Positions 1 to 64,000 of a stretch of 64,000 nucleotides of DNA are shown piece by piece. How positions within the stretch are numbered: position 1 is the stretch's first letter; each line of letters starts with the position of its first letter. The notes under the pieces are model-generated. The model made no database searches, had not been told where the DNA came from, and saw nothing but the letters and a program-made list of their open reading frames with translations. The position numbers were made by a program, and so were the translations under genes. Source of the stretch: Lentimicrobium sp. (GTDB taxonomy: Bacteria; Bacteroidota; Bacteroidia; Bacteroidales; Lentimicrobiaceae); assembly GCA_019429275.1 (NCBI GenBank), contig JAHYJC010000004.1:1-64000 (forward strand). Direction: 5' to 3'.

Positions 1-1
1 A

Positions 2-490
2 TCGGATAGCACACTTTTAGGTTTTTCATTCTATAAAAGTAGCCAAGGCTGGGAAATACGTATTGCTCCAAAATCTTTAGACAAAATAAAGAAAAAGATA
101 AAAGAGAAAACCAAACGCAATGACCCATCTCCAGCTAAAGAAAAGATTAAAAAGCTTGAGATTTCAATTCCGGGGTGGGTTAACTACTTTTGCATTGCCA
201 AAGGGAAAAGTAAAATGGAGGAACTTGATCAATTGGTCAGAACGAGGCTCCGTATGTGTTTTTGGAAACAATGGAAAAAGCCGAAAACCAAACGTCTCAA
301 CCTGATCAAATTGGGCATCTCCAAGCAAAAAGCCTATGAATGGAGCAATAGTCGTAAAGCATATTGCAGAGTTGCGCACAGCCCAATTCTGCAAAGATCG
401 CTTAACAACCAATACTTTACTCGTTTGAAATATGTTGGGTTTACTAACTATTACTTTTGGAAAACAGAATACCAGTTAACACTTTTCTAA
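2..490 (+). CDS. ltrA: Group II intron reverse transcriptase/maturase, C-terminal fragment
   Basis: The frame is open from base 2 to the stop at 488-490 and has no start in the window, so this is the last 162 residues of a longer protein (LtrA-type proteins are usually 400-600 residues). It encodes the X/maturase (GIIM) domain: a segment with IPGWVNYF, then RTRLRMCFWKQWKKPKT, then LGISKQKAYEWSNSRKAY and SPILQRSLNNQYF. These match the order and spacing of the intron maturase C-terminus. The polymerase motifs (YADD) would lie upstream. The maturase binds its own intron RNA, helping splicing and retrohoming. An HNH endonuclease domain is absent after the maturase domain. No frameshift is seen in the visible part. 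Confidence 0.88.
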   Translation, partial: SDSTLLGFSFYKSSQGWEIRIAPKSLDKIKKKIKEKTKRNDPSPAKEKIKKLEISIPGWVNYFCIAKGKSKMEELDQLVRTRLRMCFWKQWKKPKTKRLNLIKLGISKQKAYEWSNSRKAYCRVAHSPILQRSLNNQYFTRLKYVGFTNYYFWKTEYQLTLF

Positions 491-583
491 CAAACCGCCG
501 TATACCGAACGGTACGTACGGTGGTGTGAGAGGTCGGAAAATAAAACAGGAGGAAAACTGTTTTATTTTCCTCCTACTCGATT
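491..583 (+). ncRNA. Group II intron domains V and VI
   Basis: Domain V is seen directly at 494-525: ACCGCCGTA pairs with TACGGTGGT (one G-U pair), a two-base CG bulge follows the upper arm TACC/GGTA, and the loop is GAAC. The 5' strand contains CGC, a known variant of the AGC catalytic triad. Domain VI follows: GAGAGG (529-534) pairs with CCT-A-CTC (573-579), leaving A576 bulged as the likely branch-point adenosine, and a 14-bp stem GGAAAATAAAACAG with its complement closes an eight-base loop. The intron probably ends 6-7 bases after the bulged A, at 582-583. Confidence 0.87.
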
Positions 584-695
584 TGCTTTTTGCGAATATT
601 TTCTGACGTTATGACTTTCCGAAAACGATAAATGCATAATCCGTATTGAACCTAGTTTCAGCCCCTTTATGTTGCCAGGCTTTTTATTTAATTGA
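584..695. other. Non-coding stretch after the intron
   Basis: Between the intron end and the terminator of the skp gene I see no gene, promoter match or strong hairpin. If the intron is recent, this would be the 3' exon side of its target. Confidence 0.4.
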
Positions 696-698
696 CAT

Positions 699-735
699 AA
701 AAAAAGCCATCCCTGCAAGAGAATGGCTTTAAAAA
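699..735 (-). terminator. Rho-independent terminator after skp
   Basis: AAAGCCAT (703-710) pairs with ATGGCTTT (723-730). On the minus strand the stem is followed by a run of T (complement of the A run at 698-705). It lies 15 bases after the stop of the skp gene and would end the long minus-strand envelope block. Confidence 0.75.
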
Positions 736-749
736 TAAGTTGCGATCTG

Positions 750-1265
750 TTATTTGAGAGCAAGTTTCTTTTTTACCAGTGGCATCAGGTCATCGGCAGC
801 TTCAAAATAAAGAACGAGTCCTTCGGTTGAATTGAGCACAAAACTGTATCCATTCTCCTTGGCTACATCTTTAACAGCATTTCTAGCTTTCTCAATGATT
901 GGAGAGGTCAACTCAACTTCTTTATCCTGGAGGTCTTCCTGGGCAGTTTGCTGAAATTCCTGAATCCTGCGTTGTAAATCAACGATTTCCTTTTCTTTGG
1001 TTTGTTTTATGATGTTTGACATAGTAGCCAGATTCGTCTGGTATTCATTCAATTTGGTTTCATATTCTGTTTGCATAGCCTGGAACTGAACCTGAAGTTG
1101 CTCCTGATAGGTAGTGAAGGCAGCACGGATAGAATCCTGTCCGGGCATCATTTCATAAAGTTTGGCAAAGTCAATATGACCTATTTTTTGGGTTTTTTGT
1201 GCACTTGCCTGGAGTGCTGACATGCTAATAACAAGTACAACAAAGATTTTAAGAATGTTTTTCAT
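750..1265 (-). CDS. skp: OmpH/Skp family periplasmic chaperone
   Basis: 171 residues, the usual size for Skp/OmpH. A signal peptide (about residues 1-22, ending ASAQ) is followed by the first beta strand (IGHIDFAKLYEMMPG), a long charged and Gln-rich coiled coil (about residues 45-130) and a returning beta segment. Skp is a trimeric periplasmic holdase that keeps unfolded outer-membrane proteins soluble before BamA inserts them. It is the second of two Skp paralogues directly downstream of bamA, the usual Bacteroidota order. A -7 promoter match (1298-1305) 33 bases upstream suggests it can also be transcribed on its own. Confidence 0.9.
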   Translation of the reverse strand: MKNILKIFVVLVISMSALQASAQKTQKIGHIDFAKLYEMMPGQDSIRAAFTTYQEQLQVQFQAMQTEYETKLNEYQTNLATMSNIIKQTKEKEIVDLQRRIQEFQQTAQEDLQDKEVELTSPIIEKARNAVKDVAKENGYSFVLNSTEGLVLYFEAADDLMPLVKKKLALK

Positions 1266-1297
1266 TTATTCAATTGGGTTTAGGTTTATTTGCCGCG

Positions 1298-1305
1298 CAA
1301 AATTA
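1298..1305 (-). promoter_or_regulatory. Bacteroidota -7 promoter element for skp
   Basis: CAAAATTA on the plus strand reads TAATTTTG on the minus strand, a full match to TAnnTTTG. It lies 33 bases before the start codon at 1265. I see no clear -33 TTTG. Confidence 0.5.
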
Positions 1306-1381
1306 GGAAAAAAACTTAATCAGCACGATTGATTGTGATAATGTTCAATATTAAGTGGTAACAACACGCTAATTCGTTGAG

Positions 1382-1909
1382 TTATTGCCTGCTTTTATAG
1401 GAATAGCCCATTTTGTCGAGTACTTCTTCACTGATGTCATACCTTGGATTTGAATACATCATGGAAACACTTCCGGCCTTGTCAAATACAACTGCATAAT
1501 TATCAGCGGCAGCTATTGACTCGATGGCGCTGTAAATTTTTTCCTGAATGGGTTTTATCAGATCCTGTCTGCGTTTAAAAAGGTCGCCATCAGTTCCGAA
1601 ACGCTTACGCTGCAAGTCTTTTGCAATTTTCTCTTTACTGATGATTTCTTCTTCACGTTTGTTTTTAATGTCTTCAGGCAACAAAACTGCTTCAGCTTTA
1701 AAATTCCTGTATAGCTGATCAATTTCAGCAAATTTTGCTTCTATTTCGCTTTGCCATTGAATAGAAAGTTCATCTATCTCGGTTTTGGCATCAGAGTACT
1801 CGGGTATGTTTTCGAGGATAAATTCACTGTCAACATAAGCAAATTTTTGTGCAAATGTTGCAACACTTGCAAAAACGAACAGAGTCGCAATTAATAGAGT
1901 CCTTTTCAT
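1382..1909 (-). CDS. skp: OmpH/Skp family periplasmic chaperone (paralogue)
   Basis: 175 residues with a signal peptide (about 1-20, ending TFAQ), the opening strand KFAYVDSEFILENIPEY and a charged helical region (about residues 40-120) before the closing strand NYAVVFDKAG. This is the OmpH fold: two beta ends joined by a hairpin of long helices. It would act as a holdase for outer-membrane proteins alongside its neighbour at 750-1265, from which it differs substantially in sequence. It follows bamA by about 150 bases. An AAGGAGG sits 7 bases before its ATG, unusually strong for this phylum. Confidence 0.9.
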   Translation of the reverse strand: MKRTLLIATLFVFASVATFAQKFAYVDSEFILENIPEYSDAKTEIDELSIQWQSEIEAKFAEIDQLYRNFKAEAVLLPEDIKNKREEEIISKEKIAKDLQRKRFGTDGDLFKRRQDLIKPIQEKIYSAIESIAAADNYAVVFDKAGSVSMMYSNPRYDISEEVLDKMGYSYKSRQ

Positions 1910-1916
1910 AATGATT

Positions 1917-1923
1917 CCTCCTT
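1917..1923 (-). promoter_or_regulatory. Strong Shine-Dalgarno site of the skp paralogue
   Basis: The minus strand reads AAGGAGG with a 7-base spacer to the ATG at 1909. Most genes in this window lack such a site, as is usual in Bacteroidota, so this one may mark high expression. It supports the chosen start. Confidence 0.6.
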
Positions 1924-2058
1924 TTTCTGAGTTGAGGTTTGATTTATTATTTTTATGCGTGAAATTCTAATCAAAAAACCTGCCACATTTTTTTATTCAT
2001 TCTCATGTTCGTAATCAGAACACAATCCGGGTTAATCTTTAAGTTTTTTTGGAACTCA

Positions 2059-4686
2059 TCAATCAATACTCTGATTGATCGAGAAGTGGAACTGACCTTT
2101 GTTTGCAGAAGGCAATCCCGGCACATCATCAAAACCGTATCCCCAGTCAAGCCCAAGCAATCCAAACATCGGCAGGAAAACCCTTACGCCAACTCCGGCC
2201 GACCGTTTCAGGGAGAAAGGATTAAAATATTTGAATTCCTTCCAGGCATTTCCTGCTTCCAGGAATGTCATGACATAAATGGTTGCACTTGGATTAAGAG
2301 AAATCGGATACCTGAGCTCAAGGGTGGTTTTGTTATAAATTGTGCCTCCAATATTTTTGTTGATGTAATAGTCAGGTGTAAGACTTTCGTTGGAATACCC
2401 CCTCATTCCTATGATCTCCCTTCCATCAAGATTGTTGTAGCCAGATAAACCATCGCCTCCCAGATAATAGCGGTCAAAGGGCGTAACTCCGATGTCAGAA
2501 TTATAAGCTCCCAAAAATCCATACCTGGTTCTGGCACTAAGTACCAGATTGCCAACAATTTGCCGGTAGAGTGAGAAATTGAATTTCCATTTATGATATT
2601 CTATCCACTTGAATTTCTCGTCTTCAGGCATAGATTTATAGTTTTTGTCGCTGAAAAGAGAGTAGGGTGGGGTTAAATCAAGGCTGAGCGAAACCTCTGA
2701 CCCTGACCTCTGGAAGATAGGACTGTCAATTGAGTTACGGGCAAATGTTACCCCAAAACTGTAATTGTTGTATTTTCCGTTTCCATTTCCAAAGGCGAAA
2801 ATATTTCCATAGTTATTCAAACGATAAGTCTGAATGCTAACACGTTGCATCAGTGTAAAATAATCATCAGGCCATGCCAGTCTTTTGCCAAGCATAAGCA
2901 TAAATCCATCAATTTTGAACGATTGATAATTTTCTGCCGATTTTGAAAGGCCGTTAGAATACAGTGAATGATAATAACTTACGCTGAAAGAGTTTGGCTT
3001 TTTGCCTCCAAGCCAGGGCTCGGTAAATGAGGCACTGTAACTCAGGTAGCCCTTACCATAGGATTGCATTCTCAGGCTGAGTTTCTGTCCATCGCCCGAA
3101 GGAATCGGCCGCCAGGCATTGGGTTTGAATATTTTGCTGGCCGCAAAATTATTAAAAGACAAGCCAAGGGTTCCAACAACCCTGCCATAGCCCCATCCAC
3201 CCGATAGCTCAATCTGATCAGAAGAAGTTTCTTCTACCTTATATTCAATATCAACTGTTCCTTCATTTGGATTTGGAATGGGCGTAGGCACAATTTTTTC
3301 AGGATCAAAATATTTTAATTGCGCCAATTCCCTGGTGGTTCTGATAATATCTGAACGGCTGAACATTTGTCCGGGCCTTGTTCTGAGTTCACGCATCACA
3401 ACATGATCATTTGTCCGGGTGTTTCCCTTCAAAATAACTTTATTGATGGTTGCCTGTTTCCCTTCCCTGATCCGCATTTCCATATCAATGGTATCATTCT
3501 CAACCCTTACCTCAACCGGAGTTACTGAGAAAAACAAATACCCATCGTCAAGATAAAGCGTACTTACATCAATCTCATTGGGATTATAGTTAAGATTGGC
3601 ATCAAGTTCGCTTTGGTTGTAAATGTCGCCTCGCTTCAGTTTAAGAACTTCATTCAATTGTTCTGCAGAATACTTTGTATTTCCAACCCACCTGATATCG
3701 CCAAAATAGTATCTTCTGCCTTCATCAATTTTAATATCGATATTGATATTTTTTTTTCCTGATTTATAAACAGAATCCTTTTTAATAACCGCATCTCTGT
3801 ATCCTTCATTGTTGTATTTGGCAATAAGGCTGTTCAAATCTTCCTCAAAATCACTTTTGATAAATTTTGAAGTTTTGAAAATCCGCAATCTGAAATTATC
3901 GCTTACAATCCTGTTGGCGCTATGAATTATGGTGTCTTTATTGAATGAGAGGATCTTTACAGGGAATCCGAAAACAAATTCATCCAAAGCATTGAAAGGC
4001 ATGAACACACCTTTGTCTTTGGTGTTCTTCATGGTCTTTTTTAGTTTAGCATCACTCAGGTTCCTGTTTCCAATAAAATTAATCTGATCAATCTTAACCT
4101 TTTGATTTTTGTCAATATTTATTACCAGACTTATTTCGTTGGCTTTAACGCTGTCAGGCATTTGTTCAATGTTGACCTCAGTATTAAGAAAGCCTTTGCC
4201 ATTGAAATGTTTTTTAATGATGTTGGTTGTCCTTATGATCACATTCTCGGTAACCACATCGCCCTTCATAAGTTTAATCTTATCCCTGAGATCGTCAGCT
4301 TCTGATTTTTTGACTCCCTTAAACGAAAACTTACTCAAACGGGGCCTCTCCTGAAGTTCGATGTTAAGAAAAACAAGTTCATCGGTGAATTTAGTTGCTG
4401 ATATCCTGACGTTGTCGAAAAGCCCCTGAGCCCACAATTTTTCAATTGCTTTTCTAATCTTATCTCCGGGTATTTCTATTTTATCAGCAACCTGAAGTCC
4501 CGAAAGCATGATGAGTACATTATGATCAAGATATTGCACTCCCGAAACGGTAACTCCTCCAATAATGTATTCTCTTGGGTTTGAATAGTCAATTTCGCTG
4601 AGGTCGTCGCCAAGCCTGATCTGGGCATGGATAGTAGTTGATAACAGAAGCAATGCAATTGCAATCAGGCAGGATTTTATTTTCAT
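2059..4686 (-). CDS. bamA: Outer membrane protein assembly factor BamA
   Basis: 875 residues. A signal peptide ends near residue 21 (IHAQ). POTRA repeats follow over about residues 40-450: the first begins with YIIGGVTVSGVQYLDHNVL and a later one with TINKVILKGNTRTNDHVVM. The C-terminal half is a 16-strand barrel with the conserved motifs SGGWGYG and GLLGLDWGYGFD near the end. BamA is the central insertase of the BAM complex in the outer membrane. The gene overlaps the uppS stop by four bases (ATGA), so translation is probably coupled. The two skp chaperones follow. The length is typical for Bacteroidota BamA. Confidence 0.96.
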   Translation of the reverse strand: MKIKSCLIAIALLLLSTTIHAQIRLGDDLSEIDYSNPREYIIGGVTVSGVQYLDHNVLIMLSGLQVADKIEIPGDKIRKAIEKLWAQGLFDNVRISATKFTDELVFLNIELQERPRLSKFSFKGVKKSEADDLRDKIKLMKGDVVTENVIIRTTNIIKKHFNGKGFLNTEVNIEQMPDSVKANEISLVINIDKNQKVKIDQINFIGNRNLSDAKLKKTMKNTKDKGVFMPFNALDEFVFGFPVKILSFNKDTIIHSANRIVSDNFRLRIFKTSKFIKSDFEEDLNSLIAKYNNEGYRDAVIKKDSVYKSGKKNINIDIKIDEGRRYYFGDIRWVGNTKYSAEQLNEVLKLKRGDIYNQSELDANLNYNPNEIDVSTLYLDDGYLFFSVTPVEVRVENDTIDMEMRIREGKQATINKVILKGNTRTNDHVVMRELRTRPGQMFSRSDIIRTTRELAQLKYFDPEKIVPTPIPNPNEGTVDIEYKVEETSSDQIELSGGWGYGRVVGTLGLSFNNFAASKIFKPNAWRPIPSGDGQKLSLRMQSYGKGYLSYSASFTEPWLGGKKPNSFSVSYYHSLYSNGLSKSAENYQSFKIDGFMLMLGKRLAWPDDYFTLMQRVSIQTYRLNNYGNIFAFGNGNGKYNNYSFGVTFARNSIDSPIFQRSGSEVSLSLDLTPPYSLFSDKNYKSMPEDEKFKWIEYHKWKFNFSLYRQIVGNLVLSARTRYGFLGAYNSDIGVTPFDRYYLGGDGLSGYNNLDGREIIGMRGYSNESLTPDYYINKNIGGTIYNKTTLELRYPISLNPSATIYVMTFLEAGNAWKEFKYFNPFSLKRSAGVGVRVFLPMFGLLGLDWGYGFDDVPGLPSANKGQFHFSINQSID

Positions 4687-5438
4687 TTATTGTCAACTTG
4701 TTTTATTTGTTCACTAATCATCCCAAACCTTCTTTCCCTGTTCTGATAGTCAAGTATGGCTTCGTATAGATCATCTTTTCTGAAATCGGGCCATAATTTG
4801 GATGAAAAATATAATTCTGAATAGGCAGCCTGCCAAAGCAGAAAATTGCTGATTCTGTATTCTCCGCTGGTTCGTATGAGTAATTCAGGATCAGGAATAT
4901 CGCGTGTTTCAAGGTAATTTTTAAAAATATCCTGATCAATCATTTGCGGATCAAGCTTTCCGGCTTTAACCTCGGCAGCAATTTTTGCAGCTGCCTGACT
5001 TATTTCCCAGCGGCCACTGTAATTGAGTGCCAGGATAAGGTCCATTCTATTGTTATGTTTGGTTTTATCCATGGTTTCAAGCAGCTGCCTGTAACATTCG
5101 GGTTGTAATTGATTGATATTGCCAATGGCCTTCAGTCGTATTTTATTGTCCATTAGGGTTCCCAACTCCGAATTAAGGGTCTGAACCAAAAGGCTCATCA
5201 ATGCATCTACTTCGCATTTTGGCCTTTTCCAGTTCTCGGTTGAGAATGCATAAAGTGTGAGAAATTCTATACCAAGGTCAGCAGCTGCGGTGGAGGTTTG
5301 TCTTACCGATTCCACCCCGTTCTGATGGCCAAAAACCCTCATTTCGCCTCTGTTCTTAGCCCAACGCCCGTTACCGTCCATAATGATGGCAATGTGCTTA
5401 GGTAACTTCTGCAGGTCTATTTTTTCTTTCAAATCCAT
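4683..5438 (-). CDS. uppS: Isoprenyl transferase / undecaprenyl diphosphate synthase
   Basis: 251 residues, the standard size. It carries the cis-prenyltransferase motif HIAIIMDGNGRWAKNRG near residue 15 with the catalytic Asp, then LTLYAFSTENWKRP, and in the C-terminal part the pyrophosphate-binding PDPELLIRTSGEYRISNFL and ELYFSSKLWPDF. The enzyme condenses isopentenyl diphosphate units onto farnesyl diphosphate to make the C55 lipid carrier for peptidoglycan and O-antigen. It sits between the DUF6089 gene and bamA, overlaps bamA by 4 bases and has a -7 promoter match 13 bases upstream. Confidence 0.96.
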   Translation of the reverse strand: MDLKEKIDLQKLPKHIAIIMDGNGRWAKNRGEMRVFGHQNGVESVRQTSTAAADLGIEFLTLYAFSTENWKRPKCEVDALMSLLVQTLNSELGTLMDNKIRLKAIGNINQLQPECYRQLLETMDKTKHNNRMDLILALNYSGRWEISQAAAKIAAEVKAGKLDPQMIDQDIFKNYLETRDIPDPELLIRTSGEYRISNFLLWQAAYSELYFSSKLWPDFRKDDLYEAILDYQNRERRFGMISEQIKQVDNK

Positions 5439-5450
5439 TCGTTCAATTCA

Positions 5451-5458
5451 CAAAACTA
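5451..5458 (-). promoter_or_regulatory. Possible -7 promoter element for uppS-bamA
   Basis: CAAAACTA reads TAGTTTTG on the minus strand (TAnnTTTG). It is only 13 bases before the uppS start at 5438, which would give a very short leader. Confidence 0.4.
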
Positions 5459-5516
5459 AAGTAGACTGTATTCCAATACGGTTGCTTTTCAGGGGTGTTA
5501 ATAATTGTTAATCAGG

Positions 5517-6353
5517 TTAATAAAATTTGTTAAGACATTTTTCCTTTACCAGATAATTGAGCTTTATTGATAGACTAATTCCGGCAAATGAAAACCAGTC
5601 ATCATAACTTGAATCGCCTCTTTGCATACCCTTCATGTGTGCACCCGTAGGATCAGAAGCTTTTTCCGCCTCGATTTTTGGTCTTTTAGGCGGCTCATCG
5701 ATAGGTCTATTAGGATCATCAGGATCTTGAGGATCAAAATAGTATGTTGTACTTACATCATCAATGTAATCGGTGAAGGTTTTATGCATGGTCCAGCTGG
5801 CAGCTATCCCCATAAAACTATTCAGGCTATATTTGAATCCGATTCCAAATGGCACTGAAAATTGCCATCTTGAATACATTTCACCGGGATTTTGGCCTTC
5901 GGTGCGAAGGTTGTGAAGTACTAATTGATCGCTAAATCCCGGGTATTCAGCTTTAGGGTTGAAATAAAACACCGATCCCCCGGCAAACATATAAGGGGTT
6001 ATAAAATGCCTGAGACTGCCTATGAAATACTCGAAAAAGTTAAGTTCAAAAACGGCTGAAATATCAGAAACATGGCTGGTAAAATTAATAGCCCGGTCGG
6101 TGTTAGCTTTTGAACGCAGATCATCTCCCTGAATGGTACCGTAAGTAAACCCTGCCCTGATGGCTGTGCGATCGTTAAAATTGTGCCTTAAAAATCCCCC
6201 GAATGCGGGCTTGGTAAGGAAAAACTGTCTGCCGGGATTCAGGTCTCCCAAATAGTAAGAGCCTCCGCCAAAAATACCGATTTCGCCATAATGCTGGCCA
6301 AATGCACCGGCATAAGCAAAAATTACAATGACAAAAAGAATAAGTTTCTTCAT
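5517..6353 (-). CDS. DUF6089-type outer-membrane beta-barrel protein
   Basis: 278 residues with a signal peptide (about 1-19, ending AFGQ), then HYGEIGIFGGGSYYLGDLNP, the opening of a small porin-like barrel found in Bacteroidota between nadK and uppS. Alternating hydrophobic strands rich in Tyr, Phe and Gly run through the protein, with a Pro/Asp-rich loop near residues 208-225. No catalytic motif is visible. By family this is a small outer-membrane protein of unknown function; the syntenic place next to uppS and bamA hints at envelope building. The family name comes from recognition of the N-terminus and gene order. Confidence 0.8.
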   Translation of the reverse strand: MKKLILFVIVIFAYAGAFGQHYGEIGIFGGGSYYLGDLNPGRQFFLTKPAFGGFLRHNFNDRTAIRAGFTYGTIQGDDLRSKANTDRAINFTSHVSDISAVFELNFFEYFIGSLRHFITPYMFAGGSVFYFNPKAEYPGFSDQLVLHNLRTEGQNPGEMYSRWQFSVPFGIGFKYSLNSFMGIAASWTMHKTFTDYIDDVSTTYYFDPQDPDDPNRPIDEPPKRPKIEAEKASDPTGAHMKGMQRGDSSYDDWFSFAGISLSIKLNYLVKEKCLNKFY

Positions 6354-6448
6354 AGCAAAAGTATGTCCGGAGTTGCCCGGGCCGGATATTTCAGAGAGCC
6401 GGGTTATTTTTTTGATTTAGCCGGCTCATAAGCACCTGATTTGGCATG

Positions 6449-6456
6449 CAAAAGTA
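6449..6456 (-). promoter_or_regulatory. Possible -7 promoter element for the DUF6089 gene
   Basis: CAAAAGTA reads TACTTTTG on the minus strand, 95 bases before the start at 6353. A second match of the same form lies at 6356-6363, directly against the start codon and probably too close to act for this start. Confidence 0.35.
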
Positions 6457-6501
6457 AGAAAAATTATGAGCCGTAAAGCAATCGTAAAACGCAAGGTTGA
6501 A

Positions 6502-7380
6502 TCAGTTTCTTACATCCCTTCCCCAAAGCAGTTTTTGTCTGATGGTTGTAAAAAAATTGTCGCCCATTCTCTGAACAAGATTAATATAAAAAGTTTCTTT
6601 TTTAACAATAATTTCAGTGTCGGCGTCTATAATGGCTGTGCGCGAATCCAAACCAACCAGATATTGTGACATTCGTCCTTCAACCTTAAGTTTTATAATG
6701 CTTTTGTCGGTTATAACGACAGGCCTGACTGTTAAATTGTGTGTAGCAATAGGTGTAATGACAAAATTTTCGGAGTCTGGTGTTATGATTGGGCCATTGC
6801 AGCTCAATGAATAGGCGGTTGAACCTGTTGGTGTTGCAATAATCAGTCCGTCAGCCCAGTATGAGTTTAGCAGCATATTGTCAATATATACATGAACCAG
6901 TATCATTGAGCCGGTATCTTTTTTATTGACAGTCAGTTCATTGAGTGCATAATTAATCTCACCGAACAGGTGTTGGGGCGTTTCTACTGACAACATTGCC
7001 CTTTTTTCCAGTGTATATTCCCCTCTGATCAGCGCATTCACGGCCTGATTGATCTCCTCTTTTGAAATGCTTGATAAAAATCCCATCCGTCCTAAATTGA
7101 TTCCCATCAGGGGAATACCCGAATCCCTGATCAGGGTAATGGCATCCAGCATGGTCCCGTCTCCACCGATAGAAAACATAAAATCCACTTTCCCCGGCAA
7201 TTCGTGATGCTCAGAAAAAATGAAAGGGTTGTCTTTGAATTTAATCCTCTCTTTAACAAATTTCATAAAGGGAGAATAAATCATAATGGAGATTTTATTC
7301 CGCTCAAGAATTTCGACCAACTGCTGAAGATAGAAGAAGCGGTCGTCGTTGAAGGTTTTTCCAAACAGGGCAATTCTCAT
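6502..7380 (-). CDS. nadK: NAD kinase
   Basis: 292 residues from the ATG at 7380 (MRIALFGKTFND). An upstream in-frame TTG would add 10 residues but the first beta strand begins at the chosen start. Motifs: FSIGGDGTMLDA (the GGDGT of the NAD/diacylglycerol kinase fold), INLGRMGFLS, NELTVNK, and DGLIIATPTGSTAYSLSCNG. The enzyme phosphorylates NAD to NADP in the cytoplasm. It lies in the minus-strand run CBS - Omp85 - nadK - DUF6089 - uppS, about 55 bases after the Omp85 gene. All conserved positions I can recognise are present. Confidence 0.95.
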   Translation of the reverse strand: MRIALFGKTFNDDRFFYLQQLVEILERNKISIMIYSPFMKFVKERIKFKDNPFIFSEHHELPGKVDFMFSIGGDGTMLDAITLIRDSGIPLMGINLGRMGFLSSISKEEINQAVNALIRGEYTLEKRAMLSVETPQHLFGEINYALNELTVNKKDTGSMILVHVYIDNMLLNSYWADGLIIATPTGSTAYSLSCNGPIITPDSENFVITPIATHNLTVRPVVITDKSIIKLKVEGRMSQYLVGLDSRTAIIDADTEIIVKKETFYINLVQRMGDNFFTTIRQKLLWGRDVRN

Positions 7381-7436
7381 TACAGGTGGATTTACATTCC
7401 TTTTTTGCAAATGTACGACAGGCAGGGCTTGTTTTA

Positions 7437-8849
7437 TCAGATTGCTGCCATAAAATGAAGGAAAAAACCTGTCTTCCGTTCGCGATTGGTTGAAAACTCA
7501 GCCCTAAGCACTTTATCGTAATAAGTTACGTAATCTAAACCAATGCCAATTCCGCCAAGTAACTTGCCCTGAAGTTGGTTGGAGTTGACTTTGGTTTCGG
7601 GCCAGGTCATTCCGGCATCGGCAAAAATGCCAAGATAAATGGAATAGGGTATGGTATTGAATTGGTTCGCTTTTATTTTTGGCATTTTAATAATATTACC
7701 GGGAATTAACGCATACCTGATGTTTGATTTCATTAGCAAAAAGTTATCTCCGTCTATCACATAATATTCATAGCCCCTTATGTAATCGCGGTTGAATCCC
7801 AGTGCCTGATTGAGAAACCAGGGTTTCAGCCCTGTTGTTGAAAATTTCGATGCCATTTCCAAAGCGGTATTCCATCGGTTGTATAAAGGAATATGAATTC
7901 TGGCCGAAGACCTGAATGTAAAAAACTTATAATCTGAATTAGGAAACAGACCAAAGCCGTTGACCAATACATCGGCATACCATCCTTTAAGCGGATAGCC
8001 TCTGTTGTCGCGGTAGTCTGCTTTCATAAGGTAGCCTATATCCGGAATTGATGTTTGTTTTTTATTAATCCCAGTATAATCAGGATTAAGATATAGCAAG
8101 GTGTCGCTGAAAAAATACCTGCTCAGGCCAATTGAGAGTGTATGGCTATGATGAATCTGAGGCCGGAATCTTAAAAATAAGGAAGTCTCTATCATTTGTC
8201 TCAGGAAATCATTGGCCCGGTAATATTCGAGTTTGTCTTCTCTGGTAATATAACCGGTTTCACGCTCACGCCCGGCAGAAAGAATTAATCCGGCTCCCAG
8301 AGTTTTTTTTTGGTTGAAATAAGGAATTTCATACAGCAACGAGATTTGCTGCTGGTATCCCAGTTTTGCGCTAATGTGAAGTTTTTCAAGCCTTCCTCTG
8401 AAGTTTTCCTGCTGATAAAATAAACCATAGGATAACCGGCTCAAATCACCATTCTTCCACCAGGCATTGAAATTTCGGTCTGATATTTCGAATACCGGCC
8501 AAAGCCAGATATACCACCGTTCAGTAACTTCAATGATAATCTCAGCAGTTCTGCTTCCGGAATTTTCAATTATTTCAGTATTTACAAAGTGAAACAATGG
8601 CAATCGCATAAGATTTTCAGCAGATTTACTCACTGCCTGCTTCATATCAGCTATAAACAATGAATCTCCGGCTTTGAAAGCGAGCTCTCTAAGAATTATA
8701 TAATCTTTGGTTTTTTTATTGCCCTTTATTGTGACATCCTGAATTAACAATTTTTCTTCAGGATTACTTCCAAATGAAAAAATGGAAACTCCTGTTAATA
8801 AAAAGAGGGAAAGGAATAAATGAATTTGTCTTGAAAGACCGAAACTCAT
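7437..8849 (-). CDS. Omp85-family outer-membrane protein with a single POTRA domain
   Basis: 470 residues. A signal sequence (about 1-27) leads into one POTRA-like domain (about 34-110: LLIQDVTIKGNKKTKDYII ... AEIIIEVTERW) and then a BamA/TamA-type barrel. The barrel shows GYPLKGWYADV, the region FNRDYIRGYEYYVIDG with the conserved RGY, and a final strand ending in aromatic residues. It resembles short Omp85 proteins found upstream of nadK in Bacteroidota; substrate and partner are unknown. The start overlaps the end of the CBS gene by 4 bases, so the two are probably co-translated. It is much shorter than BamA in this window and not a fragment of it. Confidence 0.82.
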   Translation of the reverse strand: MSFGLSRQIHLFLSLFLLTGVSIFSFGSNPEEKLLIQDVTIKGNKKTKDYIILRELAFKAGDSLFIADMKQAVSKSAENLMRLPLFHFVNTEIIENSGSRTAEIIIEVTERWYIWLWPVFEISDRNFNAWWKNGDLSRLSYGLFYQQENFRGRLEKLHISAKLGYQQQISLLYEIPYFNQKKTLGAGLILSAGRERETGYITREDKLEYYRANDFLRQMIETSLFLRFRPQIHHSHTLSIGLSRYFFSDTLLYLNPDYTGINKKQTSIPDIGYLMKADYRDNRGYPLKGWYADVLVNGFGLFPNSDYKFFTFRSSARIHIPLYNRWNTALEMASKFSTTGLKPWFLNQALGFNRDYIRGYEYYVIDGDNFLLMKSNIRYALIPGNIIKMPKIKANQFNTIPYSIYLGIFADAGMTWPETKVNSNQLQGKLLGGIGIGLDYVTYYDKVLRAEFSTNRERKTGFFLHFMAAI

Positions 8850-9508
8850 AGTTCAAGAAATTTCATCAGCGAATCATAACGGTCACGAAGCGCTTCGCTT
8901 GATTCACCCTCAAAAAATGAAGCCTTGATGGTATAGTTATACCGGTCAAAAGTCTGAATGATTGGACCAATATCCATCCTGTTAATTTTTAAGGTTACTT
9001 CCATTCGGGTGGAATCGGGCAGAGTAGAAACATATAAGCTAAGGATGCTTGAATCATTCATTTCGACCAATCGGGCAATCTCGCTCAGAGAGTAATCTCT
9101 TATTCCCATCTCGAGTACGATAATTCCTCCCGGGTTGTCAACCGCAGCCAACCTGGCAAAATATTTGACCAGGCAAATAAGCGTTATTGAACCAAGATAG
9201 TGATTCTGATGGTCAAGCACCGGAATGAGACTGAGTTTTTGCTGGTGAACCTGTCCTATAACATCGTAAACATGCTGATTATCATAAACATATGGCTTAA
9301 TGAGTCCCAAAGGGTGATTTCCTATAGGTTCTTCAAAATTTCCAAGCTCATAAATATCTGATTCTGAAATCAACCCCAGAAAATCACTGTCGTTGACAAT
9401 GGGAAGGTGAGAAACCCTGAATTCTTCCATCCAGTTGAGGGCATTCAATCCGCTGTCAGAAGTTTTCAGAGGCATAATTTCATCGCTAATAAGTTCTTTT
9501 GCAAGCAT
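8846..9508 (-). CDS. CBS-domain protein
   Basis: 220 residues from the ATG at 9508 (a GTG one codon upstream is possible). Two CBS repeats fill about residues 1-125: GLNALNWMEEFRVSHLPIV...GLISESDIYE and YDVIGQVHQQKLSLIPVLD...YLGSITL. The last 80 residues (VLEMGIRDYSLSEIARLVE... TRMEVTLKINRMD) look ACT-like by pattern. CBS pairs sense adenine nucleotides or SAM; the ACT-like part may bind another small ligand. It is the first gene of the run leading to nadK and bamA and overlaps the Omp85 gene by 4 bases. A -7 promoter match lies 21 bases upstream. Confidence 0.85.
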   Translation of the reverse strand: MLAKELISDEIMPLKTSDSGLNALNWMEEFRVSHLPIVNDSDFLGLISESDIYELGNFEEPIGNHPLGLIKPYVYDNQHVYDVIGQVHQQKLSLIPVLDHQNHYLGSITLICLVKYFARLAAVDNPGGIIVLEMGIRDYSLSEIARLVEMNDSSILSLYVSTLPDSTRMEVTLKINRMDIGPIIQTFDRYNYTIKASFFEGESSEALRDRYDSLMKFLEL

Positions 9509-9528
9509 CACTATGTATATTTATCCTA

Positions 9529-9536
9529 CAAAATTA
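9529..9536 (-). promoter_or_regulatory. Promoter -7 element for the CBS-Omp85-nadK operon
   Basis: CAAAATTA reads TAATTTTG on the minus strand, a full TAnnTTTG match 21 bases before the ATG at 9508. It pairs with a divergent match for pdxJ about 100 bases away. Confidence 0.55.
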
Positions 9537-9633
9537 AGCATTTAAATCATCTGCATTAAGAAAGATCAAGGGATTTTCAGTTCAGCGATTCTTGGGATAA
9601 TGTTTAAAAAAGGCGATTTCAAAGGTTAATTTG

Positions 9634-9641
9634 TACCTTTG
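9634..9641 (+). promoter_or_regulatory. Promoter -7 element for pdxJ
   Basis: TACCTTTG matches TAnnTTTG in full and lies 19 bases before the pdxJ ATG at 9660. It supports 9660 as the start, because the upstream alternative start at 9639 overlaps this element. Confidence 0.6.
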
Positions 9642-9659
9642 CGATATATTCTTATTAAA

Positions 9660-10388
9660 ATGACAAAGCTTAGCGTTAATATCAATAAAATAGCAACTCT
9701 CAGGAATGCCCGTGGCGGAAATCTGCCCGATATTCTTAAAGCCGCCATCGATTGTGAAAGGTTTGGGGCACAGGGTTTAACCGTGCATCCGCGCCCCGAT
9801 GAGAGACATATTCGCTATCAGGATGCCCGCGATCTGAAGCCATTGGTAATAACCGAGTTTAACATTGAGGGAAATCCTGAGCAGCCTTTTATCGATTTGG
9901 TGTTGGAGGTAAAACCTCATCAGGTAACATTGGTTCCTGATGCTCATGATGCCATAACTTCCAATCAGGGTTGGGATACCATAAAGTATCGCAACCATCT
10001 GACTGATATTATCACAACATTTCAAAAGGCAGGAATCCGGACTTCAATATTTGTGGATCCTGATCCAAAAATGGCTGAATCAGCCGCTTATACAGGCACC
10101 GATAGGATTGAATTGTACACAGAAGCTTATGCAGCCTCGTATCTCAAAAACAGAGAAAAAGCCATAGCACCATTTATGGCAACAGCCGAAGCAGCTACAA
10201 AATCAAATATTGGTTTAAATGCCGGGCACGATCTCAATCTCGACAACCTCCGGTATTTTGTACAGCGTATACCCGATATTCTTGAAGTATCCATCGGACA
10301 TGCGCTTATTGCCGACGCGTTGTATTTCGGGCTTGAAACCACCATTCAACTTTATCTCAGAGAACTAAAACCCTGGCTGCCGGTTTGA
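9660..10388 (+). CDS. pdxJ: Pyridoxine 5'-phosphate synthase
   Basis: 242 residues from ATG 9660 ([19 protein letters not shown]), the usual length. Signature segments: [14 protein letters not shown] with the phosphate- and substrate-binding HPRxDxRH, the glutamate-bearing [15 protein letters not shown], and [13 protein letters not shown] at the end. The enzyme condenses 1-deoxyxylulose 5-phosphate with 3-amino-2-oxopropyl phosphate to pyridoxine 5'-phosphate (DXP-dependent vitamin B6 route, cytoplasm). It is transcribed away from the CBS-nadK run from its own promoter match. The next gene, an alpha/beta hydrolase, starts 120 bases later. Confidence 0.96.
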
Positions 10389-10508
10389 TTTCAATTTTGC
10401 AAAGGATCAGGCACAAAAACAATTTTACCAGCCTGGATAAGTACTTTGAATTAAAGTTTCTTTCAATTTCATTGTATTCTATAATGTTAACATAGCTCAG
10501 CTTAATAA

Positions 10509-11309
10509 ATGAAACTATTTTACAGACATTTCGGGGAGGGTCAGCCATTGATTATACTTCACGGGCTATTTGGTGTCTCTGATAACTGGGTAACCATAGG
10601 GAAGAAGCTGGCTGAAAAATTTTCGGTTTTCATTCCTGATCAGCGCAATCATGGAAAGTCGCCCCATAGCGTGACTTTCAATTATTTTGCTTTGTCGGAT
10701 GATCTGCATGAGTTTATTAAGGAGCACAAACTTGAGAAGATAATATTGATAGGCCATTCCATGGGAGGAAAAGTAGCCATGACTTTTGCTCTTGAGCATC
10801 CTGAGCTTGTTGAAAAACTTGTAGTTGTAGATATCAGTCCCCGGAAATATCCCGGAAGGAATGTGCATTTTGAAATGATCAGTGCCATGATGGCGGTTGA
10901 TTTCGATAAAGTTGAATCGCGCAATGATGTTGAACGTCAACTCATCGAAAGCATTCCAAACAAGCGCATTCGAATGTTTGTAATGAAGAATCTATACCGC
11001 AAAACCCGTCAGAATTTTGATTGGCAGATTAACCTCGAAGCCATCAGTGCTAACCTGGATTTTGTTTTTGAAGGTGTTGAGAGCAGCGATGTTTATGAAG
11101 GGCAGACTTTATTTATCAGAGGTGGCAGATCGGATTATATTGAGGATATTGATCTGCCGGTGATAAGAAAACTATTTCCCGCTTCTGAAGTTCTGACCAT
11201 AGAAAAAGCATCGCATTGGGTTCATGCCGATTCACCGACGGAATTGTGTAGATTATTCAGTAATTTTCTCGGCAAAGAGTGTGTTGCACCGGGCGCAGAG
11301 AGCGAATAA
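10509..11309 (+). CDS. Alpha/beta-fold hydrolase (YbfF-like esterase)
   Basis: 266 residues. The fold is clear: oxyanion segment ILHGLFGVSDNW (about 16-27), DQRNHGKSPHS, nucleophile elbow IGHSMGGKVA with the catalytic Ser near residue 84, and the catalytic His in KASHWVHADSP near residue 237. This pattern fits the YbfF group of short-chain acyl esterases; the true substrate cannot be read from sequence. There is no signal peptide, so it should be cytoplasmic. It follows pdxJ in the same direction by 120 bases and is followed by a hairpin that separates it from the convergent LiaF-like gene. Confidence 0.85.
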   Translation: MKLFYRHFGEGQPLIILHGLFGVSDNWVTIGKKLAEKFSVFIPDQRNHGKSPHSVTFNYFALSDDLHEFIKEHKLEKIILIGHSMGGKVAMTFALEHPELVEKLVVVDISPRKYPGRNVHFEMISAMMAVDFDKVESRNDVERQLIESIPNKRIRMFVMKNLYRKTRQNFDWQINLEAISANLDFVFEGVESSDVYEGQTLFIRGGRSDYIEDIDLPVIRKLFPASEVLTIEKASHWVHADSPTELCRLFSNFLGKECVAPGAESE

Positions 11310-11331
11310 GTTATGAGAAGGAGTGAAAAAA

Positions 11332-11368
11332 AATCCGGTGAACCAGTAAAGGTTGCCGGATATCTTTT
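11332..11368. terminator. Likely bidirectional terminator
   Basis: ATCCGG-TGAACC pairs imperfectly with GGTT-GCCGGAT, flanked by an A run on the left and TCTTTT on the right. It lies between two convergent genes ending at 11309 and 11384. Confidence 0.5.
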
Positions 11369-11383
11369 AAAATGACCTGATCA

Positions 11384-12325
11384 TCAGTACCTTTCAATAT
11401 TCAGGCTTGAAACAGCAGCATCAATATCTAAATATATTTTTTGGGTTGAGGTTTCAAAATTAGGGGTCCGGTATAATCCGTTCGAGACTTTGTCAAATCC
11501 TTTGAAGCTTTTTGAAGTGAGTGCGGTTTCGGTTTTCAACTCGGCGCCTGCACCCTGGGGTATTCTCAGGTCGATAGAGGCCGCACCTGCATCAATTTCT
11601 ATTTCTGTTAGCTCAATTGCTTCTCCTAGCTTTATTTTCATCGATGAAGCACCACCATCAATTTTCAGTTTCCCGACTTTATATTTGCTCAGATCAAAAT
11701 CAAGGTTGGCTGCGCCGATATCAAGATCAAAATCCCAGGTAGGGTAATCGTTCAGACCAAGTCTTACGCGGTTTCCTAGGTTTTTCATCCGTATATTCGA
11801 CTCATTGATTCTTAATTCAATAAATCTTTTTGAACTGTCATCGCGTGAAGTCATGCTGTAATTGCCAACCGATCCCTCTTTCATGAAAGTCAGTATTTTG
11901 GCCACTGGTATTTCTTCTTCGATTCTGAAATCGCCGGCTGCAGCTTCTAGTTTCAGTTCAACACGGGTAATCGCAGAGTCAAAAGCCTGAAACATCTCCT
12001 GTTTTGAAACCTCTTCAGTATTTGTTTCTGAATCATTCCATTCAAAACGGTGCTTCCGGTCGCTGTCTTTCCATCCAAAACTGTAATAACCGGTTTTATC
12101 GTAGCGGTTGACCAGAAGGATGGAAAATCCAATGGCAGCAATTGAAAAAACCAGTTTCATATAATCCTTAACCGGAATCAGTGAAATACCCCAAAGGATG
12201 AGAATAAGTGGCCATAATCTCCAGATTGTAAGCCAGTCGAAATAAATTATTCCTGTGTTTTTGAGGATAAACAGCGAGCCAATCAGCACCAGCATCACTC
12301 CCCAGAATATTTTTCTGTAACTCAT
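11384..12325 (-). CDS. LiaF-like membrane protein with a toastrack-type C-terminal domain
   Basis: 313 residues. The N-terminal part has three or four hydrophobic segments (about 8-30, 34-52, 56-76) with the LiaI/LiaF-like pattern IFWGVMLVLIGSLFILKN. The rest (about 125-313) is a beta-rich soluble domain with repeats such as VELKLEAAAGDFRIEE, DLDIGAANLDFDLS, KIDGGASSMKI and EIDAGAASIDLRI, a right-handed beta pattern seen in LiaF/DUF2154 proteins. In Firmicutes LiaF tunes an envelope-stress two-component system; no kinase or regulator is near here, so that role is not implied. It is 10 bases after the PspC-like gene, in one operon. Confidence 0.75.
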   Translation of the reverse strand: MSYRKIFWGVMLVLIGSLFILKNTGIIYFDWLTIWRLWPLILILWGISLIPVKDYMKLVFSIAAIGFSILLVNRYDKTGYYSFGWKDSDRKHRFEWNDSETNTEEVSKQEMFQAFDSAITRVELKLEAAAGDFRIEEEIPVAKILTFMKEGSVGNYSMTSRDDSSKRFIELRINESNIRMKNLGNRVRLGLNDYPTWDFDLDIGAANLDFDLSKYKVGKLKIDGGASSMKIKLGEAIELTEIEIDAGAASIDLRIPQGAGAELKTETALTSKSFKGFDKVSNGLYRTPNFETSTQKIYLDIDAAVSSLNIERY

Positions 12326-12335
12326 GGTTTTTGAA

Positions 12336-12893
12336 TTAAAAAGTTTGTGTATCGTTTTTATCCTCTTGATGGTCAGCTACTTTATTTTTGTTGCCTCTTG
12401 GAATACTTCCAAAAATGAGAATCAGTCCGACAGCAATCAGCAAAACCGGCCAGAGATCACCAAAATCAATGCGGGGTATAAATTTTTCAATCAGAAACAT
12501 GGAACCAAGCACAATCAAAATAACTCCTCCAATCAGGCTACCTTCCATTTTTTTTCGTTGTTGAACCTCGGCAATGTTGGGGTTGATTTCATTTTCAGGA
12601 TAAAATGGTTTCCCCTGTTCAAATCCATCGTAAGCATCTCCTACTCCAGATCCTTCGGAGTTTGGTGATGGAGGTTTCGTTGTAAATGAGTTATAGGTGT
12701 TGTAACTGTTTTTTTCGGGAAGTATAATCCACAGTATGAGATAAATCAATACACCGCTACCTCCAAAAATTACAAGCAATACGAATATCAACCTGACGAT
12801 AGTGGGATCGATTCCAAAATATTCAGCCAGCCCACCGGCCACCCCGCCTATGACTCTTCCCTGCACAGTACGGTATAATCTTGTTTCTGACAT
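12336..12893 (-). CDS. PspC-domain membrane protein
   Basis: 185 residues. Residues 5-60 form a PspC domain: RLYRTVQGRVIGGVAGGLAE, the Gly-rich FGIDPTIVR and a transmembrane helix with LIYLILWIILPE. A polar linker (about 62-112) is followed by two hydrophobic segments (about 118-135 and 145-163) like the LiaF-type membrane region of the next gene. PspC proteins sit in the inner membrane and take part in envelope stress responses in enterobacteria; here only the domain is shown. It is followed after 10 bases by the LiaF-like gene and preceded by tatC. Confidence 0.82.
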   Translation of the reverse strand: MSETRLYRTVQGRVIGGVAGGLAEYFGIDPTIVRLIFVLLVIFGGSGVLIYLILWIILPEKNSYNTYNSFTTKPPSPNSEGSGVGDAYDGFEQGKPFYPENEINPNIAEVQQRKKMEGSLIGGVILIVLGSMFLIEKFIPRIDFGDLWPVLLIAVGLILIFGSIPRGNKNKVADHQEDKNDTQTF

Positions 12894-12941
12894 AGTAAAT
12901 GAGATTTGTTTGCCTGTTTTGACGCAACAGCACTGGCAAGG

Positions 12942-13790
12942 TTACACCTCCTCAGAAATTTCTTTCTTTATGCCTGCGTGCCTTGCAACTACAATACTCA
13001 GCTCATAGAGACCGTAGAGGGGAATGCAAACCAAAATCTGACTGATAACATCGGGAGGTGTAATGATTGCAGAAATTGTAAGAAGTACGATGAGCATATA
13101 TTTTCTGTTCTTTTTGAGAAAGGAATCGGTAATTATTCCCACTTTGGCAAGGAAATAAACAAAAACCGGAAGCTCAAAGACCACTCCGAGCGCAAAAGTA
13201 ACTGAGACTACCGTGCTGATATATGAAGTGAGCGCTATCTGATTATTGATAGATTGACTTACCTGGTAGGTTCCAAAAAAATTAAGTGTAAGCGGTACTA
13301 TCAGATAATAGCTGAACAAAACGCCAAGAATAAATAACAACGACATTACAATAACAGCTCCACGTGAATGACGACGCTCATTGTCATACAAAGCAGGTCT
13401 TATAAATCTCCAGATTTCATAGATAACATAGGGTGCAGCTACTATCAATCCACCAAACATACTGATGTACATATGGGTAGTAAATTGACCTGAAAGGTTT
13501 ATGTTGATGATTTGAAGCTCCATATTTCCAAGGCAGAGGGCCGGAATGCCAAGCCATTCTCCTAACCTACACAACAACTTGTTGGTAATAAAATCGGGGT
13601 TTTTCGGAGCCAGTATGATACTGTCGAAGATAAATTCTCTGTTTACGAAAGCAACAATGGCAAGAAGCACAATTGCTATCACCGACCTGAACAAATGGCC
13701 GCGCAAGGCATCTAAGTGCCCCCAGAATGACATTTCTACGGCTGGTTCGGCGGCAGGTTTTTTTTTCTTGCTGGTAACTGTTTCGGGCAT
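12942..13790 (-). CDS. tatC: Sec-independent protein translocase TatC
   Basis: 282 residues from ATG 13790 (MPETVTSKKKK); a TTG nine codons upstream is less likely. The TatC signature is present: MSFWGHLDALRGHLFRSVI with the conserved LRxRL-like element, six hydrophobic helices, and YEIWRFIRPALYDNERR before helix 3. TatC is the receptor of the twin-arginine pathway that exports folded cofactor-bearing proteins. It lies directly after the Psr operon, whose catalytic subunit has a twin-arginine signal, but a hairpin and a promoter match between them suggest separate transcription. No tatA/B is in the window. Confidence 0.95.
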   Translation of the reverse strand: MPETVTSKKKKPAAEPAVEMSFWGHLDALRGHLFRSVIAIVLLAIVAFVNREFIFDSIILAPKNPDFITNKLLCRLGEWLGIPALCLGNMELQIININLSGQFTTHMYISMFGGLIVAAPYVIYEIWRFIRPALYDNERRHSRGAVIVMSLLFILGVLFSYYLIVPLTLNFFGTYQVSQSINNQIALTSYISTVVSVTFALGVVFELPVFVYFLAKVGIITDSFLKKNRKYMLIVLLTISAIITPPDVISQILVCIPLYGLYELSIVVARHAGIKKEISEEV

Positions 13791-13814
13791 CTTAGCCGTA
13801 ATGGTTAGAGAGGT

Positions 13815-13822
13815 CAAAAATA
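13815..13822 (-). promoter_or_regulatory. Promoter -7 element for tatC
   Basis: CAAAAATA reads TATTTTTG on the minus strand, matching TAnnTTTG, 25 bases before the tatC start at 13790. Confidence 0.5.
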
Positions 13823-13825
13823 CAC

Positions 13826-13861
13826 AATCTCCCTGATCTTTTAAACAGATTCAGGGAGATT
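13826..13861 (-). terminator. Hairpin ending the Psr-YedE-rhodanese operon
   Basis: AATCTCCCTGA (13826-13836) pairs perfectly with TCAGGGAGATT (13851-13861), an 11-bp stem with a 14-base loop. On the minus strand a T-rich stretch (GTGTATTTTTG) follows. It lies after the rhodanese stop and before the tatC promoter. Confidence 0.65.
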
Positions 13862-13887
13862 GATGAAAAGCTTTGATTCATTTGAAA

Positions 13888-14535
13888 TCAGGAACAACCA
13901 CCAGCCACTTTTTTCTTTTTGCCGACAGGCTTTGGTGCAGGCACTTTTACGGTTTTAACGTCATTGCCTTCGGAAGGTGCAGAATCCAGCCCTTCGGCTC
14001 CAAGCGTCTGCCCGGCAGCCCTCCTGAAATTATAGCGGGCGATTTCATCATTTGAGCTAAGCCCTGTGGGTGGAGTAGGGTTCAAAATGGCTTCAGCCCA
14101 GTAATTCAATCCTCCCCGCAGAACATAAATGTTGCTATAACCCAATTGCCTGAGCAACATCCAGGCCTCATTTGCCTGAGTGCTTCCATTGCTGTAAAAA
14201 ACATTCAACTTAACATCCTGATCAAAAACTTCAATATATTCCGTAGATAAAAGATTATCGATGGGGATGTTGATCGCTCCATTCAGGTTGAATTTTTCAA
14301 ATTCACTCTGAGGCCTGGTATCAATCAGTTGCAGATATGGGTCTTTTTCAACCAGCATTTGAGCAATTTGCTCTGGCTCAAGATATTGTGTACCACTTTT
14401 AATTTCGTCCAATATCTGATCGGCACTCAGTTTATATGGCGTTGTGGTGTTTTTTGGAACTGCAGCAATAATCACTCCCATAATCAGAAGAATGGTTGTG
14501 AGAAGCATACGCGGAGTGAAAGTTAATTTTTTCAT
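13888..14535 (-). CDS. Membrane-anchored rhodanese-like protein lacking the active-site Cys
   Basis: 215 residues from ATG 14535 (MKKLTFTPRM). One N-terminal hydrophobic segment (about 9-27) would anchor it facing the periplasm. A rhodanese domain spans about 52-165 (LQLIDTRPQSEFEKFNLNGA, then YVLRGGLNYWAEA). The active-site loop reads VFYSNGSTQANEA, so the catalytic Cys is Ser115. The only Cys in the protein is residue 214, in the C-terminal tail KKKKVAGGCS after a Pro/Lys-rich linker. It is the last gene of the psr operon, 35 bases after yedE, which points to a role in sulfane-sulfur handling; the cysteine arrangement makes ordinary rhodanese chemistry unlikely. Confidence 0.82.
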   Translation of the reverse strand: MKKLTFTPRMLLTTILLIMGVIIAAVPKNTTTPYKLSADQILDEIKSGTQYLEPEQIAQMLVEKDPYLQLIDTRPQSEFEKFNLNGAINIPIDNLLSTEYIEVFDQDVKLNVFYSNGSTQANEAWMLLRQLGYSNIYVLRGGLNYWAEAILNPTPPTGLSSNDEIARYNFRRAAGQTLGAEGLDSAPSEGNDVKTVKVPAPKPVGKKKKVAGGCS

Positions 14536-14570
14536 AATTCGTATTTTTTTATTAAACGTTTTAAAAGCCA

Positions 14571-15161
14571 TTAATATTCTTCTCTCGGGAATTTTTTTTC
14601 GGCCCATTCGGCTCCCCAGAACATCGTAACTGCTGCAATTACCAATATCAGGGCAAAAAAGCCTTCAGAAATGTTTAAAAATTCAGAGATTTTGGGATAT
14701 CCCATAAAATTGGCTTTGAATATTCCCTCCCAAAGGGGATATCCTTCTGCGAAAATAAATACGCCGATAAAAAGGCCAATTACGAAAATCATTGCATCAA
14801 TTTTTCCGATGGCTGCTCCACAAAAGCTGGTTCCGGGACAATAACCACCCATAATAAAACCGGCCCCCATAACAATGCCTCCCAAAATAGCTGATGTGAG
14901 ATAGGTTTCATTTACATAAACCAGGCTCAGGTCGAGCCATCCAAAGAGGCTCATGAACAACATGCCCAATGCGGCAGTTACTGCACCAGTAAAGAATACT
15001 TTTAATACAACAGCATCATAGCCGTAAAAAACGCCGGCCAGTTTTCTGCTTGATGAAAAACCGCCCTGTTCAAGTACAAATCCAAAGGCTATGCCTATAA
15101 AAAATGCAAGTAAAAGGTTAGTGTTTTCAGAGATTATTTCGTTGATTACCAATGGTCCCAT
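14571..15161 (-). CDS. yedE: YeeE/YedE-family sulfur transporter, second half
   Basis: 196 residues from ATG 15161 (MGPLVINEII). About five or six hydrophobic helices are visible, with the family motif GAGFIMGGYCPGTSFCGAA near residues 95-115 and the FGFVLEQGGFSSS segment near the N-terminus. YeeE/YedE proteins carry thiosulfate or related sulfur compounds across the inner membrane through conserved cysteines. Family members are often one chain of 350-400 residues; here the two halves are separate genes (this one and 15193-15717), so they probably act together. It lies between the other half and the rhodanese-like gene. Confidence 0.87.
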   Translation of the reverse strand: MGPLVINEIISENTNLLLAFFIGIAFGFVLEQGGFSSSRKLAGVFYGYDAVVLKVFFTGAVTAALGMLFMSLFGWLDLSLVYVNETYLTSAILGGIVMGAGFIMGGYCPGTSFCGAAIGKIDAMIFVIGLFIGVFIFAEGYPLWEGIFKANFMGYPKISEFLNISEGFFALILVIAAVTMFWGAEWAEKKFPREEY

Positions 15162-15192
15162 GATAAAATATTTTTGAGGGTTTATGTAAATA

Positions 15193-15717
15193 TTAAATCC
15201 AGAGTTTGCGGAAGAAATAGGCAAGTGCAAAGGCTGTTCCAAAAATGGCAGCCATTGAAATGAAGCCACCCAATGACAGAATAGCCATCCCACTCAGAGC
15301 AGATCCGCTTGTGCATCCACGTCCAAACTGTGAACCAAGCCCAAAGAGAATTCCGCCGACGAGTGCAAAGATCAGTCGTGTTCGGGAGGTTATGCGTGGA
15401 TTGTGCTCAACTTTCCAGGTTAGTCTGTGTGCCAATACTCCCGAAAGGAATCCACCCAGAATAACGCCGAGCATCTGATAAACCAGCCATGTATTTAGTG
15501 GATTGCCTGTGTGACCCTCACTGAATTCTTTATAAAATGTAGCGGACTCAGCATGAGCCGGTGCAACAGTTTCTACACCGGCTACTATTGCGCTTTTAAT
15601 TGCTCCGCTTGCCCCGACACTTCGGCCGGATATAAAGTTGGCTGCAATCACAACCAAACCCAGCAGAACACCTGCAAGGTAAGGGTTCATGTACTTAGAT
15701 TTATTTATTTTCGACAT
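15193..15717 (-). CDS. yeeE: YeeE/YedE-family sulfur transporter, first half
   Basis: 174 residues with about four hydrophobic segments. The C-terminal half carries the conserved GLGSQFGRGCTSGSALSGMA motif with its cysteine, which fits the sulfur-channel motif of YeeE/YedE. A periplasmic loop of about 35 polar residues (VAPAHAESATFYKEFSEGHT) separates helices 1 and 2. It is 30 bases downstream of psrC and 31 bases upstream of the second half. Together the pair could bring thiosulfate or polysulfide sulfur across the membrane, in line with the reductase encoded upstream; direction and substrate are inferred. Confidence 0.87.
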   Translation of the reverse strand: MSKINKSKYMNPYLAGVLLGLVVIAANFISGRSVGASGAIKSAIVAGVETVAPAHAESATFYKEFSEGHTGNPLNTWLVYQMLGVILGGFLSGVLAHRLTWKVEHNPRITSRTRLIFALVGGILFGLGSQFGRGCTSGSALSGMAILSLGGFISMAAIFGTAFALAYFFRKLWI

Positions 15718-15747
15718 TTTGGTAAAATTTTAATTTGACAAATATTG

Positions 15748-16689
15748 TTAATAGAGCCAGCGGCTTGCTTGTCCGGCATAAGCTATAATAAACCTGAACA
15801 TAAGTCCTCCGAATATAACCAGAACCGGAGCAATAAAAACAGGCATTTTAAATCCTTTCAATTCAAGTACTTCCAACAAGGCAGGGGTTGCCAGGCCAAG
15901 GGTAACCACAAATAGCCAGAATGGCGTTGTGTATGGTCCGCCAAGGAAAAGAGAAGCAGCCTCAATATGAACCTGGGTGCTTGCCAGGAACCCCATAAAC
16001 ATATGCACAATCAGAAACAATTCTATGCCAATAAGCATCAGATCAATTCGTGCAAAAGTATGGCGCTCGTGTTTATTTTTACTCATCAGTACAATGGCTG
16101 CGGCTCCCGTTGAAAGGCCCGAAGTCAGGAAAAGAGGGCCCAAAATTGAAGTATTCCATAAAGGACGGGCATTAAATGCAGAGAACAGAATTCCTGTATA
16201 AACCCCAAGAATCAGCGAAAATATCAGCATAATCCATGAAATGATGATCAGGTTTTTTCTGAAAAACTTATCAAGTTCCCAAAGCCATTTGTATTTCCAG
16301 TCCCATTTGGGAAAAATAGTTTTAATGTTCAGGGCGCACCAAATGATGGAAAGCGGTGTTACAACCATCAGCGTCCAGGCACCCCAAGACATAGGTGATT
16401 CTAGCCGGATTGTCGTGTATAACCGCCAAAAGTAAAGTTTGTGGTTCAGGTCAAGGAGAAGTGCCAAAAGGCCAACCATGAGTAAAAATGGTGTTAGGAA
16501 GGGTGCTATTTTTACTGCGGTGGGGTATTCTTTTTCTTTCCCCAGAACGGTATAGAGTGCTGCAAAGAATAATATTCCGGCTGCCAAACCACCAAGAAAT
16601 AGATATAATGGGATGTGCCAATGCCAAATGTGTAATTGCGGATCTATCAGATGATTCATCCTGCCGCTGGTAATTATTTCTTCTCTCAT
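15748..16689 (-). CDS. psrC: NrfD/PsrC-family membrane subunit (polysulfide reductase)
   Basis: 313 residues with eight or nine transmembrane helices. The first is preceded by HIWHWHIPLYLFLGGLAAG, the usual opening of NrfD/PsrC, and WGAWTLMVVTPLS lies near residue 105. PsrC anchors the PsrAB complex and passes electrons from quinol to the iron-sulfur subunit. Wolinella PsrC has a similar length. It starts 12 bases after psrB and is followed by the YeeE/YedE genes. The NrfD-type subunit, rather than a cytochrome b, favours a polysulfide reductase type over the Salmonella thiosulfate reductase type. Confidence 0.9.
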   Translation of the reverse strand: MREEIITSGRMNHLIDPQLHIWHWHIPLYLFLGGLAAGILFFAALYTVLGKEKEYPTAVKIAPFLTPFLLMVGLLALLLDLNHKLYFWRLYTTIRLESPMSWGAWTLMVVTPLSIIWCALNIKTIFPKWDWKYKWLWELDKFFRKNLIIISWIMLIFSLILGVYTGILFSAFNARPLWNTSILGPLFLTSGLSTGAAAIVLMSKNKHERHTFARIDLMLIGIELFLIVHMFMGFLASTQVHIEAASLFLGGPYTTPFWLFVVTLGLATPALLEVLELKGFKMPVFIAPVLVIFGGLMFRFIIAYAGQASRWLY

Positions 16690-16701
16690 CTTGGTCTGTT
16701 T

Positions 16702-17238
16702 TTAAATCAGGAAAAATAAATGAGGATTGGTTCCGGCTTCAGGAATCAATGTTTTGTTTTTTCTGTTTTTCAGCACTTTAGAAACCGGACTGTTTGGATC
16801 ATCCAGATCGCCGAAATACAGGCATTTGGTAGGGCAAACCGAAACACAGGCCGGATTCAGCCCTTTTTCCACCCTGTTGTGCAGGCAGAAAGTACATTTA
16901 TCAACATACCCATCGGGGTGCGGAAACCGTGCATCATAAGGGCAGGAAGCAATACAGGCTCCACAGCCAATGCATTTGTGTGGAGTGACAAGAACTACAC
17001 CGCCTTTGGCATAATGACTTGCTCCCGTAGGGCAACACCTTACGCAGGGTGAATTGGCGCAATGATTACACCGCTCGCTGCGGATTTCGATCTCGAGCTG
17101 TGGATAGGTCCCATCGGTTACTTCAACAATCCAGTCGCGGCAATATCCGATAGGAACGTTGTTTTCAGTCTGGCAGGCCACCACACAATCGCTGCAGCCT
17201 ACGCATTTTTTTGTGTCAACAGCCATGGCATATCTCAT
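16702..17238 (-). CDS. psrB: 4Fe-4S ferredoxin subunit (polysulfide/thiosulfate reductase chain B)
   Basis: 178 residues with four cysteine clusters: CVGCSDCVVAC near residue 12, CNHCANSPCVRCCP near 57, CIGCGACIASCP near 89, and CTFCLHNRV...CVSVCP near 115-135. This is the DmsB/PsrB pattern for four [4Fe-4S] centres. It relays electrons between the membrane subunit and the molybdenum site. No signal peptide is present, so it would be exported with PsrA by the Tat pathway. The start overlaps the psrA stop by four bases (ATGA), which decides for ATG 17238 over the internal ATG at 17226. Confidence 0.94.
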   Translation of the reverse strand: MRYAMAVDTKKCVGCSDCVVACQTENNVPIGYCRDWIVEVTDGTYPQLEIEIRSERCNHCANSPCVRCCPTGASHYAKGGVVLVTPHKCIGCGACIASCPYDARFPHPDGYVDKCTFCLHNRVEKGLNPACVSVCPTKCLYFGDLDDPNSPVSKVLKNRKNKTLIPEAGTNPHLFFLI

Positions 17239-19484
17239 GCTTCAGCCTCCTTTCCGTCCATATCAAAATCAGTAATAAAGGTTACAAAATTGCCCCTCAT
17301 ACCTGTTCCTCCCATAACAGGATCAATGTGAACACGGGTTACAAGTTCAGTGTCGTTGATTCCCCTGCCATGGGCTCGTGTGAGTTTTTTGTTATTATGT
17401 CCAAATCCATGAACCATATATACCGAATCCCATCGAATACGCTCTGTAACTCTTACTTTAATGGCGAAGGTTGATATTATATCGTCCTGATTTTTAAGTT
17501 TTACCATTTGGTCATTTTCCAATCCCCAGAGTTTGGCAACTTTTGGGTTTACCCAAAGCACATTTTCATCCATCAGATCGGTAAGGTTGGGATTGTTAGC
17601 TGTACGGCTGAATGTATGCATCGGAGCCCTGCCGTAATTAAGCCGGTAATAACCTTCGGGCGGTTCTTCATGAGCAGTATATAAAGGCAGCGGTTCAAAC
17701 CCTTCATTTTCCATATCGGTAGAATAGAGTTCTATTTTTCCTGTATTGGTATTGAAGATTACCTCTTCGCCGGGCGAAAAATATAAATCATCAAATTCAC
17801 GGGGGAAGTTTTTAACTCCTATTCGTTTCATCTCCTCCAGCGAAGTGCCTACCTGCTTAAATTGCCAGTCGAGCAGTTCTTCCATGTCTTTCCAGGGGAA
17901 CCAGGCACTTAAACCTAGTTTTCCGGCCAGTTCTTTGGCTATCCAGGAGGCAGGCTTTGTATTGTATTTTGGCTCAGCTGCAGGCATACGCAATGCTACA
18001 TTGGGCTGACGGTGCCCTGAGTTGCGTATCATGTCATATCGCTCAAGGTAGGTGCATTCGGGCAACACCACATCTGCATATCCGGTTAATTCAATCGGCA
18101 TTGTGTCGATGACTACCAGCAATTGCAATGCCTTTATTGCTTCCATGGTTTTAGCCTGATTGGGAAACGCAGCCAGAAGATTTGTTCCATTAACAATCCA
18201 GGCTTTGAAATTGCACTCATTTGTTACTGTTGGAATTGTTGCATCGCACAATCCATTAGCTACCACTTCATTGGCCAGATTATATTTGCCTTCATAGGCT
18301 TCAGCCGGCAAACGTTTTGGCACAGGAAACGGAGGAACAGGATAATTAGGCAGGTGTAGTTTTTCGGGTTTATAATATCCGCCACGTCGGCCCCAGGAGC
18401 CCAGCAGTGCTGTAAGTATAGCCACAGCCCGCAAACGCTGGGTATCGTCGCCATACCAGGTTACGTGCCGGCCAGGGTTTACAATTACCGAAGGTGCGGC
18501 ATTGTGCATTTCACGGGCCGTTTCACGGATGATATTGGGATCGATGGTGGTGATTCCATAAGCCCATTCCGGGGTAAAAGTCTTTACATGCTCTTTTAAT
18601 TCAGCAAACCCATACGTATAGCGTTCAACATAATCTTTATCATACCATTCATTCTCTATGATTACATTTATCCACGATAGCAAAAGAGCCATATCGGTAG
18701 CAGGTTTTATCGGCAACCAATACTTCGATTTACTTGCTGCCGTTGAAAAGCGCGGGTCGACGGTTATTATGGTAGCACCTTTGTCAATGGCATCCGACAT
18801 TTCCTGTACCTGCCCGTTGTGCATATTTTCGCCCAGATGTGTGCCAATCAGTACCATGCAACGTGTGTCGCGGATATCAATGCGTTCGGGCGAATAAATT
18901 ATATCACCGAATGTGGTTAGAAACCCAACTTCACGAGGCCCCCGGCACTGTGCAAATGAGGGTGCAGCAATGGAAGCTGATCCGAAAGCCTTCAACATAT
19001 GGCCAAAATGAGCACCACCAGACCCGTGTGTAAACAATGCCAGGCATTCTGGGCCATGTTCAGCGGCAATTTTTTTCATTTTATCGGCGATGTAATCCAG
19101 GGCTTCGTCCCAGCTGGCTTCCCTGAAGATATCTTTTCCTCCTTCACTGGTGCGGATAAGTGGGGTTTTTAAGCGGTCTTCATCATGATATTGGCCTATC
19201 CCTCCTGTACCGCGCGGACAAAATCTACCGTTGCAATGCTGGTCATCATTGTTACCAATGATTTTCTGAATATTTCCATCAGCATCTTTATATACCCAAC
19301 CCGCGCACTGCCAGAAGCAGATTTCGCAATATGTGGGTGTGCGCAATGGCCCGGTTTCTTTCGCACCGGATATTTTATCCAGTATTGAAGAACCTTTGGC
19401 CAGTTCAAATGCTGTACCGGCCAATGCCAGACTGCCGGCTCCAAGTGCTGAAATCTTTATGAATTGCCTTCGCGAAGTTGCCAT
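17235..19484 (-). CDS. psrA: Molybdopterin oxidoreductase, polysulfide/thiosulfate reductase chain A
   Basis: 749 residues, the size of PsrA/PhsA. A twin-arginine signal (SRRQFIK at 4-10, then a hydrophobic stretch) marks Tat export. A [4Fe-4S] site is built by Cys53, Cys56, Cys60 and Cys89 (CEICFWQC ... FCPRG). Cys180 in SFAQCRGPREVGF is the likely Mo ligand. The C-terminal dinucleotide-binding domain starts near residue 630. The enzyme reduces polysulfide or thiosulfate in the periplasm using quinol electrons through PsrB and PsrC. It is the first gene of a six-gene operon. Sequence alone does not decide between polysulfide, thiosulfate and tetrathionate. Confidence 0.92.
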   Translation of the reverse strand: MATSRRQFIKISALGAGSLALAGTAFELAKGSSILDKISGAKETGPLRTPTYCEICFWQCAGWVYKDADGNIQKIIGNNDDQHCNGRFCPRGTGGIGQYHDEDRLKTPLIRTSEGGKDIFREASWDEALDYIADKMKKIAAEHGPECLALFTHGSGGAHFGHMLKAFGSASIAAPSFAQCRGPREVGFLTTFGDIIYSPERIDIRDTRCMVLIGTHLGENMHNGQVQEMSDAIDKGATIITVDPRFSTAASKSKYWLPIKPATDMALLLSWINVIIENEWYDKDYVERYTYGFAELKEHVKTFTPEWAYGITTIDPNIIRETAREMHNAAPSVIVNPGRHVTWYGDDTQRLRAVAILTALLGSWGRRGGYYKPEKLHLPNYPVPPFPVPKRLPAEAYEGKYNLANEVVANGLCDATIPTVTNECNFKAWIVNGTNLLAAFPNQAKTMEAIKALQLLVVIDTMPIELTGYADVVLPECTYLERYDMIRNSGHRQPNVALRMPAAEPKYNTKPASWIAKELAGKLGLSAWFPWKDMEELLDWQFKQVGTSLEEMKRIGVKNFPREFDDLYFSPGEEVIFNTNTGKIELYSTDMENEGFEPLPLYTAHEEPPEGYYRLNYGRAPMHTFSRTANNPNLTDLMDENVLWVNPKVAKLWGLENDQMVKLKNQDDIISTFAIKVRVTERIRWDSVYMVHGFGHNNKKLTRAHGRGINDTELVTRVHIDPVMGGTGMRGNFVTFITDFDMDGKEAEA

Positions 19485-19557
19485 AAGAGCTGTGAGTTAT
19501 TCAATGTCAATGATATATGCGCAAATAACTACGGGGAAAGTAGCTTAAGTTTTGACG

Positions 19558-19565
19558 CAAAATTA
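19558..19565 (-). promoter_or_regulatory. Promoter -7 element of the psr operon
   Basis: CAAAATTA reads TAATTTTG on the minus strand, a full TAnnTTTG match 74 bases before the psrA start. Inverted repeats lie just upstream of it. Confidence 0.55.
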
Positions 19566-19572
19566 CTGAGAT

Positions 19573-19590
19573 TCGATAGTTATATATCGA
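19573..19590. promoter_or_regulatory. Inverted repeat at the psr promoter, possible operator
   Basis: TCGATA and TATCGA are separated by six bases and sit just upstream of the -7 element, about where a -33 box would be. A regulator binding here could control the operon. The function is inferred from position only. Confidence 0.4.
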
Positions 19591-19620
19591 AGATCTTAAG
19601 ATTTGTGTCAAATAGTAAGC

Positions 19621-19635
19621 ATTTGATAATCAAAT
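19621..19635. promoter_or_regulatory. Inverted repeat ATTTGAT-A-ATCAAAT upstream of psr
   Basis: A perfect 7-bp inverted repeat around one base, roughly 55-70 bases upstream of the -7 element. The half-site TTGAT resembles that of FNR/CRP boxes, but the spacer is one base instead of four, so I do not call it an FNR site. Confidence 0.35.
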
Positions 19636-19696
19636 ATATGCATAATAATTTATTTGAAATATGTCTAAATTGTGAGTTAATGCTCTGATAAATAGT

Positions 19697-19725
19697 AGAA
19701 TAAAATTCTATTTAGAATTATTCTA
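19697..19725 (-). terminator. Hairpin after the ECF-like gene
   Basis: AGAATAA-A-ATTCTA pairs with TAGAATTATTCT (one bulged base), directly after the stop of the gene ending at 19730. It is AT-rich, with no strong T run. Confidence 0.45.
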
Positions 19726-19729
19726 AATT

Positions 19730-20947
19730 TTAGATATTTGCTTCAGGATCTTTCCTGAGCATGATAAGAAGTTCGTTGGCCCCCTGCAATGCTGCTGAGA
19801 CAGACATTCGTGGCTCCCTGATTAACTGACGGGCGGTAGGCATGTTTGCTATCATGAAAGGAAGGATTGAAAATGCTACAGTTAGCGACTGATAGAGGTT
19901 TTGCAGGCCTTTTTTTTCCAGAAAAGCACGTACGACCGGATTTCTGATTTCGATGCTGATGGCAGAAAAAGATACGATTACAACCATTGCCCTTAAAGTC
20001 ATTTCAGTACCAGCCATTAATCCTTCAAGACTCATACATATAAATTTGCTGCAATCTTTCTCCCAGAATATGGTCGCTATAACCAGAATGATTATAAATT
20101 GCCACCATAATACCGGTTTTCGAAACCTCCGGAAAACTCCCGGGTACCTCATTCCTGTTAGTATGGACCAGATAAGTACTGAAGCAAAAGCTACAAAAAG
20201 TAATGATTTTGAAATAACAAGGATAAAAAATGGAATTGAAAGAAAATAGATTATCATGATTGGTAAAGAAAAATGACGATCCGTCGAAATCAGTGGATTA
20301 TCTGACGTTTGAAGTGTCCCGGGATATTGAAATGAATGGTTTTCAACTTTACTTATTGGAATTGATAAACCGATCAAAGCGGCTATCAGTCCGCCAATTA
20401 TGTACACTCCGATCAGAACCATCACCAGCAACCATGGATCGGGATTGATGATGCCGATCTGCCTGGCAGTATAACGGTATATATTAAGATAAACCTCAAT
20501 GAGACTATATCCGTACAGAATCAGAATACTCACAACTTTGTGGATTAAAGCACTGCTAACGCCAAGAATGCCGCCAAGCAGGTATCCGGTTATGTTACTG
20601 CCGATAAACCTTACTGAAATTTCGAGCAAAAAAGCTTCGGACATAATCCCTATCATAGGCCCCAGGATTAGTGAACTCGGCGAAATTGATTTCATCAGGG
20701 CGCAAATTAATCCGGCACGCCATATCAGTCCTTTCACGGGCCATAACCTGTGAAAAGAAATCATCAGCACTACACCGGTTGCCGCAAGAAAACTACCCGC
20801 AAACGGGATTCGCATATTGTGCAGAAAACTCCCAATAATGATTTCAAAAGATGCCCATAGCCCACCGGCAACTGCAGCCATCATCCACAACTCATTTGTG
20901 TGAGCCGATCGGCTGAATTTAATGGAGGTAGTGTCCTTGGTTGTCAT
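19730..20947 (-). CDS. Membrane protein resembling a fused ECF transporter S and T component
   Basis: 405 residues from ATG 20947 (MTTKDTTSIK); an upstream TTG is less likely. About ten hydrophobic helices. The N-terminal half (about 20-185) has the look of a substrate-binding S component: FEIIIGSFLHNMRIPFAGSF, WRAGLICALMKSISPSS, ILGPMIGIMSEAFLLE. The C-terminal part (about 290-395) reads like the EcfT/CbiQ coupling helices: GTEMTLRAMVVIVSFSAISI, a short NPVVRAFLEKKGL, then SILPFMIANMP. It is the last gene of the run mazG - queA - THEP1 - this gene, 98 bases after the THEP1 gene. Substrate unknown. The S/T reading is pattern recognition only. Confidence 0.6.
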   Translation of the reverse strand: MTTKDTTSIKFSRSAHTNELWMMAAVAGGLWASFEIIIGSFLHNMRIPFAGSFLAATGVVLMISFHRLWPVKGLIWRAGLICALMKSISPSSLILGPMIGIMSEAFLLEISVRFIGSNITGYLLGGILGVSSALIHKVVSILILYGYSLIEVYLNIYRYTARQIGIINPDPWLLVMVLIGVYIIGGLIAALIGLSIPISKVENHSFQYPGTLQTSDNPLISTDRHFSLPIMIIYFLSIPFFILVISKSLLFVAFASVLIWSILTGMRYPGVFRRFRKPVLWWQFIIILVIATIFWEKDCSKFICMSLEGLMAGTEMTLRAMVVIVSFSAISIEIRNPVVRAFLEKKGLQNLYQSLTVAFSILPFMIANMPTARQLIREPRMSVSAALQGANELLIMLRKDPEANI

Positions 20948-21045
20948 TCTATAATAATGGAAAAGGAGGCGTAAAAATAGGAAACTGTGATCCAATGGGA
21001 TTATTTATTTCTGCTTTTGTCTGTGATCTGCCGGTTTCAGAAAAT

Positions 21046-21579
21046 TTATCCGATTTTATTTTTTGTTATTTCGTTGATAACCTGCTGTATATCCTCCGAA
21101 GCATCAATAATCCTGATGGGTTGAAGTCTAAAAGTTGAAATGATTTCTTTTGTTAAAGATGGCCGGATGGAAACGATCACGATACGTTTAAAGGACTGTG
21201 CAAAAATGCCGGGCAGATTTTCAGCCCAGCCTTCGCCCTTTAGTTCAAGCGGACCTATTTCATCGACCATAATTACTTCAGCATTGCATTCTATGGCTTT
21301 GGTCAGCCATAGGTTTCCTGTAATAAACGCATCAGGGTTGAACCAGTATTTTCTGAATTGCTTCCATCCGGGATGGAATTTATTTTCACACAACACCATA
21401 CTTTCACCAGTAAGGATAGACTCAATAACAAAACCTGACCGTTCGCCATTTTCCCAAATACCTCTTGCATAAATGCCGGAAACATTTTTCCCTGTACTTT
21501 TAAGACCAGTGCAAATGGCCTGATTCATTTCTGATTTGCCGCTTCCCTGCTCTCCGGTGATAATGTAAAGACCTCGCAT
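21046..21579 (-). CDS. THEP1/DUF2478-type nucleoside-triphosphatase
   Basis: 177 residues. Walker A is GEQGSGKS at 9-16; Walker B is IMVDEIGPLELKGEGW (about 97-112), the DEIGxxEL form of the THEP1 family. The C-terminal region has FKRIVIVSIRPSL. There is no ABC signature (LSGG). THEP1 proteins hydrolyse NTPs in vitro, and their cellular role is unclear. The start follows the queA stop with no gap (TAA then ATG), so the two are tightly linked. The next gene encodes the ECF-like membrane protein, which makes a functional pair plausible: this protein could be its energising or regulatory NTPase, as inference. Confidence 0.82.
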   Translation of the reverse strand: MRGLYIITGEQGSGKSEMNQAICTGLKSTGKNVSGIYARGIWENGERSGFVIESILTGESMVLCENKFHPGWKQFRKYWFNPDAFITGNLWLTKAIECNAEVIMVDEIGPLELKGEGWAENLPGIFAQSFKRIVIVSIRPSLTKEIISTFRLQPIRIIDASEDIQQVINEITKNKIG

Positions 21580-22788
21580 TTAGTTGTTTGCTGTGAAGAA
21601 AAGGCAGCTATCGCCATAACTCAAAAATCGGTAATTGTGTTCAAGGGCATGTTTATAAACTTTTTCCCAATTTTCTCCTATGAGCGCAGCCACCAGAAGA
21701 AGTAATGTACTTTTAGGCTGATGAAAGTTGGTAATTAGTGCAGTGCAGATTCTAAAACGATAGCCTGGTACAATCATAATTTGAGTAAAGCCCGAAACTG
21801 ACTGAAGATGTTTCCGGCTGAAGTAATCGTAGATTGCCTGTAAAGCTTCTGTTGCCGGTATTTTACTTTCGTTTTTATAAGGTTCCCATTGGTCAATGAA
21901 AAAATAGTCGCCGGGTTCATTTCCCTGCAGAATGCGACAGCCTAACCAGTAAAGGCTTTCAAGAGACCGCATGGATGTAGTTCCCACAGGAATAATATTT
22001 CCCGTGATATTCTGCAATAATTTTAAAATCAATTGTTTTTCAACAATCAGTTCTTCCTCGTGCATGTTGTGGTGACGGGCATCCTCAACTGATACTGGTT
22101 TAAAAGTGCCGGCACCTACGTGCAGGGTTAGATATTCGAAACTACATTCTATTTCTTCAATGCTTTCCAGCACTTTTGTAGTAAAATGTAGTCCGGCAGT
22201 TGGTGCCGCTACCGATCCGTTAAATTGTGCATAAATAGTTTGATATCGCTCTATATCGCTTTGTTCAGGAGCCCGGTTAAGATAAGGTGGGAGTGGAATT
22301 TTTCCGGCAAGCTCAAGCACCTGCTCAAAAGCCATTTCGGGATTGTTCCAGAAAAATGTTATCATGTGGGCATCAGCAGTTTGTTCACCCCGCTGAGCTA
22401 TCAGGGTAACCTGCTCAATTCCTTCACCTGCAGAGAGAGCCAGATTGCCTGATTTCCAGCGTTTGGCATTGCCGATCAGGCATTTCCAGATGGCTTTACC
22501 ACCGGTTTGACCATAACTCCCCTCGGGTTGAAGGCAAAATATTTCGATGTGTGTGCCGCTTTCTTTTTGAAAAATCAACCGCGCCCTTATAACGCGTGTA
22601 TTGTTGAAAACCAGCATACTACCGTTTGGCAAGTGCTCATTTATTTTCAAAAAGGATGAATCAGTTATTTTGCCACTATCATAAACCAGCAATTTCGACA
22701 AATCCCGTTCAGACAGCGGATACTTTGCAATCCGGTTTTCGGTCAGTGGATAGTCGTAATCTGCAATATTTAAAGGATAATCAATCAT
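21580..22788 (-). CDS. queA: S-adenosylmethionine:tRNA ribosyltransferase-isomerase
   Basis: 402 residues, slightly longer than the 340-350 of E. coli QueA, as in many Bacteroidota. Motifs: MLVFNNTRVIRARL near residue 60, APTAGLHFTTKVLESIE near 195, TLHVGAGTFKPV, and ALITNFHQPKSTLLLLVAAL near the end. The enzyme transfers the ribosyl part of SAM to 7-aminomethyl-7-deazaguanine in tRNA, making epoxyqueuosine. It overlaps mazG by four bases and abuts the THEP1 gene. No other queuosine genes are in the window. Confidence 0.95.
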   Translation of the reverse strand: MIDYPLNIADYDYPLTENRIAKYPLSERDLSKLLVYDSGKITDSSFLKINEHLPNGSMLVFNNTRVIRARLIFQKESGTHIEIFCLQPEGSYGQTGGKAIWKCLIGNAKRWKSGNLALSAGEGIEQVTLIAQRGEQTADAHMITFFWNNPEMAFEQVLELAGKIPLPPYLNRAPEQSDIERYQTIYAQFNGSVAAPTAGLHFTTKVLESIEEIECSFEYLTLHVGAGTFKPVSVEDARHHNMHEEELIVEKQLILKLLQNITGNIIPVGTTSMRSLESLYWLGCRILQGNEPGDYFFIDQWEPYKNESKIPATEALQAIYDYFSRKHLQSVSGFTQIMIVPGYRFRICTALITNFHQPKSTLLLLVAALIGENWEKVYKHALEHNYRFLSYGDSCLFFTANN

Positions 22789-23564
22789 TTTCCCTGCTCT
22801 TGTGCTTTTGCTTCATTCCAGAATACATCCAGCTCGGCCAGCGTCATTTCGTGCATAGATTTTCCGGTTTCTTTTACCTTTTGTTCGATAAAATTAAACC
22901 TGCGGATAAATTTCTTATTGGTGCGTTCCAATGCATCTTCAGGGTTTATGTCGATAAATCTTGCATAGTTGATCAGGGCAAACAAGAGGTCTCCAAATTC
23001 ATCTTCGATTTTTTCGGGAGACCCATTCAGTTTTTCATATTGCAATTCGCTCAACTCTTCTTGTACCTTATCCCATACTTGCCCGACATGATCCCAGTCG
23101 AAGCCAACGCCTCGGACCTTTTCCTGAATACGGTAGGCTTTCACCATGGCTGGCAGCGAAGCGGGAACCCCGCCAAGTACGGTTTTTGCTTCACCTTCAC
23201 CCAGTTTGATTTTTTCCCAGTTATTTTTTACTGTTTCGGCATCGTTGGCAGTAACATCACCATAAATGTGCGGATGGCGGTGAATTAGTTTTTCACAAAT
23301 TCCATTCAGCACATCGGTAATATCGAAAGCGTTCTGCTCTGACGCAATTTTGGAATAAAAGACCAGATGAAGCATCAGATCGCCAAGTTCTTTTTTGATC
23401 TCATTCATGTCTTTTTCAAGAATGGCATCGCTCAGCTCATAGGTTTCCTCTATGGTGAGATAGCGAAGACTTTCAATTGTCTGTTTTTTATCCCAGGGGC
23501 AACCAGCCCTGAGTTCATCCATTATTTTGAGCAGTTTTCCGAATGCATTAAGTCTTGGATCCAT
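22785..23564 (-). CDS. mazG: Nucleoside triphosphate pyrophosphohydrolase MazG
   Basis: 259 residues with two MazG helical domains. The first has GCPWDKKQTIESLRYLTIEE, the metal-binding EETYELSDAI and ELGDLMLHLVFYSKIA; the second has EELSELQYEK and IEDEFGDLLFALINYAR. It hydrolyses (d)NTPs to monophosphates and pyrophosphate and removes damaged nucleotides in the cytoplasm. Length matches E. coli MazG (263). It is the first gene of the mazG - queA - THEP1 - ECF-like operon, divergent from the PagL gene. Confidence 0.95.
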   Translation of the reverse strand: MDPRLNAFGKLLKIMDELRAGCPWDKKQTIESLRYLTIEETYELSDAILEKDMNEIKKELGDLMLHLVFYSKIASEQNAFDITDVLNGICEKLIHRHPHIYGDVTANDAETVKNNWEKIKLGEGEAKTVLGGVPASLPAMVKAYRIQEKVRGVGFDWDHVGQVWDKVQEELSELQYEKLNGSPEKIEDEFGDLLFALINYARFIDINPEDALERTNKKFIRRFNFIEQKVKETGKSMHEMTLAELDVFWNEAKAQEQGK

Positions 23565-23670
23565 AAGATTATAAAATTCAAAATTTGAAGGTCAGGCCTG
23601 ATGTAGTAATAAAGAGCCTGAGAGGCGTTTAGGCAGCTCCCTGGTAATGTTCTGCTGCAAATATCTTTTG

Positions 23671-23678
23671 CAAAAGTA
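23671..23678 (-). promoter_or_regulatory. Possible promoter -7 element for mazG-queA operon
   Basis: CAAAAGTA reads TACTTTTG on the minus strand, 107 bases before the mazG start. Confidence 0.4.
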
Positions 23679-23703
23679 ATCATTTTGGCGGGTGAGGATT
23701 TTG

Positions 23704-23711
23704 TATTTTTG
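23704..23711 (+). promoter_or_regulatory. Promoter -7 element for the PagL gene
   Basis: TATTTTTG matches TAnnTTTG, with TTTG at 23684-23687 sixteen bases upstream as a possible -33 box. It lies 33 bases before the TTG start at 23744. Confidence 0.5.
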
Positions 23712-23743
23712 TTGATATCTAAATCAACTACCATTCGCTCGTT

Positions 23744-24910
23744 TTGGAAAAGGCAGTCACAGATTTTAAACAGATTACTTTGAATTGCACGCTCCTGGCT
23801 GTGTCGATGTTGGTTTTCATGAATGTTTCATTTGCACAGCATCGTTTTCATGCAGCTAATTTATTGTTTGAACCGCGTGCCAATTATGGATTTTTGATTG
23901 CTCACCACGTGGAAATGGAAATTTACAACAGCCATTTTCCGGCTTTTGAATTTTCTGTTGCTCAGGCTACATACGGCAAAAGGCAATGGGAATCTTTGTA
24001 TCAATTTCCGGTACTGGGTGTAACCTATTATAATGCCTGGCTTGGTAATTCGCAAGATCTTGGTCAGGCTCATGCCATATTTCCGTTCATTAGTTTTCCA
24101 TTTTACAAGGACAATAAAAAAGAGCTAAATTTCAGGCTGGGCGCAGGAATGGCATACCTGACCAAAAAATTCGACCGGCTGACCAATTATAAATACAATG
24201 CAATTGGATCACATCTGAATGCAGCGGTTAACCTAATGCTTGAGTATCGGTGGAAACCCAGCCCACACATTCAACTTTCGGCCGGGGTGCAATTGATGCA
24301 CTTCTCAAACGGATCAACAAAAACACCTAATTTTGGATTGAATATACCAGCTTTGAGTGCAGGTGCAGCTTTCAGGATAAATAAGGAAAACGATTACATT
24401 CTTCGCAGCATCAGACCTGATTTGACTATGTATGAATTTGATGGACAGGATTTTATAGAATTCAAACTGGGAACAACCTTTGCATACAAAGAGTCGGGTG
24501 ATACCGATGGAGAAAAATTTGCCATTTATTCCGGTTTTTTTTCTGCCATGAAAAGTCTTGATTACAAACATAAACTCGGCCTTTGCTTCGACCTTTCGTG
24601 GGATGGTTCTGATGCCCTTATGGTTGCCCGCACAAATACAGAGCCTTACAAAAGCAGGGAACTGACGAAGCCCGGCATTAGTGCAGCTTATGAACTGGTG
24701 CTTGCCCGTACCTCTTTTGCCTTTAACCTGGGTTTCTATATGGGAGGAAAAGATAAAAGTGAAGGAATGTCGTATTATAAATTTGGAATTCACTATCTGC
24801 TGCATAAAAACCTTTTTGCAAACCTGACTTTAAAAACTCATTTTGCAAGGGCCGATTTTGTTGGTATCGGACTTGGATACAGATTTAAACAAGGGTATTA
24901 TCTGAAGTAG
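23744..24910 (+). CDS. pagL: PagL-like lipid A deacylase / acyloxyacyl hydrolase family outer-membrane protein
   Basis: 388 residues. The start is a TTG giving MEKAVTDFKQ..., because no ATG precedes the signal sequence (about 12-31, ending SFAQ). The PagL domain covers about 35-215, with the active-site segment LMHFSNGSTKTPNFGLN that supplies the His and Ser of the HxSNG motif. PagL removes the 3-O acyl chain of lipid A at the outer membrane. The extra C-terminal 170 residues (further beta strands, IEFKLGTTFAYKESG...) are longer than the classical 160-190-residue PagL and are typical of Bacteroidota members. It is divergent from mazG. Confidence 0.8.
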   Translation: MEKAVTDFKQITLNCTLLAVSMLVFMNVSFAQHRFHAANLLFEPRANYGFLIAHHVEMEIYNSHFPAFEFSVAQATYGKRQWESLYQFPVLGVTYYNAWLGNSQDLGQAHAIFPFISFPFYKDNKKELNFRLGAGMAYLTKKFDRLTNYKYNAIGSHLNAAVNLMLEYRWKPSPHIQLSAGVQLMHFSNGSTKTPNFGLNIPALSAGAAFRINKENDYILRSIRPDLTMYEFDGQDFIEFKLGTTFAYKESGDTDGEKFAIYSGFFSAMKSLDYKHKLGLCFDLSWDGSDALMVARTNTEPYKSRELTKPGISAAYELVLARTSFAFNLGFYMGGKDKSEGMSYYKFGIHYLLHKNLFANLTLKTHFARADFVGIGLGYRFKQGYYLK

Positions 24911-25090
24911 GAAGTTTGTCTTGCTATTTTGACGAGAAAGTCTACAATGTAACCTTGCATTCAGGTGTTAATTGAATTAAAGATTGAAATTTTAAATTAA
25001 TTCATGAATAAAAAAATGTCAGGCCAAATCTCTAAAATAATCAGACATAAAAATGATGGTTTCAGTCTCATGGAAGTATTGTTTTTTTTC

Positions 25091-25870
25091 ATGAAGCCCA
25101 AAAACAGAAATCCCATTTTTCATTGTGCTGTTGTGGTGCGAATTTATATTTTATTCTCTACTTTTTTTCTGATTTCCGGCTGCAACCGAGAGCAACTTGA
25201 TGATTGTTTCACTAAAACCGGAGCAGACATCACTGAAGAAAGGCCGGCTGATTTTTATAACCGCATAGAGTTGTACGATAATATTAACCTGGTTCTTTTG
25301 CCCGGTAGTGTTCCTTTTATTGAAGTAAGTGGAGGAAAAAATCTGCTTCAGGCAATCAAAACTGAAATAAGCGATAGTACACTGGTTATCCGTAATACAT
25401 TAAAGTGCAACTGGGTACGCAGCTTCGATCGCGAAATAACTGTTTATGCAACAGTTTCGGCTCTTCGCGAAATTCGATATGAAGGTTCGGGCGATATAAA
25501 AACCGGAGGACAAATAAGTCTGGATTCACTGGAGGTGAACATTTGGGGTGGAGCCGGTTCGTTTGAACTCGATTTTGATGTAAACCATTTGAAACTTGCC
25601 ATGCATTATGGAACTGTTGATATGAAAGTAAAAGGCAAGGCACTGATTACCACAATTTTCGCAAACAGCTTTGGACCTTTTTATTGCAGTGAATTGATTT
25701 CCAATATTATATATATTCGAAACAGCGGCACCAACAATTGCTATGTCAACGCCAGACATATTCTGGAGGTTGAAATTACCTCAGTTGGCGATATTTATTA
25801 TTATGGCGATCCTTTCTATATTAAAACCGACATCACCGGCAGTGGAAAACTTCTAAAAGGAGAAAACTAA
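25091..25870 (+). CDS. DUF2807 (GIN-domain) lipoprotein
   Basis: 259 residues from ATG 25091 (MKPKNRNPIF). Earlier in-frame starts reach back to 25004 but the signal peptide starts here; the lipobox is LISGC near residue 31. The rest is a beta-helix-like domain of the putative adhesin head GIN type: FYNRIELYDNINLVLLPGS, then short repeating strands with Gly turns (REIRYEGSGDIKTGG, VNIWGGAGSFELD, EITSVGDIYYYG, TDITGSGKL). Such proteins sit on the envelope; function is not established. It follows the PagL gene by 180 bases and converges on proS. Confidence 0.78.
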   Translation: MKPKNRNPIFHCAVVVRIYILFSTFFLISGCNREQLDDCFTKTGADITEERPADFYNRIELYDNINLVLLPGSVPFIEVSGGKNLLQAIKTEISDSTLVIRNTLKCNWVRSFDREITVYATVSALREIRYEGSGDIKTGGQISLDSLEVNIWGGAGSFELDFDVNHLKLAMHYGTVDMKVKGKALITTIFANSFGPFYCSELISNIIYIRNSGTNNCYVNARHILEVEITSVGDIYYYGDPFYIKTDITGSGKLLKGEN

Positions 25871-25871
25871 A

Positions 25872-25897
25872 AAGGGATTCTGCCCGGAATCCCTAAA
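25872..25897 (-). terminator. Terminator of proS
   Basis: GGGATTC (25874-25880) pairs with GAATCCC (25887-25893) around a six-base loop. On the minus strand the stem runs into CCCTTTTTAG, giving the T run. It is 30 bases after the proS stop. Confidence 0.7.
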
Positions 25898-25926
25898 AGT
25901 TCTAAAGTTGACTAAAGTATACTGGA

Positions 25927-27402
25927 TCAATAAGCCCTGGCAAAAACTACCCTTTTTGAAGAAGGCTTTCCTGTAAGAATGCATTTTCCTTCTTCTGCTT
26001 TTGCATTAAGCGGAATCAGACGTATGGTTGCCTTGGTCTTTTCTTTTATTTCCTGCTCGGTTTCAGGTGTACCATCCCAATGGGCCAGGATAAATCCACC
26101 TTTATTGTCCAGCAGATCAATAAATTCATCCCATGTGTCAGCCTTTGTGGTCATATTTTCGCGAAAATCAAGCGCCTTTTGAAACAGGTTATCCTGAATA
26201 TTCTGAAGTAAGTGCTCCACTTTTGTTTCTATATCCCGAAGCTGATAAGTGGCTTTTTCGAGAGTGTCGCGACGAGACACTTCAACAGTTCCGTTTTCAA
26301 GATCTCGCGGACCCATAACCAAACGAATTGGAACACCTTTGAATTCGTACTCATTGAATTTCCATCCCGGCTTGTAAGTGTCCCGGCTGTCATATTTTAC
26401 CGAGATCCCTTTAGCCTGTAAATTTTTCTTTATCTCATTTACCTTTTCAGTAATGGCAGCAAGTTGTTCATCTGTTTTATAAATAGGAATGATGACAACC
26501 TGGGTTGGAGCAAGTTTTGGTGGTAATACCAGACCATTGTCATCGGAATGCGCCATAATAAGTGCGCCAATTAATCGTGTGGAAACACCCCATGAAGTCG
26601 CCCATACATGTTCAAGTTTATTCTCTTTGCTCAGGAATTGAACATCAAATGCTTTGGCAAAATTTTGTCCCAAAAAGTGAGAAGTTCCTGCCTGAAGCGC
26701 TTTTCCGTCTTGCATCAGGGCTTCAATGCAGTAGGTTTCAACAGCGCCGGCAAAGCGTTCATTAGGCGATTTTACGCCTTTAAGCACCGGAACCGCCATG
26801 AAGTTTTCGACAAAATCTGCATAAACATTCAGCATCTGTTCGGTTTCTGCAACAGCTTCTGCTGAAGTCGTATGGGCCGTGTGTCCTTCCTGCCAAAGAA
26901 ATTCGGCAGTACGAAGAAAAAGTCGGGTACGCATTTCCCACCTCACCACATTTGCCCACTGATTGATAAGCAGAGGCAAGTCGCGATAGGATTGAATCCA
27001 GGTGCGGTAGGTGTCCCAAATTATAGTTTCAGAGGTTGGACGAACGATCAGTTCCTCTTCAAGTTTTGCATTTTCATCAACTATAATTCCTTTGCCATCC
27101 GGGTCGTTTTTTAATCTATAGTGAGTAACCACAGCACACTCTTTGGCAAAGCCTTCGACATGACTGGCCTCTTTGCTGAAGAATGATTTTGGAATGAAAA
27201 GCGGGAAATAGGCATTCTCATGGCCGGTATCTTTAAACATCTTATCCAGAGCAGCCTGCATTTTCTCCCAAATTGCATATCCATAGGGTTTTATAACCAT
27301 ACAGCCTCTGACAGCTGAATTTTCGGCCATATCAGCCTTGATAACGAGATCGTTGTACCATTGAGCGTAATTCTCAGCCCGGGTTGGAAAATCTTTTGCC
27401 AT
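25927..27402 (-). CDS. proS: Prolyl-tRNA synthetase (archaeal/eukaryotic-type)
   Basis: 491 residues, the short form without the bacterial INS editing domain. Class II motifs: [18 protein letters not shown] (motif 1 region), [36 protein letters not shown] (motif 2 and proline pocket), and the anticodon-binding domain from about residue 285. The C-terminus ends in Tyr (VFARAY), as in this subtype. It charges tRNA-Pro in the cytoplasm. It is monocistronic: a terminator follows and a promoter match lies about 65 bases upstream. Bacteroidota commonly carry this type. Confidence 0.96.
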
Positions 27403-27466
27403 TTTATGATTTATGGTATAGTATTTGTGAATTTTTAAGTGTGAATAACACCCCGCATAAGCGGCA

Positions 27467-27474
27467 CAAAATTA
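27467..27474 (-). promoter_or_regulatory. Promoter -7 element for proS
   Basis: CAAAATTA reads TAATTTTG on the minus strand; CAAA at 27492-27495 gives TTTG as a -33 box with 17 bases between. This is one of the better two-part matches in the window. Confidence 0.55.
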
Positions 27475-27535
27475 ATAAAATTAACGCAGTTCAAACATCT
27501 GATCAACATCAGAAACTCAAACACTGCAAATCAAA

Positions 27536-27541
27536 GGGAGG
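27536..27541 (+). promoter_or_regulatory. Shine-Dalgarno site of the repeat lipoprotein
   Basis: GGGAGG lies seven bases before the ATG at 27549, a strong site for this phylum. It decides for this start over in-frame alternative starts back to 27384, as does the lipobox directly after it. Confidence 0.6.
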
Positions 27542-27548
27542 ACTTTAT

Positions 27549-29369
27549 ATGAAAACCTTATTTACATTCGTAGCTGCAACATTTCTGCTCCTGACAGCTT
27601 GCTCAACTCAATATCAGGCCCGTAACACCTACGATGATCTTTATTATTCACCCAAAGATGCAGTGGCAGCAAGTCCCGTTAAAGTAACCGTTCAGCCAAT
27701 TACAAATAATGATGCAGAATATATGCAGGACCAGCAAGCTGAACAGAACTATCAACAGGAATATTACTCTGAGGACTATAGAAATTCAGGCGAAGCAGTC
27801 TACAATCAGGGTGAAGGATATGATTATTCCGCAAGTGATCAGTATATGGACCCTTCGACTGGAAATACATACATCACCAACAATTACTACAGCAGTGACG
27901 ACTACTATGATTATGCCTACGCTGCCAGATTGCGCCGCTTCCACTCGAATGTTTTTTACAACAGCTACTATTCACCGTATTATACCAACATGTACTGGTA
28001 CGATTATAATCCATACAGTTGGGGAACCAGCATTTACATGGGTTATAACTGGTGGTATCCCAGCTATGGAGTGTCATTTGGCTGGGGATATCCTTCGTAC
28101 AGGAGATATTCTTTCTGGGATTATCCTTACTATGGATGGGGATCTCCTTATGGTTACGGTGGATACTGGAGTGGATACTACAATGGATTCTGGGATGGAT
28201 ATTACTCAGGAACAGGATATTATTACAACAGTTACGATTATAACTCCTACTATTACGGTCATCGCAATTCTAACCTGGGAAGTGGCTCAGGTAGTGGCAG
28301 AGGATCTACTTTTGGTGAGCGCTATGAATCCGCACTCAACAGCGGAAGAATTGTGAGCCCAAGAAACACTTCAGGAATCGGGGTATCAAACCCTGGTCGT
28401 ACCACTGAACCTACCCGCACAGGAACAGCTACTCCGGGTCGCACTACACCAACTTCTACTCCAGGTAGAACTACGCCTGCTGTAACTCCGGGTCGCACTA
28501 CACCAACTTCTACTCCTGGTAGAACTACGCCTACTGTAACTCCGGGTCGCACTACGCCAACTTCTACTCCTGGTAGAACTACGCCTACTGTAACTCCGGG
28601 TCGCACCACTCCAACTGTTACTCCTGGCAGAACTACGCCTACTGTAACTCCGGGTCGCACTACGCCAACCGTTACTCCTGGCAGAACTACGCCAACCGAA
28701 ACACCGGGTCGTACTTCCGAAACAACTACTCCTGGCAGAACAACTCCAAATCCTGCTTTAAGTCCTTCGCGTACCCAACAATCTGTAAAACCCGACGATC
28801 AGGTTGCACCGGTAAGAATGTCCACTCCTCAAAATCCAGGATCGCGTTCTGTATCGCCGGTAACAGGGGCTCAGAATGCCAATACTTACCGTTATACTGT
28901 GCCGAGTCAAACCCAAAGAAACGAACAGCAAAATGTTCGTCAGCAATCAGGTCAGCAAAGCAGGACACCACAGGAATACAGGGCACCGGGTTACAACCAG
29001 CCTAAATCAAGCAATGAGTTCACCAGCCCTAAATACAGGAATACAAGAGAAACCAATGTTGGCAGAGAGGCTCAGCAGTCGACTCCTTCACAGGGTTCTT
29101 CGCCAACATATAATGCCCGTCCCGGACAGGTAACTCCAAGGGTTGCTACTCCGCAAAGACAGAGTAATCCGACCTATACAGCTCCTTCGAGAAATGAAAG
29201 CAGAAGCACCTATTCGGCTCCTGCCAGATCATCCTCATCGGGATCTTCATCATCCGGAAGCAGCTATTCAGCTCCTTCTCGCTCATCTTCCTCGTCGTCA
29301 TCATCTTCATCTTCCTCTTCCTCTTCTTCTGGGAGCGGAAGATCATCATCAGGAAGTGGCCGCAGGTAA
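27549..29369 (+). CDS. Aromatic-rich lipoprotein with TPGRTTPT repeats and poly-Ser tail
   Basis: 606 residues. Signal peptide II with lipobox LLTAC (Cys18). Residues about 110-240 are made almost entirely of Tyr, Trp, Gly, Ser, Asn, Asp and Pro (for example YYDYAYAARL, NPYSWGTSIYMGYNWWYP, GYGGYWSGYY). Residues 295-402 hold twelve 9-residue repeats TPGRTTPT(S/V). A Gln/Asn/Arg/Pro-rich stretch follows and the last 50 residues are Ser/Gly with a 16-Ser run. Such composition suggests a disordered or self-associating surface protein; no enzyme motif is seen. It is divergent from proS and 41 bases before the porin gene. I do not recognise a characterised family. Confidence 0.85.
   Translation: MKTLFTFVAATFLLLTACSTQYQARNTYDDLYYSPKDAVAASPVKVTVQPITNNDAEYMQDQQAEQNYQQEYYSEDYRNSGEAVYNQGEGYDYSASDQYMDPSTGNTYITNNYYSSDDYYDYAYAARLRRFHSNVFYNSYYSPYYTNMYWYDYNPYSWGTSIYMGYNWWYPSYGVSFGWGYPSYRRYSFWDYPYYGWGSPYGYGGYWSGYYNGFWDGYYSGTGYYYNSYDYNSYYYGHRNSNLGSGSGSGRGSTFGERYESALNSGRIVSPRNTSGIGVSNPGRTTEPTRTGTATPGRTTPTSTPGRTTPAVTPGRTTPTSTPGRTTPTVTPGRTTPTSTPGRTTPTVTPGRTTPTVTPGRTTPTVTPGRTTPTVTPGRTTPTETPGRTSETTTPGRTTPNPALSPSRTQQSVKPDDQVAPVRMSTPQNPGSRSVSPVTGAQNANTYRYTVPSQTQRNEQQNVRQQSGQQSRTPQEYRAPGYNQPKSSNEFTSPKYRNTRETNVGREAQQSTPSQGSSPTYNARPGQVTPRVATPQRQSNPTYTAPSRNESRSTYSAPARSSSSGSSSSGSSYSAPSRSSSSSSSSSSSSSSSSGSGRSSSGSGRR
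28431..28754 (+). repeat. Tandem repeat, 12 x 27 bp, in the lipoprotein gene
   Basis: Units of 27 bases encode TPGRTTPT(S/V). Odd units use CCGGGTCGC and even units CC(T/A)GG(T/C)AGA for P-G-R, so the array has a 54-bp higher-order period. The first ten units are close copies and the last two have drifted. Such arrays readily gain or lose units. Confidence 0.9.
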
Positions 29370-29410
29370 TTATCCTCTACACAAAACTGATTTAACTAAC
29401 TGAAATTATT

Positions 29411-30850
29411 ATGAAAAAGCTTATTATAATCTTCATAATCGCTCTGGCATTTTCATTGGAAGGCTATACCCAAAATGAAATTGACGCCCTTCGATACTCC
29501 AGGTTAAACTACTCCGGATCAGCAAGATTTGTTTCCATGGGAGGCGCTTTTGGAGCGCTTGGGGCTGATTTTACAACCCTCAGTCATAATCCTGCAGGCA
29601 TAGGATTATACAGAAGTTCAGAGATTTCTATAACACCTTCCATTGGAATTACCAGGACTGAAGCTACTCTAAACGGCAACTTCAGAGAGGATTCCAGATA
29701 TAATTTTAATCTTGGTAGTGTTGGCATTGTTATGGCCAGTTCGCCGGGTGGAAGTAATTCACAGTCAATGTGGAAAAACATTCAATTTGGCTTTGGAATG
29801 AACCGTTTGGCTAATTTTAATAACAGGGTGAATATTGAAAGCGATAATAATCAGTCAAGTTTCCTTACAACTTATATGGAAAGTGCACAGGGCGTTCATC
29901 CTGAAGATCTGGGCAAATTTAACACCAGACTGGCATATGATACTGAGTTGCTTTTTATTACGGATTCTGCAAGCTGGGGTTATGGTGTTGATAAACCCGA
30001 TGGAGGGGTAAACCAGCGTAAAAGTATTGACAGCAAAGGATCAATTAATGAAATGGTTTTCAGCCTCGGAACAAATTATGGCGACCGGCTTTACCTGGGA
30101 GCTACCATTGGCGTTCCTTATATAAGGTATATTGAAAATGCTACTTATACCGAAACGGCTCTGGAAGATGATAATACCGTTTTCAATACCATGACCAGGA
30201 CTGATTTTCTGGAAACTACCGGTACCGGAATAAATTTTAAATTCGGAATGATTTTCAGGGCAACTGACTATTTGCGTCTTGGAGGAGCAATACATACTCC
30301 AACTTTTTATTCAGCAATGAATGATAATTACAGTGCAACCATGCGCGCAAAATACGATAACGGATTTACAGCTTCAGCAAGTGCCGATGGCATTTATGAT
30401 TATGAGTTGAATACTCCCATGCGTGCAATCGGAAGTGTTGGATTTATTATCGGAAAGTCAGGTGTGATTTCAGCAGATTATGAATACCTGGATTATACAA
30501 CTGCAAGGCTGCGTGCTTCGGATTACGACTTCTATGATGAAAATGAGGCCATAAGAAACATGTATCAGAAAGCTCATAACCTCAGGTTTGGAACCGAATG
30601 GAGATATGGATCAATCAATTTCAGAGGTGGATATGGTATTTTAGCCAATCCTTATCGATATGGTACCAATTCGGTTATGAATTCCTATTCAGCAGGTATT
30701 GGTATTCGTGAAAAGAATTTTTATATTGATATGGCCTGGGTAGGCTCTCAATACGATGATGAATACTATTTATATAACGGCCTTGTTAACGCAGCAGCAA
30801 CCACTACTTTCAATAATTCATTTCTGCTTTCCGTTGGTATAAAATACTAA
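29411..30850 (+). CDS. OMPP1/FadL/TodX-type outer-membrane transport protein
   Basis: 479 residues. A signal peptide (about 1-20, GYTQ) precedes the family's N-terminal hatch: LRYSRLNYSGSARFVSMGGAFGALGADFTTLSHNPAGIGLY, seen here across residues 26-67 and containing the NPAG motif of FadL/OMPP1 proteins. The remainder is a long barrel with alternating hydrophobic residues ending in LLSVGIKY. FadL-type proteins take up hydrophobic compounds through the outer membrane; the substrate here is unknown. It follows the repeat lipoprotein by 41 bases and may be co-transcribed with it. A hairpin follows. Confidence 0.88.
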   Translation: MKKLIIIFIIALAFSLEGYTQNEIDALRYSRLNYSGSARFVSMGGAFGALGADFTTLSHNPAGIGLYRSSEISITPSIGITRTEATLNGNFREDSRYNFNLGSVGIVMASSPGGSNSQSMWKNIQFGFGMNRLANFNNRVNIESDNNQSSFLTTYMESAQGVHPEDLGKFNTRLAYDTELLFITDSASWGYGVDKPDGGVNQRKSIDSKGSINEMVFSLGTNYGDRLYLGATIGVPYIRYIENATYTETALEDDNTVFNTMTRTDFLETTGTGINFKFGMIFRATDYLRLGGAIHTPTFYSAMNDNYSATMRAKYDNGFTASASADGIYDYELNTPMRAIGSVGFIIGKSGVISADYEYLDYTTARLRASDYDFYDENEAIRNMYQKAHNLRFGTEWRYGSINFRGGYGILANPYRYGTNSVMNSYSAGIGIREKNFYIDMAWVGSQYDDEYYLYNGLVNAAATTTFNNSFLLSVGIKY

Positions 30851-30884
30851 GGATTAAATTTTTATTAACTCAACATATAATCCC

Positions 30885-30920
30885 TGAAAGGCAGTTCATT
30901 TGCTAGCTGCCTTTTCTCTT
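30885..30920. terminator. Bidirectional terminator between porin and TPR genes
   Basis: AAAGGCAG (30887-30894) pairs with CTGCCTTT (30907-30914). TTTTCTCTTTTTT follows on the plus strand. The flanking genes converge here. Confidence 0.72.
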
Positions 30921-30931
30921 TTTTAAACCGG

Positions 30932-32431
30932 TCATTTTCCTATTCGGCTGAGGCCTGCCCTTGCCTTTTGACTAATGCTGGTACGATACTCATCATAATT
31001 CATCGAAAGGCATTTTTTGAAGTATTGCCGGGCCTGATTTAAATTTCCTTCATTCTCGTAAATATATCCCAGGTGCAGGGCCGCATTGGCAGCAAAAAAC
31101 CATTTTTGTTTTTCCCCCAGAAGTATGGTTTGCTGATATTCTTTATTAGCCTTGTCGGTCTTCCCCCAATTGTGATAAATTCTGGCTTTCCGGTAATGAT
31201 ATTCAGTTTTTTCGTAATCGTTTGATATAGAAATGACGGTTATGGATGCCAGTAGCTTTTCAGCTTCAGCATAATAGCCTCCATCAAAAAGAAGCCTTGA
31301 TTTTAAAAGCAAGGGATTAGGTATCAATTTTGATTCTGCCTCTTTTTGAGCATACCTATCTCCGTCGATGATGATGTTGCCTTTGTGGCGCAAACGATAC
31401 ATATATTCATTGTATCCATTCATATCTCCTTCAAGCAGAGAAATCCAGGCAAGGCGCTGATATGCTGATTTAATGAAACTTTTCCCCCTGAAATTATTGA
31501 TATACCTCAAAAACCAGATCCGGGCATCTTCATCCAGACGGTTGAGTTTAGCTTGCCCTGTAAGATATTGAAGATAGTAGAACGGATAATATTCTTTAGA
31601 TACCGGGGCTAGCTTCAGGGTTTCAATTGCCTCATTGTTTTTTCCGTTATGCATCAAAAATACGGCCTTGGCATATATTAGCAAGGGATGCTTCGCAATG
31701 AGAGCCTGAGTACCGGCATTATTCAGATAATTTTCAATAAAATTAATTTCCTCAGAAACCTGAGAAAGATTGAAAGTTGTAAATGTGAGCAGGAATAAAG
31801 TTTCAGCTTTCAGAAATGAGAAATTTTTATCAAGATCGGGGTGGGAGAGTACCCGCTGCATATAGTCAATGCCTTGGTCAACCGTGCCTTGCATATAAAG
31901 CAAACGGGTTATCCACTGGTAGTTCTGGGGAATTGATCCGATCAATACATGCATAAGCCCCATGGCTGTCTGATTAGGGAGAAAATTGGGGAATAGCGCA
32001 ATATTCCGGTTCAGTAAGCGATAAAATTTGTTTATATCAATGGCGGCACTTTTGTATTCTTCGAATCGCAGCGATGCAAACGAATGCTGAAGGTGAAATT
32101 GAGCCTGTGCATACAGGTGCCAGGGTGATTGCTTATCGCCAGATTCGAATTGAACCAGTTTTTGTTGTTTTTCTGATGAAAATTTTTCGTAAAGACCCCT
32201 GTCTTCTGAAATAATTACCTTCAGGAAGTCGGCATAATTTTCAAGATAATCAATAATAATATTATCCGGATTTGATATTCTTTCTGCCTGAAGCATTTCT
32301 TCGGCCATGGTAAGCCTGAGGCTAAGAATATGATCATATGCTTTTTCGCAGTTTTTATTCATATTGTAAATGCCGGCGATAGCATTAACATTTAAAATGA
32401 ATAAAAAAGTAGATAGAAGTATGATTTTCAT
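30932..32431 (-). CDS. Tetratricopeptide repeat protein, exported
   Basis: 499 residues with an N-terminal signal sequence (about 1-20). The body is all-helical; TPR-like units are clearest in the second half: YAEAEKLLASITVIS, YHYRKARIYHNWGKTDKANKEYQQTI, AALHLGYIYENEGNLNQARQYFKKCL. The N-terminal part (AYDHILSLRLTMAEEMLQAE) resembles a conserved Bacteroidota helical protein. TPR arrays bind partner proteins; no partner is shown. It lies downstream of the zinc-ribbon gene but a strong terminator separates them, so it probably has its own promoter. Confidence 0.82.
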   Translation of the reverse strand: MKIILLSTFLFILNVNAIAGIYNMNKNCEKAYDHILSLRLTMAEEMLQAERISNPDNIIIDYLENYADFLKVIISEDRGLYEKFSSEKQQKLVQFESGDKQSPWHLYAQAQFHLQHSFASLRFEEYKSAAIDINKFYRLLNRNIALFPNFLPNQTAMGLMHVLIGSIPQNYQWITRLLYMQGTVDQGIDYMQRVLSHPDLDKNFSFLKAETLFLLTFTTFNLSQVSEEINFIENYLNNAGTQALIAKHPLLIYAKAVFLMHNGKNNEAIETLKLAPVSKEYYPFYYLQYLTGQAKLNRLDEDARIWFLRYINNFRGKSFIKSAYQRLAWISLLEGDMNGYNEYMYRLRHKGNIIIDGDRYAQKEAESKLIPNPLLLKSRLLFDGGYYAEAEKLLASITVISISNDYEKTEYHYRKARIYHNWGKTDKANKEYQQTILLGEKQKWFFAANAALHLGYIYENEGNLNQARQYFKKCLSMNYDEYRTSISQKARAGLSRIGK

Positions 32432-32443
32432 TTTGTTATGAAA

Positions 32444-32469
32444 AAAGGAAAGCCAAACGGCTTTCCTTT
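32444..32469 (-). terminator. Strong terminator after the zinc-ribbon gene
   Basis: AAAGGAAAGCC (32444-32454) and GGCTTTCCTTT (32459-32469) form an 11-bp perfect stem with an AAAC loop. On the minus strand it is followed by a T run. It ends the nif3 - zinc-ribbon transcription unit. Confidence 0.85.
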
Positions 32470-32498
32470 AGTAGTAATTTGCCGGGTTGAAACCGGAT

Positions 32499-33362
32499 TT
32501 AAAGATTGATACTGGCAGCAAGGCCATGATCGACAAGAATACGGCCACAGTATTCACAAACTATAATTTTCTTGTGCATCCTGATATCGAGCTGACGCTG
32601 GGGGGGGATGGAGCTGAAACAACCACCGCAAGCATCTCTTTCAACACTCACTACTGCCAAACCGTTGCGGGCATTTTTGCGAATGCGTTTGTAGGCAGTG
32701 AGCAGCCTGTCTTCAATATAACGTTGAAATTCTTCTGATTTTACATGTAAAAGCTGCTCTTCTTTTTCGGTTTCACTTACAATGTCAGCAAGTTCACTCT
32801 TTTTTATTTCGAGGTCATTTTTGCGTTCATCAAGTACTTTCTGGGCTGCAACAATTTCCTCATTCTTAAGGTTCAGGCTATGCGTAAATTCCTTGATTCG
32901 CTTTTCGGCAAGGGCTATTTCAAGATTCTGAAATTCAATTTCTTTCGAAAGAGAGTCATATTCACGGTTATTGCGAACATTCATTTGTTGCTCTTCATAA
33001 CGTTTAATTTGCTGATGACTGTCTTTGATGGCATTATCTTTTTCGCTTATCGACGCTTTCAGCGTTTCAATTTCCTGAATGTGGTTATCGATACGTGTCT
33101 GAAGTCCGATTATTTCATCTTCAAGATCTTCGACTTCCAAAGGCAGTTCGCCTCTAATAATTCGGATTTTATCAATCTGTGAATCATTCTGTTGAAGGCT
33201 GTAAAGTGCAATCAGTTTCTTTTCGATTGAAATTTCAGTTTCGTCAACGTTACTTTGTGTGAGTGAAACGTGAGCTACTATTTGGCTTTGATCTTCTGTT
33301 TCTTGTATTTTCAGGGTTTCATTTCCAGCGGAAGCTTTAACTTTTGACGTTGATTTTGCCAT
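32499..33362 (-). CDS. Coiled-coil protein with C4-type zinc ribbon
   Basis: 287 residues. A polar N-terminus of about 40 residues is followed by a long coiled coil (about 45-225, rich in Glu, Lys and Ile with SLQQNDSQIDKIRIIRGELP at its start). The C-terminus is a zinc ribbon with Cys245, Cys248, Cys269 and Cys272 (CGGC ... CEYC). This architecture is a conserved bacterial family often next to nif3, as here (25 bases apart). Structures of relatives suggest nucleic-acid or protein binding; the role is not defined. The SIPPQRQLDIR segment before the second Cys pair is typical. Confidence 0.9.
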   Translation of the reverse strand: MAKSTSKVKASAGNETLKIQETEDQSQIVAHVSLTQSNVDETEISIEKKLIALYSLQQNDSQIDKIRIIRGELPLEVEDLEDEIIGLQTRIDNHIQEIETLKASISEKDNAIKDSHQQIKRYEEQQMNVRNNREYDSLSKEIEFQNLEIALAEKRIKEFTHSLNLKNEEIVAAQKVLDERKNDLEIKKSELADIVSETEKEEQLLHVKSEEFQRYIEDRLLTAYKRIRKNARNGLAVVSVERDACGGCFSSIPPQRQLDIRMHKKIIVCEYCGRILVDHGLAASINL

Positions 33363-33386
33363 GGGAATCAGAGTTAATATATTGAT

Positions 33387-34481
33387 TTACAGGTAATTGA
33401 TGGGATTGGTTGTGATTGTAGAAATTCGGGTTGCAAAGGTAGTAAATTTTTCTTTAATAATTTGATTTAATAATTCTTTCGTGAATTGTTCGGTCTCATA
33501 ATGCCCTGCTTCGACCAGGAGAATGTTATTTTCAGCAAGAAAATAGTCATGGTATTTAAGTTCACCTGTTATAAAAGCATCGGCACCTGATGCCTTTGCC
33601 TTCGAAATCAGGAAATTACCGGAGCCACCACATACTGCCACCTTTTTTATTTTCCTTGAAATCAATGGAGAATATTTGAGGCATCCGGGGCCAAAAGTGC
33701 TTTTTACCTTTTTCAGAAAAGTCATTTCATCCATTGACTCTGAAAATTCTCCGGTCATGCCTGATCCAACATAGTGATTTTCGTTGAGTAGAGGATAAAC
33801 ATCAAAAGCTACTTCCTCATAAGGATGAGTCGCATTCATTGCATCAATTACCTGAGACTGATTATAGGTTTCACACAATACTTCAACTCTCACTTCGGCC
33901 TCAAAATGCATCTCTCCTTTTGAACCAATATAAGGATTTGCATTTTTGCCAGCCCTGAAAGTGCCATTTCCTTCTATGTTAAAACTACAGGAATCGTAGT
34001 TGCCCAATCGACCGGCGCCGGCTTCGAACATGGCTTCCCTTACTTTATATGCATGACTTTGTGGAACAAAAACAACAAGTTTTCTGAGATTTTCAGTTGA
34101 AGAAGCAAGAATTCTGACATTATTTAATCCCAGTTTATTGCAAATCATTGCATTGACGCCTTTGGGTGCATTGTCCAGATTTGTATGGGCGGCGTAAATG
34201 ACAACGTCATTTTTAATGGCCTTAATGATACAGCGTTCAACTTCGGTATTTCCGGTAATTTGCTTTATTGGCCTGAAAATAAGCGGATGGTGAGCAATAA
34301 TCAGGTTGTATCCGCAGTCAATGGCCTCATCCACTACAGCTTCAGTAACATCAAGCGTAAAGAGTGCGCCATTAGCTTTAAGTTGCTGATTGCCAATAAG
34401 TAAACCACTGTTATCGTAGGATTCCTGATAAGATAAAGGGGCAATGGATTCAATGTGTCTGACAATTTCGCTGATGATCAT
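33387..34481 (-). CDS. Nif3-like dinuclear metal centre protein (YqfO type)
   Basis: 364 residues. The N-terminal half has YDNSGLLIGN, the metal-binding LIIAHHPLIFRPIKQI and YAAHTNLDNAPKGVN; the C-terminal half has VAVCGGSGNFLISKAKASGADAF split over the fold, ITGELKYHDYFLAENN and VEAGHYETEQ. Between them (about 135-225) lies the extra PII/CutA-like domain (LVVFVPQSHAYKVREAMFEAGAG), as in YqfO. Members form toroidal hexamers with two metals per subunit; suggested roles include GTP cyclohydrolase-like activity and metal handling, none certain. It is paired with the zinc-ribbon gene downstream. Confidence 0.93.
   Translation of the reverse strand: MIISEIVRHIESIAPLSYQESYDNSGLLIGNQQLKANGALFTLDVTEAVVDEAIDCGYNLIIAHHPLIFRPIKQITGNTEVERCIIKAIKNDVVIYAAHTNLDNAPKGVNAMICNKLGLNNVRILASSTENLRKLVVFVPQSHAYKVREAMFEAGAGRLGNYDSCSFNIEGNGTFRAGKNANPYIGSKGEMHFEAEVRVEVLCETYNQSQVIDAMNATHPYEEVAFDVYPLLNENHYVGSGMTGEFSESMDEMTFLKKVKSTFGPGCLKYSPLISRKIKKVAVCGGSGNFLISKAKASGADAFITGELKYHDYFLAENNILLVEAGHYETEQFTKELLNQIIKEKFTTFATRISTITTNPINYL
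33434..33441 (-). promoter_or_regulatory. Possible internal promoter before the zinc-ribbon gene
   Basis: CAAAGGTA reads TACCTTTG on the minus strand, identical to the pdxJ -7 element. It lies inside the 3' end of nif3, 72 bases before the zinc-ribbon start. Confidence 0.4.
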
Positions 34482-34648
34482 GCTTATTGATTATTTGCAA
34501 ATGGTAAAACTAATGATTTTTACCGTAGTAAATTAAATCAGCCAGCGATCCTGAGTAAAAATATATGATGGTTTGCAGCCTGTTTCCAATGAAATTTACT
34601 AAAAAACAGGGATTTTGAAAGATAAATTTATTTTAATATTTTTATTGC

Positions 34649-35704
34649 ATGGAAATACTCAGAACTTTATTAATCCCCTTTGCTGCACTTTATGGATTGC
34701 TGATGGCCTTTAGGAATCTTCTTTTTGATCTGAAAATTCTTCCATCACAGGAATTTCCATTTCCCGTAATTTCAGTGGGGAATCTAACGGTTGGAGGAAC
34801 AGGAAAAACACCTCATGTTGAGTACCTTATCCGGTTATTATCGTCAGACTACCAAGTAAGTACCTTAAGCAGAGGCTACAGCAGGAAGACAAAGGGATTC
34901 AGGGAGGCATCTACCAAAGATAATTCTTCAACCATCGGGGATGAACCAATGCAGTACTTCCGGAAATTTAAAAACATCGGTGTATTTGTCGATGAAAAAA
35001 GACTGCATGGTATTCAGGAAATTATTAGGTTGAAACAGGATGAACCAATAATTCTGCTTGACGATGCATTTCAACACCGTTATGTAAAATCCGGTTTATC
35101 AATATTACTTACCGATTACCACCGTTTATATACCCGTGACTTCATATTACCTGCCGGAAAACTTAGAGAAAGCAAAAAAGGTGCTTCCCGAGCCGATATA
35201 ATTATAGTTACCAAAACACCTTCGGTATTATCGCCAATTTTAAAAAGACAGCTTATCGAAGAAATAAAGCCAAAACCTCATCAGAAGATCTGTTTTTCGT
35301 TTATAAAATATGGTGCGCTAACATCATTGTGGAATGAAGAATCTATTGACCTTAAAGATAAACATTATGGAAATATTTTGCTTTTTGCTGGAATTGCAAA
35401 TACTTATCCCATTGAAGATCATTTACGAAAGCGTTGCCTTGAAATGAGTGTATTAAAATTTCCTGACCACCACAATTACACAGTTGCTGATCTGCGTAGG
35501 ATTGAAGGAAATTTTAACGATCTTTACAGCCCCAATAAACTGCTTGTTACAACCGAAAAGGATGCCATGCGCATGTTGAAACCAGAATTGGCGGAAATTG
35601 CAAAGAATTTACCGGTTTATTTTCTCCCGATTGAAATAGAAATTCATAAAGAAGATAAACAGCAATTTGATGATCAAATTTTGAATTATGTTAGAAAAAA
35701 TTAA
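34649..35704 (+). CDS. lpxK: Tetraacyldisaccharide 4'-kinase
   Basis: 351 residues. The P-loop region is PVISVGNLTVGGTGKTPHVE near residue 40 and the LpxK segments STLSRGYSRKTKGF, IGDEPMQYFRKF, LLDDAFQHRYVK and LPAGKLRE follow. The enzyme phosphorylates the lipid A disaccharide at the 4' position at the inner membrane (a hydrophobic N-terminal helix is present). It overlaps punA by 17 bases, so the two are co-transcribed. It begins a plus-strand run that also includes lpxH 3 kb later. Confidence 0.95.
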   Translation: MEILRTLLIPFAALYGLLMAFRNLLFDLKILPSQEFPFPVISVGNLTVGGTGKTPHVEYLIRLLSSDYQVSTLSRGYSRKTKGFREASTKDNSSTIGDEPMQYFRKFKNIGVFVDEKRLHGIQEIIRLKQDEPIILLDDAFQHRYVKSGLSILLTDYHRLYTRDFILPAGKLRESKKGASRADIIIVTKTPSVLSPILKRQLIEEIKPKPHQKICFSFIKYGALTSLWNEESIDLKDKHYGNILLFAGIANTYPIEDHLRKRCLEMSVLKFPDHHNYTVADLRRIEGNFNDLYSPNKLLVTTEKDAMRMLKPELAEIAKNLPVYFLPIEIEIHKEDKQQFDDQILNYVRKN

Positions 35705-36506
35705 CGAAAGCGTCAAATTCATTAGGAGTAAGTCCGGTTTAAATCCTAAAGCAGGAATCATCTTAGGTACCGGCCTTGGTGGATTGGTTAATGAAATTAA
35801 AGACAAAACAGAGATTCCTTACAAGAATATACCTCATTTTCCTGTTTCCACCGTTGAAGGGCACAAAGGTCAGCTGATCATCGGGACTTTGGGTGGACAT
35901 TCAATTGTGGCCATGCAAGGCCGCTTTCATTTTTATGAAGGTTACAGCATGTCAGAGCTGACATTTCCCATAAGAGTTATGAAGGTGCTGGGAATTAGGC
36001 TACTGGTGGTGTCAAATGCAAGCGGAGGCCTTAATCCCGGATTTGATGTTGGAGATATCATGTTTATTTCCGATCACATCAATATGATGGGCGATAACCC
36101 ACTAATTGGCAAGAATAATAAAGAACTTGGACCTCGTTTTCCGGATATGAGTGAGGCATACGATCGAAAGATTCTTGACCTTGCTGCCCGCATAGCCAGC
36201 GAAGCAGATATTCCTTTCCGTACAGGAGTTTATGCTGCAGTGACCGGCCCTACATTCGAAACAACTGCAGAATACAGATATCTTCATATTATTGGTGCTG
36301 ACGCTGTTGGAATGTCAACGGTTCCCGAAGTCATTGTTGCCCGGCACATGAGTATTCCTGTTTTTGCTGTTTCGGTTATTTCCGACCTTGGTGTGCCTGG
36401 AAAAATTGTGGAAATTTCACATAAAGTTGTGATTGACGCTGCCAGCAAAGCTGAGCCCAGAATGACAGCCATTATTACCCGATTGTTGGAAGAAGCTGAT
36501 CTCTGA
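35688..36506 (+). CDS. punA: Purine nucleoside phosphorylase, trimeric class
   Basis: 272 residues, typical for the trimeric family. Motifs: GIILGTGLGGLVNEI, PVSTVEGHKGQL, QGRFHFYEGYSM (phosphate site), VVSNASGGLNP, and VTGPTFETTAEYR with the purine-binding Glu. The position of the human Asn243 is in VISDLGVPG, i.e. Asp, as I recall for Bacteroidota members. The enzyme cleaves purine nucleosides with phosphate for base salvage. It overlaps lpxK by 17 bases and is followed 20 bases later by the thioredoxin-like lipoprotein gene. Confidence 0.94.
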   Translation: MLEKINESVKFIRSKSGLNPKAGIILGTGLGGLVNEIKDKTEIPYKNIPHFPVSTVEGHKGQLIIGTLGGHSIVAMQGRFHFYEGYSMSELTFPIRVMKVLGIRLLVVSNASGGLNPGFDVGDIMFISDHINMMGDNPLIGKNNKELGPRFPDMSEAYDRKILDLAARIASEADIPFRTGVYAAVTGPTFETTAEYRYLHIIGADAVGMSTVPEVIVARHMSIPVFAVSVISDLGVPGKIVEISHKVVIDAASKAEPRMTAIITRLLEEADL

Positions 36507-36526
36507 TTGGTTGGCCGCAATGCAGT

Positions 36527-37702
36527 ATGTTTAAAATGCTTTTAACAAAACCCTTTCTTGCTTGTTTCGCCTTAGCATTGATGCTGGCCTTAACTTCATG
36601 CAATTCTGATTATAAATCTGAAAGAATTTTTATAAGTGGCACCGTGCTTGAGCCAGAGTCTGACAAATTGGTTTTGCATGCAGTTGATACACTGAAAACT
36701 TATCCACTGGATTCGGTGAAGTTTAAAAAAGATGGAAGTTTCGCTTTTAGAATTAGTGTCGAAGATGCTGGTTTTTACTTTCTAAGATGCGAAAAATTGA
36801 CGTCCGATGTTTTTCCAGCATTTCAGGGCGATTCCATTGAAATTATTTTAAGCGACTGCCATAAGAATAAAATAAGAGGAGGACTTGAGGCCGGCAACTA
36901 CTCAGCATTCTTGGAATCACTTACGAGGTCTAAAATACAAATGGATTCATTATCGAAAGTCTTGCTTGATTCACGTTATAAACCCGATTTTGCTGGATTA
37001 AAATCAGACATCGATTCCTCTTTTCAGCTAATCGTAAATGAACTTAGAAATGAAGCCATGCTTTTTATAGATACTCATCCAACATATCTAAGTAATCTGC
37101 TCATTATTAATGCAAACCCGGGACGAATTCCTCTTTTTGAGGAATCAACGGATTATCCTCATTTTTTTAGAGTAGATTCATTACTTCAAATTCATCATAA
37201 AAACAATCGGCACACAGCTTTTTTTTATTCCAGGGTTAACAGGCTGAAAAGAAGGATAGAAGCCGAGAAAAAGGCATCTCAAAATCTGGGTCAGGGATCA
37301 TACGCTCCCGAAATCAAACTTCCGGCAACATCCGGTAAAGAAGTCAGCCTTAAGCAGCAGGTAGGAAAGTATACATTGATCTATTTCTGGGCACCCACCG
37401 ATGCCCTGAGTCGTAAAAGCAATGCAGAACTAAAATTGCTTTACGAAAAATACAGCAAATTAGGTTTTTCGGTTTTTGCTGTCTCGTTTGATCCTTTATC
37501 TGACAGATTTATTGGAGCTGTAAACCTTGATAAGCTTTGGTGGACAAATGTTAATGACACAAGAGGCCTGAATTCGCCACTTTTGACAGAGTATCAGATT
37601 TCAGGATTTCCTGCATTTATTGTTATTGACGCTGAAGGCAAAATTGTTGACCGGTTTTTGTCGGTTAAGGCACTTTCAAACTGGCTCGTGAATAATTTAT
37701 AA
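36527..37702 (+). CDS. Thioredoxin-fold (TlpA/DUF4369-like) lipoprotein without CxxC
   Basis: 391 residues. A signal peptide II ends at ALTSC (Cys25). The next 220 residues resemble a DUF4369-type beta and helical domain (FISGTVLEPESDKLVLHAVD, then SVKFKKDGSFAFR). The last 140 residues are TlpA-like: GSYAPEIKLPATSGKEVSLK, then YFWAPTDALSRKSNAEL where FWATWCPPC would be expected. The two active-site Cys are Asp292 and Ser295. The cis-Pro loop SGFPAF is kept. It therefore cannot act as a thiol oxidoreductase in the usual way. It is downstream of punA on the same strand. Confidence 0.85.
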   Translation: MFKMLLTKPFLACFALALMLALTSCNSDYKSERIFISGTVLEPESDKLVLHAVDTLKTYPLDSVKFKKDGSFAFRISVEDAGFYFLRCEKLTSDVFPAFQGDSIEIILSDCHKNKIRGGLEAGNYSAFLESLTRSKIQMDSLSKVLLDSRYKPDFAGLKSDIDSSFQLIVNELRNEAMLFIDTHPTYLSNLLIINANPGRIPLFEESTDYPHFFRVDSLLQIHHKNNRHTAFFYSRVNRLKRRIEAEKKASQNLGQGSYAPEIKLPATSGKEVSLKQQVGKYTLIYFWAPTDALSRKSNAELKLLYEKYSKLGFSVFAVSFDPLSDRFIGAVNLDKLWWTNVNDTRGLNSPLLTEYQISGFPAFIVIDAEGKIVDRFLSVKALSNWLVNNL

Positions 37703-37745
37703 AAGTTGGTAAACAAAAGAACATATGAAAGTCGTTGAATTTTTG

Positions 37746-37753
37746 TACGTTTG
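37746..37753 (+). promoter_or_regulatory. Promoter -7 element for lpxH
   Basis: TACGTTTG matches TAnnTTTG and lies 20 bases before the TTG start at 37773, giving a leader of roughly a dozen bases. It supports that start codon. Confidence 0.55.
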
Positions 37754-37772
37754 AACAGAAAACCTCACAACA

Positions 37773-38564
37773 TTGAAGATTTATTTTGCTTCTGATTTTC
37801 ATCTGGGAATTCCCGACCATGACTCCAGCCTTAAGCGGGAAAAACTACTGGTGAGTTGGCTTGAAATGGTCAAAAAAGATGCCGATGAAATTTTCCTGAT
37901 GGGTGATATTTTTGACTTTTGGTTCGAATATAAGACAGTGATTCCAAAAGGATTTGCTCGTTTGTTTGGAAAAATCGCCGAAATAACTGATCAGGGAATT
38001 CCGGTTTATCTTTTCAGGGGTAATCATGACATCTGGGCTTTTGATTATTTTGAAAAAGAGTTGGGAATCAGCCTTCAACGCGAAGCTATCATCAGGGAAT
38101 GGGCAGGCAGGCGTTTCTTCCTGTCGCATGGCGACGGACTTGGCCCCGGAGACAATGGTTATAAATTTCTGAAAAAAGTTTTTGAATTTAAGCCAAATCA
38201 GTGGCTTTTCAGGTGGCTTCATCCTGATATTGGCACCCGGCTGGCCCTTTATTTCTCTCGAATAAGCAGATACGCCAATGAATTGCGCGACCAAAAGGAA
38301 CGTATCGATTTTGGAAAAATCGATCTATCGAAAGAAAGGCTTTATGTTTTCGCAGAAACGTATCTGAAATCCTATCCTTCGATTGATTATTTTATATTCG
38401 GCCATCGACATATTCCAGTTCAACTTCCTCTTGATGGTAAAAGCCAATTTGTCAATCTGGGTGACTGGGTAACAAATTATTCTTACGCTGTTTTTGACGG
38501 GGAGACCCTCAATCTGATGACATATCAAGGTGGACGGCCTGAATTTCTTCACGATTTCAATTAA
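37773..38564 (+). CDS. lpxH: UDP-2,3-diacylglucosamine diphosphatase (LpxH-type)
   Basis: 263 residues. The start codon is TTG; no ATG lies between the promoter match and the first strand KIYFASDFHLG. Metallophosphatase motifs: SDFHLG, GDIFDFW, RGNHDIWAFD, SHGDGLGPGDNGYK and IFGHRHIPVQ. This order, with the inserted helical lid, is that of LpxH, which splits UDP-2,3-diacylglucosamine to lipid X. It is peripheral to the inner membrane. The ppx gene follows 13 bases later and lpxK lies 3 kb upstream on the same strand. Confidence 0.9.
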   Translation: MKIYFASDFHLGIPDHDSSLKREKLLVSWLEMVKKDADEIFLMGDIFDFWFEYKTVIPKGFARLFGKIAEITDQGIPVYLFRGNHDIWAFDYFEKELGISLQREAIIREWAGRRFFLSHGDGLGPGDNGYKFLKKVFEFKPNQWLFRWLHPDIGTRLALYFSRISRYANELRDQKERIDFGKIDLSKERLYVFAETYLKSYPSIDYFIFGHRHIPVQLPLDGKSQFVNLGDWVTNYSYAVFDGETLNLMTYQGGRPEFLHDFN

Positions 38565-38577
38565 AATTCTGAGAATT

Positions 38578-39468
38578 ATGCTATTTTCAAGTATAGATAT
38601 AGGATCAAATGCAGTAAGGTTAATGTTTGCCAATGTCTTTGAAACCAAAGCCGGACCTGTGACTGAAAAAGCTTCATTGATCCGGATTCCTCTCAGGTTA
38701 GGTTTTGATGTTTTTAACGGAGGAAATATTTCGGAGCAACGTGCCGATGATTTAGTGAAAACTATGCTGGCCTTTAAGCTTTTGATTGACGTTTATCAAC
38801 CAGTTGGTTACAGGGCGGCTGCTACATCAGCCATGCGCGAAGCCGGAAACAATCAGGAAATTCTTGACAGGGTTAAAAATGAAACCGGACTGGAAATCGG
38901 GATGATTGACGGAATCGAAGAAGCCAACATAATCAGCTCACTGAGCAATATATTTGTCAATAAAAACTTTAGTAAAACTCTGTATATTGATGTTGGTGGC
39001 GGTTCAACTGAATTGTCGGTACTTGAAGGTGATAAATTCATTACTTCCAATTCTTTCAAAATTGGCACAATCCGATTACTTGCCGATAAAGTGGATGACT
39101 CGGAATGGGAGCATATGCGCCGATGGCTGCAACAGTTTAGGGCCGATTTCGGAAAGATGAACTGTATCGGATCTGGTGGCAATATCAATAAAATAACCAA
39201 GTTGTATGGCCATCCCATCAATAATATGATAACCTTCGATCAGCTGGTTTTTGCCTATAAGCAACTCAATACTATGCCATTGTTGCACAGGATTGAACGC
39301 ATGGGATTACGTCCTGACCGTGCCGACGTAATTGTGCCCGCTGCCCGTATTTTTGTAAAAATCCTGAAATGGACCGGCACCGGAACTGTAATTGCACCAA
39401 GGATTGGATTGGCTGACGGATTGATTCTGCTTCAATACAAAGATATGAAAGACAAAGGGCTCATTTAG
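38578..39468 (+). CDS. ppx: Ppx/GppA phosphatase family protein
   Basis: 296 residues from ATG 38578 (MLFSSIDIGSNAVRL); upstream in-frame starts fall inside lpxH. ASKHA-fold signatures: SIDIGSNAVRLM, AAATSAMREAGN, GIEEANIIS, YIDVGGGSTELSVLEG with the phosphate loop, IGSGGNINKI. It would hydrolyse polyphosphate or pppGpp; this short form has only the two N-terminal domains of E. coli Ppx (513 residues), so the preferred substrate is open. It follows lpxH by 13 bases and converges on the DEAD-box gene. Confidence 0.9.
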   Translation: MLFSSIDIGSNAVRLMFANVFETKAGPVTEKASLIRIPLRLGFDVFNGGNISEQRADDLVKTMLAFKLLIDVYQPVGYRAAATSAMREAGNNQEILDRVKNETGLEIGMIDGIEEANIISSLSNIFVNKNFSKTLYIDVGGGSTELSVLEGDKFITSNSFKIGTIRLLADKVDDSEWEHMRRWLQQFRADFGKMNCIGSGGNINKITKLYGHPINNMITFDQLVFAYKQLNTMPLLHRIERMGLRPDRADVIVPAARIFVKILKWTGTGTVIAPRIGLADGLILLQYKDMKDKGLI

Positions 39469-39502
39469 GTTGAATAGAATGAAACCTGATTTTGATATTT
39501 CA

Positions 39503-40645
39503 TCAAAATCCTCTGAAATCCAGATTTTTGCTATCAATCATTGTTACCCACTTACCCATCTTTTTTTGAATTACCCTGAAATGTTGCTGCTCCTCCGGAG
39601 AAATGAATGAAATGGCTTTCCCCTGAGATTCAGCCCGGCCGGTTCGCCCGATGCGGTGAATATAATCTTTGGGTGAACGGGGCAACTCATAATTGATTAC
39701 AAAAGGCAGGAATTTTATATCAATACCCCTTGAAATCAAATCGGTTGCAACCAATACATTTATCTCTCCCGATTTAAATTTTGCCAAAGCTTCTGTTCTT
39801 CCCTTTTGACTGATTTTGCTGTGTATGGCCATGGCTTTTATCCTGTTTTTCCAAAGCTTACCGGTGACAATGTTGGCTGAAAAAACTGATGAAGTGAAAA
39901 CAAGCACCTGTTTCATACTGTTTTCTTTGATAAGATACCGAAGCAAAGGGCCTTTCTTTTCGTCAGTAACAAAATATCCTACCTGTTCAATCAGGTCAAT
40001 ATTTTCTTCTTCAGTTTTAACTTTTAATACAACCGGATTGTGAAGCAATATCTGATTGATGTTGTTGACATCATCACTAAGCGTGGCGGAGAAGAGCAAA
40101 TTCTGGCGTTTATCCGGCAAAAGGTCGAAAATCTGCTTCATTTCTTCCTGAAAACCAAGATTGAGCATTTTATCGGCTTCGTCGAGTACCAGGGTTTCGA
40201 CAGATGAAAGATTTACAGCATTTGATCCAACCAGATCGATCAATCTCCCCGGGGTAGCAATCAAAATATTAACGCCTTGCAATTTCATCATTTGCACGTT
40301 CGCTGATACCCCACCATATACAGCCAGAGTTTTTATTTTTCCGGGTACAGAACTCCTGAATAATTCAAAAACATCACTTACCTGAATGGCCAGTTCGCGC
40401 GTTGGCACGAGTATTAATACATTGACATGTCTGTTTTTTAAAAGCCTGATGTCGTGAAGATTCATGAGAATGGGCAACACATACCCTGCTGTTTTTCCAG
40501 AGCCGGTTGGTGCAATACCTAGCACATCTTTTCGTTGCAGAATGGCTGGTATCACCTCCTTTTGAATAGGGTAAGGTTCAGTGAATCCGTGTTTTACAAG
40601 TTCTTCAAGCAGTGAAGGGAACAAGCCCAGTGAGGAGAATGACAT
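39503..40645 (-). CDS. DEAD-box RNA helicase
   Basis: 380 residues from ATG 40645 (MSFSSLGLFPSLLEEL); a start 45 bases upstream precedes the conserved region and is less likely. All motifs are present: Q motif PYPIQKEVIP, Walker A APTGSGKT, PTRELAIQ, TPGRLIDL, DEAD in VLDEADKML, SAT, VATDLISRGIDI and HRIGRTGR. There is no long basic C-terminal tail, so it is a minimal core helicase like RhlE-type proteins. It unwinds RNA in ribosome assembly or mRNA decay. It is monocistronic with its own promoter match. Confidence 0.93.
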   Translation of the reverse strand: MSFSSLGLFPSLLEELVKHGFTEPYPIQKEVIPAILQRKDVLGIAPTGSGKTAGYVLPILMNLHDIRLLKNRHVNVLILVPTRELAIQVSDVFELFRSSVPGKIKTLAVYGGVSANVQMMKLQGVNILIATPGRLIDLVGSNAVNLSSVETLVLDEADKMLNLGFQEEMKQIFDLLPDKRQNLLFSATLSDDVNNINQILLHNPVVLKVKTEEENIDLIEQVGYFVTDEKKGPLLRYLIKENSMKQVLVFTSSVFSANIVTGKLWKNRIKAMAIHSKISQKGRTEALAKFKSGEINVLVATDLISRGIDIKFLPFVINYELPRSPKDYIHRIGRTGRAESQGKAISFISPEEQQHFRVIQKKMGKWVTMIDSKNLDFRGF

Positions 40646-40687
40646 GTTGATTTTTTGCAGGTGAAGTAAGAGGAATGGCTGAGTGTG

Positions 40688-40695
40688 CAAAATTA
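40688..40695 (-). promoter_or_regulatory. Promoter -7 element for the DEAD-box gene
   Basis: CAAAATTA reads TAATTTTG on the minus strand, 43 bases before the start at 40645. Confidence 0.5.
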
Positions 40696-40813
40696 CATTA
40701 AATCTATCCCATTATGAAAGAGAATTTTTTACACTCGATTTTGAATTATGGCGGCTTAATCATGATAAGAAAATAAACCAATAGGATTCTCCATGCATGT
40801 CGCATAGGATGTT

Positions 40814-40821
40814 TATCTTTG
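40814..40821 (+). promoter_or_regulatory. Promoter -7 element for moeA
   Basis: TATCTTTG matches TAnnTTTG. With a start about 7 bases further on, the moeA mRNA would carry a leader of about 120 bases made mostly of the pyrimidine tract. Confidence 0.5.
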
Positions 40822-40854
40822 CCCCCATTCCGGGAGAATAATTCATTTATCGTG

Positions 40855-40950
40855 TTTCTTTTTCCTTTTGTCTTTTTTCTTTTGTCTTTTATCTTTTTCC
40901 TTTTATCTTTTATCTTTTTTCTTTTGTCTTTTATCTTTTTTCTTTTTCCC
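40855..40950 (+). repeat. Pyrimidine-only tandem repeat in the moeA leader
   Basis: About 95 bases with a single G class every 14 or so (TTTTGTCTTTTTTC, TTTTATCTTTTTCC and variants of TCTTTTATCTTTTT repeated). Apart from scattered A and G, it is all C and T on the plus strand. It ends directly at the moeA ATG. In one frame it reads through as LLSFIFF repeats joined to MoeA, but MoeA homology begins only at ATG 40951, so I treat it as non-coding leader. Confidence 0.8.
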
Positions 40951-42129
40951 ATGATTACTTTTGAAGAAGCACTCAATATAATTAATCAAATACCTGTCAC
41001 AACGCATACAGAGCAAGCCAGGCTTGAAAATGCAGTTGGCCGGGTGTTGGCTACCGACATTTTTTCGGATGTTGAAATGCCGCCTTTTGATAAGGCAGCA
41101 GTGGATGGTTATGCATGCCGTAGAGCCGATTTGCCGGGTCCGTTTGAGGTTGTTGAAATCATCCCGGCAGGGGTGGTTCCTGAAGTTGCTTTAGCACAAG
41201 GGCATTGTTCAAAAATTATGACCGGTGCAATGGTTCCGGTAGGTGCTGATACCATTATTATGGTTGAATACACCGAAGTTGATTCAAATGGAATGGTTAC
41301 TTTCAACCTGGAGAAGACTTCCTCCAATATTGCGTATCAGGCTGAAGATGTAAAGGAAGGGCAATTGGTTCTTCAGAAAAATACACTACTGAAGCCTCAT
41401 CACATTGCCATACTCGCTGCAGTGGGTGTTTCTGAACCTATGGTTTTCAAATGTCCGGTTATTGGCGTGATTTCAACCGGCGATGAACTGGTTGAACCAG
41501 ACAAAAAGCCACGATCGGGCCAAATCAGAAACAGCAATGCGCATCAATTGATTGCCCAGTCCAAGGCAATGGGTCTCAATTCAGTTTATTTAGGAATTGC
41601 ATCCGATACTCCTGATAGCATTGAAATGCTTCTGGAGAAAGGATTCAATCAATGTGACATACTGTTGCTTACAGGTGGAGTTTCAATGGGAGATTTTGAT
41701 CATGTTCCGGCCGTTCTTGATAAAATGGGAATAACAGTGCTTTTTAAAAGTATTGCTGTTCAACCGGGTCGCCCAACTGTCTTTGGAGTGAAAGGTAATA
41801 AATTTTTATTTGGTTTGCCCGGTAACCCTGTTTCATCTTATGTTCAGTTTGAACTTTTGGTAAAGCAACTGGCCTTCAGATTAATGGGCCATACCTATAA
41901 ACCTATGATAGTAAAATTGCCAATGGCTGCTGATTTCACTAGAAAAAAAGGAATAAGAAAGTCATTTATGCCTGTCAAAATAAATTCCGAAGGTAAAATA
42001 GAGCCTCTCGAGTATCATGGATCGGCGCATATTCACGCTTACGAGGGTGCCGACGGAATAATGGCTATTGAAATTGGCGAAACAAAAATTATTTCAGGAG
42101 AATACAGAGATGTTCGACAATTACAATAG
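40951..42129 (+). CDS. moeA: Molybdopterin molybdotransferase MoeA
   Basis: 392 residues from ATG 40951 (MITFEEALNIINQ), the normal length. Motifs: MPPFDKAAVDGYACR, IMTGAMVPVGADTIIMVE, GVISTGDELVEP, QIRNSNAHQL, LLTGGVSMGDFD and FGLPGNPVSS. MoeA inserts molybdate into adenylated molybdopterin, the last step of Mo cofactor synthesis. The frame is open further upstream through the pyrimidine tract, which I exclude. It overlaps moaA by 20 bases. The product would serve the Psr molybdoenzyme of this window. Confidence 0.95.
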   Translation: MITFEEALNIINQIPVTTHTEQARLENAVGRVLATDIFSDVEMPPFDKAAVDGYACRRADLPGPFEVVEIIPAGVVPEVALAQGHCSKIMTGAMVPVGADTIIMVEYTEVDSNGMVTFNLEKTSSNIAYQAEDVKEGQLVLQKNTLLKPHHIAILAAVGVSEPMVFKCPVIGVISTGDELVEPDKKPRSGQIRNSNAHQLIAQSKAMGLNSVYLGIASDTPDSIEMLLEKGFNQCDILLLTGGVSMGDFDHVPAVLDKMGITVLFKSIAVQPGRPTVFGVKGNKFLFGLPGNPVSSYVQFELLVKQLAFRLMGHTYKPMIVKLPMAADFTRKKGIRKSFMPVKINSEGKIEPLEYHGSAHIHAYEGADGIMAIEIGETKIISGEYRDVRQLQ

Positions 42130-42910
42130 ACAAATCAATTACCTTCGGATTTCAGTTACCGACCGTTGCAACCTGCGTTGTTTTTACTGCATGCCTGAGA
42201 AAGGGGTTGAAATGCTGCAACACTCTGATATTTTGTCGTTTGATGAAATTGCTGCAATTACCCGAATCGCTGTTGGCATGGGTGTAAATAAAGTGAGAAT
42301 TACCGGTGGTGAGCCTCTGGTTAGAAAAGGGGTTGTTAATCTGGTAAAAATGCTGGCTTCAATTCCCGGAATTGATGATTTGTCGATGACGAGTAACGGA
42401 ACATTGCTTTCTCGTTATGCCAGTCAGTTAAAAGAAGCAGGATTAAACCGTTTAAATATCAGCCTCGATACTCTGGATTCAGAAAAATACCGAAAAATTA
42501 CCAGAGGAGGCAATTTAGTTGAGGTTCTCACAGGAATTAAAGCAGCTCGGGATGCAGGACTTTCTCCGATAAAAATAAATTGCGTGGTTAAAAAATCATC
42601 AAACGAACCTGATGCAAAAACAATTAAAGCCTTCTGCAATGATAACGGGTTTCAGGTTAGATTTATCCATCAAATGAGCCTGACCGAAGGACACTTTTCT
42701 GTTGTTGAAGGAGGCTCTGGTGGCGATTGCAGCAATTGTAACCGTTTAAGGCTTACTGCCAATGGAAAATTAATGCCTTGTCTTTTTAATGGGATCGGAT
42801 TTGATGTCAGAAAGATGGGTGCTGAAGAAGCAATTCGGATGGCCCTGGAGAACAAACCTGCTTGTGGAAGTATGAATTTGAGCGGAGAGTTCTTTAACAT
42901 TGGAGGGTAG
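42110..42910 (+). CDS. moaA: GTP 3',8-cyclase MoaA, compact form
   Basis: 266 residues from ATG 42110, about 60 shorter than usual. The radical SAM cluster is Cys20, Cys24 and Cys27 (CNLRCFYC), followed by RITGGEPLVRKG. The C-terminal cluster is Cys207, Cys210 and Cys224 (CSNCNRLRLTANGK...C), and the chain ends in the conserved Gly-Gly. What is missing is the segment between the RFI strand and the second cluster: only 15-20 residues (FIHQMSLTEGHFSVVEGG) replace the usual 60-70. Both clusters and GG are intact, so it is probably active. AGGAG lies 9 bases before the start, inside moeA. Confidence 0.9.
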   Translation: MFDNYNRQINYLRISVTDRCNLRCFYCMPEKGVEMLQHSDILSFDEIAAITRIAVGMGVNKVRITGGEPLVRKGVVNLVKMLASIPGIDDLSMTSNGTLLSRYASQLKEAGLNRLNISLDTLDSEKYRKITRGGNLVEVLTGIKAARDAGLSPIKINCVVKKSSNEPDAKTIKAFCNDNGFQVRFIHQMSLTEGHFSVVEGGSGGDCSNCNRLRLTANGKLMPCLFNGIGFDVRKMGAEEAIRMALENKPACGSMNLSGEFFNIGG

Positions 42911-43049
42911 GATAGGACAAGGTGAAATGGAGAAATGAGGACAAGGAGAGCACAGAATTTAGGATTTCATAATGCAGATTTTGAATTTACAATAAAAAGC
43001 TCAGATTAAACTTCATATTTTTAACAAGTTAAGTATAAAGTGCAGACCC

Positions 43050-43508
43050 ATGAGCAGATTATCTCATACCGATGAACAGGGCAAGGCCAATATGGTTGAT
43101 GTGGGAGATAAACCCATGCAGCATCGCACTGCCACAGCCAGTGGATTTATTGAACTGATGGAGAAAACCGTCGGGCTGATCCGTGAAAACGAAATGAAAA
43201 AGGGCGATGTGCTTACTGTTGCTGAAATTGCAGGCATACAGGCGGCCAAAGAGACATGCCGGTTGATTCCGTTGTGCCATCCTTTGCAAATCACGAAAGT
43301 TGAAGTAAAAACCAACCTAACAGATAATGGTGTTGAAGTAAAATCAACTATAAGATGTTTTGGCCAAACCGGTGTGGAAATGGAAGCCCTGACCGCCGTC
43401 AGTGTTGCCTTGCTTACCGTGTACGATATGTGTAAGGCCGTTGATAAACAAATGAAAATCAGAGATATATATCTGGTTGAAAAGCATAAAACAGACATAA
43501 GAAAATGA
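43050..43508 (+). CDS. moaC: Cyclic pyranopterin monophosphate synthase MoaC
   Basis: 152 residues. Signatures: LSHTDEQGKANMVDVGDK at the start, ETCRLIPLCHPLQITKV, GVEMEALTAVSVALLTVYDMCKAVDK with the catalytic Lys and Asp region. MoaC turns the MoaA product into cyclic pyranopterin monophosphate. It lies 140 bases after moaA, with no terminator visible between, and overlaps the next gene by four bases (ATGA). Confidence 0.96.
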   Translation: MSRLSHTDEQGKANMVDVGDKPMQHRTATASGFIELMEKTVGLIRENEMKKGDVLTVAEIAGIQAAKETCRLIPLCHPLQITKVEVKTNLTDNGVEVKSTIRCFGQTGVEMEALTAVSVALLTVYDMCKAVDKQMKIRDIYLVEKHKTDIRK

Positions 43509-43993
43509 AAAATCTGAGGCAATTAAAACCCGCTGTTCCCAGGCGCTGGCTCTTTTTTTTAGCAGCTGCTGTATGGGCCTATGCAGCTTACAGAGTTTTT
43601 AAGCTTGCCATCCGGTTTGTTCCTGAAGGACCGTTTCCTTTATGGATGGAAATTACACTTGGACTTATAGGATTCGCCGTGTTTTTCAATTTTGTATTTT
43701 TAAAAGTAAGCAAGAGACACATCCGGCGTATCGCTGCAATGGAAGAAAAAAATCCCTGTTTGTTTGCCTTTTTTGGCTGGAAAAGTTATCTCCTGATTGC
43801 CGCAATGGCTACTATGGGTATATTTTTTGCCCGCCTTGAATTGCTTCCTCTTTATCTTCAGGGAATCTTTTATATTGCCCTGAGTGGATCACTTTTCATG
43901 TCGGCAATGATGTTTATAAACGCCGGATTGCTTTTTCAAGAAAAAGATCCGGAAGATGCGGAAATTGAAGATAAAATGAACATGGATAATTAA
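43505..43993 (+). CDS. Unknown membrane protein in the Moco cluster
   Basis: 162 residues with four hydrophobic segments (about 14-34, 43-67, 90-112 and 118-142) and a charged acidic C-terminus (EKDPEDAEIEDKM). A basic cluster with His (KVSKRHIRRI) joins helices 2 and 3. I do not recognise a family. The start overlaps the moaC stop by four bases and the stop is 5 bases before the MOSC-MoaB gene, so it is an integral part of the operon. It could be a membrane factor for Mo cofactor work or a passenger; the sequence does not say. Confidence 0.8.
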   Translation: MKNLRQLKPAVPRRWLFFLAAAVWAYAAYRVFKLAIRFVPEGPFPLWMEITLGLIGFAVFFNFVFLKVSKRHIRRIAAMEEKNPCLFAFFGWKSYLLIAAMATMGIFFARLELLPLYLQGIFYIALSGSLFMSAMMFINAGLLFQEKDPEDAEIEDKMNMDN

Positions 43994-43998
43994 TAATC

Positions 43999-44922
43999 AT
44001 GGAAATTAAAGTTGTATCTGTAAATATTTCAGAAAAGAAAGGGACAGTAAAGGTCCCGGTTGGAGAAATTACCATTGATGAAAAAGGCGTTCAGGGCGAT
44101 GCGCATGCAGGAAACTGGCACCGACAGGTAAGTTTGCTGGGAACCGAAAGTATCAGGAAATTTGAAAATCAGGCAGGGAAGACATTCCGGTATGGTGAAT
44201 TTGCCGAAAATATAACAACAGAAGGCATTGTTTTATATGAAACAAAGCCACTTGACAGGTTTATAATTGGTGATGCCATACTCGAAGTAACCCAGATTGG
44301 TAAGAAATGTCACGGAGATGGTTGTGCCATTTATCGAGAAGTCGGTAATTGCGTAATGCCTAAAGAGGGGATATTTTGCAGGGTGATTAAACCCGGAAAA
44401 ATCAGAGAAACTGATCGCATTGAATATCTGCCAAGGGTTTTTAAAGTGAAGGTCATTACGCTAAGCGACAGAGCCTCTGCAGGAGAGTATGAAGATCGGA
44501 GTGGTCCGCGTGTGGTTCAGCTGATTGACGAATATTTTACCTCACTTGGCTGGAAGTCAGAGATTGAAGGGGTTATTATTCCTGATGATACTAACTTGTT
44601 GAGGAAGCGAATGGTAGATGCCCTAAACTCAGATATTGTCATTACCACTGGTGGCACTGGTATTGGCCCACGCGATTTTACCGTTGATGTGATAAAACCC
44701 ATGCTTGAGAAAGAGATTCCGGGAATCATGGAAATAATCCGTGTGAAATATGGTTCTGAAAAACCCAATGCGCTGGTGAGCAGGGGAGTGGCAGGTGTGA
44801 TAGGTAGCACCCTTGTTTATACACTGCCGGGAAGTGTAAAAGCCGTGGAGGAATACCTTTCCGAAATTACCAAAACCATCCGCCACAGCATTTTTATGCT
44901 GAATGGACTGGATCTGCATTAG
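43999..44922 (+). CDS. MOSC domain - MoaB/MogA fusion protein
   Basis: 307 residues in two domains. Residues 1-145 are a MOSC domain (GVQGDAHAGNWHRQVSLLG, then FAENITTEGI and CHGDGCAIYREVG), a fold that carries sulfur or binds Mo cofactor. Residues 148-307 are MoaB/MogA-like: KVITLSDRASAGEYEDRSGP, TTGGTGIGPRDFTVDV with the pterin/nucleotide-binding GGTGIGPRD, and GSTLVYTLPGSVKAVEEYL. MogA adenylates molybdopterin before MoeA inserts Mo. The fusion suggests one chain handles cofactor activation and a later sulfur or delivery step. It is the last gene of the moeA-moaA-moaC run. Confidence 0.92.
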   Translation: MEIKVVSVNISEKKGTVKVPVGEITIDEKGVQGDAHAGNWHRQVSLLGTESIRKFENQAGKTFRYGEFAENITTEGIVLYETKPLDRFIIGDAILEVTQIGKKCHGDGCAIYREVGNCVMPKEGIFCRVIKPGKIRETDRIEYLPRVFKVKVITLSDRASAGEYEDRSGPRVVQLIDEYFTSLGWKSEIEGVIIPDDTNLLRKRMVDALNSDIVITTGGTGIGPRDFTVDVIKPMLEKEIPGIMEIIRVKYGSEKPNALVSRGVAGVIGSTLVYTLPGSVKAVEEYLSEITKTIRHSIFMLNGLDLH

Positions 44923-45015
44923 CAGGCTGATGGCTTATTCAAGGTGCGTTTTATAATCAGATAAAAATAGTCCTGTTTACAACAAAGGAGAACAATAGAG
45001 TTATAATCTGAACCA

Positions 45016-45996
45016 TCATCGGTAACTTTTACTGAGAAGAAGTAAATCGGCCAGGGCAATTGCAGTGGCGGCTTCGGCCACCACCGGGACTCTAAGTGCA
45101 ATGCACACATCATGGCGTCCTTCAACCTTCAGGGTATCCATTTTTCCTGTTTTCAGATTTATGGTTTCCTGAGGCAGAGATGTGCTGGAAGTTGGCTTTA
45201 CAACTATTCTGAATACCAGATCATTTCCATTTGTGATGCCCCCATTAATTCCTCCGGCGTGGTTGGTAAGAGTTTTTCCTTCGGTGTTTATATAAGCATC
45301 ATTGTGCTGGCTTCCCCGCATGCGAGCGGCACTGAATCCTGAACCAAATTCAATTCCCTTGATTGCCGGAATTGAAAAAATAAGTTGACTGACGGTTGAT
45401 TCCACTCCGCCAAAAAATGGCTCGCCCAGGCCCTTTGGCATATTTGTGGCCGTACATTGAACAATTCCGCCAACTGAATCGCCTGTTCCTGTAATGTTTT
45501 CGATGGCTCTGGCAATATCGGAATCACCGCCAATTTCCAGAATCTGAGAACTTATGGCAACAGGATCAATAATTTTTTTAGCAACCACACCGGCAGCCAC
45601 AAGCCCGAGGGTAATTCGTCCCGAGAAATGCCCACCACCACGAGGATCTGCATAGCCTTTGAATTTCATTCTTGCAGTAAAATCGGAATGTCCCGGACGG
45701 GGAATGTGGCGCAGGTTGTCGTAATCGGCAGATTTTGTATTGGTGTTTTCAAAAAATACCGAGAGCGGTGCTCCGGTTGTAAATTCATTCCATGTTCCAC
45801 TCATTATTTTTGGCAGATCAGGTTCTATGCGTGGAGTAGTGCCAGCTGCACCGCTTTTTCGCCTTGAAAGGTCGCTCAGAAAATCAGTTTTGCTTAACTT
45901 TATTCCCGGTGGTACTCCGTCAATCACTACGCCAATGCCTTCTCCATGTGATTCTCCAAATATGCTTATGCGAAAAATTCGTCCGATTGTGTTCAT
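45016..45996 (-). CDS. aroC: Chorismate synthase
   Basis: 326 residues, a little shorter than the 350-360 of most bacterial AroC. Motifs: FGESHGEGIGVVIDGVPPG at the start, RPGHSDFTARMKF, ADPRGGGHFSGRITLGLVAAG (the GGGHFSGR form rather than GGGRSSARET), GMRGSQHND-like ARMRGSQHNDAYI, and ending VEGRHDVCIALRVPVVAEA. The enzyme makes chorismate from EPSP with reduced flavin. It follows aroA by 15 bases on the same strand, so the last two shikimate steps are encoded together. Confidence 0.94.
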   Translation of the reverse strand: MNTIGRIFRISIFGESHGEGIGVVIDGVPPGIKLSKTDFLSDLSRRKSGAAGTTPRIEPDLPKIMSGTWNEFTTGAPLSVFFENTNTKSADYDNLRHIPRPGHSDFTARMKFKGYADPRGGGHFSGRITLGLVAAGVVAKKIIDPVAISSQILEIGGDSDIARAIENITGTGDSVGGIVQCTATNMPKGLGEPFFGGVESTVSQLIFSIPAIKGIEFGSGFSAARMRGSQHNDAYINTEGKTLTNHAGGINGGITNGNDLVFRIVVKPTSSTSLPQETINLKTGKMDTLKVEGRHDVCIALRVPVVAEAATAIALADLLLLSKSYR

Positions 45997-46011
45997 AATC
46001 TGATATTTGCT

Positions 46012-47268
46012 TTATAATATTTCTTCAACATGTATTCCCAGATTATTGAGGTCTGAGAAAAACCCCGGATAAGATTTAGCTACACATTCGGTATCATGAA
46101 TAGAAACCGGACCAGAAGAACCAAGAGCCAGGACAGCAGCCATCATGGCAATGCGGTGGTCGTTGTGCGAATTAACAAATGCTCCCTTAACCCTGCCACC
46201 TGTAATTGACAATATATTGTCTTCGATCCTTACTTTTATTCCGGTTTTTGAAAGCTCCTGCTGAATGGCCATTGCCCGGTTGCTCTCCTTGTGAATCAGT
46301 CTTTCAACTCCATGTATTCTGGAAGTTCCTTTGCAGTATGCTGCCAGGGCTGCAAGTGGGGGAAAAAGATCAGGACAATGGGTGGCATCAAATAAAAAAG
46401 AGTGTAATTCTGATTTATGAATTTCAATGAAATCAGGATGTATTTTCAAATCAGCACCTGCCATCTGAAGCACATGAAGAATTTCTTTATCTGATTGCAG
46501 GCTGTCTTGCTGAATTCCTTTCACTTTAATGTTTCCATTGATTGCTCCGGCAACCAGTAAAAATGCGGCACTACTCCAATCACCTTCGATGGTATAATCT
46601 CTGGCATTATATTTTTGCTGTCCAGGTATTTTAAACAATTCAAAATTGTGATTCTCAATGTAAATTCCAAAATCGGCAAGCAGTTTCATGGTCATTGAAA
46701 CATAAGGCTTGCTTTTGAGATTTGACACCCTGATTTGAGAATCTGATTCTGTAAGGGGAAGTGCCAACAACAAACCGGTAAGGAGTTGAGAACTGACAGA
46801 CCCATCAATCATTGCATTACCTCCCCTTAAAGGACCTTTTACAGTGAAAGGCAATAAACCATCTTCAGAAGTGAATTCTACACCAAGCTGTGAAAGTGCT
46901 TCGCCAATCAATCCCACAGGCCTCTTTAATAATGAGCCCTCTCCGGTGAAAGTGAATTTATTCTCGTGAAGCGCAGCAATGGGCGCAAACATGCGCATTG
47001 CCAGACCCGACTCTTGGCATTTAAGTTGCTTACTTTTAGGAAGAAAACCTCCCATGATGGTAATTTCATCTCCACCCGCCACAACTTCTGCCCCCAGATT
47101 CTTAATGATATCGAGTGCAGCCAGAGAGTCGTTGCTATGAGAAAATTTGAAAAGCCCTGACGTGCCTTTAGAAAGGAATGCAGCTGCCAAAGCCCTTTGC
47201 GTCAGGCTTTTGCTTGGAGGGGCATTTATCGTTCCTTCAATATTACCGGGATGGCATTGCAGGTTCAT
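46012..47268 (-). CDS. aroA: 3-phosphoshikimate 1-carboxyvinyltransferase (EPSP synthase)
   Basis: 418 residues, normal length. Segments: INAPPSKSLTQRALAAAFLS near residue 14, GDWSSAAFLLVAGAI near 230, and the closing NSHNDHRIAMMAAVLAL. The loop usually read as GNAGTAMRPL is CQESGLAMRMFAP here, a divergent form of the PEP-binding loop. The enzyme joins PEP to shikimate 3-phosphate. It is first in the aroA - aroC unit. Confidence 0.94.
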   Translation of the reverse strand: MNLQCHPGNIEGTINAPPSKSLTQRALAAAFLSKGTSGLFKFSHSNDSLAALDIIKNLGAEVVAGGDEITIMGGFLPKSKQLKCQESGLAMRMFAPIAALHENKFTFTGEGSLLKRPVGLIGEALSQLGVEFTSEDGLLPFTVKGPLRGGNAMIDGSVSSQLLTGLLLALPLTESDSQIRVSNLKSKPYVSMTMKLLADFGIYIENHNFELFKIPGQQKYNARDYTIEGDWSSAAFLLVAGAINGNIKVKGIQQDSLQSDKEILHVLQMAGADLKIHPDFIEIHKSELHSFLFDATHCPDLFPPLAALAAYCKGTSRIHGVERLIHKESNRAMAIQQELSKTGIKVRIEDNILSITGGRVKGAFVNSHNDHRIAMMAAVLALGSSGPVSIHDTECVAKSYPGFFSDLNNLGIHVEEIL

Positions 47269-47650
47269 TGTAAGAGAATAGTTAATGTTGTATTGATCAG
47301 CAGTTAATAAAGTTCAAAACAATTGATAAAATTAAAACTATATGCACAGTAAATACAAAAACCATGCAACTCCTCGTGAAATTCTTTATACAAAGATAAT
47401 CATTGAAAGCGGTCAGGTTCTCTATGAATTTCAAATCGGTGATGTTATCTGTGCCGGATAATCTCAGCAAGGGTTGTATATACCTTTTATTATTGATTTT
47501 TATTTTATTTTTTTTAAACCAATAATATTTTAGTGTGTTTGATGTTATGCTGGCTTGAAATTCCTTTATTTTTGAAACTGATTTGAAATTGCAGGAAAAT
47601 GGTTGGCAATTTCACGAGATAAAAGTAAAATGGATAAAAGTTAAGATCAA
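47269..47650. other. Intergenic region between aroA and the HD-domain gene
   Basis: An AT-rich stretch between two divergent genes. It holds a minus-strand -7 match (CAAAGATA, 47391-47398) possibly for aroA and a plus-strand match (TATTTTTG, 47567-47574) possibly for the HD gene. A 39-codon open frame (47342-47461, MHSKYKNHATPREILYTKII and on) is present, with no recognisable family or ribosome site; I cannot tell whether it is used. No tRNA or strong hairpin is seen. Confidence 0.4.
47567..47574 (+). promoter_or_regulatory. Possible -7 promoter element for the HD-domain gene
   Basis: TATTTTTG matches TAnnTTTG and is 76 bases before the start at 47651. No well-spaced -33 element is seen. Confidence 0.35.
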
Positions 47651-48211
47651 ATGATTTTATCAAGAAAAGATGCACTTGAATTGCTGCATCAATACATCAA
47701 AAATGAACGAATGATTGCTCATTCGCTGGCATCGGAAGCTGTTATGCGTGCACTGGCAACCAGACTTGGAAAAGATACAGAAAAATGGGCGATGGCAGGA
47801 TTGCTGCACGATCTGGATGTTGAAATAACCAATGCTGATCCCAGCATTCATGCGCTTGAAGCTGCCCGTATTCTAAAAGATATGGGATTAGATGATGATT
47901 TGACAGATGCCATAAAGATGCACAATGAAATGGCGACCGGCCTCGATCGTAACACTGAGTTTCAGCATGCTTTAGCTGCTTCTGAAACCATTACCGGTCT
48001 TGTTACGGCTACAGCAATGGTTTATCCTGATAAGAAAGTGGCCTCCGTAAAGCCAAAATCAGTGGTTAAGCGGATGAAGGAAAAGGCATTTGCAGCATCG
48101 GTAAGGCGGGAAGTAATTTTGGAATGTGAAAAAATAGGTGTTCCGCTTGATGAGTTTGCTGCGCTTGCCATTACTGCGATGGCAGGAATTTCTGATGAAA
48201 TCGGATTATAA
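47651..48211 (+). CDS. HD-domain (HDIG-type) protein
   Basis: 186 residues, a single HD domain. Metal-binding pattern: H23 in MIAHSLASEAVMRALA, HD in AGLLHDLDVEI, a later His in AIKMHNEMATG, and Asp/Glu residues in AASETITGLVTA. This is the stand-alone HDIG form, a hydrolase probably acting on phosphate esters of nucleotides or related molecules. The substrate is not known. The gene stands alone between divergent aroA and convergent tolC; a hairpin follows its stop. Confidence 0.85.
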   Translation: MILSRKDALELLHQYIKNERMIAHSLASEAVMRALATRLGKDTEKWAMAGLLHDLDVEITNADPSIHALEAARILKDMGLDDDLTDAIKMHNEMATGLDRNTEFQHALAASETITGLVTATAMVYPDKKVASVKPKSVVKRMKEKAFAASVRREVILECEKIGVPLDEFAALAITAMAGISDEIGL

Positions 48212-48215
48212 CAGC

Positions 48216-48247
48216 ATTAAACCTGGTGGTTTATGGCTTTTGATTTT
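48216..48247 (+). terminator. Likely terminator after the HD gene
   Basis: TAAACC (48218-48223) pairs with GGTTTA (48228-48233) around TGGT, followed by GGCTTTTGATTTTTCC. Short stem; moderate support. Confidence 0.45.
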
Positions 48248-48264
48248 TCCGGAAAGTGAAGGTT

Positions 48265-49752
48265 TTATTCCACATCAGGGATGTCATCAAAATTGAAGAG
48301 AATCCGGCGTCCGGCCACAAAATCATAAAGCGTTAACTTTCGGAGTTCATAAAAACTTCTCCAATATGACGAAAGTGCAGCAATGTATCCCTGCTGAGCA
48401 TTGTCTTTTTCAGTCTGCGCCAGATTCAGGTCAATGATGCCTATTTTGCCTATAAGGTAGCGCTGTTTTGTAACTTCATATCTTTTCACGGCCACAGTAT
48501 CACTTTTGGCGGCAATGGCAAGCTGATTTCGTTGCATATTAAACTGCATAACTTTCAGAAAAATTTCCTGATCAAAATCTATCATTTCCTGTTGAACAGC
48601 TGTTCGTTCAAGGTCTCGGTCCGATTCTGCAAGTTTGATTTTGCCGCGGGTAAGGCCCCAATCAAGGATGGGAACCTGAATACCCAGAACCAATCTTTGC
48701 TGCTCCTGCGGGTTTCTGTATACGGCACTGAAATCATCAGAGCTTTGTGTTAGTCCATATACTGCGAAAAGGTTGGCATTAAACCGGTTTTCGGTTTTGG
48801 CTCTGTTCACTCCACTTTCGGCAACAATCATACGCCGCTCGTAAGCCAGTGCATCAGAGCGGTTTTCGCGGGCTTCACTCACTGCCATCTGGGGATCTAT
48901 AATCGGTGCTCGGGGGGCATCGGGCGAAAGGAGCTGGATAACCATATCTTCGGGCAACCGAAGAAAAGATTTCAGGTTGAAGGTTTTCATCTGCACATCA
49001 AGGCTTGCACTCTCTACGGCCGATTGAGCATTTAAGAGGCTGAGTTCGATCTGAAGCAGTTCGTTTTCGGCAATGGTTCCAATGTTGAAACGTCCCCGGG
49101 CAATCTGGTAGAGTGTGTCGTTGTTGGCGAGATTTAATTGCTGAATTTTCAGCCTGATCTGAGCATCAAGCAGACTGAAAAACAGATTTGATGCATTGAT
49201 ATTGATCTGTTCCAAATCTTCAATGTAGCGCCTTTCAGCCTCGTTATAACGCATGGGCTCCACTTTTTTAGCCCATTTAAACTGGTTGTAGTTAAAAAGA
49301 GGTTGTCTGATACCAATATTCAAAGGCGAAGACAGATAGGAAGTTACGGTGCTGTCGCCAAAAATATCAATGCGCTGCAGGTCGGAATTTAGAAAAATCT
49401 GTCCTCCGGTTAATCCAATATTCTTTGTAAGCGACAATCCGGCAGAGTAATTGGCCAAATTTCTGCTGTAAAAAAAATCGCCTTCAGGAGTAGTAACCTT
49501 CTCAATGCTTTTACTCAGGCTGGGGAGTGTTCCATCAAGCGTTAGCATGGGCATAAGTCCGGCCTTGTAATTTCTGAATTGCCAGTAACTGCTCCTAAAC
49601 CTGTGCTGCGTGGTAAGAGCATCGGGTGACTGTTGTATTGCTATTTCAATGACATCGCTCAGTGTGAGCAATTTAACGGGAGTTTGAGAGTTCGCGCTGT
49701 TTGAAAAGGTAAACAGAAGAGCCGTTAAAGCAAGTATTTTAAAAACTTTCAT
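48265..49752 (-). CDS. TolC-family outer-membrane efflux protein
   Basis: 495 residues with a signal peptide (about 1-22) and two outer-membrane-efflux repeats. The helical parts contain LTLSDVIEIAIQQSPDAL at the start and DAQIRLKIQQLNLANNDTLYQIARGRFNIGTI in the middle, and the second repeat begins with AVSEARENRSDALAYERR. TolC-type trimers form the outer-membrane duct of tripartite export systems. It is the last gene of the set HlyD-like - MacB-like permease - TolC-like and lies 57 bases after the permease gene. Confidence 0.92.
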   Translation of the reverse strand: MKVFKILALTALLFTFSNSANSQTPVKLLTLSDVIEIAIQQSPDALTTQHRFRSSYWQFRNYKAGLMPMLTLDGTLPSLSKSIEKVTTPEGDFFYSRNLANYSAGLSLTKNIGLTGGQIFLNSDLQRIDIFGDSTVTSYLSSPLNIGIRQPLFNYNQFKWAKKVEPMRYNEAERRYIEDLEQININASNLFFSLLDAQIRLKIQQLNLANNDTLYQIARGRFNIGTIAENELLQIELSLLNAQSAVESASLDVQMKTFNLKSFLRLPEDMVIQLLSPDAPRAPIIDPQMAVSEARENRSDALAYERRMIVAESGVNRAKTENRFNANLFAVYGLTQSSDDFSAVYRNPQEQQRLVLGIQVPILDWGLTRGKIKLAESDRDLERTAVQQEMIDFDQEIFLKVMQFNMQRNQLAIAAKSDTVAVKRYEVTKQRYLIGKIGIIDLNLAQTEKDNAQQGYIAALSSYWRSFYELRKLTLYDFVAGRRILFNFDDIPDVE

Positions 49753-49809
49753 CCGTTAATTACGGTTATAGTGAGTTTATTATGACCAGGATTAAAAATA
49801 TAGCTTTGA

Positions 49810-51189
49810 TCATTCATATCTGAGCGAAGCAACCGGATCCTGAGAAGCTGCTTTTTTTGCAGGCATATAGCCAAAAGTAATCCCAACAGTAGCTGAAACA
49901 CCGAAGGATATTAAGATTGAAGCCATTGAAACAATGGTTAAAATTCCAGCAACTTCCATAATGATTTTTGCAAGTGCCAGCCCCAGGAAAATGCCTATAA
50001 TCCCTCCCGAGAGACTGATTAGAGTTGATTCACTGAGAAACTGAAAGACTACATCTTTTCTGGTTGCTCCTGTTGCCATCCTGATACCAATCTCCTTGGT
50101 TCGCTCCATTACGGAAGCAAGCATGATGTTCATGATTCCTATTCCGCCAACAATGAGTGATATACTAGCTATGGCGCCGAGAACAATATTGAAAATGTCT
50201 TTGGTTCTTTGTTCCTGTTTCAGAAGAAGTTCAGGTACTTTTATTTCGAAGTCATCAACTCCCGAATGCCGTCTTTTCAGCATTCGCTGAATGATTTCGG
50301 ATGTGGGTCCAATCATTGAAGTTTCCCTGACCTGAACCACAATTTTATCGATTTGGTTGCTGATGCTTTCGTCAGAGCCACCCGATGAACTGACAGATAT
50401 AAAATCTCCTCCCATTACTGTGGTACTGGTCCCACCACCTCTTACCATTGAGGTTGTAACTACCGAGCGATCGCGGTAACGCAGCAGGATGGTCTGAATG
50501 GGAGCATAAATCTGATTGTTATAATCACTGATGCCCATGTTTTCGGAAAGATCGGCCGAAACAGCTCTGTTTTGAAGCATTCCGGTAACTTTGAGCCAGA
50601 TGTTGCCAACTTTTACATATTGGCCGATTGGATCAGAGTTTGGAAAAAGTTTGGCTTTGATGGTGGCTCCAAGAATGCAAACGGCTTTCCCATCGCGCAA
50701 TTGCTCCTGATTAAACATTTCACCTTTTTCGAGAGACAAATTAAAAACATCAAAAAAATCAGGTGTCACACCACTTATTTTACCATAGGCACTAACTCCT
50801 TCAGAAATAATCACTGACTCGTAAACAACTTCAGGGCTAACTTTTGCTATGGAAGGAATTATTTCGGCAAATGAGGCTGCATCGGCCAGAGATAAGCCTG
50901 GTGAGAATTTTTCAGAAGCCTGCTTTCCCATGCCGTTTTCATCGCCTGTCGATGCTGCTTTTGATTCATATTTGGGCATGATGATGATGTTGTTTACACC
51001 AACAAGCTTCATTTGCTCAAGAATTTCCTGCTTTGCCCCATTGCCAATGGCGAGCATGGCAATAACTGCCGCAACACCGAAAATTATGCCCAGCGCAGTC
51101 AGCATCGACCTGAATCTATTGGCGAAAACCGCCTCAAGGGCTATGTTGAGTATGTATAACCTGCGTTCAAAATTGAGCGTTCTTTTCAT
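49810..51189 (-). CDS. MacB/FtsX-type ABC transporter permease
   Basis: 459 residues: an N-terminal helix (about 28-50, FRSMLTALGIIFGVAAVIAMLAIG), a large periplasmic MacB_PCD domain (about 50-335) with a Ser/Gly-rich loop, and three C-terminal helices. MERTKEIGIRMATGATRKDV and the ending SQDPVASLRYE are typical of MacB/LolC-type permeases. There is no nucleotide-binding domain in the protein and none in the neighbouring genes, so the ATPase must come from elsewhere. It follows the HlyD-like gene by 24 bases. Confidence 0.92.
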   Translation of the reverse strand: MKRTLNFERRLYILNIALEAVFANRFRSMLTALGIIFGVAAVIAMLAIGNGAKQEILEQMKLVGVNNIIIMPKYESKAASTGDENGMGKQASEKFSPGLSLADAASFAEIIPSIAKVSPEVVYESVIISEGVSAYGKISGVTPDFFDVFNLSLEKGEMFNQEQLRDGKAVCILGATIKAKLFPNSDPIGQYVKVGNIWLKVTGMLQNRAVSADLSENMGISDYNNQIYAPIQTILLRYRDRSVVTTSMVRGGGTSTTVMGGDFISVSSSGGSDESISNQIDKIVVQVRETSMIGPTSEIIQRMLKRRHSGVDDFEIKVPELLLKQEQRTKDIFNIVLGAIASISLIVGGIGIMNIMLASVMERTKEIGIRMATGATRKDVVFQFLSESTLISLSGGIIGIFLGLALAKIIMEVAGILTIVSMASILISFGVSATVGITFGYMPAKKAASQDPVASLRYE

Positions 51190-51213
51190 TGCTTTCTCTT
51201 GAATTACAGGATT

Positions 51214-52464
51214 TTATAATCTGTTCAGTTTCCAATTGATGGCATTTTCGGGTGGCGAAAGGTAAGTTTCATCCCCCTCTTTCAGCCCCTCTAAAATAAT
51301 GATCTGGTTTTCATTGGTTGCGCCGGTTTTAACTTGCTGCTTTATCTGTCCGCTGACTTTATAAACAAATGAAATGGAGTCGGAATTGTGAACACATTCA
51401 ATGGGAAGGAACAGCACATCAGAAATAATGGAAGTGTTGATGATGTTTTTGGTTGTCATGGCAGGCCTGAGGATAGAGTCAAACTCGTTTACCCTTATTT
51501 TAACTTCAAAAACTTTGGCGTTAGAGTTACGCATCTGTTCTCCTATGTTTGCAACTTCAGTAACTTCACCGGTATAGCGCATTTCGGGAAAAGCATCAAC
51601 ACCAATTTGCACCTTTTGACCGGTTTTAACCTTACTGATATCAATTTCGTTGACATAGGTCTTCGACATCATCTCGGTTAAATTCGGAAGGGTGGCTACT
51701 ACATTATCCCAGGAACTCATGGTTGTTCCAATGCCCATTTTTGAACCGTCCCAATTTCTTTTATAAATCAACATTCCTGGTTTTGGAGCAGTTACAGTAA
51801 ATCCTTTCAGAACTTCTCTGATTTGCTCTAAACGTCGCTGAACCTGAGAGTAGGAGGCAAAAACTTCCTGCATATTGGCATTGTTCTTGTCGGAACGGAG
51901 TTTGAAATTTTTCTCAGCCTGCTGATATGCGCGCTGAGATTTTTCGAGTTCTATTTTTGCCTGACGTTGGGTTGCCGGAGGTTCAAAAATTGATTGATCA
52001 ACGGTAATCTGCCTTTCTTCCAAAGCATATTTCAGGTTGATCAGTTCTTCGCGCGCGGCTCTCATATCCATTGAAGTGTCGAGCCTGGTTTTAATGTACT
52101 GCGATTCAAGTTTTTCAAGTTCACTTTCCAGATCTTTCATCCGGTTAGTGATTTCAGTGCGGTCGAGGGTTGCTACGTATTGACCTGAATCAACCAGAGT
52201 GCCCTCAGGAATTATATCGCTGATTTGTACCTGCCAGATTCTGACTTCCCTGAGCCCTGATGGACCGAGAATATTTTCTGAGTTCCTGGCTTCAAGTTCT
52301 CCGCTTGTCGTAACGTTGATGTAAAAATTGCCGAACTCAACTTTTGCTGTTACAGCAGTGCCTTGTTTGTTGTTGTTTGAAAAATAATACCAAATGGCTG
52401 CAATTGCAATAACTGTGGCTGGGACTATAAACCAGAACTTCCGGCCGGGCTTTGGAAACGACAT
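51214..52464 (-). CDS. HlyD/MacA-type periplasmic adaptor protein
   Basis: 416 residues. One N-terminal membrane helix (about 10-28) is followed by the adaptor fold: a barrel-sandwich segment (TVTTSGELEARN-like VTTSGELEARNSENI), a long coiled coil (about 105-205, ESELEKLESQYIKTRL and on) and beta-barrel domains (VKTGQKVQIGVDAFP). It bridges the inner-membrane permease and the TolC duct. First gene of the three-gene export set, with a -7 promoter match 59 bases upstream. Confidence 0.92.
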   Translation of the reverse strand: MSFPKPGRKFWFIVPATVIAIAAIWYYFSNNNKQGTAVTAKVEFGNFYINVTTSGELEARNSENILGPSGLREVRIWQVQISDIIPEGTLVDSGQYVATLDRTEITNRMKDLESELEKLESQYIKTRLDTSMDMRAAREELINLKYALEERQITVDQSIFEPPATQRQAKIELEKSQRAYQQAEKNFKLRSDKNNANMQEVFASYSQVQRRLEQIREVLKGFTVTAPKPGMLIYKRNWDGSKMGIGTTMSSWDNVVATLPNLTEMMSKTYVNEIDISKVKTGQKVQIGVDAFPEMRYTGEVTEVANIGEQMRNSNAKVFEVKIRVNEFDSILRPAMTTKNIINTSIISDVLFLPIECVHNSDSISFVYKVSGQIKQQVKTGATNENQIIILEGLKEGDETYLSPPENAINWKLNRL

Positions 52465-52522
52465 ATACCTGCAGATTTTATTCAGTACCGGAGTACTATG
52501 TGTAATAGGTTTTAATCAAACG

Positions 52523-52530
52523 CAAAACTA
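52523..52530 (-). promoter_or_regulatory. Promoter -7 element for the HlyD-MacB-TolC set
   Basis: CAAAACTA reads TAGTTTTG on the minus strand, 59 bases before the start at 52464. Confidence 0.5.
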
Positions 52531-52634
52531 ATTGAAATATTGAGTTGAAGTTCATATAGTGTAAAAACAGTTTCATGATGAGTCGCAATCAAAGCTTCAA
52601 TAAGTTTTCACAAAAAATGATCAGGTGACAGGTT

Positions 52635-53603
52635 TTACTTCAGAAGTTCATTTACGATTTCTTTTACTCCTATTCCTTCGGCTTCGGCGCGGTAGTTTCT
52701 TACTATCCTGTGTCTTAAAATACTGGTAGCAACGGCTTGCACATCCTCTATATCGGGAGAATATTTTCCATTGATGACCGCATTGCATTTTGCACCTAGT
52801 ATGAGGTACTGTGAAGCACGGGGCCCTGCTCCCCAGGTCAGGTATTTGTTGGCCCAGTCGTGTGCTTTTACCGTTCCGGGACGAGTGCGCGATGCCAACT
52901 GAACAGCATATTCATAAACATTGTCGGGAACAGGTATTTTTCTGATAAGATCCTGGAAATATAGAATTTCATCTCCCGAAATTACCACTGAAGCTTCTGA
53001 TGTTTTTTCGGTAGTTGTATTTTTTACAACCATAATTTCCTGATCAAATGTCGGGTAATCCAACCAGATATTTAACATAAAACGGTCGAGTTGTGCTTCA
53101 GGCAGTGGATAGGTACCCTCTTGTTCAATCGGATTCTGTGTAGCCAGCACAAAGAAGGGTTCAGATAAGATATGCCTTTCGCCCGCAACGGTTACAGCTT
53201 TTTCCTGCATGGCTTCGAGCAATGCTGATTGTGTTTTTGGAGGTGTGCGGTTAATTTCATCTGCCAGAATGATATTTGCAAATACCGGACCTTTCAGGAA
53301 TCGGAATTTCCGGGTTTCATCCAGAATTTCTGTTCCAAGAATGTCGGATGGCATAAGATCAGGTGTAAACTGAATGCGGCTGTAGGAGAGGCCAAGCGAT
53401 TTGGCTATTGTATTTATCAACAATGTTTTTGCCAAACCCGGCACACCTACCAGTAAAGCATGGCCTTTGCTGAAAATGCATATCAGCACATCTCTGATTA
53501 CATCGTCTTGTCCCACTATAACTTTCCCGATTTCTTGGGTTAGCAATTGATATTTTTCTACAAAACCACCAACCGCTTCAACATCAGATTTATATGGAGT
53601 CAT
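52635..53603 (-). CDS. MoxR-family AAA+ ATPase
   Basis: 322 residues. AAA_3 motifs: Walker A GVPGLAKT, sensor region FTPDLMPSDILG, Walker B IILADEINRTPPKTQSALLE, FVLATQNPIEQEGTYPLPEAQLDRF, and the C-terminal lid with SRTRPGTVKAHDW. MoxR proteins act as chaperones that mature other proteins, often with VWA-domain partners. No VWA gene is next to it here; instead the SurA-like foldase cluster lies directly upstream on the same strand, 26 bases away, which may mean a shared transcript. Confidence 0.93.
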   Translation of the reverse strand: MTPYKSDVEAVGGFVEKYQLLTQEIGKVIVGQDDVIRDVLICIFSKGHALLVGVPGLAKTLLINTIAKSLGLSYSRIQFTPDLMPSDILGTEILDETRKFRFLKGPVFANIILADEINRTPPKTQSALLEAMQEKAVTVAGERHILSEPFFVLATQNPIEQEGTYPLPEAQLDRFMLNIWLDYPTFDQEIMVVKNTTTEKTSEASVVISGDEILYFQDLIRKIPVPDNVYEYAVQLASRTRPGTVKAHDWANKYLTWGAGPRASQYLILGAKCNAVINGKYSPDIEDVQAVATSILRHRIVRNYRAEAEGIGVKEIVNELLK

Positions 53604-53629
53604 TTTTGTTTTATGATAGGTAAATTAAA

Positions 53630-54985
53630 TTATTTTATTTCCCAATTGTGACTGAACGAACAATCGGTGTAATGCTCATTAATTCTAAAATAAGTGCTTT
53701 CGATTTTCTGTCCAATCCATTTATTGATAGCCTTATTTTGTTTTTCGCTAAGAGCCCAACCCTGAATAACTGAATAATCATCCTTAAGATTTGCACGATG
53801 TGGCTCGGTTCTGGTTTTGAGATAATACAGATTAATTGTTTGTTTGGCTTCTTCATTCATCATTGCCAATGGTTTTGAAATTTCACCAACACTCATTTTA
53901 TCGATGACAAAGAAAATTTTTGGATCAAGTTGATTGGCAGCAAACTGCGTGTTTCCTGACATCTGGTTAACCATAAGTCCGCCGTTTATTTTGCCCGGAT
54001 CATCAGAAAATTTCAAAGCTGCTTCTTCAAAGGTCATTTTTTTTTCTTTGATGAGGTTTGCAACACTGTCGAGCAAAGTTGAAGCTTTTGTCAGGTCATC
54101 GGTCGATATTTTCGGCATCAGCAAGATATGTCGCGTATTGATCATTTCACCTCTGCGTTCAATAAGTTGAATGATGTGATAGCCTGCTTTGGATTTTATT
54201 ATATCCGAAATTTCACCTTTTTTCAGCCCGAAAGCTGCTGCTTCATATTCGGGGTACAACTGTCCGCGCCCCATAAGTCCAACTTCACCTCCTTTTCTTG
54301 AAGAGCCTGGATCTTCGGAATAAAGTGTGGCCAAAGCTGCAAAATTTTCGCCATTAAGTATTCTCTCTCTGAGTCCTTTAAGTCTTTCGCGGGTGGCATC
54401 CATCTCTTCCTTACTGATGATTGGCTCTTTTATGATTTGTCCAATCTCATATTGCATTTCTATGGTGGGAATGCTGTCTTTTGGAATGCGATTGAAAAAA
54501 GCACGAACTTCCGATGGAGTAACTTTTATGTCGTTGGTAAGGGTTTGCTGAACTTCATCAACCATCAATTGTTCTTTAACCAGGGTTCTGAATTCTTCCC
54601 TGATCTGTATTAATGGTTTTTTATAAAATTGTTCAAGTTTTTCCTGTGAACCAAATTGCTGGATATAATAACGAAAACGGGCATCCATGGTTTGTTCAAT
54701 CATATCATCGGTAACAGACACACTATCGAGTTCTGCCTGATTTAGGAGCAATTTCTGAAAAAGCATATCTTCAAGTATCTGACACCTTGTTGCACGCGCA
54801 TCCTTAATGGCACCCTGCATGCGATATTGTATATACTGAGCCTCAATATCAGATTGTAATATGAAGTTTGCTCCAACAACAGCAACAACCTCATCAATGA
54901 TTTGTTCCTGTGCAAAAGTATATTCGGTCTTTATCATTAGTAGTGCAAGCAAAACAAGTACACCGGCTTTTTTAATTATTTTCAT
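53630..54985 (-). CDS. surA: SurA-like periplasmic peptidyl-prolyl isomerase
   Basis: 451 residues with a signal peptide (about 1-25). A SurA N-domain (VDEVVAVVGANFILQSDIEAQY-like, with the VVAVVGANFILQSDIEAQY stretch near residue 32) is followed by two parvulin domains (about 170-275 with GGEVGLMGRGQLYPEYEAAA, and 280-385 with HILLMPKI). It would guide outer-membrane proteins to BamA. The second parvulin domain looks degenerate: GGLMVNQMSGNTQFAAN. The gene is 25 bases after the SurA-N-like lipoprotein gene and is the last of three foldase genes. Confidence 0.9.
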   Translation of the reverse strand: MKIIKKAGVLVLLALLMIKTEYTFAQEQIIDEVVAVVGANFILQSDIEAQYIQYRMQGAIKDARATRCQILEDMLFQKLLLNQAELDSVSVTDDMIEQTMDARFRYYIQQFGSQEKLEQFYKKPLIQIREEFRTLVKEQLMVDEVQQTLTNDIKVTPSEVRAFFNRIPKDSIPTIEMQYEIGQIIKEPIISKEEMDATRERLKGLRERILNGENFAALATLYSEDPGSSRKGGEVGLMGRGQLYPEYEAAAFGLKKGEISDIIKSKAGYHIIQLIERRGEMINTRHILLMPKISTDDLTKASTLLDSVANLIKEKKMTFEEAALKFSDDPGKINGGLMVNQMSGNTQFAANQLDPKIFFVIDKMSVGEISKPLAMMNEEAKQTINLYYLKTRTEPHRANLKDDYSVIQGWALSEKQNKAINKWIGQKIESTYFRINEHYTDCSFSHNWEIK

Positions 54986-55010
54986 TTCTCGTTAATTCGG
55001 GCAAGGTTAA

Positions 55011-55877
55011 TTAAAGAATTTCGACTTTTTTATTTTTCATGGCTTCGTTAAAGATATCTTCCTGCATGCGTTTAATCAGCTCTGATTTTCTTCTGTTCAG
55101 GATCAGATTTATGATTTTCCACTTAACCAGTGAAACTGGGGAGATGTCCTCTCTGGTCTTAAAATCTGTAATTTTTATCAGGTAAGTAAACAATGAGTCA
55201 TTTGATTCAAAAAAAGATCTTTTCTTCAGGAAATTTTCCTGATCATCAATTTCCAATGAGAGTTCTGTAATAAAGTCGCTGAAAGAAATCCAGTTCTCAT
55301 CATCCGGGCGACAGGAAAACATTGACTTATCACAAAATTCAATCAGGTTTACCTGATCTTCAGCATTATCGGATAAAAGCAACTGTCTGGCCTTCCTGGC
55401 CTGCGGACTGGTTTTATCGGCTTCAGGAATTTTAACATAACTTACCCTGACAAGATTTTCATTTAAATGAAAATTTGACATATTTGCTTCGTAAAATTCC
55501 TGTATTTCTATCTCACTGACCACTGTATCAAGTTTTTGTCTGATAAGTTCACTTTCAAATGCGTAAATAATCAGCGAATTCCTGAAGGTTTCCAGTTGCT
55601 TCCCGAAGTCTTTCTGGTCGGCCTTGAGATTGCTTTCTGCATGTTTTATCAATACCTGTTGCTTTATCCAGTTATCGATATATTGCCTTACAATTTCAAG
55701 ACTGTCGGTTGCTGGAACTCCTTTAGGTACAATTCCCTCAAGTTCGCTACGGTACAAAAATTCATCATAGGCAACAGCCAGTAATTCATCATTGTTTTTC
55801 TTGTCGATCAGCGAACATGATGAAACTGCCATAAAGAGCACAGCAAGCCAAAGATTGAATAATGCGCTGATTTTCAT
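55011..55877 (-). CDS. SurA N-domain-like lipoprotein without an isomerase domain
   Basis: 288 residues. Lipobox MAVSSCSL (Cys21) marks an exported lipoprotein. The N-terminal 120 residues are helical and charged (VAYDEFLYRSELEGIVPKG, then YIDNWIKQQVLIKHAESNL), like the chaperone part of SurA/PpiD. In the region where a parvulin domain would follow (about 130-250) none of its Gly-rich motifs appears. It lies between two parvulin-bearing foldase genes (gaps of 9 and 25 bases), so it probably works with them as a membrane-tethered chaperone. Function is inferred. Confidence 0.75.
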   Translation of the reverse strand: MKISALFNLWLAVLFMAVSSCSLIDKKNNDELLAVAYDEFLYRSELEGIVPKGVPATDSLEIVRQYIDNWIKQQVLIKHAESNLKADQKDFGKQLETFRNSLIIYAFESELIRQKLDTVVSEIEIQEFYEANMSNFHLNENLVRVSYVKIPEADKTSPQARKARQLLLSDNAEDQVNLIEFCDKSMFSCRPDDENWISFSDFITELSLEIDDQENFLKKRSFFESNDSLFTYLIKITDFKTREDISPVSLVKWKIINLILNRRKSELIKRMQEDIFNEAMKNKKVEIL

Positions 55878-55886
55878 TGATATATT

Positions 55887-57866
55887 TTACCTGATTGATG
55901 AAAGTACTTCACGGTTAACTGTATATGGATATTTTTGGCGAAGCTCTTTAATCCAGATTTTTTCCAGATAATTTTGATAATCGGAAGTAATAAGGCCTCT
56001 GGCTTCATCAAGTTGTTTTGGTTCAGGTTCCAGAACCTGATGTATGTTTATAATATGCACCTTTTCGTTGAGCTGGATATCTTTTGAGATTCCTTTTTCC
56101 CAGTTCACCGAATCGATGATTGAATTATCGCCTTTTGAAAATTTGCGATGATCGGTGGAAAGGATAGTTGTTGAGTCGTTGTTGAATTGTTCAAGGAGTT
56201 CGTTGTCGCTTATTCCTTTCAGAATATTCCTGCGAAGCTCACTGATGATTTCCTTGTTGTCAGACCCAAGGGTGTAAATGGTAGCTTCAACGCGCTGATC
56301 CCACATGTAATCGGATTTATGATTTTCGTAAAACTCAGCAAGTCCCAAAGTGTCCTTTACTGCTTTTGACCATATTTTCTGGTCAGTCAGTTCAAACAAT
56401 AATATACCATCACGGTATTCGCGCACCAGCGATTTAAATTCAGGGTATTTTGATTCTAGCTGCGAATCTTCATAGGCCAGAAGTACATCATTCAAAAAGT
56501 TCTGGTAATTGCCATTCACAAATTGACTGATATCTTCAGGGTTACGTTTTTTCTGGTTTACTTCAATGTATTTGGCAAAATCCTGCTGAGTAATGCTTCT
56601 TCGCCCTATGGTAAAGAGGGTTTTGTTTAACCCCTCAGCTTGGTTCGAATTCCATCCTGCATTAAAAACAGTATCTGTCACAACTTTATAAAAAGCAGTG
56701 AGTGCTTTTGGGTTTTCAGTAAATTTATATTCCTTCTTAATGCGGTTGATTAATGCTTCTTCACTTTTTTTGGCTCTGTCGTTACGCGACAGACTTTGCT
56801 TTAGTTCGTTCAGATTTTCATCGTAAGTGCCAATATCCTTATGATCAATTAATTTGACAATATGCCAGCCAAATGAGGAAATGAAAGGCTTTGTAATTTC
56901 ACCAGGATTTTTAAGTGTCGAAATTTCTTTGATAAACTCAGGAATCATCTTATTGGATCCGAACCAGGGAAGTATTCCGCCTTTTGTTGATGTCGATTTA
57001 TCGTCAGAATATTGCTCGACAAGTTTTGCAAAATCTTCTCCTGATATAGCCTTTTCGTAAATTTCATTTGTTTTTTTTGCAATTTCAGCACTGTCGGTTA
57101 TCGATGCGCCTGAGGGTATCCTAACGAGAATGTGTGCCACCTGAACTCTTCCCATTGCAGGTTTGCGGTCGGTGATCTTTATAAGGTGATAACCAAAGTC
57201 ACTCCGAGCCGGCATTGAAATTTCACCCGGCAGGGTTTTGTATGCTCCTGTCTCAAAAGGATAAACCATATCGAAAACGGTAAAATACCCCAGATCGCCC
57301 CGGTTTCCTTTGAAAGTGCGGCCTTCGGCAACCCGGTCACGAGCTGAAAGGTCATCGGATAATTCTTCAGCTACTTTTCCGAAATCTTCTCCCTTAAGTA
57401 TCCTTTTGCGGATATTCATTATCCTTTTATATGCATCAAGTGTATCCTGCGGTGATGCATTGTTATCAACCCTGATAAGAATGTGACTTGCCCTGATGTC
57501 GGATTTTTTTCTATCGTAAGCCTCATTTAATAGCGCCCGGTTCATTTCTTCATCAATCAGGTACGGCTGTGCGAGTTGTTTTCTGTATCCTGCAAGCTCA
57601 TCTTTGAATGCTTTAACGGTATCAAGTCCAAGGGCTTCGGCCTCTTTAACCTTTAATCTGAAGTTGATATACAACTCCATATATTCCTCAAGCGATTTGG
57701 TGTCGATGACATCTCCGCTTACATTATTTTTTTGGAAAACTTTTAGAAATTCAGATTTTGTGATTTCTTCGCCGGCAACGGACAGAACCACGGGGTCCTG
57801 AGCATGGGATAATGTTGAGAGGCACAAAAAAAGAACGATAAAAATTCCAAACACTGATTTTTTCAT
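55887..57866 (-). CDS. Peptidyl-prolyl isomerase with two parvulin domains
   Basis: 659 residues with a signal peptide (about 1-22, SHAQ). A SurA/PpiD-type N-domain (VVLSVAGEEITKSEFLKVF) leads into two parvulin domains: ASHILIRVDNNASPQD...RGDLGYFTVFDMVYPFE (about 125-235) and VAHILVRIPSGA...GGILPWFGSNKMIPEF (about 240-350). A helical C-terminal half of 300 residues follows. It acts in the periplasm on outer-membrane or secreted proteins. It is the first gene of the foldase cluster and 9 bases before the lipoprotein gene. Confidence 0.92.
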   Translation of the reverse strand: MKKSVFGIFIVLFLCLSTLSHAQDPVVLSVAGEEITKSEFLKVFQKNNVSGDVIDTKSLEEYMELYINFRLKVKEAEALGLDTVKAFKDELAGYRKQLAQPYLIDEEMNRALLNEAYDRKKSDIRASHILIRVDNNASPQDTLDAYKRIMNIRKRILKGEDFGKVAEELSDDLSARDRVAEGRTFKGNRGDLGYFTVFDMVYPFETGAYKTLPGEISMPARSDFGYHLIKITDRKPAMGRVQVAHILVRIPSGASITDSAEIAKKTNEIYEKAISGEDFAKLVEQYSDDKSTSTKGGILPWFGSNKMIPEFIKEISTLKNPGEITKPFISSFGWHIVKLIDHKDIGTYDENLNELKQSLSRNDRAKKSEEALINRIKKEYKFTENPKALTAFYKVVTDTVFNAGWNSNQAEGLNKTLFTIGRRSITQQDFAKYIEVNQKKRNPEDISQFVNGNYQNFLNDVLLAYEDSQLESKYPEFKSLVREYRDGILLFELTDQKIWSKAVKDTLGLAEFYENHKSDYMWDQRVEATIYTLGSDNKEIISELRRNILKGISDNELLEQFNNDSTTILSTDHRKFSKGDNSIIDSVNWEKGISKDIQLNEKVHIINIHQVLEPEPKQLDEARGLITSDYQNYLEKIWIKELRQKYPYTVNREVLSSIR

Positions 57867-57996
57867 TTTTTTAATTTTTAGGCTGTTATTAAGCTTTAGT
57901 ATTTTAAAGGGTAATTGCAGTTTTTATTTTGTTGGTTATTAAAATTTAACTTTTGTTTATCAAAAACTGATGCAAAAAACAGAAGTTTGTCTGTGG

Positions 57997-59466
57997 CTAT
58001 CTGCTGTAGTTGGGAGCTTCTCTTGTTATGGTAATGTCATGAGGATGACTTTCATTTACTCCAGCTACTGTTATTTTTATAAACCTGGCTTTCTGAAGCT
58101 GCTCTATATCAGGCGATCCGGTATATCCCATTCCGGCTTTTAATCCACCTACCAGCTGATGAATAACTTCGGAAAGAGTTCCTTTGTAGGGAACACGACC
58201 AACAATACCTTCGGGAACCAGTTTTTTTATGTCATCTTCGGCATCCTGAAAATAGCGGTCCTTTGACCCTTTTTGCATGGCTTCAATAGAACCCATTCCG
58301 CGATAGGTTTTGTATTTGCGGCCTTCAAAGATGATGGTTTCACCTGGCGATTCTTCAACACCGGCAAAAAGACTACCGGCCATTATGGTATCGGCTCCAG
58401 CTGCAAGGGCTTTTGGAATATCACCGGTGTACCTTATGCCACCGTCAGCAATTACGGGAATGCCTGATCCCCTGAGTGCTTTTGCAACTTCAAAAACAGC
58501 TGAAAGTTGAGGGACTCCAATACCTGCAATGATACGAGTTGTACATATTGAGCCTGGACCTATCCCTACTTTAATGCCGTCAATATCAAGTTTCATAAGA
58601 TCTTTTGCAGCTTCGGCTGTGCCAATATTTCCAATAACAAGATCTATGTTTGGGAAGTGTTTTTTAAAAGTTCTGGCAGCATCCATTACTCCTTTTGAAT
58701 GCCCGTGCGCTGTATCTATCACAATGGCGTCAACTCCATTATTCACAAGAGCTTGCACCCTTTCGACCAGGTCTGTCGTTACCCCAACGGCAGCAGCAAC
58801 CCTTAAACGTCCACGCTCATCTTTGCAGGCGTTGGGCCGGGCCTTAATTTTAATTATATCCTTATAGGTAATTAATCCTACCAGTTTGTAATCCTTATCA
58901 ACAACCGGCAGTTTTTCAATCTTAAATTCCTGGAGTATGTCGGCAGCTTTTTCGAAATCAGTAAACTCGGTGGTAGTAATCAGATTTTTGCTGGTCATAA
59001 TTTCTGCAACCGGTTTTCTGGGATCGCGCTCAAATCTTAAATCGCGATTGGTAACAATGCCGGCTAGCTTTCCTATATTATCCACGACAGGAATTCCACC
59101 AATCTTAAATTCTTTCATTATGTCCAGTGCATCACCAACCAGTGCTCCGACTTTAAGGGTAATTGGATCCAGAATCATTCCGTTTTCAGCACGTTTTACC
59201 TTTTTTACCTCGTTGGCCTGCTCTTCAATAGACATATTTTTGTGCAGTACTCCAATTCCTCCTTCCTGGGCAATTGCTATGGCCATAACCGAATCGGTAA
59301 CAGTATCCATAGCTGCAGTAACAATGGGTATATTTAACCTTATGTTTCTTGAAAAACGTGTAGATGTATCGACATCGCGGGGCAAAACTTCAGAATATGC
59401 AGGCAATAGCAATACATCATCGTAAGTGAAACCATCACCAGTGAACTTCTCGTTGAAAATTGACAT
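57997..59466 (-). CDS. guaB: Inosine-5'-monophosphate dehydrogenase
   Basis: 489 residues from ATG 59466 ([12 protein letters not shown]), the family length; starts at 59472 or 59490 are possible but precede the conserved region. Segments: [29 protein letters not shown], two CBS repeats (about 95-210), [14 protein letters not shown], the catalytic loop [17 protein letters not shown] with the active Cys, and [18 protein letters not shown]. It converts IMP to XMP, the entry to guanine nucleotides. A -7 promoter match lies 22 bases upstream. It is next to the foldase cluster but with a 130-base gap. Confidence 0.96.
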
Positions 59467-59487
59467 AAACATCTTTTTAAGGATGCG

Positions 59488-59495
59488 CAAAGTTA
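59488..59495 (-). promoter_or_regulatory. Promoter -7 element for guaB
   Basis: CAAAGTTA reads TAACTTTG on the minus strand (TAnnTTTG), 22 bases before the ATG at 59466; this spacing fits a short leader and supports the chosen start. Confidence 0.55.
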
Positions 59496-59815
59496 TGAAA
59501 AATAGGTTTTCAATTGGTTTATGTTATCCTGATCCTGCCGCCATAAAATCAGTAATCCATCCATTGGAAATATTTATATATCAGCCATGTGCATAATTGT
59601 TGTTTTAGCCAGATTTTTTCAAGTTTTAATATTTGTTTTTAATAAGCAGATAAACAGGTCAATACAAAATATAGTTTTACTAAAATTCTAATTTATCGAA
59701 AGGCTCTCATCATAGAATTATGAGGAAACGAAATAATTTTAATTCCTTTTAGTACTTGTTAAAAAATCCTAAATTTACAGGTTGCAAACCTATTGTTGGA
59801 TTAGTACAAAAGATT
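59496..59815. other. Intergenic region between guaB and the CotH gene
   Basis: About 320 bases, strongly AT-rich, between divergent genes. Apart from the guaB promoter element I see no full TAnnTTTG match for the CotH gene, no open frame worth listing and no clear RNA structure. A weak inverted repeat (CTCAT...ATGAG near 59704-59723) is present. Confidence 0.4.
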
Positions 59816-61486
59816 ATGAACAAATATCCTCTGCTATCGCTTTGTTTTACTCTTTATCTGGGAGTTGCTTCTTCTCAGGAATATCAAACTAATTGAAGTT
59901 CAATGCCTGAAAATAAGAGCGTGTCAATAATTTTTGAATCCTCCAATCTTCCCATATTTTTTATTGACACTTACGGAGAAGAAATTCCTGATGACCCCAA
60001 AATTCTGGTCGGGATGAAAATTATTGATAACGGACCCGGGGTTCGTAATTTTGTAGATGATTCTCCTGTTTATGATGGGAACGCAGGTTTTGAAATCAGG
60101 GAATCCAGTTCCCAGATGTTTTCTAAAAAGAGCTACGGATTTGAAACCTGGGATGCAAACGGCAACGATATTGATGTTTCGCTGTTAGGTATGCCCACAG
60201 AAGCTGACTGGATTCTCAATGCAAATTACGCTGATAAAACTTTCAACCGGAATGCATTGGCCTATCAGGTTTCTCAGAACATGGGGCATTATTCAACCAG
60301 GTATAAATTTGTAGAAGTAATAATTAATGAGGTAAATATGGGCATTTATTTGTTTTCTGAAAAGATCAAGCGCGATCCTAACAGATTAAATATTGCCAAA
60401 CTCAGTTCAAATCAGAACACCGGAGATGCAGTAACCGGAGGATATATATTTAAGGTTGACAAATCAACCGGCAGTGGAGGCGATGGTTGGACATCTGCAT
60501 TTCCTCCGCCGGTTCATCATTACGGGCAAACCATATTTTTTCAATATGAATATCCCAAAGCAGGAGATATCACCATACAGCAGAAGCAATATATTGCTGA
60601 ATATGTAAATACTTTCGAAACCGTTCTTGCAGGACCGGGTTTTGGAGATCCTGAAAATGGATTCAGAAAATATACCGATGAACTGTCGTTTATTGATTAT
60701 TTTCTGGTGAATGAAATCAGTAAGAATGTCGACGGATACCGGCTTAGCACCTTCCTTCATAAACAGCGCGAAAGCCTGGGCGGAAAAATCAGAATAGATC
60801 CTGTTTGGGATTATGATATTGCATGGCACAATGTCAATTATTGCGCGGGCGATGAACTCACAGGATGGGCTTATCAGTTTCCATGCAAAGGTGATTACTG
60901 GCAGGTGCCTTTTTGGTGGGGAAGAATGCTCGAAGACAGCACCTTTGCCAACAACCTGAGATGCCGCTGGGAAATGCTCCGCGGAAACCTGCTTAGTAAC
61001 CAATGGTTTGAAAGTTATATTGACAGTGTGGCACTTCTGCCGGATGAATCGCAGCAACGTAATTTTACGGTATGGCCAATACTGGGCGTTTATGTATGGC
61101 CGAACCCATGGCCTTGTCCTCCTACTTATTCAACTGAAATCGAGTCACTTAAAGACTGGATTTTTCAGCGACTCAAATGGCTCGACGTCAACCTTCCTGG
61201 CACTTGCTATACACTGAACACCAATACGTTGACAGTAAACCAATCCGGAATAAAATTGTTTCCAAACTCAGTTGGAGATTTGGTGCAAATGGGAAATTTG
61301 CCCGAAACAAACATTGTTTCGGAACTCGAAATAATTGATGCCTGTGGCCGGATTGTTTATCGCCGGCAAATCAAACTTGAGTCAGCAAATCATTTTTTAG
61401 ATGTTGGGTTCCTTAAAACCGGAATTTATACACTCAGAATATCTGATGGAAAGACAATGAATTTTTCCCGTTTTGTAAAGAAATAA
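59816..61486 (+). pseudogene. CotH-family secreted protein with C-terminal sorting domain, interrupted by in-frame TGA
   Basis: Translation from ATG 59816 gives a clear signal peptide (MNKYPLLSLCFTLYLG..., ending ASSQ), then a TGA at 59894-59896, then the same frame continues for 529 codons. The main part is CotH-like: SSNLPIFFIDTYGEEIPDD, RESSSQMFSKKSYGFETWD, LLGMPTEADWILNANYADK, TGGYIFKVDK and RIDPVWDYDIAW. The last 80 residues (IKLFPNSVGDLVQ... LKTGIYTLRISDG) resemble the type IX secretion sorting domain. Starting at the internal ATG 59903 would leave out the signal peptide, so a working exported product needs readthrough, or this is a recent nonsense mutation or a sequence error. Confidence 0.8.
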
Positions 61487-61523
61487 GAACATAATTTATT
61501 TCTGCTCAAACATAAGGTGCAAA

Positions 61524-61562
61524 ATAATCTCTCTATAACATAAGAGATGGTTTTATTTTGCA
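61524..61562 (+). terminator. Possible weak terminator after the CotH gene
   Basis: ATCTCT (61527-61532) pairs with AGAGAT (61543-61548), followed by GGTTTTATTTTG. The stem is only 6 bp. Confidence 0.35.
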
Positions 61563-61599
61563 ATAGTGAAAATATGAAACTACTAAACAATTTAAAAAT

Positions 61600-64000
61600 A
61601 TGAAACGACTAATTCTTTTCCTGACTATGACTTATGGATTGTTGCAAGCGCAAATCCCGCAACAATATCAACTTCCCCCAAAAGAAATTCTTGAACTTGT
61701 TGACATTAAACCTCGGCCAATAATTCGCATTGATAGCCGGAATCAAGCTATGGTTTTGCTTGAAAGGCAGGTCTTCAAAACCCTTGAAGAAATGGCTGCC
61801 GATGAAATCAGACTGGCGGGACTGCGCATCAATCCGGCAACAAATGGCCCGGCAAGGGTAAATTTTACTTATGGAATTTCAATAATCGACATTAAAACAG
61901 GATATAAACCAGAAATTAAGGGACTTCCTGAAAAACTCATGATTTCAGATTTTTCATTTTCACCCGATGCTACACGGATTGCTTTTACCAATACGGTTGC
62001 TAACGGCATTGAACTCTGGACCATTCACCTGAAAACAGGGGAAGCCGAAAAACTTACATCTCCGGTGCTGAACGGCAGCATGGGATTTTCCTACGTTTGG
62101 ATGCCCGATTCTCAATCTCTGCTTGTGCTAACTGTACCCGAGGATCGCAGACCAGTTCCTGAAAACAGAGAAATGCCTTTAGGTCCGGCTGTTCAGGAGT
62201 CATCGGGTCGTAAGGCTCCGGTGAGAACCTATCAGGACCTGCTTCGCAATTCTGCAGATGAGGATTTGTTTGATTATTATACACTGTCGCTGGTTTTTAA
62301 AACTGATTTGCAGGGAAATCAGACTGAATTTCTGCCATCTGCCATCTACCGTTCCCTGAATTTTTCACCCGATGGTAAATTTCTATTGGTTCAGACCATC
62401 AGCAGGCCTTATTCCTATATCGTTCCATCTGGCCGTTTCCCAATGAATAATGCTATTTATAATTCTGAAGGAAAATTAATTATGGATCTTTATCATCGTC
62501 CCCTTATCGATGAAATACCCACAGGTTTTGATGCAGTGGAGGTTGGGAAAAGGAGTATTGGCTGGCGGGCTGATACACCGGCCATGCTATTCTGGGCCGA
62601 AGCCTGCGATGGTGGAGATCCGGCTGCCGAAGCTGAATACCGTGATGAAATTTATATGTTGAATGCTCCTTTTGATGGGGAGCCGGCACTTTTGGCTCAG
62701 ACTCTAAACCGCTTCAGGGGAATCAGCTGGGGAAATGAAAATATTGCTATCTTATACGACGGTTGGAGAAAAAACCGCCGTTCAATATCCTATCTGATTG
62801 ATCCATCTATCCGAAATGTGAATCCTCAAATAATTTTTGATCGGTCAACTGAAGATTATTATGGTAATCCGGGGACTTTTTTGCTTAAACAAAATGATTT
62901 TGATGCATTTACACTTTGGTTTTCAGCCGATGGTAAAAAGATTTTTCTGAGAGGCGAAGGTTATTCCCCCGAAGGAAATAAACCCTTTCTTGATGAATTT
63001 AATTTGAAAACATTCAAAACCAAACGTTTGTGGCAGGCCGATGGTTTAACCACCTATGAATCTATTATCAGGGTTGTGGATCCCGAAAATAAACTGCTGA
63101 TTACTTCAATTGAAGGCAAAACTCAGAATCCCAACTATTTTCTGCGAAAAGGTAATAAAATAAGCACATTGACTCAATTTCCAAACCCATATACTTCATT
63201 TATGAATGTGAGTAAAGAGTTGATTCGCTACAAACGTAACGATGGTGTTGATCTTTCTGCAACGCTTTATTTACCTGCGGGATATGTCAAAGATCGTGAT
63301 GGAAAACTACCTACCCTGATGTGGGCTTATCCCAGGGAGTTCAAAGATGCCCAACAAGCCGGACAACTCAAAGAATCACCGCATACTTTTGTTCGGTTGA
63401 ATTATGGTTCGCCGGTATTCTGGGCAGCAAGGGGATATGCAATTATTGATGATGCAGACTTTCCTGTTATTGGCGAAGGCGAAAATGAGCCGAATGACCG
63501 GTTTACTGAACAGCTTGTTGCAAATGCTGCTGCAGCCATAGATTATGCAGTTGCGCTGGGAGTTGCCGATTCCAGTAGAGTTGCCATTGGTGGCCATTCC
63601 TACGGCGCCTTTATGACGGCAAATCTGATGGCTCACAGTGATTTGTTTGCTGCAGGAATTGCCCGCAGCGGAGCGTATAACCGCACCCTGACTCCATTTG
63701 GATTTCAGGCCGAAGAAAGGACCTTTTGGGAAGCGTCAGAGGTTTATCTGAAAATGTCTCCGTTTGTGCATGCCGATAAAATCAATGAGCCGCTTTTGCT
63801 GATCCATGGTGAGGCAGATAATAACCCGGGGACATTCACATTACAGAGTGAACGTTTGTACGGAGCCATACAGGGACTGGGTGGCACGGCCCGGCTAGTG
63901 TTGCTTCCCTTCGAAAGCCATGGTTATAGCGCCAGGGAAAATGTACTTCACATGCTTTGGGAAACAGATGCATGGCTGGAAAAATACGTTAAGAACAAAA
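61600..64000 (+). CDS. S9-family serine peptidase (prolyl oligopeptidase type), 3' end outside window
   Basis: 800 codons from ATG 61600 to the window edge with no stop. A signal peptide (about 1-18, ending LQAQ) implies export. Residues about 90-540 are the beta-propeller, with repeats such as ISDFSFSPDATRIAFTN and LNFSPDGKFLLVQT. The C-terminal alpha/beta hydrolase domain has the full triad: Ser667 in GGHSYGAFM, Asp740 in HGEADNNPG, and His774 in FESHGYSAREN. The length and SYGAFM form fit the glutamyl endopeptidase-like S9 subgroup. Only a few residues should be missing. It follows the CotH gene by 113 bases in the same direction. Confidence 0.92.
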   Translation, partial: MKRLILFLTMTYGLLQAQIPQQYQLPPKEILELVDIKPRPIIRIDSRNQAMVLLERQVFKTLEEMAADEIRLAGLRINPATNGPARVNFTYGISIIDIKTGYKPEIKGLPEKLMISDFSFSPDATRIAFTNTVANGIELWTIHLKTGEAEKLTSPVLNGSMGFSYVWMPDSQSLLVLTVPEDRRPVPENREMPLGPAVQESSGRKAPVRTYQDLLRNSADEDLFDYYTLSLVFKTDLQGNQTEFLPSAIYRSLNFSPDGKFLLVQTISRPYSYIVPSGRFPMNNAIYNSEGKLIMDLYHRPLIDEIPTGFDAVEVGKRSIGWRADTPAMLFWAEACDGGDPAAEAEYRDEIYMLNAPFDGEPALLAQTLNRFRGISWGNENIAILYDGWRKNRRSISYLIDPSIRNVNPQIIFDRSTEDYYGNPGTFLLKQNDFDAFTLWFSADGKKIFLRGEGYSPEGNKPFLDEFNLKTFKTKRLWQADGLTTYESIIRVVDPENKLLITSIEGKTQNPNYFLRKGNKISTLTQFPNPYTSFMNVSKELIRYKRNDGVDLSATLYLPAGYVKDRDGKLPTLMWAYPREFKDAQQAGQLKESPHTFVRLNYGSPVFWAARGYAIIDDADFPVIGEGENEPNDRFTEQLVANAAAAIDYAVALGVADSSRVAIGGHSYGAFMTANLMAHSDLFAAGIARSGAYNRTLTPFGFQAEERTFWEASEVYLKMSPFVHADKINEPLLLIHGEADNNPGTFTLQSERLYGAIQGLGGTARLVLLPFESHGYSARENVLHMLWETDAWLEKYVKNK

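Follow-up and report, generated by a model that had tools for sequence, protein, structure and literature searches.

In Bacillus subtilis, CotH acts as a Ser/Thr kinase on spore coat proteins, and the substitution D228Q inactivates it (PMC7821199). The CotH kinase family is represented by the structures 5JD9 and 5JDA (spore coat protein H) and is recognized by the profile PF08757. In Bacteroidota, type A cargo of the T9SS carries two export signals, i.e. an N-terminal Sec signal peptide and a C-terminal sorting domain (TIGR04183). Bacterial pseudogenes with a single nonsense mutation form a further point of comparison: these show one stop, an intact orthologue in a sister species, relaxed constraint and a locus that is empty in other relatives. 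The CotH gene described here resembles them in all these respects, and no feature that would be unusual among them was found.

The gene lies in a 64,000-nucleotide stretch of DNA, the window, from Lentimicrobium sp., an uncultured bacterium. The window is part of a contig of 147 kb in a genome of 4.19 Mb (108 contigs, 96.5% complete), the one genome by which the species is represented. The genomes most closely related to it are Lentimicrobium-like, belong to the Bacteroidales and were obtained from metagenomes. Elsewhere in the window, a moaA-like frame at 42110-42910 looks short for its family (~266-280 aa).

An in-frame TGA between two export signals

The locus begins on the forward strand with a segment of 26 codons at 59816-59893 (ATG at 59816; MNKYPLLSLCFTLYLGVASSQEYQTN) that was assigned as a signal peptide by eye. 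It is followed by a TGA at 59894-59896, in the linker between the signal peptide and the CotH domain, and then by a single open frame of 529 codons (59897-61483) that ends with a TAA at 61484-61486. The sequence-only reading had placed the signal peptide, the TGA and the CotH/sorting-domain frame in one reading frame, and both the sequence and the domain matches bear this out. The first internal ATG, at 59903, is 6 bases past the TGA and opens an ORF of 527 aa, the numbering of which is used below.

The frame at 59897-61486 is a member of the CotH family by its profile: residues 65-427 match PF08757 with an E-value of 4.7e-50 (171 bits, cut-off 23.8) and cover positions 3-322 of the 322 in the profile. 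A PDB search with the single window sequence gave no CotH match, and a search with a profile found 5JD9. The window copy keeps NVDGY and WDYD, which match NFDGF and WDYD of 5JD9, although the part of the alignment that shows this has a low score. It differs from the family in being severed from its signal peptide and in the replacement of the conserved Gly and Pro of the RGSSSQxFPKKS motif (60098-60133, here RESSSQMFSKKS). Judging from its conservation, this motif may have a role in nucleotide binding. The window gene probably gives no active protein.

The sorting domain was found at 61256-61483 (residues 452-527), where TIGR04183 scores 29.6 bits against a cut-off of 23; PF18962 reaches 26.9 bits on the same tail, slightly below its cut-off of 27. 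In other words, the window gene has both the signal-peptide segment and the sorting domain of T9SS type A cargo, but the TGA separates the two, so that no single protein contains both and the product cannot enter the Sec/T9SS route. The ancestral product would have consisted of a Sec signal peptide, a CotH domain of the atypical kinase type and a T9SS sorting tail. Translation would now stop just past the signal peptide and the exported protein would not be made. A restart at the ATG at 59903 would give a protein that stays in the cytoplasm, where the sorting tail is useless.

Orthologues across the junction

The nearest relative (G013) has a syntenic CotH orthologue with 83% identity over the CotH part. 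The alignment of the two loci has no gaps; it runs from the leader upstream, across the signal peptide (MKKSLLFLLFFAIFLTNAFSQEKYIK in G013) and the junction with its linker, into the CotH domain, and G013 has a sense (Gly) codon at the position of the TGA. The gapless alignment argues that the signal peptide and the CotH frame are one gene, which carries a disabling lesion where its orthologues are intact. The other homologues inspected in the genus are likewise unbroken from the export signal to the CotH domain, and the TGA is absent from G013 and from all of them. The sequence-only reading would have had to be given up if homologues started naturally at the internal Met; none of those inspected does so, since they read on from the export signal, and the Met at that place is not a conserved residue.

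In the window as well as in G013, G005, G006 and G010, the CotH gene lies between guaB and a gene for an S9 family peptidase. The latter (61600-63999, forward strand; PF00326, E-value 3.2e-22) is open in the window, has a signal-peptide-like start of its own and is syntenic in the relatives. We note that the S9 peptidase gene beside CotH in G010 consists of two overlapping frames (G010:C49:94646-97020; L152, L157), possibly because of a frameshift or an assembly error.

The homologues vary in their domain architecture. In G007, CotH follows directly after the signal peptide, just as in the window. Most other homologues of the genus are ~700 aa long and have an extra domain between the signal peptide and CotH, which in G005 is a proprotein-convertase P-domain (PF01483). 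Such an extra N-terminal domain is found in the CotH orthologues L057 (PF01483), L054 and L055 and is missing in the window, G013 and G007.

An accessory gene of the transcription unit

A 26-nt leader (TTGTTAAAAAATCCTAAATTTACAGG, 59756-59781, forward strand), likely the promoter or 5' leader of the transcription unit, precedes CotH in the window and in G013. In no fewer than three species of the genus (G001, G014 and G011), the same leader is followed immediately by the S9 peptidase gene, with no CotH gene; in the genome of the window the leader occurs as a single copy. In G001, a gap of only ~370 bases separates guaB from the S9 gene and contains no CotH gene. The placement of the leader across the genus indicates that CotH was either gained or lost between the leader and the S9 gene; within the genus it is thus an accessory gene of this transcription unit.

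A CotH paralogue is present in the same genome ~27 kb further on (G000:C51:88139-89422). It is a 793-aa open frame that keeps RGQSSQMFPKKS and has an unbroken signal peptide. The loss of the window gene is presumably tolerated owing to its accessory nature and to the presence of this second CotH gene.

Missense decay in the remaining frame

Further stops or frameshifts were looked for in the 529-codon frame and none were found, and the pairwise dN/dS between the window and G013 CotH genes is 0.10, a value that alone would suggest constraint. The inactivation must therefore be recent. The sequence-only reading had described the rest of the gene as free of other lesions, which is correct as far as stops and frameshifts go but does not extend to missense changes. 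Of 165 columns without variation in 20 homologues, the window copy departs from the shared residue in 7 and G013 in none. The seven changes are G67E, P74S, Y145N, G299D, A311V, L380P and P456S, the first two of which fall within the RGSSSQxFPKKS motif.

In a first count of nonsynonymous to synonymous changes, the window branch had 17:32 and the G013 branch 2:32 (p 0.003), and fourfold sites had changed to a similar extent on both. These naive counts were dropped as proof of relaxation, since some neighbouring genes are also faster on this lineage. With G005 and G006 as outgroups, changes in the near neighbours are distributed 135:54 toward the window branch and those in CotH 27:6 (p 0.29). The SurA-like gene at 55887-57866 and the S9 peptidase gene both show more lineage-specific protein change in the window than in G013. 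In other words, protein evolution around the CotH locus is faster on the window lineage, and it is these fast neighbours that leave the CotH excess not significant with this outgroup pair and few neighbours.

For this reason, relaxation was tested again with 20-26 genes as controls and with several choices of outgroup, and the claim held for most of these choices. The full set of controls comprised 26 other genes of the window, polarised in the same way, and changes at conserved sites were compared between the window branch and the G013 branch. With G005 and G010 as outgroups, CotH had 20:3 changes against 309:240 in the 26 genes (odds ratio 5.2, p 0.004) and ranked first of 27. It also ranked first in severity, a test picked after the changes had been seen: the mean BLOSUM62 score of the window-branch changes was -0.45 in CotH and +0.83 in the controls (p 0.0003). 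Other pairs and triples of outgroups gave p values of 0.004 to 0.012 for the count and 0.0004 to 0.0013 for severity, with CotH at rank 1 or 2. The exception was G005/G006 with four control genes, where p was 0.11 for the count and 0.003 for severity. Selection on the lineage with the lesion is thus relaxed beyond that on the regional genes, with the count test not significant for G005/G006.

By a hand estimate, one nonsense change is expected under neutrality for about as many nonsynonymous changes as make up the excess seen here, i.e. roughly twenty, hence a single stop is unsurprising. The remaining frame has already begun to drift under relaxed selection, and we infer that the window gene no longer yields a functional protein.

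The same changes bear on whether the TGA is real. The base could have been miscalled in the assembly or the consensus, or could stem from a minority allele in the assembled genome, with the gene intact in the living population: one base is involved, and the assembly is a single genome of the species, in 108 contigs and 96.5% complete. This option was already part of the sequence-only reading and stays as a rival, but we consider it unlikely, because a consensus error accounts neither for the surplus of severe changes that conserved sites show in the rest of the frame nor for the lack of such a pattern in the other window genes. Presumably, the TGA is real in the population.

It is also conceivable that the protein from the internal ATG has taken on a new cytoplasmic role and that the changes are adaptive. 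The ATG only 6 bases past the TGA, the open frame behind it and the concentration of change on this lineage would all suit such a role. The internal Met is not conserved, however, the sorting tail has been kept although it would serve no purpose, and several changes of a damaging type at invariant positions are spread over the frame, which fits drift; adaptation is thus a most improbable account.

Recoding, readthrough and phase variation

No match to SelB or tRNA-Sec was found above the curated cut-offs in the genome (96.5% complete), and decoding of the TGA as selenocysteine was rejected. TGA is the terminal stop in 5 of the 26 window genes with orthologues, each of which has a further in-frame stop within 2-12 codons. 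TGA thus works as a normal stop in the window and a changed genetic code was rejected, in agreement with what had been concluded from the sequence.

Direct repeats are absent around the junction, the inverted pairs are weak and chance-like only, and the junction occurs nowhere else in the genome, with or without the TGA. Since neither a slippage tract nor repeats nor an alternative copy were found at the junction, repeat- or inversion-driven phase variation was rejected, and the suggestion of a switch or phase-like variant loses its support.

UGA is the leakiest stop in bacteria. Functional readthrough, near-cognate or programmed (including Sec), would make a little full-length secreted CotH protein, and the frame does run on for 529 codons with no further stop. 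Downstream of the TGA the RNA could form a hairpin, but it is weak (z -1.7) and the folding of the RNA there is unremarkable. SelB and tRNA-Sec are not seen above cut-off, the TGA is found neither in G013 nor in the other homologues, and constraint is relaxed in the conserved CotH motif. Moreover, readthrough and a reversible switch would both keep the protein under selection, and yet invariant positions have changed, radically and on this lineage only. We therefore regard functional readthrough as very improbable, and just as improbable its use as a graded switch that would hold a surface protein at a low secreted level.

Significance

We conclude that the window gene is very probably a young pseudogene of a gene for a dispensable secreted CotH-domain protein. 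A gene in the early stages of loss is the most likely reading, ahead of a switch or of recoding. Of the four options that had been offered from the sequence, i.e. a very recent pseudogene, a switch, programmed readthrough or an assembly error, the first is the best fit to the lineage-only radical changes and the intact orthologues.

Gene loss of this kind is ordinary, and the value of the case is mainly that of a worked negative. Nevertheless, it illustrates that a frame which is spotless but for one stop can be shown to be decaying when its lineage-specific changes are compared with those of the regional genes, and it lets the turnover of a secreted CotH gene be seen within one genus of the Bacteroidales.
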